A DNA stretch of 36,655 nt. Origin: Deltaproteobacteria bacterium (GTDB lineage Bacteria > Desulfobacterota > Syntrophia > Syntrophales > UBA6807). The notes beneath the pieces were generated by a model. The model searched no databases. It had not been told where the DNA came from and saw only the letters and a program-made list of their open reading frames with translations. The translations under genes were made by a program, and so were the position numbers. This document shows, one piece after another, positions 1 through 36,655 of the stretch. Location of the stretch: positions 1 to 36,655 of the forward strand of contig DSDU01000169.1 in NCBI GenBank assembly GCA_011056835.1, written 5' to 3'. Each line of letters opens with the position of its first letter. Within the stretch, counting starts at the first letter, position 1.

Positions 1-149
1 ACGTCAGCCCGTTGCGGCGTTCACACAAGCATATACCGTACCCGAACGGTACACCGATCACTGTTGCGTCCGACACCGAAAACACTGCATAGCAATGAAA
101 CGGCATCACCATACGCAAAGTTCCGCATCTGTAGCATCCCTGAGCAACA

Positions 150-185
150 TTGTCAACCATCAGTATTTGTCTGGTTGACAAATAC
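150..185. repeat. Two overlapping inverted repeats, mutually exclusive hairpins
   Basis: Two perfect 9-bp inverted repeats interlock here. TTGTCAACC (150-158) pairs with GGTTGACAA (173-181), and GTATTTGTC (163-171) pairs with GACAAATAC (177-185). Both cannot form at once. They lie about 40 bp beyond the stop of the minus-strand flavoprotein gene. No T-run follows on either strand, so a simple terminator is not obvious. An operator for a gene beyond the left edge is possible. I see no gene in 1-226. Confidence 0.5.
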
Positions 186-226
186 CGTGGTCTAAAGCTT
201 CGCCCGTTATTTTGTGAGAGGCTTGC

Positions 227-1384
227 TCACCGCTGACGACTTGAAATCATTGATGAAAGTACATAACGGGGCAATTTCGGGATAAGCCACCGGAGATAAC
301 TCAGATACTGTTTCTTCATGGCAGGAATTTCGGTAAATTTATCAGCTATGTCGCCATTGCTCGTCAGGATGCCGAAAAAAAGACCGGGAAAGCGGTTCAC
401 GATTTTCAGCGTCATCAAGGCGTATCTAAAATTTCTGACAAACTCGTCACGACACAGCATTTCATACGTCCCGAGTTTATCTCCGCCGTCATTGGTCCGG
501 ATCACATCGGATATGACCGATGCGGCAATCTGCCCTGATCGGATTGCGTAGGCGATGCCTTCTCCGGCGAACGGATCAACAAACCCGGCGGCATCGCCTG
601 CAAGCAGGACCCGCGATCCGGCAATAGTTCTCGTAATACCGCCTGCGGGAATGGTATGTCCTCGAAGTTTATAGGTACCGGTAAAGCCGTTTTTCTTCAA
701 AAAGTTCTTCATGATCCGCCTGGGATCGGATATGCAATGGGCGAATGCTCCGATTCCGACGGAATAATATGTATCATGAGGGAAGATCCACCCATATCCC
801 ATTGTCAGGACATCGAAATGAACTTCCATGACCCGGTGCATTCGGGTATCAATTGCTTCCGTCTGTTCTTCAATATCAGCGACGAGACAGATACCATACT
901 CATGCTTCCGGTCTCGCGTTCTGACTGATTCCTTCAACCGTCCCTGAGAACCTTCCGCAATAATACCATACCTGGCACGATAGCACCCCTCGTTCGTATG
1001 GACTTCTATGCAATCAGTCTTCGTTCTGACGTCTTGAACTTTTTCCCCCGTCGAGATCTCTATTCCCGTTTCCCTTCCCTTCTCCAGCGCATAGTGATCA
1101 AAGGTACTTCTCGAAACCATTGTGGCGATTCGAGTATCCCTGTATCTTTCAATCACCGAATTCTTATAGCGCAATCTGACGCCAAATATCTCTCTTTCCC
1201 TGATCGAGTCGGGCACGTCAAAATCGAGATACGACAGGGCCAGCTCGGAGAGAGCTCCCCCGCAGGGCTTGTGTCGGGGAAACTGTTCTTTTTCGAGCAA
1301 CAACGCTTTTAATCCCCTTTTCCCCGCCTCTCTCCCGGCGGAAGATCCCGCCGGTCCACCTCCGATAATAATCAGATCATACAT
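227..1384 (-). CDS. Geranylgeranyl reductase family FAD-dependent oxidoreductase
   Basis: This 385-residue flavoprotein belongs to the family that reduces isoprenoid double bonds or acts as a related FAD monooxygenase/dehydrogenase. The N-terminus has the dinucleotide-binding motif IIGGGPAGSSAG (about residues 6-17). The family-typical PRHKPCGGALS follows at about 36-46. The second FAD motif GDAAGFVDPFAGEGIAYAI lies around residues 265-285. Length is normal for the family. The ATG is preceded by AGGAG at a good distance. The gene stands alone, with the neighbour to the right transcribed in the opposite direction. In anaerobes such proteins may reduce menaquinone or lipid isoprenoid chains. 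The substrate cannot be read from the sequence. Confidence 0.85.
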   Translation of the reverse strand: MYDLIIIGGGPAGSSAGREAGKRGLKALLLEKEQFPRHKPCGGALSELALSYLDFDVPDSIREREIFGVRLRYKNSVIERYRDTRIATMVSRSTFDHYALEKGRETGIEISTGEKVQDVRTKTDCIEVHTNEGCYRARYGIIAEGSQGRLKESVRTRDRKHEYGICLVADIEEQTEAIDTRMHRVMEVHFDVLTMGYGWIFPHDTYYSVGIGAFAHCISDPRRIMKNFLKKNGFTGTYKLRGHTIPAGGITRTIAGSRVLLAGDAAGFVDPFAGEGIAYAIRSGQIAASVISDVIRTNDGGDKLGTYEMLCRDEFVRNFRYALMTLKIVNRFPGLFFGILTSNGDIADKFTEIPAMKKQYLSYLRWLIPKLPRYVLSSMISSRQR

Positions 1385-1480
1385 CCCTGAAATCTCCTGT
1401 TACGACAGTAAGCGCCGACAATTCGAAGTGTTCACCGTTAATGAACATAACAAGTGAACAGGTCAAGTCCGAAACACGTG

Positions 1481-1510
1481 CGGTCGAACGATTGAGGAGT
1501 TGTTCGACCG
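1481..1510. repeat. Inverted repeat upstream of the flavoprotein gene
   Basis: CGGTCGAAC (1481-1489) and GTTCGACCG (1502-1510) form a perfect 9-bp stem with a 12-nt loop. It lies about 100 bp upstream of the minus-strand flavoprotein start and about 200 bp before the promoter of the small basic protein. It could be a regulator site or an RNA hairpin. No T-run follows. Apart from this hairpin and the promoter at 1716-1743, I see nothing convincing in 1385-1803. Confidence 0.4.
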
Positions 1511-1715
1511 TCCGAACCTGGAGGATATGAGCCGACTGTGCCTGATTCATTCCCTGACTGCCGTAAACAACATCATTGATCCCCCACTAGGAACCGACGT
1601 ACATCTGGATTCAACATACCCTACACTTTTCAATATGTTATTACCCTTACGTCATCTTCAACATTTTTTCAACCGCGCACATCATTCGGCATGCCAGAAA
1701 AAAGTCAATAATGCT

Positions 1716-1743
1716 TTGACAACACGCATCAATAAGGTATATA
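1716..1743 (+). promoter_or_regulatory. Sigma-70-type promoter for the 40-residue small protein
   Basis: A perfect -35 hexamer TTGACA (1716-1721) is followed after 16 bp by TATATA (1738-1743), with further TATAAAT bases just downstream. This is one of the best promoter matches in the window. It sits about 60 bp upstream of the small ORF at 1804 and predicts a short leader. It supports that ORF being expressed. Confidence 0.65.
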
Positions 1744-1803
1744 AATCGCTGGTGATTCCGACGAATCCACTGTTCATTACAACAAATGCAAACAGGAGTG
1801 TCT

Positions 1804-1926
1804 ATGGCAAAACACAAGAAACATGAACGAAAAAAAGAAATCGACCGAAGAAGAAGACGCCGGAAGAAAAGGGAGAAACTTCGCAGCAAGGGCCTCCTGC
1901 CGCCGGCAAAAGATAAGAACCCGTAA
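1804..1926 (+). CDS. Small, highly basic 40-residue protein, function unknown
   Basis: The ORF encodes 40 residues. More than half are Lys, Arg or His, with a central KKEIDRRRRRRKKREK block and a short Pro-containing tail (LLPPAKDKNP). It starts with ATG behind an AGGAG box (about 1796-1800) and sits about 60 bp downstream of a strong promoter. Its charge suggests binding of RNA, DNA or the ribosome, but that is inference. I do not recognise a named family. The heptad-like charged run could form a single helix. The gene is short enough to be dropped by most gene-callers. Promoter, ribosome binding site, start and stop together argue that it is real. Confidence 0.6.
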   Translation: MAKHKKHERKKEIDRRRRRRKKREKLRSKGLLPPAKDKNP

Positions 1927-1950
1927 TCATAACTGCCTGGTGCCTGAGTT

Positions 1951-2056
1951 CATTTTCTCGAGGGCTATTCCGTTTTTTGAGAGATTCATGGTTTGCTTCA
2001 GGCAATCCAAAGATTCACCCTCGGGTTCAGGCGGTTGGAATTGCCGTCGTCCGCTT
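1951..2056 (+). repeat. Dispersed structured intergenic repeat, copy A
   Basis: About 105 bp resembles the segment at 13906-14013 in the same orientation, roughly 70% identical by eye. Shared blocks include CATTTTC, ATTCC, TTTGA, TTGCTTCA, TCACCC and GGAATTGCCG. Within the copy, GGCAATCCAA (2001-2010) can pair with TTGGAATTGCC (2035-2045), leaving one bulge. It begins 24 bp after the stop of the small basic protein. It may be a REP-like element or an RNA hairpin element. Confidence 0.5.
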
Positions 2057-2093
2057 AACCTTGATTACTGAACAATATCCATCTTATAAACCA

Positions 2094-2123
2094 TTTGAGG
2101 GGAACGTGATGGCTCCCCTCAAA
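2094..2123. terminator. Hairpin, possible bidirectional terminator
   Basis: TTTGAGGGGA (2094-2103) and TCCCCTCAAA (2114-2123) form a perfect 10-bp stem with a 10-nt loop. It is placed between the small basic protein and the permease gene. There is no clear T-run beyond the A/T at the stem base, so termination is plausible but unproven. Confidence 0.4.
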
Positions 2124-2372
2124 GCGTCAGGACGATGGTTTGAATGAACATTCGTCTGGGCACCAGGCCGGAAACTATCGACACGATACGGTCATGCCTC
2201 AAAGGACGAAATTCACCGGGTCATAGCGAAAAGCCGAGGAGGAACACCCATCAGTCGTTTGTGCATATCCGGTTTTCGAATTGCGCACTCCAATTCTTTT
2301 TACTCGGCGTTCAGTCACCGATGGCTCTGCAGAAAAACCGTTGTCAATTATAAACACAGTGATTGCATCATA

Positions 2373-3116
2373 ATGGAATTATTTCCGATCATATCATTAA
2401 TCGCTTTCATGGCGGGATTCATACAAGGTCTTTCAGGATTCGGCTCCGTTCTGCTCTCCCTGCCGCTCCTGGCGATTTTCATCAACATAAAGACGGTTAT
2501 TCCCCTTGTTGCCCTCTATGGAATGGTGCTGACGATAATTCTCATCATTCAGTTATGGACGTTCATCGAGCTGAACAAGGTGCTCCCTCTCCTCATCGGC
2601 GCTGTTGCCGGAATACCGCTCGGTGTTCTTTTTCTCAAGAAGATGGATACGGGCATCATCCAGCTCATCGTCGGCCTCATCCTTATACTTTTCTCATTGT
2701 ACAGCCTTTTTCTGAAGCCGCCGCATCGAACGATCAGCGAACGGTGGGGGCCTGTATTCGGATTTATCGGTGGATGCCTGGGAGGGGCAATCACCGCGAC
2801 AGGACCTCCCGTAATCGTCTACACATCACTTCAACCCTGGACCAAGGATAGCATTAAGGCGACCTTGCAGGGATTCTTTTTATTCTCCGGCATGCTTGTC
2901 GTCATATCTCATGCAGTCAGCGGTGTTACCACCTGGACGGTCGTCAGATTCTTCCTCGTGTCATTACCATTTCTCATTATCGGAACATACGTCGGTTCGT
3001 TTTTCTATGCAAAAGTCAAAGAAGAAGGATATAAGCGAATCATTTATTCCCTCCTTGCACTATTGGGTCTTTTCATGATTGTCAAGGCAACCGGAATTTA
3101 TCCACGCCCCAGCTAA
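2373..3116 (+). CDS. TauE/SafE family membrane permease
   Basis: The 247-residue integral membrane protein is probably an anion or organosulfonate/sulfite exporter of the TauE/SafE family. The first segment carries the family-typical GFIQGLSGFGSVLLSLPLL (about residues 15-33). About seven or eight hydrophobic helices follow. A second repeat begins with GFIGGCLGGAITATGPPVIV at about 130-150, the internal duplication expected of the family. An upstream in-frame ATG at 2259 would add 38 residues that look non-coding, so the ATG at 2373 is preferred. Its ribosome binding site is weak. The next gene starts 74 bp later on the same strand, suggesting co-transcription. The substrate cannot be told from sequence. 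Confidence 0.8.
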   Translation: MELFPIISLIAFMAGFIQGLSGFGSVLLSLPLLAIFINIKTVIPLVALYGMVLTIILIIQLWTFIELNKVLPLLIGAVAGIPLGVLFLKKMDTGIIQLIVGLILILFSLYSLFLKPPHRTISERWGPVFGFIGGCLGGAITATGPPVIVYTSLQPWTKDSIKATLQGFFLFSGMLVVISHAVSGVTTWTVVRFFLVSLPFLIIGTYVGSFFYAKVKEEGYKRIIYSLLALLGLFMIVKATGIYPRPS

Positions 3117-3190
3117 TTCGGATCGGCACCACGGCAAAATGTTATCTTTCCGTTTGCGATTCATCTCGTAATTCTGATATAGACCGATCC

Positions 3191-4135
3191 ATGAAAAACA
3201 AAGAGAAAATCAGGCAATTACGACACGCTCTGACGACCGGGATGAAGAAAGGGCGGGATGGTTACATCTGGATGATGAAGATCATTATCCCGATTTCGCT
3301 CGCCACGTCCATTCTCGCCTGGAGTGGCCTGATAGAAAATGCTCACGGCGTCATACAGCCGGTCATGAACGTCCTGAATCTCCCCGCCATGGCAGCACTC
3401 CCGCTCATAATCGGCGTATTGACCGGAATATACGGCGGGGTGGCATCGATGGCGGTCCTCCCATTCACCCGGGATCAAATGACCCTCATTGCCATTTTTC
3501 TCCTTATCGCTCACAATCTCGTACAGGAAGGAGCAATCCAGGGAAAGTCAGGTCTCCATCCGATAAAAGCAACGATCTTCAGGCTGGTCGTCGCCACGAT
3601 TACGGTAATGACTGTCGGCCTGTTTCTCGACATACCCCAGCACGCCGAAACCGTTTTTACGGAAACATCCGTCCACACCCAGTCATTTATAACCATGATG
3701 AAAGAATGGAGTATTATCACCCTCAATCTCATTGTGAAAATTTTTTTTATTATCATGTTTATCATGACACTGCTGGAAATCATGAAATCCTTCGGATGGA
3801 TCAACTCGATTATCAGATGGATGTCACCACTTCTGAGGGCCATGGGTCTCAGTCGTAAGGTGGGAATCCTGTGGATGACGGCGGTAATGTTCGGGTTGAC
3901 CTATGGCGGAGCGGTCATTGTGGAAGAAACAAGAAACGAAAATTTGACAAAAAATGAACTGGAAGAGCTTCACCTGTCAATCGGCATCAATCACTCGATG
4001 ATCGAGGATCCGTCTCTCTTTCTTCCTCTGGGCATCAGTCCGTTCTGGCTCTGGGTACCCCGCTTGCTCGTGGCTGTCATCGCGGTCCGTCTTCTCAGGG
4101 TGTGGTTTGCCGTTCGTGACAGGGTCCGCCAATGA
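3191..4135 (+). CDS. Nucleoside-recognition (Gate) domain membrane protein
   Basis: The 314-residue polytopic membrane protein resembles the Gate/nucleoside-recognition domain proteins related to SpmA/SpmB and the FeoB core. Two Gate-like halves are visible. The first has GVLTGIYGGVASMAVLPF (about 75-92) and AHNLVQEGAIQ. The second has FGLTYGGAVIVEE and the NHSMIEDP motif at about 270-277. Hydrophobic helices fill most of the rest. The family has no settled substrate; nucleosides or small solutes are usually proposed. It follows the permease closely and may be co-transcribed. The start ATG has no strong ribosome binding site. Confidence 0.7.
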   Translation: MKNKEKIRQLRHALTTGMKKGRDGYIWMMKIIIPISLATSILAWSGLIENAHGVIQPVMNVLNLPAMAALPLIIGVLTGIYGGVASMAVLPFTRDQMTLIAIFLLIAHNLVQEGAIQGKSGLHPIKATIFRLVVATITVMTVGLFLDIPQHAETVFTETSVHTQSFITMMKEWSIITLNLIVKIFFIIMFIMTLLEIMKSFGWINSIIRWMSPLLRAMGLSRKVGILWMTAVMFGLTYGGAVIVEETRNENLTKNELEELHLSIGINHSMIEDPSLFLPLGISPFWLWVPRLLVAVIAVRLLRVWFAVRDRVRQ

Positions 4136-4167
4136 ACGGACCCTCGGACCGTCCGCTATTCGGGTCC
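4121..4167 (+). terminator. Alternative hairpins over the stop codon of the Gate protein
   Basis: AGGGTCCG (4121-4128) pairs with CGGACCCT (4137-4144), overlapping the stop codon. GGACCC (4138-4143) can instead pair with GGGTCC (4162-4167). Either stem could end or stabilise the upstream transcript. The following bases are A/T-rich but contain no clean T-run. Confidence 0.35.
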
Positions 4168-4222
4168 ATAGTATCATTATAAGAAATCTACTGTGCCGAT
4201 GACACTTTTTTGCCCTTTAGTA

Positions 4223-4268
4223 TTGACAAATCCTTGAAGATTATACTAATAGGTTGCCCACGTATAAT
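4223..4268 (+). promoter_or_regulatory. Candidate promoter region of the cytidylate-kinase-like gene
   Basis: The A/T-rich stretch contains a perfect TTGACA (4223-4228), TATACT (4242-4247, only 13 bp away) and a perfect TATAAT (4263-4268). None of the pairs has ideal spacing: TATAAT lacks a good -35 at 17 bp, and TTGACA pairs at 18 bp only with TAATAG. A promoter here is likely, but the exact boxes are uncertain. Confidence 0.4.
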
Positions 4269-4351
4269 CAGGCATGATACTATGACAACAGCGGATATTA
4301 TGGATTCTTTTTATGGAAACCCACGGGAAAATAAAAGAGTGAGGAGGCACA

Positions 4352-5056
4352 ATGACTATAGAACGCATGATTGATGAACAGGCGCGTAAGTGGCAACAGG
4401 CTACTGACCGAAGAAAGAAAAAGCAGGAATCAACGGGACCGGTTATAACGATTTCGCGAGAGCCTGGCAGCGAAGGTCACGTGCTGGCCAAGAAGATTGC
4501 AGGAGAATTAAAAATCGATCTCTTTGATCGAGAAATAATCCATGAAGTCGCCAAAAGCGCCAACATGAGTGAGAGAGTCGTCAAGTCCCTGGACGAGAAG
4601 GAACGAAGCATCCTCGAAAACTGGATTCAATTTCTGAAGACAAGTCGGTGGTTCTGGGGCGATGAATATGTGCACCACCTGACAAATGTTATCGGAACCA
4701 TACATGAGCACGGCAGCGCGGTTATCCTGGGAAGAGGGGCCAACATGTTACTGCCCCCCGAGGAAACACTGAGGGTGAGATTTGTTGCTCCCTTCGACAT
4801 AAGGGTCCAGAACATCTCCAAGGAACAAAACATCTCACAGGAAAAGGCGAAAAAATACATTTACAAAGAAGAATCTGATCGCAAGGCATTTGTGAGAAAA
4901 TACTTTCAAGTTGATATCGATGATGCCGTCAATTATGATCTGGTAATCAACACTCAATATATGAAACCTGAGCAGATCATCGATGTTATAAAAGCTTCGC
5001 TAAAATTCAAGAAGCTCCCTGCCCGGCGCCGCTTTGACCCGAAAACGGAAGCGTAA
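4352..5056 (+). CDS. Cytidylate kinase-like family protein
   Basis: The 234-residue cytosolic protein matches the cytidylate-kinase-like family, which is distinct from the housekeeping Cmk. The degenerate nucleotide-binding loop VITISREPGSEGHVLAKK lies at about residues 28-45. A conserved LFDREIIHEVAK follows, then LGRGANMLLP at about 127-136. The C-terminal lid-like region contains ISQEKAKKYI and ESDRKAFVRKYF. The family is common in Desulfobacterota and its real substrate is mostly unknown. The ATG is preceded by GAGGAGG. A strong hairpin terminator follows the stop, so this is probably a single-gene unit. Confidence 0.8.
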   Translation: MTIERMIDEQARKWQQATDRRKKKQESTGPVITISREPGSEGHVLAKKIAGELKIDLFDREIIHEVAKSANMSERVVKSLDEKERSILENWIQFLKTSRWFWGDEYVHHLTNVIGTIHEHGSAVILGRGANMLLPPEETLRVRFVAPFDIRVQNISKEQNISQEKAKKYIYKEESDRKAFVRKYFQVDIDDAVNYDLVINTQYMKPEQIIDVIKASLKFKKLPARRRFDPKTEA

Positions 5057-5104
5057 GCACAAGAGGCAGTGATTGGAGACATTATCAGCGGTAATGCCGT
5101 CACG

Positions 5105-5150
5105 GGAAACTTTCCCTCACCATGATCGAGGGGAAGTTTCCTTGTCGTCT
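5105..5150 (+). terminator. Rho-independent terminator after the cytidylate-kinase-like gene
   Basis: GGAAACTTTCCCTC (5105-5118) pairs with GAGGGGAAGTTTCC (5128-5141) through 14 bp with one G-U pair and a 9-nt loop. A moderately T-rich TTGTCGTCT follows. It lies about 50 bp after the stop codon. Confidence 0.7.
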
Positions 5151-5517
5151 CAGATTGCATACCATAAATTGAAGAACAAGGATCAGTATCGAGAAGGATG
5201 TAAAAAGGGTTGTTCCATCCAAGACGATGAGCCGTATAGCTCATGATACGATGAATAAGCCTTCACGTGATTACCACCGTATTTCATATCATTTTACAGC
5301 GGACGTCACGCACCCGCAAATCATCTCACATCCCGCACGACAGAACGAAGCAGTGCGCATCCTTCATCGTAATTCTCGCCGTCTGTTGTCGTAATGGCAA
5401 TGCGTTTTGGAAGAGGAGCTGTAAGCGGGAGTTGGATCCATCAGACCCGACAACAGCAGTAATGGCCGTTGAAACGGCTTCATAAGTCAAATGACCGTTC
5501 ATTACCGGGAGGTTAAA
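5151..5517. other. Intergenic stretch without a convincing gene
   Basis: A 55-codon open frame starts at 5228 (MSRIAHDTM...) but has no ribosome binding site and no recognisable motif, so I do not call it. There is a small palindromic element ATGAGC/GCTCAT around 5228-5245. A short hairpin GCCGTT/AACGGC lies at 5465-5478, shortly before the Fe-S protein gene. No clear promoter was found. Confidence 0.4.
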
Positions 5518-6543
5518 ATGTTTCACGAGGAAAAATGTGATTTTTGCGGAGAATGTCTCGCACGATGTTATTATCTTGACTTTGATAAAGAAAGCGGGGC
5601 GGAAGCATTTCAAAAGCTGGTTGAGGGAGAAAAATCCGATTGGCTGTATGATTGCGTCACCTGTATTGCCTGTAATGAATATTGTCCCACTGAAGCTCGC
5701 CCATTTGATTTAATCATCCAAAAGCTTGAGGAGCTTGGTGATTTTACCGATCCGGAGCTGAAAGCAAAAATGGCAAAACGATTTGCCGCGGACGGTGAAC
5801 CGAGGCCCGTGACGCCGGAAGGTAAAGTCATGTCTCTTTGTGTTATGGAAGGAAGTATGCCCTGGGCTCTCCATGGACAATTATTCGAGGGTCTTACCAT
5901 CCTGAAAGGCCGGCATTATTTCTGCAATGTCCTGTTTACGCATATGGGCGATGAATCCATTGCTCGCGATCGCCTGCAGGCTCTGGTAGATAACCTGGCA
6001 TCTTCGGGAGCCAAAGAAATCATCTTTATTCATGACGATTGTTATTGCCTCCTCAAGGGAATGGCTCCCGAATACGGAATTGAACTCCCCTTCAGGCCCG
6101 TACCGATTTTTGAATACCTGCGGGATTACCTCAAAGAGCATCAGGACAGAATAACAAAGCTCAACATGAAGGTTGCCTACCAGCGGCCCTGCGCATCCCG
6201 TTTAACGCCGGAAAAGGACTATCTGCTGGACGAGATTTTTGAACTCATCGGTGTGGAACGCGTGGCGCGACAGCATGACGGCATCAATGCAATCTGCTGC
6301 GGTGTCGAACTGGCGGGACCGAACCTGAAACTCTTTCCAAGAGGGAAAAACTTCGAACCGTTCCGTGACAAGAATGTACAGGATGCAAAGGACAGCGGAG
6401 CGGAAGCAATGGTATTTCTGTGCCCCATGTGTTACAGGACGCTCGGTGAAAAGGCAAAAGCCGCCGGCCTGAATAATTTAATGATCACCGATATCTGCCG
6501 TCTGGCGCTGGGAGAGGAACTGCCGGAGGAAAAACCACTGTAA
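5518..6543 (+). CDS. HdrD/GlpC-like Fe-S protein (two [4Fe-4S] plus CCG domains)
   Basis: The 341-residue electron-transfer protein has two complete [4Fe-4S] motifs at the N-terminus: Cys 7, 10, 13, 17 and Cys 46, 49, 52, 56. The heterodisulfide-reductase-type CCG region follows. The C-terminal CCG domain is complete, with RPCASR, ICCGVE and FLCPMCY. The first one appears degenerate and keeps only DDCYCLLKG. The start at 5518 is chosen over an upstream ATG (5491) because GGGAGG sits at ideal distance. The molybdopterin oxidoreductase gene follows 190 bp downstream, suggesting a physical or electron-transfer partnership. The protein may be a thiol or quinone-side electron module, but its partner and substrate are inferred. 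Confidence 0.8.
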   Translation: MFHEEKCDFCGECLARCYYLDFDKESGAEAFQKLVEGEKSDWLYDCVTCIACNEYCPTEARPFDLIIQKLEELGDFTDPELKAKMAKRFAADGEPRPVTPEGKVMSLCVMEGSMPWALHGQLFEGLTILKGRHYFCNVLFTHMGDESIARDRLQALVDNLASSGAKEIIFIHDDCYCLLKGMAPEYGIELPFRPVPIFEYLRDYLKEHQDRITKLNMKVAYQRPCASRLTPEKDYLLDEIFELIGVERVARQHDGINAICCGVELAGPNLKLFPRGKNFEPFRDKNVQDAKDSGAEAMVFLCPMCYRTLGEKAKAAGLNNLMITDICRLALGEELPEEKPL

Positions 6544-6587
6544 CCTGCCGGCATAAATTGATCTTTGACACAGTTTAACACTCAATA

Positions 6588-6612
6588 GACTCGTGATTGC
6601 TCATGACGAGTC
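6588..6612. promoter_or_regulatory. Inverted repeat before the molybdoenzyme gene
   Basis: GACTCGT (6588-6594) and ACGAGTC (6606-6612) form a 7-bp inverted repeat with an 11-nt spacer in the 190-bp gap between the Fe-S protein and the molybdoenzyme. A TTGACA lies at 6565-6570 but has no clear -10 at normal distance. This could be a regulator site or a weak terminator. Confidence 0.3.
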
Positions 6613-6733
6613 ATAGAGTTGTCCATTTCTATCACAGGACTTCTTTCGTTCATGAGCTTGCGAATCTTATATACAAAATAATACTGATTTCATCGGTAGT
6701 ACCTATGGAGGAGAACAGAGGAGGTAATTATTA

Positions 6734-8815
6734 ATGGGAGATGATATTCGATGGATAAAAACCCACTGCGCGCGAATGGACCATGGAGGCTGTGCGCTTC
6801 TTGTCGGCGTCAAAGAGGGGAAAATCGTCAAGATCAAGGGAGATCCCGACGGCTATTTCAGCAAGGGATATATCTGTCCCAAAGGGGTGGTGTCGGCGGA
6901 CCGCCTCACTCACCCCGACCGGCTCAGATACCCCTTGAGGCGAACGGGAAAGCGGGGAGAAGGAAAATGGGAACGCATTTCATGGGAAGAGGCGCTCCAA
7001 TTTACCGCTGATAACCTGAATCGTATTAAAGAAGAGCATGGGGCGAAAAGCGTCGCCTTCGGCGTGGGCATGCCGAAGGGCCTTGAACATTTTGTCCTGA
7101 TTCGTCTGGCAAACATTTTCGGGTCCCCCAATGTCATTGCTTCTCAGGACGTATGTCATGCACCACGGGAAATAACGGGCCTTCACACCTGCGGGTTTTA
7201 TCCCGTGGCAGACTTTCATCATAAAAGCAAGCTGGTCATCCTTTGGGCAAGCAACATTACATCAACCAATGAAGAAGGAGAAATCTGCAGCCTCCTTCTC
7301 GAACAGATCAAGCAGGGCACGGACGTGGTGGTCATAGATCCGCGAAAGATCGATCTGGTCGATAAGTCAAAAAAGTGGCTTCAGATACGACCGGGAACGG
7401 ATCACGCACTGGCGCTCGCTTTTCTCAATGTCATTATCGAAGAATCACTCTATGACAAAGACTTCGTTGAAAGGTGGACTTACGGGTTTGAAGAACTGAA
7501 GGAGCACGTAAAACAATATACCCCCGAAAAGATGTCGGAGGTCACATGGATTCCCGCCGAGCTGATCAGAGAAACGGCCCGTTACTATGCGGCCTCGAAG
7601 CCGGCGGTCATTCAGTGGGGAAATCCCATTGAACATACGAACAACACGTTTGATGCAACGAGGGCATTGATATGTCTCATGGCGATCACAGGAAATCTCG
7701 CTGTTCCCGGAGGCAATGTAGCGGCCTATGATCCTAAAATCATGGGCCTTGGACCCTTTGTCCGCGCCGATCTTATCCCTGATAAACGAAAGGAAATGAT
7801 CAGTGCATATCATCGCGTGATACCGCGACTGATGACGATTGCCCCCTCATACTTCAAGAAGGCTGTCCTTGAAGAGGTCCCCTATCCGATCAAAGGGTTT
7901 TATGCCATGTGTTCCAATGGAATGTTATCCTACGCAGACAGCCGCCAGACCTATGAAGCATTCATGAAACTGGACTTCATCGCGGTGGCCGATCTCTTCA
8001 TGACACCAACGGCGGCCATGGCGGATATCATACTCCCCGTGGCAAGCCAGTTCGAAATGAACGATATCGGACATTACGGTATCGGTCATGGATTTATCCT
8101 GGCTCGTCCAAAAATCGTTGAGCCGCCGCCGGAATGCTGGCCTGATATGAAAATAATGAACGAACTGGGCAAGCGTGTCAGCGATCCCGACCTGTGGCAT
8201 GATGATTATGAACAATTCCTCGAGGATGTGGTAAAACCCGCCGGGCTGACCTACAGTGAATTCGTGGAAAAAGGATATCTGAAGGGGCCGGATCGATTCA
8301 AGCTTTATGAAGAAAAAGGATTCGGGACCCCCACCGGGAAAGTGGAATTGATGCTCAGCACGGCGGAAAAATTTAAATTGAAACCGCTCCCCGATTTTAC
8401 AACACTCCCTGAGGAAAATGACCCGGAATTTCCTTTCGTTTTGACAAGTTCAAAGAGCCGCTATTATCTCCATTCATCGTACCGATGGCTGGAAAAACTT
8501 AGAAAACTAAGGCCCCATCCGAAGGTGGAAATCCATCCGGAAACAGCGGCACGTCATGGAATCACCGACGGTGAAGAGGTCGTCATAGAGACCAAGACCG
8601 GCAAGATTACTCAGGTGGCATATATCACCGACAGTATCGATCCCCGAGTCATCAATGCTTCCCACGGATGGTGGTATCCGGAAGGAAATCCGCAGAACCA
8701 GTATGACTGGGACCGATCAAATCTCAACATGCTCACGTCATCGGTGAAACTCGGAAAAGAATACGGAACCCCCAATCTCAAGGGAATTGCCTGTCGTATA
8801 CTGTCCAGACAGTAG
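6734..8815 (+). CDS. Molybdopterin-dependent (Mo/W-bisPGD) oxidoreductase catalytic subunit
   Basis: The 693-residue protein is a member of the DMSO-reductase superfamily. The molybdopterin domain runs through most of the chain. The dinucleotide-binding C-terminal domain begins near FVLTSSKSRYYLHSS (about 570) and ends near NMLTSSVKLG. The N-terminal Fe-S region is unusual. C12, C20 and C48 (YICPKG) are present, but the expected fourth Cys is absent and the motif reads CARMDHGGC. The putative metal ligand is C141 in SQDVCHAPRE. No twin-arginine signal is visible, so a cytoplasmic location is likely. The ATG follows AGAGGAGG. The substrate is unknown; relatives include thiosulfate/polysulfide reductases and other uncharacterised enzymes. 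The Fe-S protein upstream is the probable partner. Confidence 0.85.
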   Translation: MGDDIRWIKTHCARMDHGGCALLVGVKEGKIVKIKGDPDGYFSKGYICPKGVVSADRLTHPDRLRYPLRRTGKRGEGKWERISWEEALQFTADNLNRIKEEHGAKSVAFGVGMPKGLEHFVLIRLANIFGSPNVIASQDVCHAPREITGLHTCGFYPVADFHHKSKLVILWASNITSTNEEGEICSLLLEQIKQGTDVVVIDPRKIDLVDKSKKWLQIRPGTDHALALAFLNVIIEESLYDKDFVERWTYGFEELKEHVKQYTPEKMSEVTWIPAELIRETARYYAASKPAVIQWGNPIEHTNNTFDATRALICLMAITGNLAVPGGNVAAYDPKIMGLGPFVRADLIPDKRKEMISAYHRVIPRLMTIAPSYFKKAVLEEVPYPIKGFYAMCSNGMLSYADSRQTYEAFMKLDFIAVADLFMTPTAAMADIILPVASQFEMNDIGHYGIGHGFILARPKIVEPPPECWPDMKIMNELGKRVSDPDLWHDDYEQFLEDVVKPAGLTYSEFVEKGYLKGPDRFKLYEEKGFGTPTGKVELMLSTAEKFKLKPLPDFTTLPEENDPEFPFVLTSSKSRYYLHSSYRWLEKLRKLRPHPKVEIHPETAARHGITDGEEVVIETKTGKITQVAYITDSIDPRVINASHGWWYPEGNPQNQYDWDRSNLNMLTSSVKLGKEYGTPNLKGIACRILSRQ

Positions 8816-8839
8816 ACCTCAGGACATGTGGTACTGCTC

Positions 8840-8872
8840 TCGGGGGTAGCGGCAATGAACCGTTACCCCCGA
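8840..8872 (+). terminator. Hairpin terminator after the molybdoenzyme gene
   Basis: TCGGGGGTAGCGG (8840-8852) pairs with CCGTTACCCCCGA (8860-8872) with one G-U pair and a 7-nt loop. It starts 25 bp after the stop. The following ATGATTCTTTA is only weakly T-rich. It probably ends or attenuates the molybdoenzyme transcript. Confidence 0.6.
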
Positions 8873-9031
8873 ATGATTCTTTACGGGCACACAGGGTCAT
8901 GCCCGGCACCAGAGTTACAACGGCGTTCCGATCCCACTTTACTGCCTCCAAGCCACAATGCCTGTTTTTTCTCGACATGTATCCCAAAATAGGATAACTT
9001 TTCACATCAGCAACCAAAAAGGAGCCTCATT

Positions 9032-9391
9032 ATGATTGTTCGTCACTTTCAGGACATTGAAGCGGTTGAACTGATGGACGGTGTGAAAAAGAGGGTCGTT
9101 ATCGGTGAAAATGCAGGTGCGCCGACGTTCATTATGAGAATATTTGATATTGATCCCGGAAAGTCGAGCCCCTATCACGTTCACCCGTGGGAACACGAAG
9201 TCTTTGTCTTACAGGGACGGGCTGTTGTGACCGACGGAGCCGGCGATCAGACAACCATTGCAGAAGGAGATACTATCTATATCCCGCCAGATGAAAAACA
9301 TTGTCTCACAAATGCCGGTGATACGATTTTTCGTTTCATGTGCCTGATTCCGACGGGAGTTGATGAATCGGCGGCACAGAACGTCGTATAA
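9032..9391 (+). CDS. Small single-domain cupin protein
   Basis: The 119-residue protein is one cupin beta-barrel. Motif 1 gives the metal ligands H49, H51 and E56 (GKSSPYHVHPWEHEVFVLQG). Motif 2 gives H90 within GDTIYIPPDEKHCLTN. Such small cupins bind a divalent metal and may act as isomerases, dioxygenase-like enzymes or sensors; the sequence does not decide between these. An AGGAG box precedes the ATG well. It lies between the molybdoenzyme and the stress protein, separated from the former by a terminator hairpin. Confidence 0.8.
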   Translation: MIVRHFQDIEAVELMDGVKKRVVIGENAGAPTFIMRIFDIDPGKSSPYHVHPWEHEVFVLQGRAVVTDGAGDQTTIAEGDTIYIPPDEKHCLTNAGDTIFRFMCLIPTGVDESAAQNVV

Positions 9392-9490
9392 TGCCGCCGC
9401 ATTTCCTGAGCGGTTGTACCGACACCCGATATCTGAATGACTATGCGGCTGCGTGCGGCACTTTGCAAAAATCACTACGGAGGGCCGGCT

Positions 9491-10330
9491 ATGATCGATC
9501 GCATCCTTATTTCCACAGACGGATCCGATTACAGCGCGACAGCTCTTGCCTACGGCATCTATCTGGCAAAGATGCTCAAGGCACATATTATCGGTCTCTA
9601 TGTTGTTGACATCAAAATCATCCGGGGGCCACTCTTTCACACCATGCCGGGGCTGTTCGACCTGTCACCGTATCAGGAATTTACGCCCCTCATCGAATCG
9701 GGACTGGAGCAGCGGGGAAACTCCATACTCGAAGAATTCCGGAAACAGTGCGAGAAGGAGGGTATCCGGCCTGATCTGAGAAAAGTAACGGGTCTCATCG
9801 ATGAAACAATTATCGAGATCGGGAAAGAGGTCGACTGGATTATTATCGCTCAACGGGGCGAGCACTTTCCCCTGACAAGGGGCGGGCTTCTCGGTTCAAC
9901 ATCGGAAGCGGTCGTTCGCAAGTCAGGCAAACCCGTCCTGATCACGCCTCTCCGATTTCGCGAGATAACCCGCCTTGGACTGGCCTACGACGGCAGCCCT
10001 GTATCGGACAATGCTCTTCATTATGCGATCATGCTTTCCCGTACAACGAACCTGCCCCTTTCAATCGTGTCCGTCGTCAAAGACGATAATCATGCCATTG
10101 AGATACAAACACGAATCGATGCGCTTCTTTCATCACATAAGCCGGGCGCTGTCACAACGATCAGGAAGGGAAAGGATGAAGAAGAAATATTGAAACATAC
10201 CACCGAAGCTCCCGTCGACCTCCTTGTCATGGGTGCGTACGGACGAAGCAGACTCAGGGAATTGATTCTTGGAAGCACAACGTCATACGTGATCCGGAAT
10301 ACAACAATACCTGTTCTTATGATCCGCTGA
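9491..10330 (+). CDS. Tandem-domain universal stress protein (UspA family)
   Basis: The 279-residue protein contains two Usp domains. The first begins at MIDRILISTDGSDYSATAL. The second begins near ITRLGLAYDGSPVSDNAL (about 155). The second domain keeps the ATP-binding pattern G-x2-G-x9-G-S-T in GAYGRSRLRELILGST. The first has a diverged version (QRGEHFPLTRGGLLGST). The start at 9491 is preferred over 9437 because GGAGGG sits 6 bp upstream. Its 3' end overlaps the convergent surE gene by 14 bp. Its role is probably stress or energy-state sensing. Confidence 0.85.
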   Translation: MIDRILISTDGSDYSATALAYGIYLAKMLKAHIIGLYVVDIKIIRGPLFHTMPGLFDLSPYQEFTPLIESGLEQRGNSILEEFRKQCEKEGIRPDLRKVTGLIDETIIEIGKEVDWIIIAQRGEHFPLTRGGLLGSTSEAVVRKSGKPVLITPLRFREITRLGLAYDGSPVSDNALHYAIMLSRTTNLPLSIVSVVKDDNHAIEIQTRIDALLSSHKPGAVTTIRKGKDEEEILKHTTEAPVDLLVMGAYGRSRLRELILGSTTSYVIRNTTIPVLMIR

Positions 10331-11099
10331 ACAGCTCCTGAACCGATACTCTTAACGCGGGCAAAACATCGTACCGGGTCAAATCGTAGTGAATGGGCGT
10401 AATTGTTACCATACCGTTTTTAAGGGCATGAGTGTCGGAATCCATGGTCTCGCTTCTGTCCGGGATAAACGTCTCACCAGCCAGCCAGTAATAGGTATTT
10501 CGTCTCGGATCCTCTCGCTTTTCGAAAATTTCAACCAACTGCGCCCGACCCTGTTTTGTTACGGCAACGCCGTTGATTTCGGCCTCGGGCAATGCCGGGA
10601 CATTAATATTCAATGGGATACCTGCAAGCATCCCTCTGTTATTAATAACAAATTCTGCAATTTTCCCGGCAAACCGGGCAGCAAATGAAAAATCAGCATC
10701 GTGTTTTCGTGTGTCCAGCGATACGGCCATTGATGGGACCCCAAGGATAGCCGCTTCCGTCGCCGCCGAAACCGTTCCCGAATAAATCACGTCGATTCCC
10801 ACGTTCGGACCGAGATTGATACCGGAGACGACGAGGTCGACCGGAACGGCGGAAAGTTCCTTGATGCCGATTTTCACACAGTCCGCCGGTGTGCCGGTAA
10901 CGGCAAATCCGGAAAAAGTATCATTCTCCCGCACCTGTCGTACCATCAACGGACGGGTAAGCGTGATTGCATGACCAACGGCACTCTGTTCTCTCTCAGG
11001 CGCCACAACAAGGCAGTCGGCAATGTCCGACAGGGTCGCGTGCAATGCACGCAATCCCCGTGCATGGATACCGTCGTCATTTGTAAGAAGAAAATTCAT
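10317..11099 (-). CDS. surE: 5'/3'-nucleotidase SurE
   Basis: The 260-residue enzyme dephosphorylates nucleoside monophosphates. Family metal and active-site residues are visible: D8 and D9 in TNDDGIHARGL, S39 in APEREQSAVGHA, and N95 in SGINLGPNVG. The length is typical. A GTG at 11135 is in frame, but ATG 11099 gives the family-standard N-terminus. The ribosome binding site is weak (GAGAG). The gene overlaps the convergent universal-stress gene by 14 bp at the 3' ends. Confidence 0.92.
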   Translation of the reverse strand: MNFLLTNDDGIHARGLRALHATLSDIADCLVVAPEREQSAVGHAITLTRPLMVRQVRENDTFSGFAVTGTPADCVKIGIKELSAVPVDLVVSGINLGPNVGIDVIYSGTVSAATEAAILGVPSMAVSLDTRKHDADFSFAARFAGKIAEFVINNRGMLAGIPLNINVPALPEAEINGVAVTKQGRAQLVEIFEKREDPRRNTYYWLAGETFIPDRSETMDSDTHALKNGMVTITPIHYDLTRYDVLPALRVSVQELFSGS

Positions 11100-11118
11100 A
11101 AGGCAGTCTCTCAGTTCA

Positions 11119-11271
11119 TCATAACAAACCGTCACACGTCGTCATCGTTATGAATTCATATGGTCTTACTGCTACGGAACCTGATGAAGCCATAAACGTT
11201 GATCTCAGCACCGGCCAGGCACCCTGTAAGCGGCACTTTGATCGTGAAACAGACAATTCGGACGTATCCAT
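11119..11271 (-). CDS. Candidate 50-residue small ORF upstream of surE
   Basis: A 50-codon frame begins with MDTSELSVSRSKCRLQGAWP and ends 19 bp before the surE ATG. A GAGG lies very close to its ATG. It would fill the 190-bp gap between the lipoprotein gene and surE, in the same direction. I recognise no family and there is no strong start signal, so it may be chance. Confidence 0.25.
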   Translation of the reverse strand: MDTSELSVSRSKCRLQGAWPVLRSTFMASSGSVAVRPYEFITMTTCDGLL

Positions 11272-11290
11272 AGCCTCATCTGACCGATCC

Positions 11291-13201
11291 CTATTTGACC
11301 TGGATGATATCGTTATTCCGTATCATGAGAACGGAAAGCGATTTTTCCGCATCTCCATCAGTAAATGATGTCATCCCCGTTACTCCCGGATAATTCCTCA
11401 ACTGCTCGAGTGCCTCTTTCAGATCGTTTCGGACCTCAATGCGGGAATCCGTCATGCAGGTTACCATTACACGGGCGGCATCATAGACCAAGGCATCCAC
11501 ATCCGTCGGCTCTCTGCCGTATGCAACATAAAATCGATCGACAAAATTCCTCACGGCGGGATAATAACTATTCAGGAAAAAACCGTCGACAAAAATAGTC
11601 CCGTAAAGATACTCATTCTCTCCCTTCATCAGATCGGGAGAATTCAACGCATTTGTTCCGAGCAGTTGAATGCCCGTGACATCATAAAATGCCAGTTGAG
11701 GGGCTATCATCGACACCCGGGCATATGAATCGGGAATAAACAGGGCATCAAAATCAATAACGGGCTGCGGCACTTCCTTTCGATCGCCATCATCATTGAA
11801 GGCTGAACCTGTTAATAATTTGATTTCATCGCTGAAGTCTGTTTTTTTCTTATCGTATCCCTCTGCACCCCGTATCTCTCCCCCCGCAGCGATTACCTCG
11901 TCCCAAAAGAGATTCATCATTCTTACACCGTAACTATCTTCCGGATAGAGGATGGCAAAGCTTTTCATGCCGAGATTCTCGACGGCATATCGAACCAGCG
12001 TTTTAATCTGCATTTTAGCTGTCAGAAAATTGCGGAAAACATAGTCGCCGATTGTGGTGATCTCATCCAGTTGCGTCATCGTCATAATGGGAACCCCTAA
12101 TTTCTGGGCTTCCCGGGCGGCTTCCGTAGCTACCATGCTTCCCATTGGTCCGATGATTCCAATGACCTTATGTTCTGAAAATAATGTGACAACCCTTTCA
12201 CGTGCCGTCTCGGGATCACTTCTTGAGTCTTCCACGATGATCCTGAGAGGACCGGGCAAAGGATCAAACACGCCGGCGGCAAGGGCAACCGAATCAAGTG
12301 CCATGCTTCCAAAATGGGCAAATTGTCCGCTCAGGGGCAGGATACAGCCGAGAGCATAACGGTCGACTACTTCCATTGCCGAAAACCGATCCTGCAGCGC
12401 ACGGGCATCATCATAATTCGGGTGGTCTTTGAACCGTGTCATGTACTCTTTGAGATATTTTTTTGTGTTCACCACGTCTCCCGTCGCGTAATACGATTGC
12501 ATCAGTGCGTAAAGAATGTAACCCACGGGATAGCCGCTTCCATATGAATCCCATGCGGCGGTCTGCTCCTCAAGAGATAAACGACGTGAAACAATATCTT
12601 CAACGCTGGACTTGATCTGCTCAGCCATTGCCTTGTCGGGCTTTTCTTTCAGCGCTTCCATGTATCTGAGAAATGCATCGTACGGCCTGTTTTCCGTGAG
12701 AAGGATATCACCCAGAAGCGTCAGAAGGCCGATACGACGATTTGACGAGAGTTTCTGATGTAAAAGGACTTCGGCAATTTTCTTTGACTGGGAATACTGA
12801 CCGAGGGCCGAATACGAACGGGCAAGATGATACTGGGCTTCCGCATAGAAGGGATCATCATCAAAACGCTGTTTCACCATGCGTAATTCCCTGACGGAAC
12901 CTTCATAATCACCTTTCAATGCAAGAATTTCTCCCCTTCGAGTATGCGACCAGAGCACCACGGGACCCTGAGAGATGTAATCAATAATCTGTCCATACTG
13001 TGCAAAAGCTTTTTCAAGCTCACGATTTTCGAATGATTTTTCAGCGTTTGAATAGATATCCCGAACCTCCCGGGGGACCTCATCAAGTCGGAGATGAGGC
13101 TCTCCCGTAATCAAGGTCCTGATCCCGGCGCAGTTCACCGTTACGAAGACCAGCGCCGCGGCAAACAATAAAAGTCTTGTACCTCGTATCATCTTACTCA
13201 T
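11291..13201 (-). CDS. LpoA-like lipoprotein: TPR region plus periplasmic-binding domain
   Basis: The 636-residue exported protein begins with a lipoprotein-type signal: basic MSKMIRGTR, hydrophobic LLLFAAALVFVTV, then a Cys in VTVNCAG. Residues of about 40-280 read as tetratricopeptide-like helices, such as AEKSFENRELEKAFAQYGQI and YHLARSYSALGQYSQSKKIAE. From about 290 to the end there is a type-I periplasmic-binding fold (LGCILPLSGQFAHFG and GIIGPMGSMVATEAAR). This architecture matches penicillin-binding-protein activator LpoA and related YraM proteins. ATG 13201 is chosen because it follows GGGAGAGG and exposes the signal directly. An in-frame GTG (13243) and ATG (13240) are alternatives. 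It is downstream of, and nearly touching, the phospholipase-like gene. Confidence 0.7.
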   Translation of the reverse strand: MSKMIRGTRLLLFAAALVFVTVNCAGIRTLITGEPHLRLDEVPREVRDIYSNAEKSFENRELEKAFAQYGQIIDYISQGPVVLWSHTRRGEILALKGDYEGSVRELRMVKQRFDDDPFYAEAQYHLARSYSALGQYSQSKKIAEVLLHQKLSSNRRIGLLTLLGDILLTENRPYDAFLRYMEALKEKPDKAMAEQIKSSVEDIVSRRLSLEEQTAAWDSYGSGYPVGYILYALMQSYYATGDVVNTKKYLKEYMTRFKDHPNYDDARALQDRFSAMEVVDRYALGCILPLSGQFAHFGSMALDSVALAAGVFDPLPGPLRIIVEDSRSDPETARERVVTLFSEHKVIGIIGPMGSMVATEAAREAQKLGVPIMTMTQLDEITTIGDYVFRNFLTAKMQIKTLVRYAVENLGMKSFAILYPEDSYGVRMMNLFWDEVIAAGGEIRGAEGYDKKKTDFSDEIKLLTGSAFNDDGDRKEVPQPVIDFDALFIPDSYARVSMIAPQLAFYDVTGIQLLGTNALNSPDLMKGENEYLYGTIFVDGFFLNSYYPAVRNFVDRFYVAYGREPTDVDALVYDAARVMVTCMTDSRIEVRNDLKEALEQLRNYPGVTGMTSFTDGDAEKSLSVLMIRNNDIIQVK

Positions 13202-13244
13202 GCCTCTCCCGATTTTCCCCGTCTCATCATTCGCATCCATCACA

Positions 13245-13856
13245 TCAGGGGAATAATGAATCTATATAACGTATAATCTCCCGCGCCACCACCGGTGACT
13301 CGATTAAAACTGAAAGTTCGTTATTATACTTCAAGGCGGAGGCTGTGAGATTGTGACTCCCCAGCAGAACAGAGCGGCCGTCGATCACGATCACCTTCGT
13401 GTGATTGGTGATACGGGGGGAATCGAAGGCAACAATTATCCCGGCTCCTCTCAATCGAGCGGCAGTTTCCCTGTTATGCCTGTCGACCTTCGAGGAAGCA
13501 TCCTTTCCTCTTTCCAAAAGAATGCGCACCGACACGCCCCGCTTTGATGCCCGTATGAGATGATCAAGCACTATGTCAGGGTAGTTGTCTTTGTATCCAT
13601 TTGTTTTAAAGTAGAAAAAAGACATGACGATCTCCCGCTGAGCGCCGTCGAGGGCACGGATCAATGAAGAAAAATAGTCCCGGTCATGCAACATCATCAC
13701 GGAACAGGCATCCCGTGAATGGTCTTTCCCGGTTTCAAGAGGCTGTGACTGCACCCGCTGAAACGAGAGACACTGATCCGGGTAAAATCCCATGAACATA
13801 ATTATCAGTATGAAAATCCAGACATCGTTGTTTCTTCGATTGACCATGGCTATCAT
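13245..13856 (-). CDS. Exported single-HKD phospholipase D-like/Nuc family protein
   Basis: The 203-residue protein has one HKD motif, H152-x-K154-x4-D159 (NHTKVIVIDG), followed by GSHNLTASALKYNNE. This is typical of Nuc-type endonucleases that act as dimers. An N-terminal hydrophobic segment (WIFILIIMFMGF, about residues 13-24) predicts export or a membrane anchor. A second in-frame ATG lies 9 bp downstream, so the start is uncertain by three residues. The lipoprotein gene follows directly. The substrate could be DNA, RNA or phospholipid. Confidence 0.8.
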   Translation of the reverse strand: MIAMVNRRNNDVWIFILIIMFMGFYPDQCLSFQRVQSQPLETGKDHSRDACSVMMLHDRDYFSSLIRALDGAQREIVMSFFYFKTNGYKDNYPDIVLDHLIRASKRGVSVRILLERGKDASSKVDRHNRETAARLRGAGIIVAFDSPRITNHTKVIVIDGRSVLLGSHNLTASALKYNNELSVLIESPVVAREIIRYIDSLFP

Positions 13857-13905
13857 TACATTTCCCCCGTGGAAATTCAGTTGTCATCGGGTTGTTGTTC
13901 AAATG

Positions 13906-14013
13906 CATTTTCACCGGGTCCATTCCACTCTTTGATGAATCTACAGCTTGCTTCACGCAATTCCACAACTCACCCTTCAGGCTCAGCCCGTCGGAATTGC
14001 CGATCTTTCGCTT
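13906..14013 (+). repeat. Dispersed structured intergenic repeat, copy B
   Basis: This is the counterpart of 1951-2056. Here GCAATTCC (13957-13964) and GGAATTGC (13993-14000) form a perfect 8-bp stem. It lies between the 3' end of dnaK and the start of the phospholipase-like gene. Read on the minus strand, one frame of each copy gives a similar peptide, LDCLKQTMNLSKNG in copy A and WNCVKQAVDSSKSG in copy B. The element may therefore be a relic of a coding sequence rather than purely structural. Confidence 0.5.
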
Positions 14014-14098
14014 CGCTGAGATTTATTCCCCCAAAGCTCCATGTTGACCCGCTCAAATGAATTATCGTTTGGGAAACAGCCCGTCATAAGCTGACATA

Positions 14099-14139
14099 AA
14101 AATGCCCGGAAATCAACGAGTATAATCCCCAGGCATTTT
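14099..14139 (-). terminator. Rho-independent terminator of dnaK
   Basis: In the dnaK direction, AAAATGCCTGG pairs with CCGGGCATTTT (plus-strand arms 14129-14139 and 14099-14109), with one G-U pair, and a run of Ts follows. It lies about 55 bp after the dnaK stop and ends the gmhA-grpE-dnaK unit. Confidence 0.75.
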
Positions 14140-14192
14140 ACTTTATCAGTCAGCGGTTCCGTCCCGCATGTTTATGTGATTCAGATTCCCTC

Positions 14193-16109
14193 CTATTTCA
14201 CCTCTTCGAAATCAGCATCAACAACGTCGTCGTCTGATGCCGTTCCTCCCGCCTGAGATTGCGCGCCCGCAGAGGCACCTGCACCCGTCGCCTCCTGCTG
14301 TGATGCAGCTTTGGCATACATGGCTTCAGCCAGCTTATGGGATGCCTGGGTTAATTCTTCCTGTGCAGCCTGTATAGTGCTCAGATCATCTCCCTCCATC
14401 GCCTTTTTCAGCTTCTGAATGGCGTCTTCTATTCGTGACTTGTCGCCGGCATCGATCTTGTCCGCCATTTCCTTCATATTTTTCTCAACACTGTAAATAA
14501 GAGAATCCGCCTGATTGCGGGCCTCGATCAGGTCCCGCTTCTTTCTGTCTTCGTCGGCGTGGGATTCCGCCTCTTTGACCAGTCGGTTTATTTCTTCGTC
14601 CGACAGTCCGCTCGAGGACGTAATCTTGATACTCTGTTCCTTACCAGTTCCCAGATCCTTGGCGGACACATGAACAATACCGTTGGCGTCAATATCAAAC
14701 GCAACTTCGATCTGGGGCAATCCTCTCGGTGCCGGTGGAATGCCCACCAGTTCGAAGCGACCCAGCGTCCTGTTATCCTGTGCCATGGGGCGTTCTCCCT
14801 GAAGCACATGGATGCTCACAGCGGGCTGGTTGTCCGCCGCCGTCGAAAAAATCTGACTTTTCTTTGTCGGGATGGTTGTGTTCTTTTCAATCAGCTTGGT
14901 CATGACGCCGCCCAACGTTTCGATCCCCAGTGACAGAGGAGTTACGTCAAGAAGGAGAACATCTTTGACGTCACCGGCCAATACTCCGGCCTGGATGGCC
15001 GCTCCCACAGCAACCACTTCATCGGGATTAACCCCCCGATGGGGTTCCTTTCCAAAAATTTCCTTCACCTTCTGCTGTACGCGAGGCATTCGGGTCATTC
15101 CACCAACCAGGATCACCTCATCGATATTGTTGGCAGCGATTCCCGCGTCTTTCATGGCGGTTTTGCAGGGTTGCACCAGCCTGTCGATGAGTGGCTCCAC
15201 GAGCATTTCAAGTTTCGCCCGGGTCAGCTTCATGTTTAAATGTTTCGGTCCGGATGCGTCGGCTGTTATGAAGGGAAGGTTGATATCAGTCTCCATTGAC
15301 GTAGAAAGTTCCATCTTTGCCTTTTCCGCCGCTTCCTTTATCCGCTGGAGAGCCATTTTGTCATTCCGTAAATCAATCCCCTGATCTTTTTTAAATTCAT
15401 CGGCAATATAGTCAATCAGCTTCTGATCGAAATCCTCTCCCCCCAAGTGAGTGTCGCCATTGGTCGATTTGACCTCAAAAACGCCGTCTCCCAGCTCGAG
15501 GATCGATATGTCAAAGGTCCCCCCACCCAGATCGAAGACGGCTATTTTTTCGTCTTTCTTTTTATCGAGACCATAGGCAAGCGACGCCGCCGTCGGCTCG
15601 TTGATAATTCTCAGAACATTCAGCCCTGCAATTTTTCCGGCATCTTTGGTTGCCTGTCGCTGTGAATCGTTAAAATAAGCGGGGACTGTAATAACGGCAT
15701 CGGTCACTTTTTCTCCGAGATAATCCTCCGCCGTCTGCTTCATCTTTACCAGAACCATGGAAGATATTTCGGGAGCGCTGTAATTCTTCCCCCGAACGGT
15801 TACCTGGGCATCGCCGTTTGATGCTTCAGTTATCTTAAAAGGACTGATGGTAGTGTCATATTGGACTTCTTTTGAGGAAAATTTCCTTCCGATCAGTCGC
15901 TTTATGGCATAAACGGTATTTTCGGAATTCGTCACAGCCTGCCGCTTAGCCGCCTGCCCCACAATCCGTTCTCCGCTCTCCGTAAAAGCAACGACCGATG
16001 GTGTCGTTCGGCTTCCCTCCTGATTCGTTATAACAACCGGGTCACCTCCTTCCATGACGGCAACGCAGGAATTTGTCGTTCCCAAGTCAATCCCTATGAT
16101 TTTTCCCAT
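14193..16109 (-). CDS. dnaK: Molecular chaperone DnaK (Hsp70)
   Basis: The 638-residue protein is full-length. The N-terminal ATPase domain shows [37 protein letters not shown] and [12 protein letters not shown]. The linker [18 protein letters not shown] follows, then the substrate-binding domain. The C-terminus ends in the conserved DADFEEVK. The ATG follows AGGAGG at 16121-16126. It is 28 bp downstream of grpE and ends in a strong terminator. No dnaJ follows it. Confidence 0.98.
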
Positions 16110-16137
16110 GATGTATTAAACCTCCTTGCAATCTATA

Positions 16138-16725
16138 CTATTGTATCTCTCGTTCATTCGCTATATGTTTTGACACGGATACCTTGACGGGCCGCAGCAA
16201 TCGTCCATTCAGCAAATAGCCGTTTTCATACGTTTCGACAACTTTATTGTCATCGAGTTCGACACTTTCGACCTGCAACACCGCCTCGTGAAAATTCGGA
16301 TCAAAATCTTTCCCCGCAGCGTCGATCCTTTCAACTCCGTTTTTCTCAAGCGTTCTCAGCAATTTATCATATATCAATTTCAAACCTTCAACGAATGAAT
16401 CAAAATCATTCGAACTGGAGGTGTGTTCAAGCGCCCTTTCGAGACTATCGATAATCGGCAGTAAATCTCTCATCAGGGTTTCATTGCCGAAGTTAATCGC
16501 ATCCGCTTTATCGCGGGCAGCTCGTTTTCTATAATTTTCAAGTTCCGCTGCGGCGCGGAGATATTTGTCATAATTCTCGGCGGCTTCTTTTGTTGTCTTT
16601 TCAAGTTCTTTTTCAAGATCGTGCCGCGTCGTTTCCTCCGATTCCGCACCTGCCGCCATCTCAACGGATTCAGGACTGATTTCTATTTTTTCTTCTTTGT
16701 CCTTCTTTGTAAGTCTTTTCGTCAT
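16138..16725 (-). CDS. grpE: Nucleotide exchange factor GrpE
   Basis: The 195-residue partner of DnaK has a charged N-terminus and a long coiled coil around LEKELEKTTKEAAENYDKYL. The typical core includes YRKRAARDKADAINFG and DLLPIIDSLERAL. The C-terminal beta domain ends in NGYLLNGRLLRPVKVSVSK. The in-frame ATG at 16806 would add 27 unrelated residues and lacks a ribosome binding site, so 16725 (AGGTG upstream) is preferred. Confidence 0.95.
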   Translation of the reverse strand: MTKRLTKKDKEEKIEISPESVEMAAGAESEETTRHDLEKELEKTTKEAAENYDKYLRAAAELENYRKRAARDKADAINFGNETLMRDLLPIIDSLERALEHTSSSNDFDSFVEGLKLIYDKLLRTLEKNGVERIDAAGKDFDPNFHEAVLQVESVELDDNKVVETYENGYLLNGRLLRPVKVSVSKHIANEREIQ

Positions 16726-16836
16726 GACACCTGAATTACCCTTCCTGATAGTTTTCGAACAAGCACAATTCTTACCGGATCTTCCCTCCGCATGACTGTC
16801 AGGCATTATTTCAATACCGACAGATGATGTGTCCGA

Positions 16837-17427
16837 TTATTCGCCCGGTTTCTGAAAGAGTTTGTAATCAATCATCTGACAGATGACGTGACCGACGGTA
16901 ATATGCACCTCCTGAATTCTCGGAACACTGTTCGAGGAAACATTCAGGATATAATCGGCAACCTTCTCCGCGCTCCCCCCATCCTTCCCGGTGAGCGCCA
17001 CGGTAATCATCCCGAGCTTCTTTGCTGCTTCGAATGCCCTGATAACATTGGTAGATGAACCGCTGGTTGTAATCCCCCATGCGATATCCCCGGGGTGTCC
17101 CAATGCCCGAATCTGCTTGGCAAAGACGTCTGAATAGTCATAATCATTACTGATGCTCGTAATTACCGACGTATCCGTACTGAGAGCAATAGCCGGCAAC
17201 GGCGGTCTCTCAATGATAAATCTGTTAATAAATTCGGCTGCCAGATGTTGTGCGTCTGCGGCGCTGCCGCCGTTTCCGAAAAGCAATATTTTTTTTCCTT
17301 CTTTGAGGGCATCGGTAATAACATCAACGATCTTGACTATCCTGATGACATTTTCGTTGACAAAAACCTCTTTGAGGTGGCAGCTCTCTTTAAATGTTCG
17401 TAGTATGATATCTTCAATATCGTGCAT
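16837..17427 (-). CDS. gmhA: Sedoheptulose 7-phosphate isomerase (GmhA)
   Basis: The 196-residue SIS-domain enzyme converts sedoheptulose 7-phosphate to heptose 7-phosphate for LPS inner-core synthesis. Visible family motifs are LLFGNGGSAADAQHLAAEF, ALSTDTSVITSISNDYDY, GITTSGSSTNV and the catalytic IQEVHITVGHVICQ near the C-terminus. ATG 17427 is chosen; a GTG six bases upstream is also possible. An excellent promoter lies about 27 bp upstream. grpE and dnaK follow, 111 bp and then 28 bp away. Its presence implies heptose-containing LPS, hence a Gram-negative envelope. Confidence 0.9.
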   Translation of the reverse strand: MHDIEDIILRTFKESCHLKEVFVNENVIRIVKIVDVITDALKEGKKILLFGNGGSAADAQHLAAEFINRFIIERPPLPAIALSTDTSVITSISNDYDYSDVFAKQIRALGHPGDIAWGITTSGSSTNVIRAFEAAKKLGMITVALTGKDGGSAEKVADYILNVSSNSVPRIQEVHITVGHVICQMIDYKLFQKPGE

Positions 17428-17453
17428 TGTCACCTGCGCATCTGTTTGTCGAT

Positions 17454-17482
17454 AATATAAGAATCGACTTCCCCCATGTCAA
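17454..17482 (-). promoter_or_regulatory. Sigma-70-type promoter for gmhA-grpE-dnaK
   Basis: On the minus strand TTGACA (17477-17482) is followed after exactly 17 bp by TATATT (17454-17459). It predicts a leader of about 20 nt before the gmhA ATG. No CIRCE (TTAGCACTC-N9-GAGTGCTAA) or clear heat-shock sigma-32 boxes were seen in this gap or before grpE. Confidence 0.75.
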
Positions 17483-17492
17483 GAATCAGCGT

Positions 17493-17504
17493 GGAATTAA
17501 TTCC
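17493..17504. promoter_or_regulatory. Perfect 12-bp palindrome next to the gmhA promoter
   Basis: GGAATTAATTCC lies about 10 bp upstream of the -35 box. It is well placed for a regulator but could be coincidental. The rest of 17505-17809, up to the nrdD stop, shows no convincing gene on either strand. Confidence 0.35.
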
Positions 17505-17809
17505 TTGATAAACAGAGATCTTGAAGCGTTTGACGTTCAACTTGAAAATGACAATGAACCGCACCCATCCCCCCATCAAAACGTCATGACTCAGGAAATG
17601 ACCTGTAGCGGTTCTGTTATACTCATATGTTGGTGTGCCGGTGTATCAGGAGATGGAGGTAACACGTCAGGGGGCACAACAGGTTAACGGCACGGACAGC
17701 CCCGGTTTGAACAGGAAAACTGCATGAGAAACGTTACATGGCGGAAACATGAGAGAAACGCAGTCATGGAACGGATTACCCCCATCCATTCACAACCGCG
17801 TGAAAATGC

Positions 17810-19894
17810 TTATTTGAGAAACTCACCGTTTCGTCTGCGGTCTCGCAATTCAGCACGCTTACCTTTATTCCAGCTCGATATTCTGGAAAAATATCCCGTG
17901 ATTTTCGATATCCCTTCCACTTCATCTGATTGACAGAAGGGACAATGGTCGAAGAGTCCCCGGGCTGTTCGCCTGCAGACCGAACATGTCGTAAAGTCAG
18001 GCGAGAATGTCAACCGCCGACTGGTCGTACCTTTAAAAACCTGCATGATGAATTGTGTGAGCGAAGCTTCCGGCGGGTGGGCCGCACCAAGCCATATATG
18101 CGTTACCGCACCGCCGTCGATAAGGGGATGAAAGGCCCCTTCAATTGCTACTTTATCCGATGGATCGGTAGATGATGAAACATCGAGAAGTGTTGAATTT
18201 GTGTAATATACTTCACCCTCCGAAATATCGCCCCTTACAAAATGACCCGCCTGTGGTGAGAAATGTTTCAGATCCAGCCGGGCGAATCGATACGCCGTAC
18301 TCTCCGCGGGGGACTGTACCAGAATGAATTTCATTCCCAGGCGCGATGATAATTGAGCCGCCGTTTCCTTCATGAACCGGATAATGCGAAGCCCGAGATC
18401 CCGGGCATCCGCCGATTCGTGGAGGTGGGCACCGGTATGAATCCTTACAAGCTCATTCAGGCCTACCATGCCGACCAGATATGATGCACGGTTCATTCTG
18501 AGATAGGATGTTCCGTCATAATCCATGGTCAGGAGGGAGAGGGGCCCTCCCTCACCATATGACAAAAGCCGTTCTATAAAGCATCGTTTCTGCTCATGTG
18601 CCTGAGCTGACAGTTCCATGATATCCGTTATCAGTGAATACAGGGCCGGGTCATCCCCCTGGGCTTTGTATCCCAGTCGGGGAAGGTTGATCGTAACGTT
18701 CTGGATCGCCGCATACCTCATTCTCCACGGTGTCCGGGCATCGTCGACCGCCTCGCCGTCCGACGTAAAGTTCAGGCGGCCGCATTCCGATATGCTGACC
18801 ATGGGACCCCGATCGAAGACAAAATAGGTATTCCCCTTGTCACCCGCGACATCACAGATTTGAAGGAGAAAATCTTCATGTCCCGGCGTCTGGAAAAACC
18901 TCTTGGTAATATGAACGATCGGCCGCGGAAAGACAAACGGTTTTCCCGTCGAATCACCTTCCTTGAAAACGGTGAAAACAGCCCGGACGAATCGCTGCGA
19001 TTCAGTCAGGTACTCACCGTATGTTTTTCCGGTTAAGGTGCCGCCGGGACCGATGGCGGGAACATCTTCGAAATGTTTCGGCACTTCCCAGTAAAAGTTC
19101 ATGTCGGTATAAATGGTCTGCCCGCCCCGGGCCACGGCCTGCTGGGCAAATTCGTAGATCAGCATCTGGGCGCACTGGATGATTTCGCTGTCATTCATGC
19201 CTTCACAGTAGGGGGCAAAGAAGAGGTTGACGGCATCCCAGACAATCGCTCCAGAGAAATTTCCTTGAAGGGCCGCCGCAAACCTGACCATATGTGCAAT
19301 CAATGTTTCGGCATGTCGTGCCGGAGCGGCCGAGGTGAGGGAATTGGGAAACCGCAGTCCGAATTTTTTGATATATTCAAGGGTCTGGCATGAAGAATAA
19401 GCACGATCGATATATCCCAGATCATGAAGATGTAGATCCCCTGCCATATGGGCATACCCGACCTCCGGAGAGAAAACATTGAGAATGGCATATTCCTTTT
19501 TTATTCCTTCGGCGAGAGTCAGATTCGTCCCTTCCGGACTATGGGGGACATGGGCGTTCTCCTTATTGTGATAGAGCAGCAACTGTCCCACATCATAGAG
19601 GGGAAAGCCGAGCCGGGCATGCATCTTCGTAGCCGTTTCAAGTCCCCGCTCGATCAGTTTTGCATTGACCAGCTCTCTGATGAGCGGTGCCGTCAGCAAA
19701 CTGATCCCCGATGCAACGATCTGTTTCTCCACCTCTTTGCTGATTTCGCGAGCCGTTTCAATATCCACATTTGTCTCAAGGACCAGGGCATCCACAATTT
19801 TCCGCCGGTCCCAGCTGACAATGTCTTGCCGCGATGTTCTGACAAACAGAGCAATATCAGTCGTTTCGGTATTTGTCACGATCTTCGTCTCCAT
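17810..19894 (-). CDS. nrdD: Anaerobic (class III) ribonucleoside-triphosphate reductase
   Basis: The 694-residue enzyme makes dNTPs without oxygen through a glycyl radical. Residues of about 15-95 form the ATP-cone regulatory domain (SWDRRKIVDALVLETNVD). The large catalytic barrel follows. The C-terminus has a zinc site, CSVCRR...CPFC, and the glycyl radical loop ITGYF with Gly 667. The last residues, SWNKGKRAELRDRRR, match the family tail. ATG 19894 is preferred; an in-frame start at 19972 would add 26 unrelated residues. The ribosome binding site is weak. No activase gene nrdG lies beside it, so activation must depend on a gene elsewhere. Confidence 0.95.
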   Translation of the reverse strand: METKIVTNTETTDIALFVRTSRQDIVSWDRRKIVDALVLETNVDIETAREISKEVEKQIVASGISLLTAPLIRELVNAKLIERGLETATKMHARLGFPLYDVGQLLLYHNKENAHVPHSPEGTNLTLAEGIKKEYAILNVFSPEVGYAHMAGDLHLHDLGYIDRAYSSCQTLEYIKKFGLRFPNSLTSAAPARHAETLIAHMVRFAAALQGNFSGAIVWDAVNLFFAPYCEGMNDSEIIQCAQMLIYEFAQQAVARGGQTIYTDMNFYWEVPKHFEDVPAIGPGGTLTGKTYGEYLTESQRFVRAVFTVFKEGDSTGKPFVFPRPIVHITKRFFQTPGHEDFLLQICDVAGDKGNTYFVFDRGPMVSISECGRLNFTSDGEAVDDARTPWRMRYAAIQNVTINLPRLGYKAQGDDPALYSLITDIMELSAQAHEQKRCFIERLLSYGEGGPLSLLTMDYDGTSYLRMNRASYLVGMVGLNELVRIHTGAHLHESADARDLGLRIIRFMKETAAQLSSRLGMKFILVQSPAESTAYRFARLDLKHFSPQAGHFVRGDISEGEVYYTNSTLLDVSSSTDPSDKVAIEGAFHPLIDGGAVTHIWLGAAHPPEASLTQFIMQVFKGTTSRRLTFSPDFTTCSVCRRTARGLFDHCPFCQSDEVEGISKITGYFSRISSWNKGKRAELRDRRRNGEFLK

Positions 19895-19911
19895 ACAATA
19901 ATTGAAGGTCC

Positions 19912-19927
19912 CCGCAACACGTTGCGG
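19912..19927. promoter_or_regulatory. Inverted repeat just upstream of the nrdD start
   Basis: CCGCAAC (19912-19918) and GTTGCGG (19921-19927) flank a 2-bp centre. The repeat ends about 18 bp before the nrdD ATG, where it could hide the start or bind a regulator. It does not resemble an NrdR box. No clear promoter was found in 19895-20117. Confidence 0.35.
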
Positions 19928-20117
19928 TGAATCTCCGATTGCCAAACCCGTCGCAAGCAACGGGGAATGCACTCGCTGTTCAATTCGATGATCCTTCAGC
20001 CGGTCGTCTCAGTTCCGCATGTGTTACAATATGCCTGCATATCTCCGAACGTAGAGCGGGATGGAATCAGAGCAGACGGAGGTTCCCCCGGTGGCTGAAC
20101 GAGGGGCGTCATCACCG

Positions 20118-21542
20118 TCACACATTCGTCGTTACCGCATCATCCAATGAACAGAGCACCTTTTCGGATGCACGGACCAATTCCTTATCATGATTATGAT
20201 TTAAAGAAAACACCCTGAAATGAACAACCCGGGCGGGGATAAAACGATAGAGATCACGCAACGGTTCCCATGATGTGGATTCCGTTGACGGATTGAATAC
20301 GGTTATTTTCTTGTTACCTTCCACCATGGGATTGATCGGTCGTGGATCCTGCGTTGCAAGATCGACTTTAAATTGCATGGTTCGGAGTGACCGGGGCAGA
20401 TTTTTCCGTATCTGCCGTTCGTAATCACGGGCATCCGAAAAACTGACTCCCCGCTGAATCTGATCCACGGAAAGCTCGGTCGAATAGGACATTTTCCATT
20501 TAACCCGCCGCAAATATATTTTTTCCCATTCCCGGGCCAGGTTCTTTTTCCGCTCATCGTTTCCCGTGAGCCATGTCTGAATTATGCTGTAGAGGCTCCA
20601 TTCGTCCACGTGGAGATACCTTCCCAGGTTTTCAACAGGATCGGCGGGAATGATAAGATTCATCGTATCCCTGAATATCTCCTGAAGGTGAAGATCAAGG
20701 GCCCGTGTCGTTCGATGATAGTAAACATTCGTATAGAGGTTCAATCGGGCATTCAGGAACCGGCTGAGGGCGGATGTCCCGGCCTGATGAAGGGTAAGGC
20801 CGTCGCTGGTAAAAAACGTGTAGAAACACAGGCGTTTGATATCGACAATATCGATGGAAAAGCCCGTCATGTAAGCATCGCGTTGAACATAATCCAGATT
20901 GTCGACGGTGTATATTCCTGAGAAAAGCTGCTGGAGGGAGCGAAGCCATCCGGGGTGCTTGCCGTCACCTCGCTCACCAGGCTTCCGGATGAGAAAAGCG
21001 ACCGACCGCGGGTCGAGAGATTCCCCCGCTTCAAACGGGCCGGTAGGACTTCGTCGTATTCCCTTGATGATCCTTCCCAGTTTCTTTCGAATGATATGCT
21101 GTCCCAGAACCTCATGGGTCATTCCGTACCGGTCGAGAAAGTTGTCATCAAAAAAATGTCCGTATGGTCCATGTCCGACATCGTGAAGGAGCCCCCCGAT
21201 TCTCAGAAGTTCCTCGACATAGTTTATCGACGGGATATCCGGAAAGATTGCTCGAAGGCTCGGATAGAGATACCGTCCGAAATCACCTGCCATGTGCATG
21301 GTTCCCAGGGAGTGTTGAAATCGTGTATGCTCTGCAGCAGGATACACCCATCGTGCGCTTTGAAGCTGATAGATTCGCCTCATCCGCTGCATCCAGGGAG
21401 AATCGATGAGATCCTGCTCCGTCGTTTCTTCCGGAATATCGGAGGAGGGAACGGTAAACCAGATATACTGGTAAATCGGATCGGCAATAAGCGCCTTCCC
21501 CTTATATGTCTTTGCACTGTCTCCGTCAGCGGTTAAGTTCAT
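20118..21542 (-). CDS. HD-domain phosphohydrolase (COG1078, SAMHD1/dGTPase-like)
   Basis: The 474-residue protein has the metal-binding HD pattern, with H77 in HTRFQHSLG and H120-D121 in LLHDVGHGPYGH. The later VDNLDYVQRDAYMTG is characteristic of bacterial dNTP triphosphohydrolase-like proteins. Residues upstream of ATG 21542 in the longer frame look non-coding and overlap the glcD region, so the shorter form is used. The ATG has GAGG only a few bases away. It lies upstream of nrdD, so making and degrading dNTPs may be linked in one transcription direction (inference). Confidence 0.8.
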   Translation of the reverse strand: MNLTADGDSAKTYKGKALIADPIYQYIWFTVPSSDIPEETTEQDLIDSPWMQRMRRIYQLQSARWVYPAAEHTRFQHSLGTMHMAGDFGRYLYPSLRAIFPDIPSINYVEELLRIGGLLHDVGHGPYGHFFDDNFLDRYGMTHEVLGQHIIRKKLGRIIKGIRRSPTGPFEAGESLDPRSVAFLIRKPGERGDGKHPGWLRSLQQLFSGIYTVDNLDYVQRDAYMTGFSIDIVDIKRLCFYTFFTSDGLTLHQAGTSALSRFLNARLNLYTNVYYHRTTRALDLHLQEIFRDTMNLIIPADPVENLGRYLHVDEWSLYSIIQTWLTGNDERKKNLAREWEKIYLRRVKWKMSYSTELSVDQIQRGVSFSDARDYERQIRKNLPRSLRTMQFKVDLATQDPRPINPMVEGNKKITVFNPSTESTSWEPLRDLYRFIPARVVHFRVFSLNHNHDKELVRASEKVLCSLDDAVTTNV

Positions 21543-21660
21543 GACCTCATAAGTACAAGACTTTGCCGGAAATGGCAACCGATAATCGCGGTCGGGCAAG
21601 CCGGCCGGAGTCGGTAAAAGGACAGATTCAACTGCAAGAAGGTATGGCGGATCGGTATTT

Positions 21661-23055
21661 CTACGAATCAATGTCGAAGATCTTCCCGGGGTTGAGAAGC
21701 CCTTTCGGATCGAAGATCTTTTTGATTTCCCGCTGCAGGCGAATGTTCTCGGGAGCGAGTTCCAGGGATAGAAACCGCTTTTTGGCCATGCCGATTCCAT
21801 GTTCCCCTGAAATTGTACCACCCATGGAAAGCACGCGGATCAACACTGCCTCTATTCCCCTGTCGATCATTTTCCTCCGAGCAGGATCATCCGCCGTAAT
21901 ATTCAGATGGATATTACCGTCGCCGGCATGACCGAACGAGTATATCTTCATTCCGTACTGTCTCTCAAATTCGGGCAGACATGCCACGAAGTCGGCAATC
22001 CGCCCCATGGGCACGACCACGTCTTCAGGAACATACACGGGCGAGGCCTGCTCGATCCGCAGGGCGACCTCTCGTCTGATTTCCCACATGCGACGCCGCT
22101 TCCGGGAGTCAGGAGCCAGCATGACATCGGCAGCGCCGCATTCCACGCAGAGGGTTCCGATCTCTTCGATTTCCCGTTCCACCACACCCTGAATGCCGTC
22201 CGTCTCGATCAGAAGGAACGCACCGGCGCTCCGGGCATTGTCGAACGGCAGGAGATCTCCCACCAACTCAAGACATTTATGGTCGAGAAATTCGATGGCA
22301 CACGGAACATGGCCACCAGTCAAAATTCGGATGACCGCATCCATGGCGGTGCTCAGGTGCGGGAAAAATGCAACCAGCGTCATGATAGCCGGGGGAAGGG
22401 GAAGAAGCCTCAGGATAAGCTTGGTTATGATGCCCAGGGTACCTTCGGAACCGACAAGGAGATGCAGCAGGTCATAACCGACAACTCCCTTTCGGGTCTG
22501 CACGCCGGCGTTAATCTTTTCTCCGGACGGCAGAACCGCCTCAAGGCCGAGAATGAAGTCTCTCGTCGTTCCATACTTGACGCAGGCAGGACCCCCCGCG
22601 TTTGTCGCCGCGTTGCCTCCGATCGAACATGTATCAAGACTTGCGGGATCGGGGGGGTAAAAAAGGCCTTCCGCCATGACCGCCTGTTTTAAATCGATGG
22701 TAACAACACCGGGTTCGACAACGGCGATCAAATTCTTCCGGTCAACCGCAAGGATTCGATTCATACCGGCAAGCGACAGCAACACACCTCCGAAAAGCGG
22801 AACCGCCCCTCCCGCAAGACCCGTGCCGAGCCCCCGCGGCGTAACGGGAAAGTGAAACCGGTCGGCCAGACGCATCACTTCCTGAATCTGCTCCGAACGG
22901 GTCGGCTCCACCACGAGGTCGGGCGTGCGCACATCCTCACCGGCATCCTGCCCGAAAGGCTCACGCTTCTCCAGATCCTGAATGATGCAGTCGCTTCCGA
23001 CGACATTCACCAGAGATTGGATGATATCATCATTCATAGGAGAATAGGAGCTCAT
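21661..23055 (-). CDS. GlcD-type FAD-linked oxidase (2-hydroxyacid dehydrogenase)
   Basis: The 464-residue flavoenzyme belongs to the glycolate/D-lactate dehydrogenase group. The FAD-binding PP-loop is TPRGLGTGLAGGAVP (about residues 72-86). SIGGNAATNAGGPACVKYG and VGSEGTLGIITK follow. The C-terminal domain has FGHAGDGNIHLNI and ISGEHGIGMAKKRFL. Length is normal. No GlcF-like Fe-S subunit is adjacent. It lies 51 bp after the ABC transporter genes and may be co-transcribed, which would suggest import and oxidation of a small acid. That link is inferred. Confidence 0.88.
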   Translation of the reverse strand: MSSYSPMNDDIIQSLVNVVGSDCIIQDLEKREPFGQDAGEDVRTPDLVVEPTRSEQIQEVMRLADRFHFPVTPRGLGTGLAGGAVPLFGGVLLSLAGMNRILAVDRKNLIAVVEPGVVTIDLKQAVMAEGLFYPPDPASLDTCSIGGNAATNAGGPACVKYGTTRDFILGLEAVLPSGEKINAGVQTRKGVVGYDLLHLLVGSEGTLGIITKLILRLLPLPPAIMTLVAFFPHLSTAMDAVIRILTGGHVPCAIEFLDHKCLELVGDLLPFDNARSAGAFLLIETDGIQGVVEREIEEIGTLCVECGAADVMLAPDSRKRRRMWEIRREVALRIEQASPVYVPEDVVVPMGRIADFVACLPEFERQYGMKIYSFGHAGDGNIHLNITADDPARRKMIDRGIEAVLIRVLSMGGTISGEHGIGMAKKRFLSLELAPENIRLQREIKKIFDPKGLLNPGKIFDIDS

Positions 23056-23106
23056 GTGTGCTGATGTTTATATCCTTGAATTGTTTTAGTTTATATCATA
23101 ATCCGG

Positions 23107-23781
23107 TCACAGCGCATAGTGATCGAACCCGGGAAGGCGGAGATTATTCTCAATCCGGTGGAGCAGCCAGCTCGCCACCGATGTCAAAAGGAGGTATACA
23201 ATACCTACAATAAAAAATATTTCCGTATACTTGAACGTCTCAGATGCGATGATTTTCCCTTCTCCCGTCAGTTCGATGCACGTAATCATATAGGCCAGCG
23301 AGGAGTATTTGATAAGATAAATAATTTCATTGCCGCAGCCGGGAAGAGCCCGCCTGAATGCCTGAGGAAGCACAACCGAGATGATCATCTTCATCTTTGA
23401 AAAGCCGAGCGACCGGGCCGCCAGCAACTGCCCCTGCTTGATTGAGAGAAGGGCTCCCCGAACGTATTCCGAATGATACGCGCCGCTGCAGAGGGAAAAA
23501 CCAAAAACGGACGCAAGGAACGGGCTCATATAGATACCGATATGGGGGAGTCCGAAATACCAGATGAAGAGTTGTACCACGAGAGGGAAGCCCCGGAAGA
23601 GTGCGACATAGATATTTGCACATGTTTTGATGACAGTGCCGCCGAATACGCGGGAAACACCGATAAAAACACCGATTATTAATCCGCAGATCGCAGATGG
23701 AACAATCAACCGGATGCTGACGAGCAGTCCCCGCCACAGTGCCGGGATGACGTCATGCTGTATGAAAAACAGTTCTTCCAT
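23107..23781 (-). CDS. Polar amino-acid ABC transporter permease (second)
   Basis: The 224-residue membrane protein is of the His/Glu/Gln permease type. About five helices are visible. The EAA loop that contacts the ATPase reads KQGQLLAARSLGFSKMKMI, with LPQAFRRALPGCGNE after it. It begins 3 bp after the ATPase stop, so the two are translationally close. It would pair with the other permease to form the channel. Confidence 0.9.
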   Translation of the reverse strand: MEELFFIQHDVIPALWRGLLVSIRLIVPSAICGLIIGVFIGVSRVFGGTVIKTCANIYVALFRGFPLVVQLFIWYFGLPHIGIYMSPFLASVFGFSLCSGAYHSEYVRGALLSIKQGQLLAARSLGFSKMKMIISVVLPQAFRRALPGCGNEIIYLIKYSSLAYMITCIELTGEGKIIASETFKYTEIFFIVGIVYLLLTSVASWLLHRIENNLRLPGFDHYAL

Positions 23782-23784
23782 GAA

Positions 23785-24549
23785 TCAGGCGTTACCATAC
23801 AATTCGAGAATTTTAGAGCAAAACGCTCTTGTCCGTTCACATTCAGCCCGCAGGAAAATCTTATCAGGCGTTCCCGTCTCAAGAATACAGCCGTCCTCGA
23901 GAAAGACAATTTCATCGGCCACTTCCCGGGCAAACCCCATATGATGTGTCGACATCACCATGGTCATACCGTTCGCCCTCAAATTTTCGATGACGGCCAG
24001 AACTTCCGAAATCAGCTCGGGATCGAGAGCGGAAGTCGGTTCGTCGATCAGCATGACTTCCGGATCCATTGCCAGAGCACGGGCGATGGATACCCGCTGT
24101 TTCTGCCCCCCCGAGAGCTGGGCGGGATATTTATAGATGTGGTCCTTCAGGCCGACCCGTTCGAGTTCGTACACCGCCTTGTCGAGTGCTTCCTGTTTAT
24201 GCATCCCCCTGACGCGGACCAGTCCGATTGTAACATTGTTCAGCGCCGTCAGGTGATCAAACAGATTAAAGTCCTGAAATATCATTCCGACCTTCTGGCG
24301 ATAAGCATACAAGGCACGTTTATGGGTCCTGATGATTTCTTCCCCTTTCAACCACACCCGACCCGCATCCGGCGTTACAAGAAAATTAATACACTGAAGC
24401 AGTGTACTTTTCCCCCCTCCAGAGGGTCCGATGAGAATTTTCAGCTCGCCCTCGTTGACAGTAAGTGAGGCATTTTTGAGAACCTCTTTCTGTCCGTATC
24501 GTTTTGTCATCCCTTCAACTCTCAGGACGGAATTCCGAATCATTTTCAT
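23785..24549 (-). CDS. Polar amino-acid ABC transporter ATP-binding protein
   Basis: The 254-residue ATPase has all motifs: Walker A GPSGGGKST, signature LSGGQKQR, Walker B VMLIDEPTSALDP and the H-loop STHHMGFA. It resembles GlnQ/HisP. ATG 24549 follows AGAGGG; a TTG three bases upstream and a second ATG six bases downstream are alternatives. It sits between two permeases. Confidence 0.95.
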   Translation of the reverse strand: MKMIRNSVLRVEGMTKRYGQKEVLKNASLTVNEGELKILIGPSGGGKSTLLQCINFLVTPDAGRVWLKGEEIIRTHKRALYAYRQKVGMIFQDFNLFDHLTALNNVTIGLVRVRGMHKQEALDKAVYELERVGLKDHIYKYPAQLSGGQKQRVSIARALAMDPEVMLIDEPTSALDPELISEVLAVIENLRANGMTMVMSTHHMGFAREVADEIVFLEDGCILETGTPDKIFLRAECERTRAFCSKILELYGNA

Positions 24550-24558
24550 CAATCCCTC

Positions 24559-25257
24559 TTATCTCGTATACCCGGGAATGCTGACCTTTTTTTCAAGGAT
24601 CCCCAGTCCCTTGGTGCCCAGATAGGTTAAAACCAGGAAGATGCCCCCCGCAGTAAAGTAGAGCGGAAAATGCTCATAGGTCCGGGAGGCAACAAAGTGG
24701 GCCCGGGCCATGATCTCCATGACCCCCAGAGCATACGCAACGGCTGAATCTTTCAGAACAATTGAATATTCATTTGACCAGGCGGGAATGGATAATCGCA
24801 AGGCCTGCGGTAAAATGATGTAAAAAATCGATTTACGGTCACTCATGCCGAGAGCCCGGGCGGCCTTGAACTGACCCTCCGGCAGTGACACTATTGCCCC
24901 GCGAAAAATCTGCGACTGGTAAGCGGAGCTGATGAGACCCAGCACAATAGCAGCAACGGTGAATGCCGACAGGTTAATGTTCAACAACGAAAAAAGGCCG
25001 AAATAAAAAAGAAACAGAAGAACGAGGAGGGGAACCCCGCGGAAAAACCATACATACACACCAATGACCGACCGAAGAACGGCACCTCCATATACCTGTC
25101 CGACGGCAAGAAAAATGCCGAGCGTCAAACCGAGGATCATGGCCCCGCAGACAAGTCCCATCGTTACCACCGATCCGTGGAGCAGATAGGGGAGGGCCTC
25201 CTTGATTGCAGCAACACTCTCCATCATATCAACCACATGTTTTCCCGTGACGGGCAT
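24559..25257 (-). CDS. Polar amino-acid ABC transporter permease (first)
   Basis: The 232-residue permease is homologous to the second one. It has VVTMGLVCGAMILGLTLGIF, FFRGVPLLVLLFLFYFGLF and the EAA loop EGQFKAARALGMSDRKSI. No ribosome binding site is visible before ATG 25257, and a very strong hairpin ends just 9 bp upstream. ATG 25227 is an alternative start. Confidence 0.9.
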   Translation of the reverse strand: MPVTGKHVVDMMESVAAIKEALPYLLHGSVVTMGLVCGAMILGLTLGIFLAVGQVYGGAVLRSVIGVYVWFFRGVPLLVLLFLFYFGLFSLLNINLSAFTVAAIVLGLISSAYQSQIFRGAIVSLPEGQFKAARALGMSDRKSIFYIILPQALRLSIPAWSNEYSIVLKDSAVAYALGVMEIMARAHFVASRTYEHFPLYFTAGGIFLVLTYLGTKGLGILEKKVSIPGYTR

Positions 25258-25265
25258 AGAAACTT

Positions 25266-25298
25266 GGAAGGCATCAGGTATGGTACCTGATGCCTTCC
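25266..25298 (-). terminator. Intercistronic hairpin between binding protein and permease
   Basis: GGAAGGCATCAGGTA (25266-25280) and TACCTGATGCCTTCC (25284-25298) form a perfect 15-bp stem with a 3-nt loop. No T-run follows. A stem in this position commonly stabilises the abundant binding-protein mRNA and reduces read-through to the permease. Confidence 0.75.
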
Positions 25299-25332
25299 GG
25301 TCGCACCCTTCATGACTTGAAAGAATCCCGTA

Positions 25333-26079
25333 TTATGGTTTGTACGTCTTTTTCAATTCCTCCCAATAGGGATCAGCCATTAACTTCTTCAATCCTTCAT
25401 TCAACATCTTGAGAAGTTCCTTGTCCTGTTTCCGAACGGCATATGCAAAGTTTTCGTCATGCATACCGAACGAACCGAGGATCTTGACGGGTCTTTTCCG
25501 TACGGCATCTTTCGCCGGAGAATCATCCATCGCAGCGGCGATAATGCGGCCGTTGACCACATCTTCAACTGACAGCGGCGAGGAATCATACTCTCTGAGA
25601 ACAAAGTTTTTGCCCTTCTGGATCAGGTTTTCCTTCATCCACGTCGCCTCACTCGTTCCTCGCTGCACACCCACCTTGTTCCCGTTTGAAAATACCTGAT
25701 CGACTGTCAGCGTTGAATCCTTCGGTACCACCAGCACCTGTGTGATAACCCAGTAAGGAACGGTAAAGTTCACTTCCTGCTTTCTCTTATCCGTTACACT
25801 CATGCCCGAGGCGATAAAGTCGATCTTGCGTGCCTTCAAGCTGGGAATAATGCCGTCCCAGTCCATGGGTTTGTGCGTTACCTTGAATCCCATTTCCTTC
25901 GCAATCCAGTCCACGGCCTTTACGTCGAAACCATCGGGAACGCCATTTTTATCAACGTATGCAAACGGAGGAAAATTGGCATCGATACCGTTGATGTAGA
26001 CCTTCTCTTTTGCAGATACGCTGGTTACAAGAACGAAGGCCATCAGCACAATCAAACATGATAGTATTTTCTTTCCCAT
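25333..26079 (-). CDS. Amino-acid ABC transporter substrate-binding protein
   Basis: The 248-residue periplasmic protein has a signal peptide of about 23 residues (cut after SVSA). The family-3 solute-binding fold follows, with NGIDANFPPFAYVDKNGVPDGFDV and FIASGMSVTDKRKQ. A polar amino acid or similar small acid is the likely ligand. The start follows AGGAG, and a strong promoter lies upstream. Confidence 0.92.
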   Translation of the reverse strand: MGKKILSCLIVLMAFVLVTSVSAKEKVYINGIDANFPPFAYVDKNGVPDGFDVKAVDWIAKEMGFKVTHKPMDWDGIIPSLKARKIDFIASGMSVTDKRKQEVNFTVPYWVITQVLVVPKDSTLTVDQVFSNGNKVGVQRGTSEATWMKENLIQKGKNFVLREYDSSPLSVEDVVNGRIIAAAMDDSPAKDAVRKRPVKILGSFGMHDENFAYAVRKQDKELLKMLNEGLKKLMADPYWEELKKTYKP

Positions 26080-26154
26080 TCACCCACTCTCCTTTCAATA
26101 CCGATAATTTTAGGACAGTCACACCCGTCTTGTAGCTATTGATTACAGCGATTC

Positions 26155-26183
26155 ACCATAGACAAAAACAGGGTATGTGTCAA
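26155..26183 (-). promoter_or_regulatory. Sigma-70-type promoter of the ABC transporter operon
   Basis: On the minus strand TTGACA (26178-26183) is followed after 17 bp by TATGGT (26155-26160). It lies about 75 bp before the binding-protein start and would drive the transporter, and possibly glcD and the HD gene. Confidence 0.75.
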
Positions 26184-26323
26184 GCTTAAAGCAATGATCA
26201 TCGGCATGTAACAATGCCGGCACGTGCGATGTTCCACAGCCGTCCCCACATTTTCTTGAAGCGCCCTGGTTCATGTACTACTCACTCTGTCATGGGTCAG
26301 TTCAGATTTGAGGAGGAATCGTC

Positions 26324-26800
26324 ATGAGCAACGAAAAGACCTTTCGGCTGGAAAAGCGTGAGAGTGTCGGCATCGTCATTTTTAAAGTTATCGAGGAGGC
26401 CATGAATACATGGACCGAAAGGGCCCTCATGAGTTTCCGTGACGTCCCGGACGAACGGGAACAAGACGATACCCTCATCGGGGTTGTTTTCATTTCAGGA
26501 AAACCGACTAACTTTTTTGCCGGAGCCAACCTGAAAGTCATCGAACGGTTGAACACATGGGACGATACCATGGATGCATTGAATATCTTTCACGATTCCT
26601 TTAAACGAACCAGTAAATTGAAGATGCCGACGGTGGCCGCGATTAACGGCGCCTGCGTCGGCAGGGGACTTGAGTTCGTGCTTGCCCGCACGGCACGGCA
26701 TGCCACCGGCTTTCCCACCGACCGGGCCGGACCGCTGAAATGGGCTGATCTGACGGGACTCAGTAAAAGACTCTTCGGCACGATGTTCTACCGGCAATAA
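26324..26800 (+). pseudogene. Truncated enoyl-CoA hydratase/FadJ N-terminal fragment
   Basis: The 158-residue frame resembles the N-terminal crotonase region of FadJ/FadB-type proteins, for example GVVFISGKPTNFFAGANLK and KMPTVAAINGACVGRGLEF. The glycine-rich oxyanion loop reads GRG where GGG is usual. The similarity fades after FPTDRAG, where the catalytic region should continue, and a stop follows. A full crotonase domain is about 180-260 residues. The ribosome binding site GAGGAGG is intact, so it may still be translated. It is most likely decaying, or it is a shortened non-catalytic paralogue. Confidence 0.6.
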
Positions 26801-26854
26801 TGGTGCGACGATTTCCTATAATGCCGGTACCATCAATGATACGTAATAACAAAA

Positions 26855-26880
26855 GTGGGGGGGGTATTATACCCTCCCAC
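26855..26880 (-). terminator. Terminator after the glycosyltransferase gene
   Basis: The stem GTGGGAGGGTA pairs with TACCCCCCCCAC on the minus strand, with a small mismatch, and is followed by TTTTGTTATT. It lies 18 bp past the glycosyltransferase stop. Confidence 0.65.
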
Positions 26881-26897
26881 CTGATGCACCGCCATCC

Positions 26898-28139
26898 CTA
26901 TTCCGGATTACTTTCCGGGAACGAACATTTCCCCGCCCCAAGATAAAGACCGAAGATATAAGGCTTTTGCGACAGGAACGCCAGTGCCTGGTTCTGAACC
27001 TCTTCCTCGGCAAAAGCGACGCTGTAACGCCATGTTTCGTAATCAAAGGTCAGACTTCGGGCAAAATAGAGGGGTTTCAGAACATTGATGATTTCCTTTT
27101 TTTCTTCCTCGGACGCCCCGTCAAAGCGATAGAGGAGACCGTAAACGATCTGCGACCAGAGCATGATGTCCACATCGTAATTATCCACCAGAAACATATG
27201 GTCGATTTTTCGATAAGCATAGGAACTCAGATGCTTCTTTACCAAACCACCGTATTCGTTGTACTCCCGTCGACAGTCCTGCTTCAGCTTCAAGATGTCC
27301 ACGTCAAGCCACTGAGTCTCCTTGAGTCGCTCCATGCCGTAATGCGGCGGTTGTTTCACATCGTCCCGCCAGTAAGTATCTGCATTTGTTTCGAGCCATG
27401 CATCAAGCCATGTATTGCGATAGCGGATCAACGTCGAAAAGAGGGTGTACACGACCTCCTCGAACATACTGCCCAGCTTGGGACTGCTTGCATTATGAAC
27501 CTTCGTCCCGAGTCCCGCCTGGCATACAGCAAAATCACCGAACAGGGCATTGAGCGACATAAAGATGTCGATCCCGTATTGTCTCACCATGTCATTCCAC
27601 GGCTGATTAAGCCAATGCGAACATAAACGCAATGAAAATGCGAAATCACCACCGATAGGCTGACGCACATTGAGCCCGGTCAGCGAAAAGAGAAGGGGGT
27701 AACAGAGGTGATTGGTGATGGTTCCGTCAAACTGGTGCCTCGAGTAGAGAGGCGTGACCAGATCGTACCCTTCCTTGATGGGATATCCGAGATATCTGAT
27801 CCATTCAGGAGTAATTGAACGGAGGTCGGCGTCAACAACGATAATGACATGAGCGTTCACATCGATACAGAACCGGAAGAGATTGAAAAAATTGTTACCC
27901 TTGCCGGTAATTCCATCGGGGGTTGATATGTATTCTTTTTCGATCCCCGGCGGAACCGATGCCGACAGAAACGCATCTTTCGTATCATCGGGACTGTTAT
28001 TATCACAGTTGATGATAATGCACGTCGAGTCGGGAAAGTACTCGGAAAGCCCCCTCCCCGCCATTTCAACGACATACCCGATTGTTTCCGATTCATTATA
28101 CGACGGTATTCCGACAACGACATCGAAATGACGGCCCAT
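26898..28139 (-). CDS. GT-A fold glycosyltransferase, mannosyl/glucosylglycerate synthase-like
   Basis: The 413-residue protein has the GT-A start VVVGIPSYNESETIGYVVE, a GKGNNFFNLF donor-binding region and the metal motif DADLRS (about residues 106-111). A long C-terminal helical part follows, with FDYETWRYSVAFAEEE. Its layout is similar to mannosylglycerate or glucosylglycerate synthases, which make compatible solutes, but other sugars are possible. There is no membrane segment. ATG 28139 is favoured, since AGGAG lies 11 bp upstream; ATG 28166 lacks a ribosome binding site. In 28140-28416 I see no gene. Confidence 0.6.
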   Translation of the reverse strand: MGRHFDVVVGIPSYNESETIGYVVEMAGRGLSEYFPDSTCIIINCDNNSPDDTKDAFLSASVPPGIEKEYISTPDGITGKGNNFFNLFRFCIDVNAHVIIVVDADLRSITPEWIRYLGYPIKEGYDLVTPLYSRHQFDGTITNHLCYPLLFSLTGLNVRQPIGGDFAFSLRLCSHWLNQPWNDMVRQYGIDIFMSLNALFGDFAVCQAGLGTKVHNASSPKLGSMFEEVVYTLFSTLIRYRNTWLDAWLETNADTYWRDDVKQPPHYGMERLKETQWLDVDILKLKQDCRREYNEYGGLVKKHLSSYAYRKIDHMFLVDNYDVDIMLWSQIVYGLLYRFDGASEEEKKEIINVLKPLYFARSLTFDYETWRYSVAFAEEEVQNQALAFLSQKPYIFGLYLGAGKCSFPESNPE

Positions 28140-28416
28140 ATCCGCAGTATCTCCTCGCATTGCCATGCGGCTCTGTTCAATGCGACCGTATAGCCGCTTC
28201 TACGACAATGACCACGTTTCTATAGCAATTCCCCGTTATGTTTCTGCATATACGTTACGACGATTCGGCTTTTAGAAATTACGCATTTTTGTGATGGAGT
28301 GTGCGGAGCACCGTTCACTTTGGATTTGTGTACGCACCTGTCGCACTCTTTTCATGAAGACCTTCTCCGTGTAATAGTCGTAACGACGTGAGGTAAGCGA
28401 CAAATCTGAATCCCGT

Positions 28417-29274
28417 CTATTGAGCGGATGAAAGCCGTGTTGCCGCATTATACGTATTGGTCAGCAGCATAGCCCTCGTCATTGGTCCGACGCCGCCGGG
28501 AACCGGTGTTATATAGGAAGTCTTGTCAACGACCTCTGAGAAGGCGACATCCCCCACGAGCGTTCCGTCCTCACGTCGATTGATGCCGACATCAATGACC
28601 ACGGCGCCGTCACGAACCATCTCTCCTTTGATCATCTCGACGCTCCCCGCGGCGGCAACAAGAATTTCGGCCCTCCGGGTCACTTCGGAAAGATTTTTTG
28701 TTCGGGTATGACACACTGTGACTGTGGCATGTCTCGTAAGAAGCATCATCGCCAGTGGTTTGCCCACGATGTTGCTTCGTCCCACGATGACGACATTTTT
28801 CCCCTCAATTTTTATGCCATGCCGGTCCATGAGTTCGATGATTCCATAGGGCGTGCAGGCCTGATGGAAGGGATCACCGGTAAAAAGACGCCCCATATTA
28901 TAGGGGTGGAAGCCATCAACGTCCTTCCGGGGGTTGATCGCATCGATTATCGCATTTGCATTAATGTGCTGCGGAAGGGGGAGCTGCACCAATATGCCGT
29001 GAATCCTGCCGTCTCGATTCAGTTCATCGATGATGCTCAGTAACCGGTGTTCCTCCGTGTTCTCGGGCAACTTGAATTCCCTCGAGAAAAATCCGACTTC
29101 CTCACAGTCTTCCGTCTTTCTTCTCACATAAATCCGGGACGCGGGATCTTTTCCGACGAGGATCACCGCAAGCCCCGGAATAATTCCCCGTTGCTCCTGC
29201 AACGCGCCCACCTTGGCTTTTATTTCATACCGTATTTCCCGGGCGACATCATTGCCGTTGATAATTATGGGCAT
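28417..29274 (-). CDS. folD: Bifunctional methylene-THF dehydrogenase/cyclohydrolase FolD
   Basis: The 285-residue enzyme interconverts methylene- and formyl-tetrahydrofolate. The catalytic Tyr and Lys are visible in SRIYVRRKTEDCEEVGF. QLPLPQHIN and KDVDGFHPYN follow. The nucleotide site reads VVIVGRSNIVGKPLAM, and the C-terminus has TPVPGGVGPMTRAML. ATG 29274 gives a family-like N-terminus; ATG 29289 is in frame with AAGGG immediately before it. It may support one-carbon or Wood-Ljungdahl folate chemistry in an anaerobe (inference). Confidence 0.93.
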   Translation of the reverse strand: MPIIINGNDVAREIRYEIKAKVGALQEQRGIIPGLAVILVGKDPASRIYVRRKTEDCEEVGFFSREFKLPENTEEHRLLSIIDELNRDGRIHGILVQLPLPQHINANAIIDAINPRKDVDGFHPYNMGRLFTGDPFHQACTPYGIIELMDRHGIKIEGKNVVIVGRSNIVGKPLAMMLLTRHATVTVCHTRTKNLSEVTRRAEILVAAAGSVEMIKGEMVRDGAVVIDVGINRREDGTLVGDVAFSEVVDKTSYITPVPGGVGPMTRAMLLTNTYNAATRLSSAQ

Positions 29275-29339
29275 ATCACTCGCAACCATCCCTTTATTTT
29301 TTTCAGACGAAGCATCATGGGGACGAAACCCGGCATCGC

Positions 29340-29870
29340 TTATTCACTCTGCAGATCAATCGCCAGCTGCACCAGCGATGCAACCTGATCATCGGGAACA
29401 CGACCGCGCACGATGGCCCGGCAGACACGATTTTTATCCAGTATGATCGCGTTGGCCGTATCTTTCGTGAGTCCCCACGCACTTCGCAGTGATCCGTCAT
29501 AATCAAAGAGAATGGTCGTCTTATATTTTTTCGCCTTGTCGCCGGCGATCGTCCGGATGAGGAAATTCGGCTTCCATGTTGCGGCACAATCGGCAATGCC
29601 GATTCCTTTATAGGTTTCATCCGTCAGCAACCCGTCATTTTTCGCCTTCTTCATGGCTTCGGTAAAATGTTCGTTCAAATCCGATTCATCAGGATCAACA
29701 TAATTGATCAGCAGAACCTTTCCCGACCACGAATCCATGGTGAATGCCGTGCCGTCGGCATCCTCGAACGTCCAATCCGATGCTTTCATGCCGACCTGAA
29801 GCTCTTCCGCCTGTGCAACACCGCCAAGCAGCACTAATACGGCAACAGCCGCAACGAATATTTTCTTCAT
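29340..29870 (-). CDS. YtfJ-like exported thioredoxin-fold protein
   Basis: The 176-residue protein has a clear signal peptide (MKKIFVAAVAVLVLLGGVAQA, cut before EE). It resembles the YtfJ family, including WTFEDADGTAF, SGKVLLINYVDPDE and TTILFDYDGSLRSAWGL. The CxxC of true thioredoxins is missing, so a redox role is uncertain. It starts at 29870 behind GGAGGAGGGG; a longer frame begins 21 bp upstream. It precedes folD on the same strand with a gap of about 65 bp. Confidence 0.75.
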   Translation of the reverse strand: MKKIFVAAVAVLVLLGGVAQAEELQVGMKASDWTFEDADGTAFTMDSWSGKVLLINYVDPDESDLNEHFTEAMKKAKNDGLLTDETYKGIGIADCAATWKPNFLIRTIAGDKAKKYKTTILFDYDGSLRSAWGLTKDTANAIILDKNRVCRAIVRGRVPDDQVASLVQLAIDLQSE

Positions 29871-29915
29871 GGTCCCCTCCTCCCCGTTCACATTATTTTT
29901 AAACCCTGACTACGC

Positions 29916-29948
29916 AAAATATCGGAAACTTCGATCACTTGTCAAGTG
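29916..29948 (-). promoter_or_regulatory. Promoter of the ytfJ-like/folD genes within a palindrome
   Basis: On the minus strand TTGACA (29940-29945) is followed after 18 bp by TATTTT (29916-29921). The -35 box lies inside the perfect palindrome CACTTG-T-CAAGTG (29936-29948), a good position for repressor control. Confidence 0.55.
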
Positions 29949-30097
29949 AACAATCGTCATAATGTTTCTCACCACCGAAAGATACCGGCCGGGGGCGATC
30001 ATTGTACCCGAATCGAAAACGGAACCGGTCATTTCCATCGACAAAATTCTGACCGTTAATAAAAGTCACGACAGAGCATAATCATTTTATATTTCTA

Positions 30098-30126
30098 TTG
30101 AAACAACCAATTCGATGTGCTATGGT
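30098..30126 (+). promoter_or_regulatory. Promoter of the beta-oxidation cluster
   Basis: TTGAAA (30098-30103), 17 bp, then TATGGT (30121-30126), preceded by TGC as an extended -10. It lies about 25 bp before the start at 30152. It shows that the in-frame upstream start at 30098 is not the real one. Confidence 0.7.
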
Positions 30127-30151
30127 ACCCCCGTTTCAATGGGAGGGCGTG

Positions 30152-31615
30152 ATGAGTACTGTCAGTCTCGGTATGATGCTGGAGGAGGTCAGAAATAAGT
30201 ATCCGGATAATGTGTCCCTCATTTACAATGACAGGCGATTAACCTATAACGAACTCAACAAATACAGTAACGCTTTGTCGCACGTTCTGAAAAATCTCGG
30301 CATCGTTAAGGGAGACAAAGTTTCCCTGATGCTCCCCAATATTCCCGAATTTGTCATATCGTATTTGTCTGTAGCGAAACTGGGGGCGGTTGCCGTAACC
30401 CTCAATGTTCTCTCAACACCTTATGAACTCACCTATCTTCTCAACAACAGCGATTCGAAAATTCTCATAACGACCTCGTCGTCTGCAAAAAAATTTGATG
30501 AAATACAAGACCGCCTTGACACCTGCAGGCACATGATATGCGTTGACGATCCCCATGACGACTCACCCTGTCGGAAAGCCTTCAGGGACGGACCGTTTGA
30601 TCTCGACATGGCCGATGTCGACGAAGATGACCCCGTGGTCATGATATACACCTCGGGCTTGACCGGCTATCCTCTCGGCGCCGTCCTGACACACGGGAAT
30701 CTATCAACCCAATGGACACTCCTCAAGGAAATCTGCGACGGAACGGATAAAGACCGGGGTCTCTCGGTGATTCCCTTCTTTCACTCCTTCGGTGCCTCGG
30801 CAAATTTACTGTCGGTCATTCACCTCGGAGCGAGTTCGGTGCTCATGGACCAATTCAGCATCGACAGGATCTTTCAGGTCATAGAACAGGAAAAAATCAC
30901 CTATATAGCCGCGGTTCCCCGCCTGTTTCTCGGAATGTTGATGCACCAAGGCGTAGAAAACTACGATTTGAGTTCACTGAGATTATGCATTACCGGCGGG
31001 TCGGCCATGCCTCCGAAGTTTATCCCTGCCTTCGAACAGAAATTCAACGTTAAGCTCATGGAGGGATACGGTCTCACCGAAGCATCCCCCGTCTGTTCGT
31101 TCAGCCGACTCCACATGAAACAGAAACCTGGATCAATCGGCACTCCCATACCGGGAGCCGAAGCCAAGATCGTTGACGGCAATGATAAAGACCTGCCGGC
31201 CGATACCGAGGGAGAACTCGTCGTCAGAGGAGCCAACGTGATGAAAGGCTACTACAAGGACGATGCGGCCACCGCCGAAGTCATCAGAAACGGATGGCTC
31301 CACACAGGAGATCTCGCAAGGATCGATAAAGACGGATACATCTTCCTCACCGGTCGGAAAAAACGAATGATTATCACGAGCGGTTTTAACGTATATCCCC
31401 GGGAAGTAGAACTTGTCCTCACCATGCATCCCGCCGTTGAAGAATCCCGAGTTGTGGCACAACCCGACCTGATGAGGGGTGAAATCGTTAAGGCTCTCAT
31501 CGTCAAGAAGGATGACGCCGAAGCGGATGAAAAGGATATCCTGAAACATTGCAGGAAGTATCTGTCTTCACATAAAATTCCCCGAGAAGTGGAATTTGTT
31601 AATGGTCTTGACTAA
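30152..31615 (+). CDS. AMP-forming acyl-CoA synthetase homologue, probably impaired
   Basis: The 487-residue protein has the ANL-superfamily layout. The core motifs GYGLTEASP, WLHTGDLARIDKDGY and GRKKRMIITSGFNVYPREVE are intact. The P-loop, normally YTSGTTGxPKGA, reads YTSGLTGYPLGA, so the usual Thr and Lys are L170 and L175. The protein stops at VEFVNGLD, just before the usual A10 motif with its catalytic Lys. The in-frame codons after the stop read PSPGRPL, then another stop, which looks like a decayed A10. The start is supported by GGGAGG and the promoter. It is the first gene of the cluster. It may be inactive in adenylation or retain another role. Confidence 0.8.
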   Translation: MSTVSLGMMLEEVRNKYPDNVSLIYNDRRLTYNELNKYSNALSHVLKNLGIVKGDKVSLMLPNIPEFVISYLSVAKLGAVAVTLNVLSTPYELTYLLNNSDSKILITTSSSAKKFDEIQDRLDTCRHMICVDDPHDDSPCRKAFRDGPFDLDMADVDEDDPVVMIYTSGLTGYPLGAVLTHGNLSTQWTLLKEICDGTDKDRGLSVIPFFHSFGASANLLSVIHLGASSVLMDQFSIDRIFQVIEQEKITYIAAVPRLFLGMLMHQGVENYDLSSLRLCITGGSAMPPKFIPAFEQKFNVKLMEGYGLTEASPVCSFSRLHMKQKPGSIGTPIPGAEAKIVDGNDKDLPADTEGELVVRGANVMKGYYKDDAATAEVIRNGWLHTGDLARIDKDGYIFLTGRKKRMIITSGFNVYPREVELVLTMHPAVEESRVVAQPDLMRGEIVKALIVKKDDAEADEKDILKHCRKYLSSHKIPREVEFVNGLD

Positions 31616-31811
31616 CCGTCGCCTGGCAGGCCCCTGTAATCTCATAGTGGCGGATTGCAGGCAGCGGATCGATCACATACTCGGCAATACATAACACATA
31701 ATAGATCGTTAGACCTGTCTTCTGCAGGGCCCTAACCGGCCAGGGGTTGAAGATGCGGTATAACGATAGTAAGGAAGGCGATACTTAAAAAAAATGAGAA
31801 GGAGGAACTAC

Positions 31812-33173
31812 ATGTCAAAGGTACCCCAAAAACTCGATAAGAAGAGAGCCGATGTCTATAAGGATGCTCCGATTGCGAAATTCGGTGCAAGAAAGCCGGA
31901 TTTTTCCACCATGGGGGGAAAAATAAAAAATCAATACAAACAGCACCGGGAAGTGGTCATTGTTGAGGCGTGTCGGACACCGTACGGCAGATTCGGCGGC
32001 GGGCTTATGAGTTATGACGCTCCCCAACTGGGTGCTCTGGCAATAAAGGAAGTTCTAAGAAGAACCAACGGCAAGGTCAAACCGGAAGACATCGATTATA
32101 TCTTCATGGGGCAGGTCGTCCCCGCCGGATGCGGTCAGGTTCCCAGCCGCCAGGCAACCATACTGGCCGGCATTCCTGAATATGTCCCCTCAATTACCGT
32201 TAATAAGGTCTGTTCCTCGGGAATCAAGACCATCGACCTGGCAGCCCAGATGATTCAGTTGGGACGGGCTGAGATCGCCGTTGCCGGCGGCCAGGAAAGC
32301 ATGAGCAACTGCCCCTTTTCGCTTCCCGGAATGAGATGGGGAACGAGAATGGGATTGACCACAGCACCTTCCGTTGACCTCATGGTGTACGATGGTCTGT
32401 GGGACGCCTTTTATAATCGACACATGGCCATTCACGGTTCGGAAACGGCCGATGAGTTCGGATTTACGCGGCAGGATCAGGACGACTGGGCCCTTCAGTC
32501 ACAGCAGCGAGCCGGCAAGGCGATTGCGGAGGGCAGACTGGATGACGAAATATTTCCCGTAGAAGTACGACAAGGGAAAAAGACCGTCATCGTCGACAAG
32601 GACGAATTCCCCCGGCCTGATACGACCATGGAAACACTTTCGAAACTGCCTCCCGTCTTCGGTCACAAGAGCTCCGTGACCGGCGAACCGGGAAGCGTCA
32701 CCGCCGGAAACGCCCCCGGCGTCAATGACGGCGGCGATGTGTGCTTGCTCATGTCAAGGGAAAAGGCGGATGAACTGGGATTAAAACCGCTCTTTTCTAT
32801 TATAGATTACGCCGAGGTGTCACAGCCCACGAAGGATATCGCCACGGTTCCCGGTCTTTCCATCAAGAAAGTACTGGAGCAGAATAACATGACGGTGGAT
32901 GATGTCGATATCATCGAGATCAACGAAGCCTTCGCCGCCGTGGCGCTCATCAGCGCCCGGACCATTCTCGGACTATCCAAGGAACAGATGTATGAAAAGG
33001 TAAATGTGAACGGCAGCGCTATCGCCTATGGACATCCTATCGGAGCAACGGGAGCCAGAATCGTCATGACCTTGGCATATGAACTGCGCCGCCGGGGCGG
33101 AGGAATCGGCGTGTGCGGTATCTGCTCGGGCCATGCCCAGGGTGATGCGATGCTGATAAAGGTAGAACCGTGA
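31812..33173 (+). CDS. Thiolase (acetyl-CoA acyltransferase) with N-terminal extension
   Basis: The 453-residue protein catalyses thiolytic cleavage or Claisen condensation. The nucleophile is C134 in VNKVCSSGIK. INEAFA, GHPIGATGAR and a C-terminal Cys motif, here CSGHAQGDA where CxGGGQG is usual, complete the site. A lysine-rich extension of about 45 residues precedes the thiolase fold (VVIVEACRTP). The start follows AGGAGG. A second, different thiolase lies 72 bp downstream. It may act on a longer or modified acyl-CoA (inference). Confidence 0.9.
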   Translation: MSKVPQKLDKKRADVYKDAPIAKFGARKPDFSTMGGKIKNQYKQHREVVIVEACRTPYGRFGGGLMSYDAPQLGALAIKEVLRRTNGKVKPEDIDYIFMGQVVPAGCGQVPSRQATILAGIPEYVPSITVNKVCSSGIKTIDLAAQMIQLGRAEIAVAGGQESMSNCPFSLPGMRWGTRMGLTTAPSVDLMVYDGLWDAFYNRHMAIHGSETADEFGFTRQDQDDWALQSQQRAGKAIAEGRLDDEIFPVEVRQGKKTVIVDKDEFPRPDTTMETLSKLPPVFGHKSSVTGEPGSVTAGNAPGVNDGGDVCLLMSREKADELGLKPLFSIIDYAEVSQPTKDIATVPGLSIKKVLEQNNMTVDDVDIIEINEAFAAVALISARTILGLSKEQMYEKVNVNGSAIAYGHPIGATGARIVMTLAYELRRRGGGIGVCGICSGHAQGDAMLIKVEP

Positions 33174-33245
33174 GGCGATGTAATAATTGATTGTACTCTC
33201 ATAAATTGAGCACTAATTTTACTTGAAGAGAAAGGAGAATCATTA

Positions 33246-34535
33246 ATGGGAGATGTAGTAATTGTCAGTGGAGCGCGGACTGCAGTCGGTGAATTCGGCG
33301 GTTCGCTAAAAGGAGTTTCCGTCGTGGAACTGGGAAGACTTGTCATTAAGGAAGCGATTAAGCGGGCGGGACTGCGTCCGACAATCAACGATTTCGTCAA
33401 ATCGGCCCGTCCCACCATTTTCGGCGAGTTCGACATGACGGATCTGCAGAAAAAGCATTATGATTATGACGAATCATTGACTCCGGTCTATTTCGACGAG
33501 GTCATTATGGGGAACGTTCTCACCGCAGGCGTAGGACAGAACCCCCCCCGCCAGGCTTCAATCTATGCCGGACTGCCGGAAGAGACCAACGTCATCACCG
33601 TCCAGAAGGTTTGCGCTTCGGGCATGAAGGCCATTTCTCTGGCATCCCAGATTATCCAGGCAGGCGATGCCGACATCATGGTCGCCGGCGGCATGGAAAA
33701 CATGAGCAATGTCCCCTATGCACTGCCCAATGCCCGGTGGGGATACCGGATGAACATGCCTTACGGCCAGGCAACGGACCTCATGGTTCACGACGGTCTG
33801 TGGGAAATCTTCAACGCCTATCATATGGGAAACACGGCGGAAAACATCGCTGAGAAGTATGGTATCTCGAGAGAAGAACAGGATAAGCTCGCATACGAGA
33901 GTCACATGAGAGCCCGTGCCGCCAACGCAAACGGTACCGTGGCCGATGAGATTGTTCCAGTCGTCATTCCCCAGAGAAAAGGCGATCCGAAGGTGTTCGC
34001 AGTAGACGAACGCCCCATGGACACCACCCTTGAAAAAATGGCCAAACTCGCGCCGGTTTTCAGAAAGGGCGGAACGGTAACAGCCGGGAATGCCTCCGGT
34101 ATCAATGATGCTGCGGCAGCCGTGGTGGTCATGAGTGCCGAAAAGGCAAAGGAACTTGGACTTAAACCGATGGTTAAAATCAAGGGATTCGCCTCAGGCG
34201 GCATCGATCCTGCTTATATGGGACTCGGACCGATCCCGGCAGTACGAAAGGTCTTCAAGAAACTCGGCCTTACCACCAAGGACATTGACCTGTGGGAACT
34301 CAATGAAGCATTTGCCTGTCAGGCTCTCGGTTGTATAAAAGAGTTGGACATTGATCTTAACAAGTGCAATCTCAACGGCAGTGGAATCTCCATCGGTCAC
34401 CCCATCGGATGTACCGGCGCCCGGATTACCTACACACTGGCAAACCAGATGGTCAAGAATGACCTCAACCTGGGATGCGCATCACTCTGTATCGGCGGCG
34501 GCCAGGGTATGGCCATCGTTCTGGAGAGAGTGTAA
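33246..34535 (+). CDS. Acetyl-CoA acetyltransferase (thiolase)
   Basis: The 429-residue thiolase has the nucleophile C123 in VQKVCASGMK. LNEAFA, GHPIGCTGAR and LCIGGGQGMA are all canonical. About 33 extra residues are inserted at about 45-80 compared with standard bacterial thiolases. It is the likely final-step enzyme of the cluster, cleaving acetoacetyl-CoA or forming it in reverse. The start follows AAGGAG. Confidence 0.93.
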   Translation: MGDVVIVSGARTAVGEFGGSLKGVSVVELGRLVIKEAIKRAGLRPTINDFVKSARPTIFGEFDMTDLQKKHYDYDESLTPVYFDEVIMGNVLTAGVGQNPPRQASIYAGLPEETNVITVQKVCASGMKAISLASQIIQAGDADIMVAGGMENMSNVPYALPNARWGYRMNMPYGQATDLMVHDGLWEIFNAYHMGNTAENIAEKYGISREEQDKLAYESHMRARAANANGTVADEIVPVVIPQRKGDPKVFAVDERPMDTTLEKMAKLAPVFRKGGTVTAGNASGINDAAAAVVVMSAEKAKELGLKPMVKIKGFASGGIDPAYMGLGPIPAVRKVFKKLGLTTKDIDLWELNEAFACQALGCIKELDIDLNKCNLNGSGISIGHPIGCTGARITYTLANQMVKNDLNLGCASLCIGGGQGMAIVLERV

Positions 34536-34578
34536 TATTGTGCAGTTATCATTCCGAGGCACCCTTATCACGTGCACT

Positions 34579-34640
34579 CGGGTACCACTGGGTAAATGTA
34601 CCCGTAGCCGGTGGTGCCTTCCAGGCACCACCGACTACGG
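34579..34640 (+). promoter_or_regulatory. Competing hairpins between thiolase and dehydrogenase genes
   Basis: CCGTAGCCGGTGGTGCCT (34602-34619) pairs with AGGCACCACCGACTACGG (34623-34640), 18 bp with one mismatch. CGGGTAC (34579-34585) pairs with GTACCCG (34598-34604), overlapping the first stem. GGTACCAC (34581-34588) can also pair with GTGGTGCC (34611-34618), competing with the large stem. No T-run follows. This may be mRNA processing, stabilisation or attenuation. Confidence 0.6.
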
Positions 34641-34697
34641 ACAATAAAAACAGATGGTATCATTCGCTCTGTCCGCATGGAACAGTTGGGAACATAC

Positions 34698-34731
34698 CGG
34701 TTGTTTAAATAAAAATGGAGGAGGGGTAAAA
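34698..34731 (+). promoter_or_regulatory. Leader motif shared with the enoyl-CoA hydratase gene
   Basis: CGGTTGTTTA (34698-34707), 12 bases, GGAGGGGTAA (34720-34729), two bases and then ATG. The same motif with identical spacing occurs at 35598-35631. The second block contains the ribosome binding site. Confidence 0.5.
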
Positions 34732-35589
34732 ATGGAAGTAAAAACATTTGGCGTGGTCGGAGCCGGTCAGATGGGAAACGGTATTGCCCAGGTTGCGGCA
34801 TATCCCGGGGAACTCAATGTTATTATGAATGATATCGCCGACGAGTTCGTCCAGAGGGGATTCAATACCATTTCCAAAAATCTGGACAGACTCGTTGCCA
34901 AGGAAAAGCTGACTGCCGCCCAGAAAGACGAAATTCTCGGTCGGATCAAGTTGAGCACTAACCTTGAGGACATGAAGGATGCCGACTTCGTCGTCGAAGC
35001 TGCAATCGAACGGGAAGATCTGAAACTCGGAATCTTCAAAAAACTCGATGAAGTCTGCAAACCCGGCGTCATTCTGTCGTCAAATACATCATCGATTCCC
35101 ATCACACGCATTGCCGCGGCGACAAAGAGACCGGGACTGGTTATCGGTATGCACTTCATGAATCCCGTTCCCGTTATGAGGCTTGTCGAGATCATCAGGG
35201 GCCTTGCAACAACTGATGGAACATACGAACTGACGAAGAAACTGTCGGAACAGTTCGGAAAAGTCCCCGTGGAGTGTAACGATTTCCCGGGCTTTATCTC
35301 GAACAGGGTACTTATGCCCATGATTAATGAAGCAGTTTACGCCCTTTTTGAAGGAGTCGGAACACCCGAAGCCATCGATAACATCATGAAACTTGGTATG
35401 AATCACCCCATGGGACCGCTTGCACTGGGCGATTTGATCGGTCTGGATACGTGCTGGGCCATCATGGACGTCCTCCACAAGGGATTCGGTGATTCCAAAT
35501 ACCGTCCCTGCCCGCTGCTGAAGAAATATGTCGACGCCGGATGGCTGGGACGAAAGACAGGAAGGGGATTCTACGACTACAGCAAGTAG
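34732..35589 (+). CDS. 3-Hydroxyacyl-CoA (3-hydroxybutyryl-CoA) dehydrogenase
   Basis: The 285-residue NAD-dependent enzyme has the Rossmann motif [16 protein letters not shown] at the N-terminus. The active-site region contains [10 protein letters not shown] and the catalytic His in [31 protein letters not shown] and [16 protein letters not shown] complete the C-terminal domain. Length is that of stand-alone butyrate-type enzymes. ATG 34732 behind GGAGGAGGGG is preferred over 34654. Confidence 0.94.
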
Positions 35590-35597
35590 TCGCAACA

Positions 35598-35631
35598 CGG
35601 TTGTTTACCAGCCAAAGAAGGAGGGGTAACT
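35598..35631 (+). promoter_or_regulatory. Second copy of the shared translation leader
   Basis: CGGTTGTTTA (35598-35607), 12 bases, GGAGGGGTAA (35620-35629), two bases and ATG. Sequence and spacing match the leader of the dehydrogenase gene. Confidence 0.5.
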
Positions 35632-36414
35632 ATGGCATACAACAATATCATTTTTGAAGTGGAAGATAGCGTTGCAACCATCATGTTCAACCGGCCCAAG
35701 GCACTGAATGCCATGAATTCGGAAACGATGGGAGAATTTATGGATGCAATCAAGCGGTGCGGCGATGATGACGGCATAAAAGCCGTTATCGTTACCGGTG
35801 GCGGAGAAAAGGCGTTTGTTGCCGGAGCTGACATTGCGGAAATGCAGGACCTGGAACCCAGCGAAGCGCTGAAATTCATGGAACGGGGCCACGAAACCTA
35901 TCGGGCGCTTGAACTGCTTCCCAAACCTTCCATTGCGGCGGTTCGAGGATTCGCCCTTGGCGGGGGCACTGAAATCGCCATGTCCTGCGATATCAGGTTC
36001 GCCGCCGACAATGCCCGTTTCGGTCAGCCTGAAATCCTGCTCGGCCTGACACCCGGGTGGGGAGGAACGCAGCGGCTGCCCCGACTCATCGGTATAGGCA
36101 GGGCTTTGGAACTTCTCATGAGCGGCGGACAGATCGATGCTCAGCGGGCGTATGAAATCGGCCTGGTCAACAAGGTGGTTCCCGCCGATCAACTGATGGA
36201 TGAAACGAAGAAATTCGCCAAAAAACTGGCGGGAATGCCTGCGTTCGCCATCAAGATGATCAAACACGCCGTCAATTTCGGACAGGAATTGCCTCTGGAT
36301 CATGCGAACAGGCTCGAGATGGAGTGCTGCGCCCAGTGTTTCAGCACCCATGATCAAAAAGAAGGGATGAAGGCTTTCCTCGAAAAAAGAAAAGCCAATT
36401 TCATTGGTCGTTGA
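35632..36414 (+). CDS. Enoyl-CoA hydratase (crotonase)
   Basis: The 260-residue enzyme hydrates enoyl-CoA to 3-hydroxyacyl-CoA. KAFVAGADIAEM and the oxyanion loop FALGGGTEIAM are visible. Both catalytic glutamates are present, in GGGTEIA and in FGQPEILLGLTPG. The C-terminus is complete. It follows the dehydrogenase by 42 bp, and its ribosome binding site is strong. Confidence 0.95.
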   Translation: MAYNNIIFEVEDSVATIMFNRPKALNAMNSETMGEFMDAIKRCGDDDGIKAVIVTGGGEKAFVAGADIAEMQDLEPSEALKFMERGHETYRALELLPKPSIAAVRGFALGGGTEIAMSCDIRFAADNARFGQPEILLGLTPGWGGTQRLPRLIGIGRALELLMSGGQIDAQRAYEIGLVNKVVPADQLMDETKKFAKKLAGMPAFAIKMIKHAVNFGQELPLDHANRLEMECCAQCFSTHDQKEGMKAFLEKRKANFIGR

Positions 36415-36433
36415 CTTTTAACAAAGCGGATGA

Positions 36434-36505
36434 GCGGCCTTGTCTGAAAAGGCCGCCGGGATAATGCAGTGAACGGGGATAACGGATCACATATCATGAT
36501 CCGTT
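36434..36505 (+). terminator. Two hairpins before the acyl-CoA dehydrogenase gene
   Basis: GCGGCCTT (36434-36441) pairs with AAGGCCGC (36449-36456). AACGGATCA (36481-36489) pairs with TGATCCGTT (36497-36505), followed by TCCC. They may reduce or process read-through into the next gene. Confidence 0.5.
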
Positions 36506-36549
36506 TCCCTGGAAATCGTAATAATAATGCTTTAAAAAGGAGGAACCCA

Positions 36550-36655
36550 ATGAATTTTGCACCGACAGAAGAGCAACAAATGGTACGGGACATGGTGGCG
36601 CGGTATGTGGACGAGGCGATCAAGCCGATCGCCGGCGATCTGGATCATACCCACC
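36550..36655 (+). CDS. Acyl-CoA dehydrogenase, 5' end only
   Basis: The frame starts MNFAPTEEQQMVRDMVARYV behind AAGGAGGAA and runs off the right edge after about 35 codons. The TEEQQMVRDMVARYVDE pattern is typical of the N-terminal helical domain of acyl-CoA dehydrogenases. It would supply the first oxidation of the beta-oxidation cycle. Confidence 0.8.
   Translation, partial: MNFAPTEEQQMVRDMVARYVDEAIKPIAGDLDHTH

Follow-up and report, generated by a model that had tools for sequence, protein, structure and literature searches.

The question raised by this locus is whether an acyl-CoA synthetase-like gene that lacks residues central to two adenylation motifs is a broken gene, or whether it encodes a protein that is maintained for another job. 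The gene is the first of a beta-oxidation cluster near the end of a Syntrophales contig, all 36,655 nucleotides of which constitute the window that was analysed (Table 1). An earlier reading made from the letters of this window (the sequence-only reading) had left both answers standing, in that it proposed either a recent pseudogene or a repurposed binding or thioester-handling protein.

Table 1. Features of the synthetase-like gene, its product and its surroundings, in window coordinates.
Feature	Position	Strand	Basis or remark
FolD, divergent neighbour	28417..29289	-	Pfam; conserved in about half of neighbourhoods
YtfJ_HI0045-family protein, divergent neighbour	29340..29891	-	Pfam; conserved in part of the order
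Sigma-70-like promoter candidate TTGAAA-17-TATGGT	30098..30126	+	TG precedes second hexamer
Shine-Dalgarno-like purine-rich stretch gggagg	30141..30146	+	Ahead of ATG, read from sequence
Putative pseudo-acyl-CoA synthetase gene, 487 aa	30152..31615	+	ORF and translation, Pfam, orthologues
Motif A3 (P-loop) YTSGLTGYPLGA, residues 166-177	30647..30682	+	Motif census
Motif A5 GYGLTEASP, residues 305-313, kept	31064..31090	+	Glu310 in 89/89 family rows
Motif A7 GWLHTGDL, residues 381-388, ribose-binding Asp387 kept	31292..31315	+	Asp387 in 89/89 family rows
Motif A8 GRKKRMIITSGFNVYPREVE, residues 401-420	31352..31411	+	Motif census
Arg442, CoA-pocket position (Trp440 of CBL, Arg490 of Macs, by motif anchors)	31475..31477	+	Census
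HKIPR, residues 474-478, approximately Phe473-Lys477 of CBL, CoA nucleotide pocket	31571..31585	+	Census
Stop codon immediately ahead of A10 position; conserved end	31613..31615	+	Paralogue and orthologue comparison
In-frame PSPGRPL and second TAA (31637-31639); untranslated spacer, probably no A10 relic	31616..31639	+	
Thiolase 1 (acetyl-CoA acyltransferase)	31812..33173	+	Pfam
Thiolase 2	33246..34535	+	Pfam
3-Hydroxyacyl-CoA dehydrogenase	34732..35589	+	Pfam
Enoyl-CoA hydratase; contig ends soon after, at 36655	35632..36414	+	Pfam

The start of the open reading frame agrees with the N-terminus shared by the family (MxLGxMLEE), and the frame closes with a TAA codon. PF00501 is matched at full length with 318.8 bits, and PF13193 with 53.2 bits over the first 69 of its 76 profile positions. 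Both scores clear the cut-off, and the two domains are present together in all 24 family members checked. The fold of the predicted model matches those of 4CL, FscC and MenE. FadD-type ligases (NF004837 / PRK06187, PF00501 plus PF13193) share with the family this fold, the domain order and motifs A4, A5 and A7, and identity to the paralogues of the same genome is 26-36%. The family differs from these enzymes by its missing P-loop Thr and Lys, its missing A10 and an altered A8, and the 487-residue protein scores below the curated threshold of NF004837 (long-chain-fatty-acid--CoA ligase; 451.9 versus 476). A promoter had also been claimed for the gene. The candidate site is indeed present, but it constitutes weak evidence because four such sites were found in the region when 2.3 +/- 1.7 are expected.

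As the sequence-only reading had stated, Leu170 and Leu175 stand where the Thr and Lys of the P-loop are usual. A motif census was carried out on 89 family, 10 sister-clade and 31 canonical rows, with at least two of the family rows representing one record reached twice. Position 170 is Leu in every family and sister row and in none of the canonical rows, all 31 of which carry Thr, and Lys at position 175 is absent from all 89 family and 10 sister rows but present in all 31 canonical ones. In the same-genome paralogues whose P-loop was covered (e.g. L002), the motif reads YTSGTTGEPKG. Family members still share most of the P-loop backbone motif. Some members (L020, L028, L032, L033) exhibit additional decay, with sequences such as TSGLTSKSLGA, TSGLMGNSLGA and TAGLIGDPLGA, as would be expected if phosphate binding were no longer selected.

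The claim that the protein ends just before A10 is likewise borne out. Its C-terminus is ...PREVEFVNGLD, and the canonical paralogues of the same genome run on past this point into PKTxxGK or a similar sequence (e.g. PKTVTGK). The first ~30 orthologues read all terminate at the same place, and 88 of the 89 family rows end within 15 residues of F482 without an A10, the remaining row (L214) being open to a contig edge. Such uniformity, in the P-loop and in the ending alike, is not a product of chance. No close orthologue with a normal A10 was found among these 89 rows. A sequencing error at the stop is ruled out, since the window gene stops at TAA where its same-genus relative has TGA.

Other ways in which the motif might be supplied were considered. 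When all three frames were scanned across the gene end, A10-like peptides appeared in 27 of 27 canonical controls and at only one of 89 family loci, where the match (PDRRRGKP in L223) lies past the stop and resembles a chance occurrence. At the other 88 loci, the 150 nucleotides past the end encode nothing like A10 in any frame, which rules out restoration of the motif by frameshifting or read-through. There is also no room for an A10 on a separate gene where the thiolase gene follows closely. The in-frame codons PSPGRPL and the second TAA exist as described, but their interpretation as a decayed A10 is unsupported because the loss is common to the whole order and predates its diversification; moreover, the tails of relatives differ.

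These changes are not peculiar to one genome. A homologue search of 60 relatives returned orthologues at 52-84% identity, and 129 of 155 Syntrophales genomes contain a match with E <= 1e-140, nearly always in single copy; most of the genomes compared are metagenome assemblies, and among those of better quality the gene is present in 80 of 92. In a contig scan with two short patterns, the matches listed include metagenome-assembled genomes labelled Syntrophobacterales, Syntrophus, Smithella or Deltaproteobacteria (L080-L085). Values of dN/dS for eight pairs range from 0.03 to 0.25, which are rough estimates given that several dS values exceed 1, and the comparison of the window gene with its same-genus relative yields 0.05-0.07. 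The family gene is under purifying selection. Because most of the order carries the same stripped-down version, we regard the product as a protein that is maintained for a different task and not as the remnant of a broken gene.

To what extent adenylation is lost depends on the weight given to each motif. In 4-chlorobenzoate:CoA ligase (CBL), mutation of the P-loop Lys costs only 4-fold, mutation of the first Thr of the P-loop motif costs 2,000-fold, and mutation of the A8 Arg costs 100-fold (PMC8388817). That 2,000-fold cost belongs to the counterpart of Thr167, which the family protein retains, and not to position 170. The loss of the P-loop Lys is real, but it is less decisive than the sequence-only reading had implied. 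AcsA cannot adenylate without its A10 Lys, and mutation of this Lys in PrpE and firefly luciferase spares the second half-reaction (PMC11255334); the precedent cited earlier for this separation of half-reactions therefore holds for the latter two enzymes, although this source does not extend it to the Salmonella acetyl-CoA synthetase that had been named. Since the effect of the P-loop Lys in CBL is so small, the case for lost adenylation rests mainly on A10, with the P-loop and A8 as support, and judged from these sequence patterns it is well supported. Some weak adenylation, perhaps by use of another basic residue, is nevertheless conceivable, because the P-loop backbone is mostly conserved and the Lys effect in CBL is just 4-fold. 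The family resembles the A10-Lys mutants of PrpE and luciferase in that the Lys is gone but the C-terminal domain is otherwise retained. However, those mutants were made in the laboratory, whereas the loss in the family is natural, ancestral and joined with P-loop changes.

The remaining motifs present a different picture. The conservation of A5 and A7 (Table 1) extends to His211 of A4, which is found in all 89 family rows. This distinguishes the family from FLD2 of eukaryotic DIP2 (fatty acyl-AMP ligase-like domain 2), another ANL domain that is thought to be without adenylation and to have diverged in function (PMC9342972), but whose A5 and A7 are degenerate and which is fused to an active domain and is not orthologous. 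Within A8, the hinge was placed at Lys404 by the pattern Rx(D/K)x6G (PMC8388817), and this residue is present in 89 of 89 family rows; Gly411, which opens the pantetheine tunnel, is present in 87. Arg402 is less constant, occurring in 60 family rows (the window protein included) and missing from 29, absent from all 10 sister rows and present in all 31 canonical ones. Residue 405 is Arg or Lys throughout the family, Asp, Glu or Gln in the sister clade, and Asp or Glu in canonical proteins.

From motif anchors, not by sequence alignment, residue 442 was matched to Trp440 of CBL and Arg490 of Macs, and residue 474 to Phe473 of CBL and Tyr525 of Macs. In Macs or CBL, changes at these pocket residues impair the CoA step but leave adenylation largely intact (PMC10455477). 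Position 474 is Tyr or Phe in 87 of 89 family rows and His in the window protein, Lys475 is found in all 89 rows, and Arg442 and Arg478 are invariant across the family and sister clade (99 of 99 rows) but variable in canonical rows. As placed by these anchors, the residues of the CoA half are kept, namely the A8 Gly, the Arg and aromatic residue of the CoA pocket, and the hinge Lys. This pattern, with adenylation parts gone and CoA-side positions retained, favors the suggestion of a repurposed binding or thioester-handling protein.

An AlphaFold model of the 487-residue protein (pLDDT 87, low at residues 405-414) is more similar to 4CL with AMP and CoA (5bsr, TM 0.91) than to 4CL with ATP (5bsm, 0.77), and more similar to luciferase in its second conformation (4g37, 0.88) than in its adenylate-forming one (4g36, 0.76). 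The family model is thus closer to thioester-state than to adenylate-state structures, which we consider no more than suggestive because the model of a canonical FadD control was too poor (pLDDT 59). By contrast, the AlphaFold model published for AcsA of B. subtilis adopts the adenylation conformation (PMC11255334).

Evidence on the order of these changes is provided by a sister clade (rows L170-L179) found in 20 of 24 genomes of another order of the same phylum (that of G213). In a tree built by a quick method, SH-aLRT support is 99 for the family, 97 for the sister clade and 99 for the two together. Sister-clade proteins end near 495 amino acids and have the P-loop SSGLTGYPMGA, with the same Thr-to-Leu change and lost Lys. 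Unlike the family, they keep a shortened A10 (IPRDxxGK or IPRDxxGR), are without the A8 Arg, and are encoded beside a conserved radical-SAM-like gene (~300 aa, activating-enzyme-like) instead of beta-oxidation genes. This clade is a second, separately placed synthetase-like family whose adenylation is probably altered. Because it shares the P-loop changes yet keeps a weakened A10, the P-loop changes probably came first and the A10 loss followed later in the Syntrophales line.

In 31 of 44 neighbourhoods the family gene has a same-strand thiolase gene immediately downstream. Of the 38 neighbourhoods that extend at least 3 kb downstream, 36 contain a gene for a thiolase, hydratase, dehydrogenase, ETF or membrane FeS oxidoreductase. 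A canonical FadD with full motifs resides in the same cluster in 10 genomes, and such genes also occur elsewhere in the genome of the window. One relative (G039) is presumably Syntrophus aciditrophicus SB, an assignment that fits a gene order with EtfB beside a 656-aa Acs. By our reading of its sequences rather than by Pfam, the family gene at C1:2659026-2660495 of this genome is followed by genes for a thiolase and a phosphoglycerate mutase, and the opposite strand carries FadD, a 489-aa open reading frame, an FeS protein, EtfA, EtfB and Acs1. The family gene lies 10 kb from Acs1 (SYN_02635), which likewise belongs to the AMP-forming CoA synthetase family. In S. aciditrophicus this acetyl-CoA synthetase has been demonstrated to run backwards, with formation of ATP (PMC4992975).

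Taken together, these patterns make it probable, though by no means assured, that the family is a maintained, adenylation-deficient group of CoA-thioester-binding proteins. They belong to the ANL superfamily, which comprises acyl-CoA synthetases, adenylation domains and luciferases; of the two half-reactions they would have given up adenylation and retained the CoA step. Such a protein would rest in or near the thioester-forming arrangement and bind CoA thioesters with or without AMP, and it would not form acyl-AMP from ATP efficiently. We found no published description of this family, or of an acyl-CoA synthetase pseudoenzyme of this kind, in the open-licence literature. Any more exact role can be proposed only tentatively. 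The protein may bind acyl-CoA or act as a regulator, in partnership with the active ligases and thiolase of the beta-oxidation cluster, or it may catalyse solely the interconversion of acyl-AMP plus CoA with acyl-CoA plus AMP. The partner role appears somewhat more likely, because the A8 Arg is not maintained (missing in 29 of 89 rows).

The second of these roles, a special case of the preferred explanation in which acyl-AMP would be exchanged with FadD or Acs1, strikes us as rather unlikely. It fits the selective loss of adenylation parts beside a kept CoA pocket, the ability of A10 mutants of known enzymes to perform this step, and the cluster shared with an Acs1 that is ATP-directed in S. 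aciditrophicus (PMC4992975). However, acyl-AMP does not usually occur as a free metabolite, the interface with a partner is only putative, and the frequent absence of an Arg with a 100-fold effect in CBL argues against an efficient second half-reaction. Should such a natural half-ligase operate with FadD or Acs1 in syntrophs, acid activation or ATP recovery would be split over two proteins, an arrangement for which we hold out a slim prospect.

A full acyl-CoA ligase, in which another basic residue such as Arg405 or the KKR stretch of A8 replaces the A10 Lys, seems a little less probable than the half-reaction. The strict retention of A4, A5 and A7 residues and of most of the P-loop is compatible with this proposal, as is the location in a fatty-acid catabolism cluster, and the change of residue 405 from Asp or Glu to Arg or Lys is seen in all 89 rows of the family that lost A10 and not in the sister clade that keeps it. 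Weighing against it are the additional loss of both P-loop residues, the optional A8 Arg, and the canonical, full-motif FadD genes located in the same cluster in many genomes and elsewhere in this one. Derivation of an acyl-CoA hydrolase or transferase from a ligase is improbable; a CoA thioester site without an ATP step leaves hydrolysis or transfer possible, but no new catalytic residues are evident, and the family-specific conserved residues (Arg257, Thr281, Arg405, Thr409 and Ser410) form no recognised triad. Finally, the recent pseudogene of the sequence-only reading, or an assembly artefact, is what the missing motifs and early stop would suggest from the window alone, but it is rejected given the same state in 88 of 89 orthologue rows, mostly single-copy orthologues in most genomes of the order, low dN/dS, a conserved operon position and a relative whose stop at this site is another codon.

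Members of the Syntrophales live close to the thermodynamic limit. Their means of activating acids and of regaining ATP from acyl-CoA are under active study, and one model member uses an acetyl-CoA synthetase backwards. A widespread synthetase, apparently dead for adenylation, that heads a beta-oxidation cluster near Acs1 suggests a step or control point that has so far gone unrecognised. Annotation by similarity would name these genes fatty-acid-CoA ligases, and pathway reconstructions may therefore count an activity that is probably absent. Together with the sister clade, the family would form an evolutionary series from a two-step enzyme to a pseudo-synthetase, in which the P-loop was changed and A10 was first weakened and then lost. 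The family occurs widely in an order of central ecological importance, and a cultured model organism is available in which to test it.

Several other features of these neighbourhoods were observed. A phosphoglycerate mutase gene, ApgM-like or iPGM-like by sequence, is located in the beta-oxidation cluster of many Syntrophales (e.g. L054, 11957-13165, and L061). The divergent YtfJ_HI0045-family protein has a signal-peptide-like start and adjoins the family gene in ~12 neighbourhoods. Further upstream in the window, a 158-aa open reading frame (26324-26800, + strand) matches only positions 15-109 of 251 of ECH_1, and looks like a truncated enoyl-CoA hydratase or FadB fragment that is possibly a pseudogene.
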